Source: Candidatus Lindowbacteria bacterium RIFCSPLOWO2_12_FULL_62_27 (GTDB taxonomy: Bacteria > Lindowbacteria > 2-12-FULL-62-27). Taken from it: a DNA stretch of 11,919 nucleotides. Shown piece by piece: positions 1 to 11,919 of the stretch; position 1 is the stretch's first letter; every line of letters starts with the position of its first letter. Both the position numbers and the translations under genes were made by a program. The notes beneath the pieces are model-generated. The model did not search any database and was not told the origin of the DNA. It worked only from the letters and a program-made list of their open reading frames with translations. Location: contig MFPR01000039.1 in the NCBI GenBank assembly GCA_001784175.1, positions 1 through 11,919 on the forward strand. Reading direction: 5' to 3'.

Positions 1-1
1 C

Positions 2-217
2 GAGCCGACGACGACGGAGACGCTGAAGTTCACGGGACTGCGCGAGGACAAGAAGGCCTACATCCCACCGTCCGAGCCGACAACGACGGAGACGCTCAAG
101 TTCACGGGCCTGCGCGAGGAAAAGAAAGCCTACGACCCACCGAGCGGTCCGACGACGACGGAGCCGCTCAAATTCACGGGACTGCGCGAGGATGAAAAAC
201 CATATATCCCGCCGGCC
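2..217 (+). repeat. Three tandem 72-bp coding repeats
   Basis: The units are 2-73, 74-145 and 146-217, in frame with the upstream coding sequence. They differ mainly at third positions and by a few substitutions (for example Ile to Asp in the YIPP joint of unit 2, and Glu to Gly at the start of unit 3). The array may continue upstream of the window. The 23-nt block that ends the LKFTGLR coding part of unit 3 recurs in the next gene near 1054-1076. Confidence 0.9.
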
Positions 218-322
218 GAGCCGGTGACGCCGAAAGTACAACCCCTGTCTCTGACCCTGACTCCGGAAGAGGGCAAGGGCGGCGTCCTGTCCACTTCCGC
301 GACCGTGACTTCCGATGAATAA
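2..322 (+). CDS. C-terminal fragment of a Pro/Thr-rich repeat protein (partial)
   Basis: This frame is open from the window edge to a TAA at 320-322 and gives 106 residues; the start lies outside the window. The visible part is three tandem copies of a 24-residue unit with the core [13 protein letters not shown] followed by a KKAYIPPS-like Pro-rich joint. A polar tail rich in Pro, Thr and Ser and ending TVTSDE follows. No catalytic motif, membrane segment or Cys is present. One degenerate copy of the same unit ([12 protein letters not shown]) lies between domains of the next protein, at 1011-1076. The two proteins are therefore related or have exchanged linker cassettes. The fragment is probably the end of another secreted surface protein of the same operon. 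Its function cannot be named. The stop overlaps the most upstream ATG of the following gene by 8 nt. Confidence 0.8.
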
Positions 323-3300
323 CGCCCGTCCGTTGCCTTTGAAACGATTGACGGTAATCGGTCGGTCAAGGGCAGAACCCATTACCACGAATGGGTTCGA
401 ATGTCACAAATATCCACCATACGGTAAAGGTTTTATTCGTTTAATTCGTGTTAATGGTTTTCCGGCGTTTACCGATGGGTTCCGATTGACGCTGTCTGTT
501 GTCTCTTGCCTGTTGCCTCTAATATTTTTTCAAACCCTCTCGGCCCACGCGATGCAGATTTTTGTCAAGACCGCAGCAGGCAAGACGATCACGCTCGACG
601 TCGAGCCGAGCGACGGCATCGAGAACGTCAAGGCGAAAATTCAGGATAAGGAGGGAACACCTCCGACGGAACAGAGCCTGAAATTCGCCGGCAAACAACT
701 CGACGACGGTCGGACGCTCTCCGACTACAACATCCAAAAAGAATCGACGTTGCATCTCGTCGTGAAGAAACAATCGTCCGCGGAGGCCAAAATTTCGTTC
801 TGGGCATACTCGGGCGCCACCGTGCGCGCGACCGTGGCCGGCGGCGTTGCCCCGTACAAGTACTCGATCCAAACCAACAACTCCGGCGCGTCAGTTTCAT
901 CGGACGGTCTCTACACCGCCGGTTCGACGGCCGGCGTCACCGACATCATCCGCGTCACTGACGACAACGGAACATATCTCGAAGGCAAGGTCGAGGTGCG
1001 CGCCATCCCTAAACCCTACATCCCGCCCAGCGAGCCGACGACGACCGACCCGCTCAAATTCACGGGACTGCGGACGGAAATCGCGAAGCTCTCAATCGAG
1101 CCGCCCTACATCACTCCGGATGCGCCGACGGCCGGCGACCTCTTGACGTGCAATCTCAATGGGTTCACGGGCAATCCTGTCGAATTCAAATATGAATGGT
1201 TGATCACCGGCCAGGGAATGGTTGACAAACGGCTTTCGGAAATGAAAATGCCCGACAGTCAAAAAAATGTGTTTCAGACGCAAGTGGGCTGGCCGTCGGT
1301 AGAATTTAAATGCGAGGTCACCGCGATCGGCAGTGACGATGCGAAAGTCACCGCCGTCTCACCACCCGTCACTCCGAAGGCCTCTACCGAACTCGCGATC
1401 AACCCCAAACAGACAAAAGTAAAGACCGGGGGCATGTCCAACTTCAACGCGCTGAACGGCACGGGCAAATTGACGTTTTCAATATCGGAGAATAACTCGG
1501 GCGCGTCGTTACAAGAGATGGTGGGGAATGCTTCAGCAACCTCCTACAAAGCCGGCGCCACCGCGAATGTCACCGATCGCGTGCGCGTCACCGACGAGGC
1601 CGGCAAATTCGCCGAGGCCACGGTGGATGTCTACATCGGGGTTACCATCTCCCCGGCGGTGGGAGAAGCCAAGCCAGGCGGCGAGTTTCAGTTCACGAGT
1701 TCTGGCGGCGTCGGCAAGAAGACGTTTTCCATTTTATCGGATCCGGCCACCGGGCAGTATGGAACAACAAACACCAAGTCCGGCGCGTCGATCGACCCCG
1801 TGACCGGTCTCTTCAAATCCGGCGCGAGCGCTTCGTTCGAAAATGTCAAGGTTCAGGACGAGGCATACGATCAGGCGTATGCGAGCGCGCAGGTCAAGGA
1901 ACCGGCGGTCCCGCCTGCAATGACCGGGAAGCCCGTCATCACGCCGGGTAAACCGTTCGTCGGCGAAAAGCTGACCTGCAGCGATGGAGACTGGACCGGA
2001 AATCCTTACTCCTACGCGTATGACTGGAAAAAACCATCAGGCCTGATCCAGCATGGAGGGAATACCTACATAACCGTCGACGTGGACTTCGGGCAGGAGA
2101 TCACTTGCGAGGTCACGGCAACCAACCAATACGGAAACGTATCGGCGCTTTCCGACCCTGTCGTTCCCGGGGTCAAGGAGGGTCTGCCGGCCCTTGAGGG
2201 CGATCCGGTCGTCACGCCGGAGAAGCCGTTCGTGGGGAATACCCTCACCTGCGACCAAGGTAAATGGAAAGGCGACCCTACCGATTACTATTATCAGTGG
2301 TTCAAGGATAATTGGAAAGATCCGCAACAGACGAGTCAGACATACACAACGACGTCCGGCGATAAGAATAAAAGTTTCTACTGCGAGGTGGTCGCGGAGA
2401 ATGGCGTCGGGAAGTCGCTTGCCGCCAAGTCCAACACGGTCAAGGTGACCGCCGGCCCGCCGGCCAACTATAAGTCGCCGACCGTCGACCCGGGACTTCG
2501 CAAGGACGACGGGAAGTTCACATGTATGAATGGAAGCTGGACCGAATACCCCACGTCCTACACCTACCGCTGGCTGATCGACGGCGTGGAGGTCGAGGCC
2601 GCGACGGAGCAGAACTACGCGCCGACGCCGTCGGACGCGAACAAGCCTATCACCTGCGAGGTAACGGCGGTCAACAACACCGGCACGTCCGAGCCCGCGC
2701 TATCGTCCAATCACGGCATCTTCCAGCTCTCTACGCCGAAGGGCCAACCGAAGATCACCCCTGCGAACGGCACATTCGGCGATGTCTTTACCTGCGACAA
2801 GTCTTCGTGGACTTTCAAGCCCGACACATTCCTTTACCAGTGGCGCAGGAACGGCGCGGACATTCCCGCCGCCACCTCGACGACCTACCAGGCGGGGGAT
2901 GAAGACATGAAACAGAGCCTCACCTGCGTGGTCACGGCGTATCGGCCGGGCCTTTCCGAACCGGGAGTGGGAACCTCGGATCCGGTGACTCCGAATTGGT
3001 TCCAACCGAACCAACTCGGCGCGCCGACGATCAGCCCGACGTCGTTGATGGTCGGTGAGATGCTCACCTGCGATCCGGGACAATGGAGCGGCAAGCCGGC
3101 GATCACGTATCAGTGGTACAGACAAGGATGGGAACAGATCGCGAACGCGACGGAAACGACTTATGTCACGGCAGAGAAGGATGCATGGCAGGAAATCCAC
3201 TGTCAGGTAGCCGCGACCAATCCCTCAGGTGTCGCAACGGGGACGTCGAATAAGGTCAAACCGAGCGCTCCGGCGCCCATGAATACCGATTCTCCAACAC

Positions 3301-6300
3301 TGACTCCTATCGAGCCGAAAGTCGGCGAGAAGCTCACCTGCGATAAAGGCGCGTGGACCAACGCAGCCTCCTTCACATACAAGTGGTACATCAACAACGT
3401 GGAGTCGTCGTGGCGGGCAAAGAACGAGTATCTCCAGACGTCAAGTTCCAGCGGCGACGCGGGCAAGGAGTTTTACTGCGTCGTGACGGGAAAATCGGCC
3501 GATCCAAACGGGCCGACGGCTTCCGCCCGTTCGAACACTGTCATTCCGAAAGAGCCTCCGCCGGTCGCGTCGACAAGTCCGTCGATTTATCCGAAGGAAC
3601 CCTTCATTGGAGATGCTCTGACCTGCAACCCGGGAAGCTGGAGTCCATCTCCGGATAAAGCCGTTTACCAGTGGCGGCGGGACGGCGAGGACATCGAGGG
3701 CGCGACGGGCAAAGCCGAACTCGGCATGTACGCGACTCCACCGAAGTATACGACTGTTCTGGCGGACGGCTTGAAAAAGATCACCTGCGTCATCTTCGCG
3801 TATAATAAGTCCGGCGATTTCGCGACTGGCGTTTCGAACGAGGTTGTTCCCAAATTCAAGGCGCCGGTGAACACGATTCGCCCCGTGTCTTCTGCCAGTA
3901 AGACCACGAACAACGGGATTCCGAAGGGCGCGACCCTGACGTGCGATACCGGCGTGTGGAAGAATTATCCCACGGATTACTCCTACCAGTGGATGAGAGG
4001 GAGCACGAAAGACCAGACGAAAGGGACGAAGATTCCGGACGCGACATCCAAGGATTACGCGGTAGCGCCGGCAGACGGCGGCATGTACGTCTGGTGCGTG
4101 GTCACGGCCACGAACTCAGCCGGATCGGCCGAGGCCCCTTCTTCGACTGTTTTCCTCATCATTAAGTTCCCCCCGGCCGGCGGCGTACCCACCCTTTCGC
4201 CGGGCAAGGCGCTTGTTGGGGAAAAACTCACCTGCGACGCGGGTACATGGACGCCAACGCCCTATTCTTATACACATACATGGTATCGGGACGGCAAGGA
4301 ATTCTGGGCGCCAAGCGGCAGCGGCGCTCCACTCGACCCCAAGGCGCAGTATCAGACCGTCGCCACGGACGTGGGCAAGATATTCACCTGTGAAGTGACC
4401 GCAAAGGAAAAGAACGGCGTCGCCTCGGACCCGGCCACGTCAAACGAGGCCACGGTGATCTGGCCGACGATCGATACATCCGCAATAACCGTGAAAGTCA
4501 CGCCGGCCGCTCTCGTAGAGGATGCGCATCCGGTCGAACCCCAGCGTCTCGATTGCGCTCCGCAAGACTTTAAGATCGACCTGGATAATTTCACATACAA
4601 ATATTCCTGGTTCCGGGGTGGAGACAAGGTTTCGGACAAAACCGGTAAAGAATATGTGACAAGCATCGATGACGCGGGCAAGGATATGACCTGCGCCATG
4701 TCGGTGTCGAACAAGGGCGACGAGTTATTGGGATCGTTCCCGTCCGTCAATTCCGTGACCGTGACGCTTCGAAAGCCGGTAATCACGTCGCTCGAAATCC
4801 CCATTGACAAGGAAAGCATGACCGGCAAGCTGACCTGTTCAGGGAAGTGGAAGGGGCAAGCGGACGAGGTCAAATACTGGTGGGAGGTCGACGGCGTCGC
4901 GATTCCGGGCGCGAATTCGAACGTCTACCAGATGGCGGCGGCGGACAACAAGAAAGGACTCACCTGCGCGCTCAAAGTCTCCAACAAGGCCGGCGATGAC
5001 AGCAAGAAAAGCACGCTCACGATCCCCGAAGTGACGGCAACCCTGCGGCCGACCAGCCCGGCCTTTAAGGGAAAGACGGAGGAACTGGCGAATTACACCT
5101 TCCCACCGGGCAGCGTGTTCGACTGCAAAGCCGGCGGTTGGACTGAGGGTACCAAGTACGCATACAAGTGGCTGATAGACGGGGTCGAAATTCCGGGCGC
5201 GAAGGACGCCTCATACACGGCGCCCATGGATCCGGCGAGTCAGAAAATCAGCTGCAAAATCACCGGCGACGATTTCTTCGGCGAACGCTCGGCGCTGAGC
5301 AATCCTGTGGCCGTCCTGGATACCACGTTCAGACAAACTGAATTTACGCCCGAAAAACCGAAGTATGACGGAACCATTAAGCAAGAAGTATTCGTGGGAG
5401 GCCTAGAACATAATGCGGCCACGCAGAATGTGCGGCTCAAGTGCAATCCCTCCAAGGAGTGGGACGCAATCAGCGCCGACAATTGGACGCTTACATGGTA
5501 TAAGGACAACGCCGTTCATCAGCGTAATACCAAGAAAGGACAAGCGGGAAACGATCCGGCGATCACTTACAATGCTTTGTCGCCGAGTAATGGGTGGTAT
5601 TTGGGGCTGGCCGAGGCCGACGTTGGCCATACGTTCACATGTGAATTCACCGCCACGGAAGGTGGCACTGCAAAGACCGGCCGCTCCGCGCCATTCATGG
5701 CCACGGCGGGGGCGAAAGCTTTTTATATTGACCAGGGAGAACTGTTCGCACCGGAACCGCGGAAAGATCCGAATCTCACGTTCGCTGACCAACAGGTCAT
5801 GGGGGGCAGGAACGAGGCGACCTGCAACGTCGGCACGGGCTGGAGTCCGCCCGCGCCGTTCTCGTATCGAATCACGTGGTACAGAAACGGCGACCCCATC
5901 AAGGAGGAGAATATCGACCTGCCGAAGAACAGTGTGAAGTACACGCCGGAATATTCTTTTCCGGACATGCAGCGTATTTCGTGCGAGGTTGTGGCCGCCC
6001 GCTATGCGATGAAGATGAAGGTGTCAGTGACGTCGGGCAGTCTAATCTACGATGTCGGCGAATCCCCAAAAGATCCGACCGTCTGGGTCTTGACCAATCC
6101 CAATGGGAATACAGAAACGGTGAAAAAGAGCGACCTGCCGTCCGGCTATGAGTTGTACATCGATTATGACGCATCTGCCCTCGTCGAACGACGCCCCTCG
6201 TCGAATCATCTGATCGTGATGTACAATGGCGTGCTCCAACCCGTGGATGCCGCAGATACTTGGGGCGTGGCAACCGGCGCCGCCCCGACGTCCACAGGCG

Positions 6301-6644
6301 ATGTCACGCTTTACACCGCCGGCAAGATATCGGGATCGATGACGTTCACCCGGCGCGTAGACAATGCAAACGTTATCAAAGCCGGCGGATCGGACTTTCC
6401 CAATAACACAACAAGCATGACGTCCAGCGCCACGGCTTATGAAATTATATCGACTACCAAAGGCCTTACTCTTCTTCTGACGCCGACGACCACCAAGTCC
6501 TCCGTAAAATTTGCCGTACAAGCGACCTATGCCAACGCGTTTGCCATGAAGTCATACACGATTAACATAGAACTTCGCAAAGAGGGATCCTACATTTCGC
6601 TGGACAAATTCAAGCTGACCATCGATCCCGGGAAGGGAGGATAA
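315..6644 (+). CDS. Giant secreted ubiquitin-Ig repeat fusion protein
   Basis: This 2109-codon frame encodes a Sec signal peptide with a hydrophobic run at about residues 60-76 and an AHA cleavage site at 77-79. A ubiquitin domain follows at 80-152 (MQIFVK to LHLVVKK). Next come an SGA-type Ig domain (about 158-231), a [12 protein letters not shown] linker (about 233-254), one Cys-Trp-Cys Ig module (first Cys 279) and two more SGA-type Ig domains (about 357-531). Fourteen further Cys-Trp-Cys modules run to Cys1890, and a Cys-free beta-rich C-terminal domain covers about 1913-2109. No sortase motif, type IX sorting signal or transmembrane anchor is evident. The likely role is an extracellular stalk or adhesin displaying ubiquitin at its N-terminus; this is inferred. 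The start is uncertain. ATG 315 overlaps the upstream stop but has no Shine-Dalgarno and reads through hairpin and repeat DNA. The only other in-frame start before the signal core is TTG 486, which gives a 22-residue signal peptide. Confidence 0.9.
375..398. repeat. Perfect 9-bp inverted repeat (possible hairpin)
   Basis: GAACCCATT and AATGGGTTC are separated by the 6-nt loop ACCACG, starting 53 nt after the upstream stop. There is no following T run, so it is not a classical intrinsic terminator. A TTCGTG-type repeat tract (about 429-460) follows. Both look intergenic in character although they sit inside the longest frame from ATG 315. This favours a downstream start for the ubiquitin gene. 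Confidence 0.6.
552..779 (+). other. Ubiquitin domain (residues 1-76 equivalent)
   Basis: It aligns without gaps to eukaryotic ubiquitin from Met1 to residue 76, with 60 of residues 1-70 identical by direct count. The differences are L8A, T9A, E16D, T22G, I36T, D39T, Q40E, R42S, I44K and E51D, then 71-76 VKKQSS in place of LRLRGG. Lysines 6, 11, 27, 29, 33, 48 and 63 are all present, plus a new Lys44. The Ile44 patch (8, 44, 70) keeps only Val70, and the Ile36 patch (8, 36, 71) is lost. The conjugation tail is missing and the chain simply continues into Ig domains, so the domain cannot be activated by an E1 in the usual way. Codons are G/C-ending like the neighbours, so any transfer has been ameliorated. 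Confidence 0.97.
786..1007 (+). other. SGA-type bacterial Ig domain, copy 1
   Basis: The coded domain has the pattern GG-x-x-P-Y-x-YSI, then [16 protein letters not shown] and [10 protein letters not shown]. It recurs as copy 2 (about 1384-1638, with NNSGASL and VTDRVRVTD) and copy 3 (about 1639-1911, with [12 protein letters not shown]). Copies 2 and 3 are adjacent and are separated from copy 1 by the linker and the first Cys-Trp-Cys module. The pattern resembles Ig-like repeats common in large secreted proteins of environmental bacteria. The domain contains no Cys. Confidence 0.75.
1011..1076 (+). repeat. Isolated copy of the upstream gene's 24-residue linker unit
   Basis: The coded segment [21 protein letters not shown] matches the tandem units at 2-217, including a 23-nt near-3' block identical to unit 3. 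It joins the first SGA-type Ig domain to the first Cys-Trp-Cys module, which fits an interdomain spacer. Confidence 0.85.
1107..6056 (+). repeat. Fifteen Cys-Trp-Cys Ig-like modules
   Basis: Each module of roughly 85-115 residues follows the pattern P-x-(I/L)-x-P, (V/I)-G-x-x-LTC, G-x-W, Y-x-YxW, (D/N)G, then ITC-x-VTA-x-N and (S)N-x-V-x-P. The first Cys of module 1 is residue 279, of module 2 residue 555 and of module 3 residue 646; the last Cys of module 15 is residue 1890. The two SGA-type Ig copies interrupt the run between modules 1 and 2. Every module has exactly two Cys, at the B- and F-strand positions of an Ig fold, with a Trp between them. Modules 11-15 are the most divergent, with longer insertions in 14 and 15. 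Confidence 0.9.
6635..6640 (+). promoter_or_regulatory. Strong Shine-Dalgarno of the glycine-rich protein gene
   Basis: GGGAGG ends 9 nt before ATG 6650 and lies within the last codons of the upstream gene (stop 6642-6644). It fixes the start at 6650 and indicates co-transcription with the ubiquitin-Ig gene. Confidence 0.85.
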
Positions 6645-6649
6645 TCGTC

Positions 6650-8953
6650 ATGACGGATTTCCCGCGGATTCTGCGCCGGGCGATGTTGCCTCTCCTCTGT
6701 CTCTTGCTTTTGAATACCGCCGCGCGGGCCGACGATGTCGTCGAGGTCGCAAAACCGTCGGCCGCCCGGGAGTCCTACGCGCCGGGCGAGGACGTGACGA
6801 TCCAATCCGAGGTGAAGAACACGAAGGCGTTTCCGATCCTCGTCGTCGCGCGGCTCCGCGTCATCGGGCCGGACGGGACGGAAATCTACAATGAGGAGAA
6901 AGACCTGGGCGAAATCGCCGGCAAGGCCGCCGCGATGGCGTCGTTCACCCTCAAGCTCCCCGCGGATGCCGGGGCCGGCGATTATTCCGCGACATTCGAA
7001 CTGCGAAACCCATATTTCGCCACAGCCTCCTACTTCCAGAACAAGGGCAAACCCTTCGTCGTCTTCGAGGTCAAACTGTCGGAAGGCGCGAGGGCCGATC
7101 CCATCAGCGAGGCCAAAAAAATCCTTTCCCGCATGGTCGACGCGATGAACTGGCGCGACATCGACGCCCTCATGGACCCCGTCGCCCGCGGCGCGCGGGT
7201 GTCGATGAACGGCAAGGCGTCGGGCGCCGGAGATTTCCGGATGGCGCTGTCGTCTGTCCTCCCGTTTCTGTCCGACCTTGTCTGGGACGCGCAGGTGACG
7301 CACGGCACGATCGATCCGAAAACCGGCGCGGTCCGCCTCCGCGTCCGGTCGACCTATTCGGCCAAACTCGCCGAACCCGTCGGCGTCACGTCGGCTTCGC
7401 TGGCCAAGCCGAAGGACCTGGAATCCGAGCAGAAACGCATCACGGAGGCGTTCAACACGTCGGCGGAGGAGATATATGAGTTCAACCGCGCCGCGGGCGG
7501 CCAGTTGCAGGTCACCGAAATCGTCTCGGCCCTGCCGCTCGACGCCAAACTGCTCGATCGCATCGCCCTCATGGGCGCGGAGTGGGAGGCCAAGGTCGCG
7601 GTGTTCGGGCTGTTTTATTACATGGAGCAAAACGATCTCGGCAAATTCAGCGCGATGATCGACGATGGATTCGTCAACAATGACGACAACGGATTCAAAC
7701 ACAACAAGGCCGATTTTATCGAGTCCATCAAAGCCGACCTCGACCATCTCACCGCCATCGACCACAACGTCCGCGTCGAGGACATCCAGTTCAGCGCCGG
7801 GCATTCCGCCGCCCGCGTCCCCGTCACATGGGACCGCCGCGCCCGCATCGCCAACACGAGGTCGGAGTGGACCGTCAAGGATCAGAAGACGACCATGACG
7901 CTGAAATACGACGCCGGCTTCAAACTCGCGCAGATCGAGGGCAAGCCTTTGTTCGGCAACTCGAGCCGGATGACGAGAAAGACGCTGATCGGCGCGGGCG
8001 AACTCGACGGAACGACGATCACGCTGGCGATCGCGATCAGCGACGCGAGAGAGACGGCCGTCGCGTCGTCGTCCGACTTTCCGGGAAGTGAGTTGACCAA
8101 CGTCTTGGCGCCGTCCTCCGGATCGTCGCAAACATTTACCTATACCGGCGCCGTGCAGACCTTCACAGCGACCGCGAACGCCGTGTTTACCATCAAAGCC
8201 TGGGGCGCCGGCGGTGGCGGCGGCGGATGGGACGCCGGCAATGGAGGCGCTGGCGGAGGCGGCGCCTATTCGACGGCAACGGTCACTTTGGCGAAGGGCG
8301 ATATTATTCAGATCTATGTGGCCCAAGGCGGTGACTCGGGGGCCAGTGAAGTCGGCAACATTGGTCTCGGCCCCGTCCTCGGCAACGGGCCGGGCGGATT
8401 TGGATATGGGACGGGCGGCCGGGGCGGAAACGTCGCCAAATTTGCATCCGGCGGCGGAGGAGGCGGTGGTGGATCGTCCGCGGTTACGAATCAAAGCGGA
8501 GCGACGATCTATCTGGTTGCGGCCGGCGGCGGCGGCGGCGGTGGCGGGAATTCGGTGGGTGTTTTAAATGGTGGAGCGGGCGGCGCTGGCGGTGTGAGTG
8601 GAACGGCATCCGCCGGCGCAGGTGGAGCGACCGGCGGTTCCGGATCAAAAAATGGAACCAACGGTGACGACAAGGGCGTGGGATTAGACGGCGGCGGCGG
8701 TGGCGGCGGCGGTGGCGGATATACCGCCGGCGGCACGGGCGGCAGCGTGACTGCGGTCGATGATGACGGCGGCGGGGGCGGTGGGGCCGGAGGAAACAGC
8801 ACCGGCACAGTCACGACCGGCAACGGCACAGTGCCCGGCAATTCGGCCGACGCGGATTTGACCGCCCTCGCGGCAGGCGGCACCGGTTCTACCGCAAATG
8901 TACCCGGCAACGCAACCCGCGGCGGCCACGGCCTGGTCAAAATATCATGGTGA
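6650..8953 (+). CDS. Secreted protein with CARDB-like, two NTF2-like and ALK/LTK-type glycine-rich domains
   Basis: The 767-residue product begins with a signal peptide (RRAMLPLLCLLLLNTAARA, cleavage after Ala27). Residues about 34-125 read as a CARDB-like Ig domain: YAPGEDVTIQSEVKN, then a balanced PADAGAGDYSATFELRN strand pair. Two NTF2/SnoaL-like cone folds are suggested at about 152-245 (AKKILSRMVDAMNWRDIDALMDP) and about 308-430 (VFGLFYYMEQNDLGKFSAMIDD, then SEWTVKDQKTTMTLKYD). From about residue 495 the chain becomes a glycine-rich domain opening FTYTGAVQTFTA and IKAWGAGGGGGG and ending GGHGLVKISW. These are the usual first and last strands of the Gly-rich domain shared with ALK/LTK receptors and bacterial surface or phage proteins. 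The gene starts 5 nt after the upstream stop. The function is unknown; an extracellular binding or matrix role alongside the ubiquitin-Ig protein is inferred. Confidence 0.88.
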   Translation: MTDFPRILRRAMLPLLCLLLLNTAARADDVVEVAKPSAARESYAPGEDVTIQSEVKNTKAFPILVVARLRVIGPDGTEIYNEEKDLGEIAGKAAAMASFTLKLPADAGAGDYSATFELRNPYFATASYFQNKGKPFVVFEVKLSEGARADPISEAKKILSRMVDAMNWRDIDALMDPVARGARVSMNGKASGAGDFRMALSSVLPFLSDLVWDAQVTHGTIDPKTGAVRLRVRSTYSAKLAEPVGVTSASLAKPKDLESEQKRITEAFNTSAEEIYEFNRAAGGQLQVTEIVSALPLDAKLLDRIALMGAEWEAKVAVFGLFYYMEQNDLGKFSAMIDDGFVNNDDNGFKHNKADFIESIKADLDHLTAIDHNVRVEDIQFSAGHSAARVPVTWDRRARIANTRSEWTVKDQKTTMTLKYDAGFKLAQIEGKPLFGNSSRMTRKTLIGAGELDGTTITLAIAISDARETAVASSSDFPGSELTNVLAPSSGSSQTFTYTGAVQTFTATANAVFTIKAWGAGGGGGGWDAGNGGAGGGGAYSTATVTLAKGDIIQIYVAQGGDSGASEVGNIGLGPVLGNGPGGFGYGTGGRGGNVAKFASGGGGGGGGSSAVTNQSGATIYLVAAGGGGGGGGNSVGVLNGGAGGAGGVSGTASAGAGGATGGSGSKNGTNGDDKGVGLDGGGGGGGGGGYTAGGTGGSVTAVDDDGGGGGGAGGNSTGTVTTGNGTVPGNSADADLTALAAGGTGSTANVPGNATRGGHGLVKISW
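8935..8951. repeat. 17-bp direct repeat, left copy (att-like)
   Basis: GGTCAAAATATCATGGT encodes the end of VKISW in the glycine-rich gene. It is repeated exactly at 9550-9566 on the far side of the toxin-antitoxin pair. The bases on either side of the two copies differ. Confidence 0.85.
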
Positions 8954-8970
8954 ATTTTTAATGGCGGCGG

Positions 8971-9294
8971 TTATGGATACTTTATGGTTGTCGCCCGTCC
9001 ACGTTTTGCAATGGGCAGTTCGGCAAGAATCATGGGTACAAGACGCTTCAAGTCGGAAAGTTTATTCGTGGGTGCGGCGAGAATCAGGACAGCGATGTTT
9101 AACGCGGCAAGATTCTGCTGATGAGGGAGGTTTTGATCGACCGTGATGAATACGTCGAATTCTTTTTCGCAGAGAGACAACAATCTGCCGTTCCGGACGC
9201 CTTTCCATCTCATGTCCTCGACAGTTTTGACGTCATGCCCGGCGATTTCCCCGGCTAACCGGCGGTCAATGCATTCGTCAAGCAGTATCTTCAA
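8971..9294 (-). CDS. DUF5615-type PIN-like toxin (pair 1)
   Basis: The 107-residue product starts (L)KILLDECIDRRLAG and contains DVKTVEDM and DVFITVDQNL. The early Asp and the Asp of TVDQNL are the acidic positions typical of Mut7-C/DUF5615 PIN-like nucleases, which partner DUF433 proteins. The start is TTG 9294, one nucleotide after the TGA of the antitoxin. The family normally begins exactly here, and the longer frame from ATG 9405 would add 37 low-complexity residues read across the antitoxin gene. No Shine-Dalgarno is visible, so translation is probably coupled to the antitoxin. The gene ends convergently 17 nt from the glycine-rich gene. The predicted function is an RNase toxin; activity in this family is poorly documented, so a housekeeping or degenerate role remains possible. 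Confidence 0.87.
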   Translation of the reverse strand: MKILLDECIDRRLAGEIAGHDVKTVEDMRWKGVRNGRLLSLCEKEFDVFITVDQNLPHQQNLAALNIAVLILAAPTNKLSDLKRLVPMILAELPIAKRGRATTIKYP

Positions 9295-9295
9295 T

Positions 9296-9505
9296 TCAGA
9301 ATGGGCCGGCCAGTACTTTCGACTTGGCTTCCTCGAGGAATGCGATGACCTGATCACGGCTGACCGTCGGGAACCCGTCGAGGAACTCATCGATGGACGA
9401 TCCATCTTCCAGGTATTCTATCAGAGTCTGGGCGGGCACTCGGGTCCCCGCAAATACGGGTGTCCCACTCATAATTTGCGGGTCAACAATAATCACGCTG
9501 TTCAT
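9296..9505 (-). CDS. DUF433 antitoxin-like protein (pair 1)
   Basis: The 69-residue product has the DUF433 signature: PQIMSGTPVFAGTRVPAQTLIEYLEDG, then IDEFLDGFPTVSRDQVIAFLEEA. The C-terminal part forms a small helical DNA-binding-like unit. DUF433 proteins occur next to DUF5615 PIN-like genes and are treated as their antitoxins. The ATG at 9505 has no Shine-Dalgarno. A promoter-like -35/-10 pair ends 6 nt upstream of it, which suggests a leaderless message. The stop is followed after one base by the toxin TTG. Length is normal for the family. Confidence 0.88.
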   Translation of the reverse strand: MNSVIIVDPQIMSGTPVFAGTRVPAQTLIEYLEDGSSIDEFLDGFPTVSRDQVIAFLEEAKSKVLAGPF

Positions 9506-9511
9506 GAGTTT

Positions 9512-9540
9512 ATTATGCGCAATACCGCATCTAATTGCAA
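9512..9540 (-). promoter_or_regulatory. Sigma70-like promoter of TA pair 1
   Basis: On the minus strand TTGCAA (9540-9535) is followed by a 17-nt spacer and CATAAT (9517-9512). The ATG begins 6 nt after the -10 box, so transcription would start at or next to the start codon. It lies inside the segment bounded by the 17-bp direct repeats, so the cassette carries its own promoter. Confidence 0.5.
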
Positions 9541-9549
9541 GAATCGGAG

Positions 9550-9566
9550 GGTCAAAATATCATGGT
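9550..9566. repeat. 17-bp direct repeat, right copy (att-like)
   Basis: This is an exact copy of 8935-8951. Read in the same frame it again gives VKISW and is followed by TAA, where the left copy is followed by TGA. It is therefore a candidate for the original 3' end of the glycine-rich gene, before the TA cassette arrived. Confidence 0.85.
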
Positions 9567-9580
9567 AACCACCTGCTGCA

Positions 9581-9624
9581 ACCTCCGCGTTTCTCTGCGT
9601 CAACTCTGCGCCTCCGCGGTGCGG
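9581..9624. repeat. CTCTGCG-type dispersed repeat
   Basis: The tract has repeated CTCCGCG, CTCTGCG and CTCCGCGG words at short spacing. This matches a simple intergenic repeat family seen in many environmental bacterial genomes, whose translations give artefactual Arg-rich peptides. It starts 14 nt after the right 17-bp repeat, in a gene-free stretch. Confidence 0.6.
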
Positions 9625-9641
9625 AAGATGGGGAAGATGGT

Positions 9642-9696
9642 GCCAGCCCTTAAGTTATTCAAGTTATTTGGAAACTTCAATAACTTAGGGGCTGGC
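9642..9696. repeat. Long hairpin: 24-bp arms, 7-nt loop
   Basis: The left arm 9642-9665 and right arm 9673-9696 pair over 24 positions with two mismatches around the loop ATTTGGA. Outer arm ends are GCCAGCCC and GGGCTGGC; inner parts contain TAAGTTATT and AATAACTTA. There is no U-tract after it. It could be a MITE-like element, a recombination site or a structured RNA. Two 15-bp direct repeats abut its right edge. Confidence 0.75.
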
Positions 9697-9724
9697 GCCG
9701 TCACAGGCAGCGCCGTCACAGGCA
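9695..9724. repeat. Two tandem 15-bp direct repeats
   Basis: GCGCCGTCACAGGCA occurs exactly twice, at 9695-9709 and 9710-9724, directly abutting the right arm of the long hairpin. The pairing of a long hairpin with iterated short direct repeats resembles a protein-binding or recombination site rather than decayed coding sequence. Confidence 0.75.
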
Positions 9725-9784
9725 CATCTTGTGGACGGTTTTTCTGCTGTTTTGAGTCAGTGCGTAACTCGTGTAAACAATTTC

Positions 9785-9898
9785 ACACGAATGAACACGA
9801 ATGTTCGAGCACGAATGAGCACGAATTTTTTTATGGTTTAACCCTCGAAAATCCCTTATTCGTGAGCATTTGTGTTCCATATTCGTGTTCATTCGTGT
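9785..9898. repeat. TTCGTG-family inverted repeat
   Basis: ACACGAATGAACACGAAT at 9785-9802 is the exact reverse complement of 9881-9898, and further ACGAAT/ATTCGTG words lie between them. The centre (about 9828-9870) is AT-rich. This is the TTCGTG word family found in intergenic DNA of many environmental bacteria, arranged here as two inward-facing tracts. A weaker tract of the same kind lies near 429-460. The rest of the 450-nt gene-free stretch, 9899-10016, holds nothing recognisable. Confidence 0.7.
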
Positions 9899-10016
9899 CA
9901 AATGTTTCCACTGTTTACCGACAGATTCCCGAAGGTTCCGCATCATGACACGCCGGGAAAGGGAAAGGGGTCATTCCCAAACATTCACACCACGGGAATC
10001 AACGCTTCTGGATGAT

Positions 10017-10373
10017 TCAGCCTGTGCGATGGACGCGGACGGACGCCGGCCGGATCAAAAAAATACGGCCGGAGGTTTCTTTGTTGCCGTATCGATTGAG
10101 AAAGGCAGTCAGAATGGGATGAAGGACTTCAATCGTCTGCGGTCTAATGCGGAGGATGACAACACCGGGATGGGACTTCCCGGCGCGAAGAGCGCGCAGT
10201 CCGAATCCTCGGTCGAATGTGATCAGCACACGATTGCGGCGGCACGCCACGGCAAAGACCAGATCGTCGTCCGCGCCGGGCTGGATGTCGCGAATCTCCT
10301 CGACGTCCGAGCCGAGGGATATCAGGAACGTCCCGGTTTCCGGGGAAAGATTCTGGTCAAGAAGAATGCGCAA
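10017..10373 (-). CDS. DUF5615-type PIN-like toxin (pair 2)
   Basis: The 118-residue product begins (M)RILLDQNLSPETGTFL and continues DVEEIRDI, ADDDLVFAVACRRNRVLITFDRGFG and HPGVVILRIRP. The Asp of LLDQNL and that of TFDRGFG are the expected acidic residues of the PIN-like Mut7-C/DUF5615 fold. The start is TTG 10373, directly abutting the TGA of the antitoxin with no gap, which implies coupled translation. The last 25 or so residues (GNKETSGRIFLIRPASVRVHRTG) run beyond the usual family end and may be a read-through tail. It is clearly divergent from the pair 1 toxin, so the pairs are not a recent duplication. Confidence 0.88.
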   Translation of the reverse strand: MRILLDQNLSPETGTFLISLGSDVEEIRDIQPGADDDLVFAVACRRNRVLITFDRGFGLRALRAGKSHPGVVILRIRPQTIEVLHPILTAFLNRYGNKETSGRIFLIRPASVRVHRTG

Positions 10374-10592
10374 TCAGGTGAGAGGGACTTCTTCGGTCAT
10401 TCGAACGGCCGACGCCGCATACCGGATGGCGGCTTTGACGTCGGCCCGCGTCAAATCCGGATAATGCCTGAGAATCCGCGGAATGTCATATCCGCCCTCG
10501 ATGAGGGACAAAATGTTGGCCACCATGATGCGGGTCCCATGGATGTGCGGCTCTCCGTGACAGATCTTCGGATCACTCTCGATGCGTTTCAT
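10374..10592 (-). CDS. DUF433 antitoxin-like protein (pair 2)
   Basis: From ATG 10592 the 72-residue product reads MKRIESDPKICHGEPHIHGT, then RIMVANILSLIEGGYDIPRILRHYPDLTRADVKAAIRYA. This is a full-length DUF433 protein, the usual antitoxin partner of DUF5615. An ATG at 10610 would add six residues (MPYDMG). It is disfavoured because the family normally begins at this MKRI-type position and because a good -10 box lies between the two ATGs. The stop abuts the toxin start. The protein may bind the inverted repeat over its own promoter; this autoregulation is inferred. Confidence 0.88.
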   Translation of the reverse strand: MKRIESDPKICHGEPHIHGTRIMVANILSLIEGGYDIPRILRHYPDLTRADVKAAIRYAASAVRMTEEVPLT

Positions 10593-10611
10593 GCCCATAT
10601 CGTATGGCATG
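10590..10611. promoter_or_regulatory. Palindrome over the -10/start of TA pair 2 (operator candidate)
   Basis: CATGCC-(C)-ATA-TCG-TAT-GGCATG forms 9-bp arms with one bulged C. It covers the -10 box and the ATG of the antitoxin. Type II antitoxins commonly repress by binding such sites, so this is a plausible autoregulatory operator. Pair 1 shows no obvious equivalent. Confidence 0.5.
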
Positions 10612-10627
10612 CCCGCGGATTAGTCAA
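10599..10627 (-). promoter_or_regulatory. Sigma70-like promoter of TA pair 2
   Basis: On the minus strand TTGACT (10627-10622), a 17-nt spacer and TACGAT (10604-10599) are followed by 6 nt and then ATG 10592. The geometry is identical to that of pair 1, which supports leaderless transcription of both antitoxins and choice of the inner ATG. Confidence 0.55.
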
Positions 10628-10634
10628 GAATCGA

Positions 10635-11919
10635 ATGGTTTCGAATCGGAAACCTTCCATCTCCTCCGTGCTCTCCGTGTTCTCCGTGGTTACGCTTCTG
10701 ATGTTTCTCCTGCCTCGTACCGCCCTTGCTCTGTCGATTATGTATCCAGGAGAAGGAATCAAGACCGTCGTGTCGAAGACCGGCGAAGAGATCAAGAAAG
10801 TCCTCGCCGCCGACAACGACGCGAGCCGCGCGGCGAAGGGCGTGGTGAACACGATCGACCCGAACGCGTGGGCGGCGCATTTCGACCAGTTCGACATGGA
10901 CCTCACGCTCTCGGCCTATCACAACACCATCGACGGCAACCGGACGCGCTCGTTCCTGAAACCGGGGACGCAGACGCAGGAGCAGGTGAACGTCGGCGGC
11001 AAAAAACGCTACGCGAGTTTCGGCGGCGGCGAGTTCGAGTTCAAATCTTCGCTCCGATCGACGGACGACCGGCAGGTCGACGCGGTGAAACGCACACGCC
11101 TGCAGGGATTGTATGGCACGTTCTCACGGCCTGACGATTACACGTTGAGGCTCGGCAACGTCAGCGGGAGTTTCACGTCGTACAGCCTGTCGGCGAGCGC
11201 GAACGTCGGCGCGCACCTGACGAAAGAGCTTGGCGGCAAAAACATGTTCAAAGAGATGCAATTGTATTTCGGCCGGCCGACGCGGCACATCGAGGGCAGC
11301 TCATTCACGCGGTACGTCGGAGGGATGCGCCTGTCGGACCTCGAAGTGGATGGCTGGGACGAGTTGGACAAGTTCGGATTGTCGTACGTGATGACGAAGG
11401 ACATCGTGGACAGCATCAAGGACACGAGTGCGCGCCCGGCGAACGCGGTGGAGAACCAGGTGGTGTCGACGGACGCGAGTTTCAAATTCGGCGACGACGC
11501 CCAGGTAGCGGCCGAGTGGGCGTATTCGAAGACCGACCCGAACACGCAGTCGAATCCCGCGGACCGCCTCAAGGGGTCGGCATACAAGGTGAACGGGTCG
11601 TATCGGGCGAAATCGCGCCTGGGATTCGACGCGACGAGCGTGACGTCGTCGTTCGAGGAAGTCGACCCGGACTTCCGGTCGACCAGCGGCGGCGGATCGC
11701 CCGACGCGCGTCGGGTGACGCTGGGGCTGAACAGCGGGATGAAACTCCACGGCAACCTGCCGGACCTCACGATGTCGTACAGCGGCAATTCGAGCCGGAA
11801 CAATCTGGAGAATCAGATCGCGCGGCGGACGACCTCGACGGTGCACAATTTCAATTTCAGTTTCAAGCCGTACCAGAAAACGAAGGACGTTTCCGGTGAA
11901 TTGTGGAACACCGCTCGGA
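10635..11919 (+). CDS. Signal-peptide-bearing beta-rich protein, probable outer-membrane barrel (partial)
   Basis: The frame is open from ATG 10635 to the window edge (428 codons, 3' end missing). It begins with a signal peptide: MVSNRKPS, hydrophobic SSVLSVFSVVTLLMFLL, cleavage after PRTALA. A short charged helix-like stretch (IKTVVSKTGEEIKKVLAA) follows. Then come many alternating polar/hydrophobic strands with aromatic ends, such as YTLRLGNVSGSF, MQLYFGRPTRH, FGLSYVMTKDIV, SFKFGDDAQVAAEWAYSK and SSFEEVDPDFRS. No Cys or catalytic motif is visible. The strand pattern and the VDPDFRS element suit an outer-membrane beta-barrel or porin-like protein; the exact family is not recognised. ATG 10701 is an alternative start with a much shorter leader. 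The gene diverges from TA pair 2, and no Shine-Dalgarno or promoter of its own is convincing. The gene body is GC-rich compared with the repeat DNA before it. Confidence 0.75.
   Translation, partial: MVSNRKPSISSVLSVFSVVTLLMFLLPRTALALSIMYPGEGIKTVVSKTGEEIKKVLAADNDASRAAKGVVNTIDPNAWAAHFDQFDMDLTLSAYHNTIDGNRTRSFLKPGTQTQEQVNVGGKKRYASFGGGEFEFKSSLRSTDDRQVDAVKRTRLQGLYGTFSRPDDYTLRLGNVSGSFTSYSLSASANVGAHLTKELGGKNMFKEMQLYFGRPTRHIEGSSFTRYVGGMRLSDLEVDGWDELDKFGLSYVMTKDIVDSIKDTSARPANAVENQVVSTDASFKFGDDAQVAAEWAYSKTDPNTQSNPADRLKGSAYKVNGSYRAKSRLGFDATSVTSSFEEVDPDFRSTSGGGSPDARRVTLGLNSGMKLHGNLPDLTMSYSGNSSRNNLENQIARRTTSTVHNFNFSFKPYQKTKDVSGELWNTAR
10661..10690. repeat. CTCCGTG dispersed repeat inside a signal-peptide coding region
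   Basis: Three CTCCGTG words (plus connecting CT/TT) end in GGTTA. This is another simple intergenic repeat family of environmental bacteria; read on the minus strand it gives TENTESTE-like peptides. Here it falls within the first codons of the barrel gene and encodes the hydrophobic SVLSVFSVV. Confidence 0.65.

Follow-up and report, generated by a model that had tools for sequence, protein, structure and literature searches.

The stretch of DNA analyzed here (the window; 11,919 bases) is contig C39 of a 4.39-Mb, 94% complete genome of a Candidatus Lindowbacteria bacterium. It begins with the 3' end of a gene (positions 2 to 322, plus strand) whose product consists of repeats and a tail; the tail also ends the FecR-like protein encoded upstream of the ubiquitin gene in relatives. 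An open reading frame of 2109 codons that carries a ubiquitin domain follows (315 to 6644, plus strand), and 5 bases downstream of it lies a second gene (6650 to 8953, plus strand) encoding a signal peptide, NEW3-like and SnoaL_2-like stretches, and a Gly-rich tail ending in GLVKISW. The last gene, cut by the contig end (10635 to 11918, plus strand), encodes a protein judged by eye to be exported, beta-strand rich, and outer membrane-like, with no Pfam match. Between the second and the outer membrane-like genes, two gene pairs of the DUF433/DUF5615 type, resembling toxin-antitoxin modules, are located on the minus strand (8971 to 9505 and 10017 to 10610); in the former pair, Pfam scored DUF5615 just below its cutoff.

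A first-pass annotation had described the giant gene as encoding a signal peptide, a gapless ubiquitin domain identical to eukaryotic ubiquitin at 60 of 70 residues, and a stalk of Ig-like repeats. Alignment and Pfam confirmed the domain, and the open reading frame, the cleavage motif, and Pfam showed the remaining features to be real. Aligned with human ubiquitin, codons 80 to 155 (nucleotides 552 to 779) matched without gaps at 60/70 positions over residues 1 to 70 and at 60/72 over residues 1 to 72, and the Pfam ubiquitin profile (PF00240) placed the head in the ubiquitin family with an E value of 2e-24. The domain itself occupies positions 552 to 767 (plus strand), as likeness to ubiquitin ends at about residue 72. 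All seven lysines are kept, the substitutions include L8A, R42S, and I44K, and residues 73 to 76 read KQSS in place of LRGG, the C-terminal feature of conjugation. Structure prediction with AlphaFold2, which the first-pass annotation had proposed for the head plus the first Ig domain, yielded a ubiquitin beta-grasp fold (pLDDT of 87 to 93 over residues 1 to 70) followed by a strand-rich domain. The closest PDB structures to the predicted head were ubiquitins (0.5 to 0.7 Å rmsd over 71 columns).

The signal peptide region (315 to 551, plus strand) ends in AHA directly before the ubiquitin methionine (AHA|M), so that cleavage would make Met1 the mature N terminus. The true start may be ATG 315 or possibly TTG 486: the former gives a very long N-region, and the proteins of relatives begin ∼33 to 37 codons ahead of Met1. 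Behind the head, a first Ig-like domain (792 to 1004, plus strand; FWAYSGATV...YTAG...DIIRVTD) leads into the remainder of the stalk, consisting of ∼14 Ig-like repeats with cysteine pairs plus a C-terminal region (1005 to 6644, plus strand; Pfam Ig_2, E = 1e-26). The whole protein contains 32 cysteines, and the final stretch of its C-terminal region looks similar to that of the protein in the related genome G001. Beyond ubiquitin and Ig domains, Pfam found no other match of note in the window protein and recognized no anchor, neither an autotransporter barrel (PF03797) nor SLH domains. From this layout, the protein would be exported by Sec, with signal peptidase I cutting exactly ahead of Met1, and the mature molecule would consist of a long Ig-repeat stalk, attached to the cell envelope, that carries a nonconjugating ubiquitin head. 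As the N-terminal tip of such a stalk, the head would be its free and probably outermost end.

Ubiquitin is a plausible eukaryotic contaminant, and a four-unit polyubiquitin ending in GGF in a Nitrospinota MAG (L032) is probably one. Still, an artefact of assembly or contamination that linked a ubiquitin of eukaryotic origin to a bacterial gene is exceedingly improbable at the window locus. Genes with a ubiquitin head were found in all three genomes of the phylum examined, which represent three genera and were separately assembled. There were six such genes in total, three of them in the genome of the window (on contigs C41, C39, and C9). The signal peptidase site lies exactly before Met1 in 6/6 of these genes, and the first Ig-like domain is kept together with the head in all six as well. 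Between copies (the most diverged, L003, left out), ubiquitin dN was 0.11 to 0.19 at dS of ∼0.5 to 1.7 or saturated, and in every pair it was below the dN of the next Ig domain; a low dN alongside synonymous sites near saturation, with dS mostly ∼1 to 1.7, indicates that the head is kept by selection within the phylum. Codon usage of the ubiquitin part matched the remainder of the gene (score of 0.20 versus 0.15 ± 0.08). Together, the six genes, the substitution pattern, and the matching codon usage exclude, as far as assemblies show, a chimera at 540 to 780, which the first-pass annotation had regarded as a possible objection. Isolates and a complete plasmid also carry a ubiquitin gene.

The copy on C9 (L003, G000:C9:1-1052) is the most diverged, with 40/72 residues identical to human ubiquitin, and has an in-frame stop inside a repeat that is shared with window positions 1 to 240; this short gene may be truncated or reflect an assembly effect. 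Because C39 and the end of C9 are the only places in the genome with the repeat array, the two contigs are probably neighbors, broken apart at the repeat in the assembly. One of the six genes, on contig C129 of G001, was also found in a groundwater MAG (JACQOF01; L007). In a tree of heads, 72 columns gave no resolution of origin, and a single clade for the six heads of the phylum was not rejected (p-AU = 0.40).

The gene neighborhood is likewise partly conserved. An exported FecR-like protein is encoded just upstream of the ubiquitin gene on C41, in G001, and on both contigs of G002. These proteins end in PPLSLTVT..EGKG...STVTS, a tail that the upstream gene of the window keeps. The name FecR-like refers to the look of the sequence, as the neighbor gave no significant Pfam match and a poor structure model (pLDDT of 50). 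The second gene is 62% identical to the gene in the same position in G001, where the order FecR-like/ubiquitin/second gene is complete. On C41, its homolog is fused to the end of the ubiquitin reading frame and makes up the C-terminal part of that frame. A relative of the outer membrane-like protein (62 to 75% identity over the compared part) is also encoded beyond the second gene in G001. The ubiquitin protein would be coproduced with the conserved exported protein encoded downstream and, usually, with a FecR-like protein encoded upstream.

BilABCD and Bub types are bacterial cytoplasmic ubiquitin-like conjugation operons with E1, E2, and deubiquitinase genes. They share with the window the presence of a ubiquitin-like protein in bacteria, but the window encodes an exported fusion, and no conjugation-type gene is seen in its cluster: no E1, E2, or deubiquitinase gene is among the window neighbors (FecR-like, NEW3/SnoaL-like, and beta-rich). 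A profile search of the three genomes of the phylum with PF00179 and PF00443 gave no match, with control profiles equally silent.

Outside the phylum, ubiquitin of eukaryotic grade is rare: in a broad sample, none of the other 383 bacterial genomes scored above 40 bits against ubiquitin. A scan of GTDB with search patterns that select residues 1 to 5 and 23 to 30 retained at least 80 loci. Leaving out duplicates, the polyubiquitin contaminant, and tandem-ubiquitin lake MAGs, we compared 79 distinct heads, including those of the window lineage. Among the matches listed, the signal peptide/ubiquitin unit occurs in scattered genomes, isolates included, of about ten other phyla, among them Pseudomonadota, Bacillota, Bacteroidota, Actinomycetota, Verrucomicrobiota, Chlorobiota, Cyanobacteriota, Campylobacterota, Coprothermobacterota, and Synergistota, along with one marine archaeal MAG. 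In that euryarchaeal MAG (L066:6001-6279), the unit is followed by a long passenger. Signal peptides were assessed by a rule-based check of motif and hydrophobic core. Among the matches listed, a −3/−1 signal peptidase motif stands exactly at Met1 in 77/79 heads, with a hydrophobic core ahead of it in 75/79. The strict AxA form precedes Met1 in 54/79 of these listed heads, compared with 0 to 6 at neighboring offsets.

What follows the ubiquitin varies widely. Among the 73 listed proteins outside the window lineage, the passengers included PF03797 autotransporter barrels (19 proteins), SLH domains (7 proteins), T9SS (3 proteins) and IPTL-CTERM (3 to 4 proteins) sorting tails, and InlB, Big, fn3, and beta-helix stalks; in the smallest autotransporters (L015), ubiquitin is nearly the entire passenger. 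The modules behind it are unrelated to one another; what recurs is the placement of ubiquitin at the front of exported proteins, which often are surface anchored. The window protein resembles autotransporter (type Va) and SLH proteins in this arrangement of N-terminal passenger and stalk, which in 19 and 7 of the 73 listed relatives, respectively, is completed by an anchor; it differs in having ubiquitin as the N-terminal domain and neither of these anchors. The architecture, which the first-pass annotation had considered possibly undescribed, differs from the free-standing secreted ubiquitin BfUbb of Bacteroides fragilis, but it is not unique: the signal peptide/ubiquitin/surface protein build is present in many phyla, more widely than that annotation had supposed.

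Several further occurrences were recorded. Lake actinobacterial MAGs (L039, L043, L048, L059, and L079) contain ubiquitin reading frames that lack clear signal peptides and lie in shifting frames; in several MAGs they form neighboring pairs or triplets, and a similar stretch (VTYQ...) comes after each. A Lysobacter isolate (L078:5941-6309) and an IMG/VR contig (L100:3001-3228) encode free-standing, signal peptide-bearing ubiquitins in which the RGG end is retained; these would be exported and, in principle, conjugatable. Plasmid records gave three matches, of which the only strong one was the complete Ruminococcus albus 7 plasmid pRUMAL01 (L099:4923-5663), where the gene is annotated as "ubiquitin family protein" amid small hypothetical genes. 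No match was found in phage records, and carriage on mobile elements was rejected. IMG/VR yielded 10 loci, including five signal peptide-ubiquitin fusions that continue into a longer passenger or an IPTL-like tail and may be host DNA. Three loci in which ubiquitin stands between a signal peptide and an IPTL-CTERM-like tail (L105, L106, and L107) could be prophage or host DNA, and two in which a complete ubiquitin is joined to another ubiquitin-like domain (L101 and L102) are likely from eukaryotic viruses.

Residue conservation across the heads was markedly uneven. Among the matches listed, the conjugating Gly-Gly is lost in 78/79 heads and present in one. Mean identity to human ubiquitin in the same set was 0.95 in the core, 0.80 on the surface outside the Ile44 face, and 0.57 on the Ile44 face (Mann-Whitney P = 0.001), dropping to 0.03 to 0.09 at residues 74 to 76. 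Residues 1 to 5 and 23 to 30, being selected by the search patterns, were excluded when averaging over the core and the general surface, and the other identity values are still inflated because the seeds favor near-human sequences. The triad L8/I44/V70 is intact in just 29/79 of the listed heads, and the window head carries L8A and I44K. The least conserved face is therefore the one that eukaryotes use most for binding, which speaks against a binding head and would equally well fit a mere cap, that is, a stable, fast-folding ubiquitin that shields the mature N terminus and helps long repeat proteins to fold or be exported, with no partner of its own. Such a role would also suit passengers that are mutually unrelated and always preceded by ubiquitin as the first domain. 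Any small stable domain would serve this purpose, however, yet the listed heads have a median identity to human ubiquitin of 83% (inflated by the search patterns), and the exposed residues E18, D21, K33, E51, D58, and K63 are each more than 90% conserved among them. We consider a purely structural cap possible but somewhat unlikely.

The same data weaken classical host mimicry, one of the uses suggested in the first-pass annotation. As a mimic or decoy, a displayed ubiquitin could engage protist or animal ubiquitin receptors or enzymes; similarity to the eukaryotic protein is very high, several of the listed carriers are gut or rumen bacteria, and roles for extracellular ubiquitin have been reported in animals (review, PMC10892293). 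Against this stand the altered Ile44 face, the loss of the tail that the enzymes use, and the groundwater source of at least one relative (L007), and we regard a eukaryote-directed function as quite improbable.

The nearest known system is BfUbb, a free, antibacterial ubiquitin of 76 residues secreted by some B. fragilis strains (PMC3352274, PMC5705921). As in the window protein, the signal peptidase I site lies exactly before Met1, Gly-Gly is lost, and the bacterial exporter has no recognized conjugation system. In contrast to free-standing BfUbb, the window ubiquitin forms the N-terminal head of a repeat protein 2000 residues long, encoded in several copies and kept across the phylum. By analogy, the head could be what makes the protein antibacterial, inhibiting competitors upon contact or once freed from the stalk, given that BfUbb, with the same junction and likewise without Gly-Gly, inhibits B. 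fragilis strains (PMC5705921). A fusion of 2000 residues would need processing, though, and neither an immunity gene nor a cleavage site was recognized beside the ubiquitin gene. Moreover, bovine ubiquitin is inactive, so that antibacterial activity requires special residues (PMC5705921). Antagonism of this kind is an unlikely explanation for the window protein. The secreted ubiquitin extension effectors of plant-parasitic nematodes, as outlined in PMC5705921, also carry their signal peptide immediately ahead of ubiquitin and are extended at the C terminus; they are eukaryotic, with a short extension of 12 residues that is cleaved in the plant, whereas the window protein has a giant Ig stalk and has lost the cleavage site.

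Our preferred reading, to which we assign a probability of about one-half, is that a nonconjugating, exported ubiquitin head tips a surface protein and acts there as a displayed interaction module. The head would be adhesin-like or a contact tip, in which the ubiquitin fold rather than ubiquitin chemistry is put to use. This reading is supported by the predicted fold, the position of the domain, the signal peptidase motif, the loss of Gly-Gly, conservation within the phylum, and gene order, and the anchoring domains of relatives in other phyla support a displayed head as well. We infer that the window protein itself is located at the surface and that its head binds something. Extended to all carriers, the pattern might tentatively be read as one bacterial strategy, in which an export-ready, tail-less ubiquitin cut at Met1 was joined repeatedly to surface proteins in about ten phyla as an outward binding head for a common kind of ligand; we hold this broader proposal to be rather doubtful.

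Ubiquitin is regarded as a hallmark of eukaryotic intracellular signaling. B. fragilis was called one of few bacteria with a copy of eukaryotic-like ubiquitin in the 2017 BfUbb paper (PMC5705921). Our search of the open-licence literature found no description of ubiquitin-headed surface proteins, which apparently are undescribed as a class. Many carriers are culturable isolates, which puts experiments on the function within immediate reach. Here, a whole lineage retains ubiquitin for a different, extracytoplasmic use, and elsewhere ubiquitin has apparently been fused to surface proteins repeatedly.
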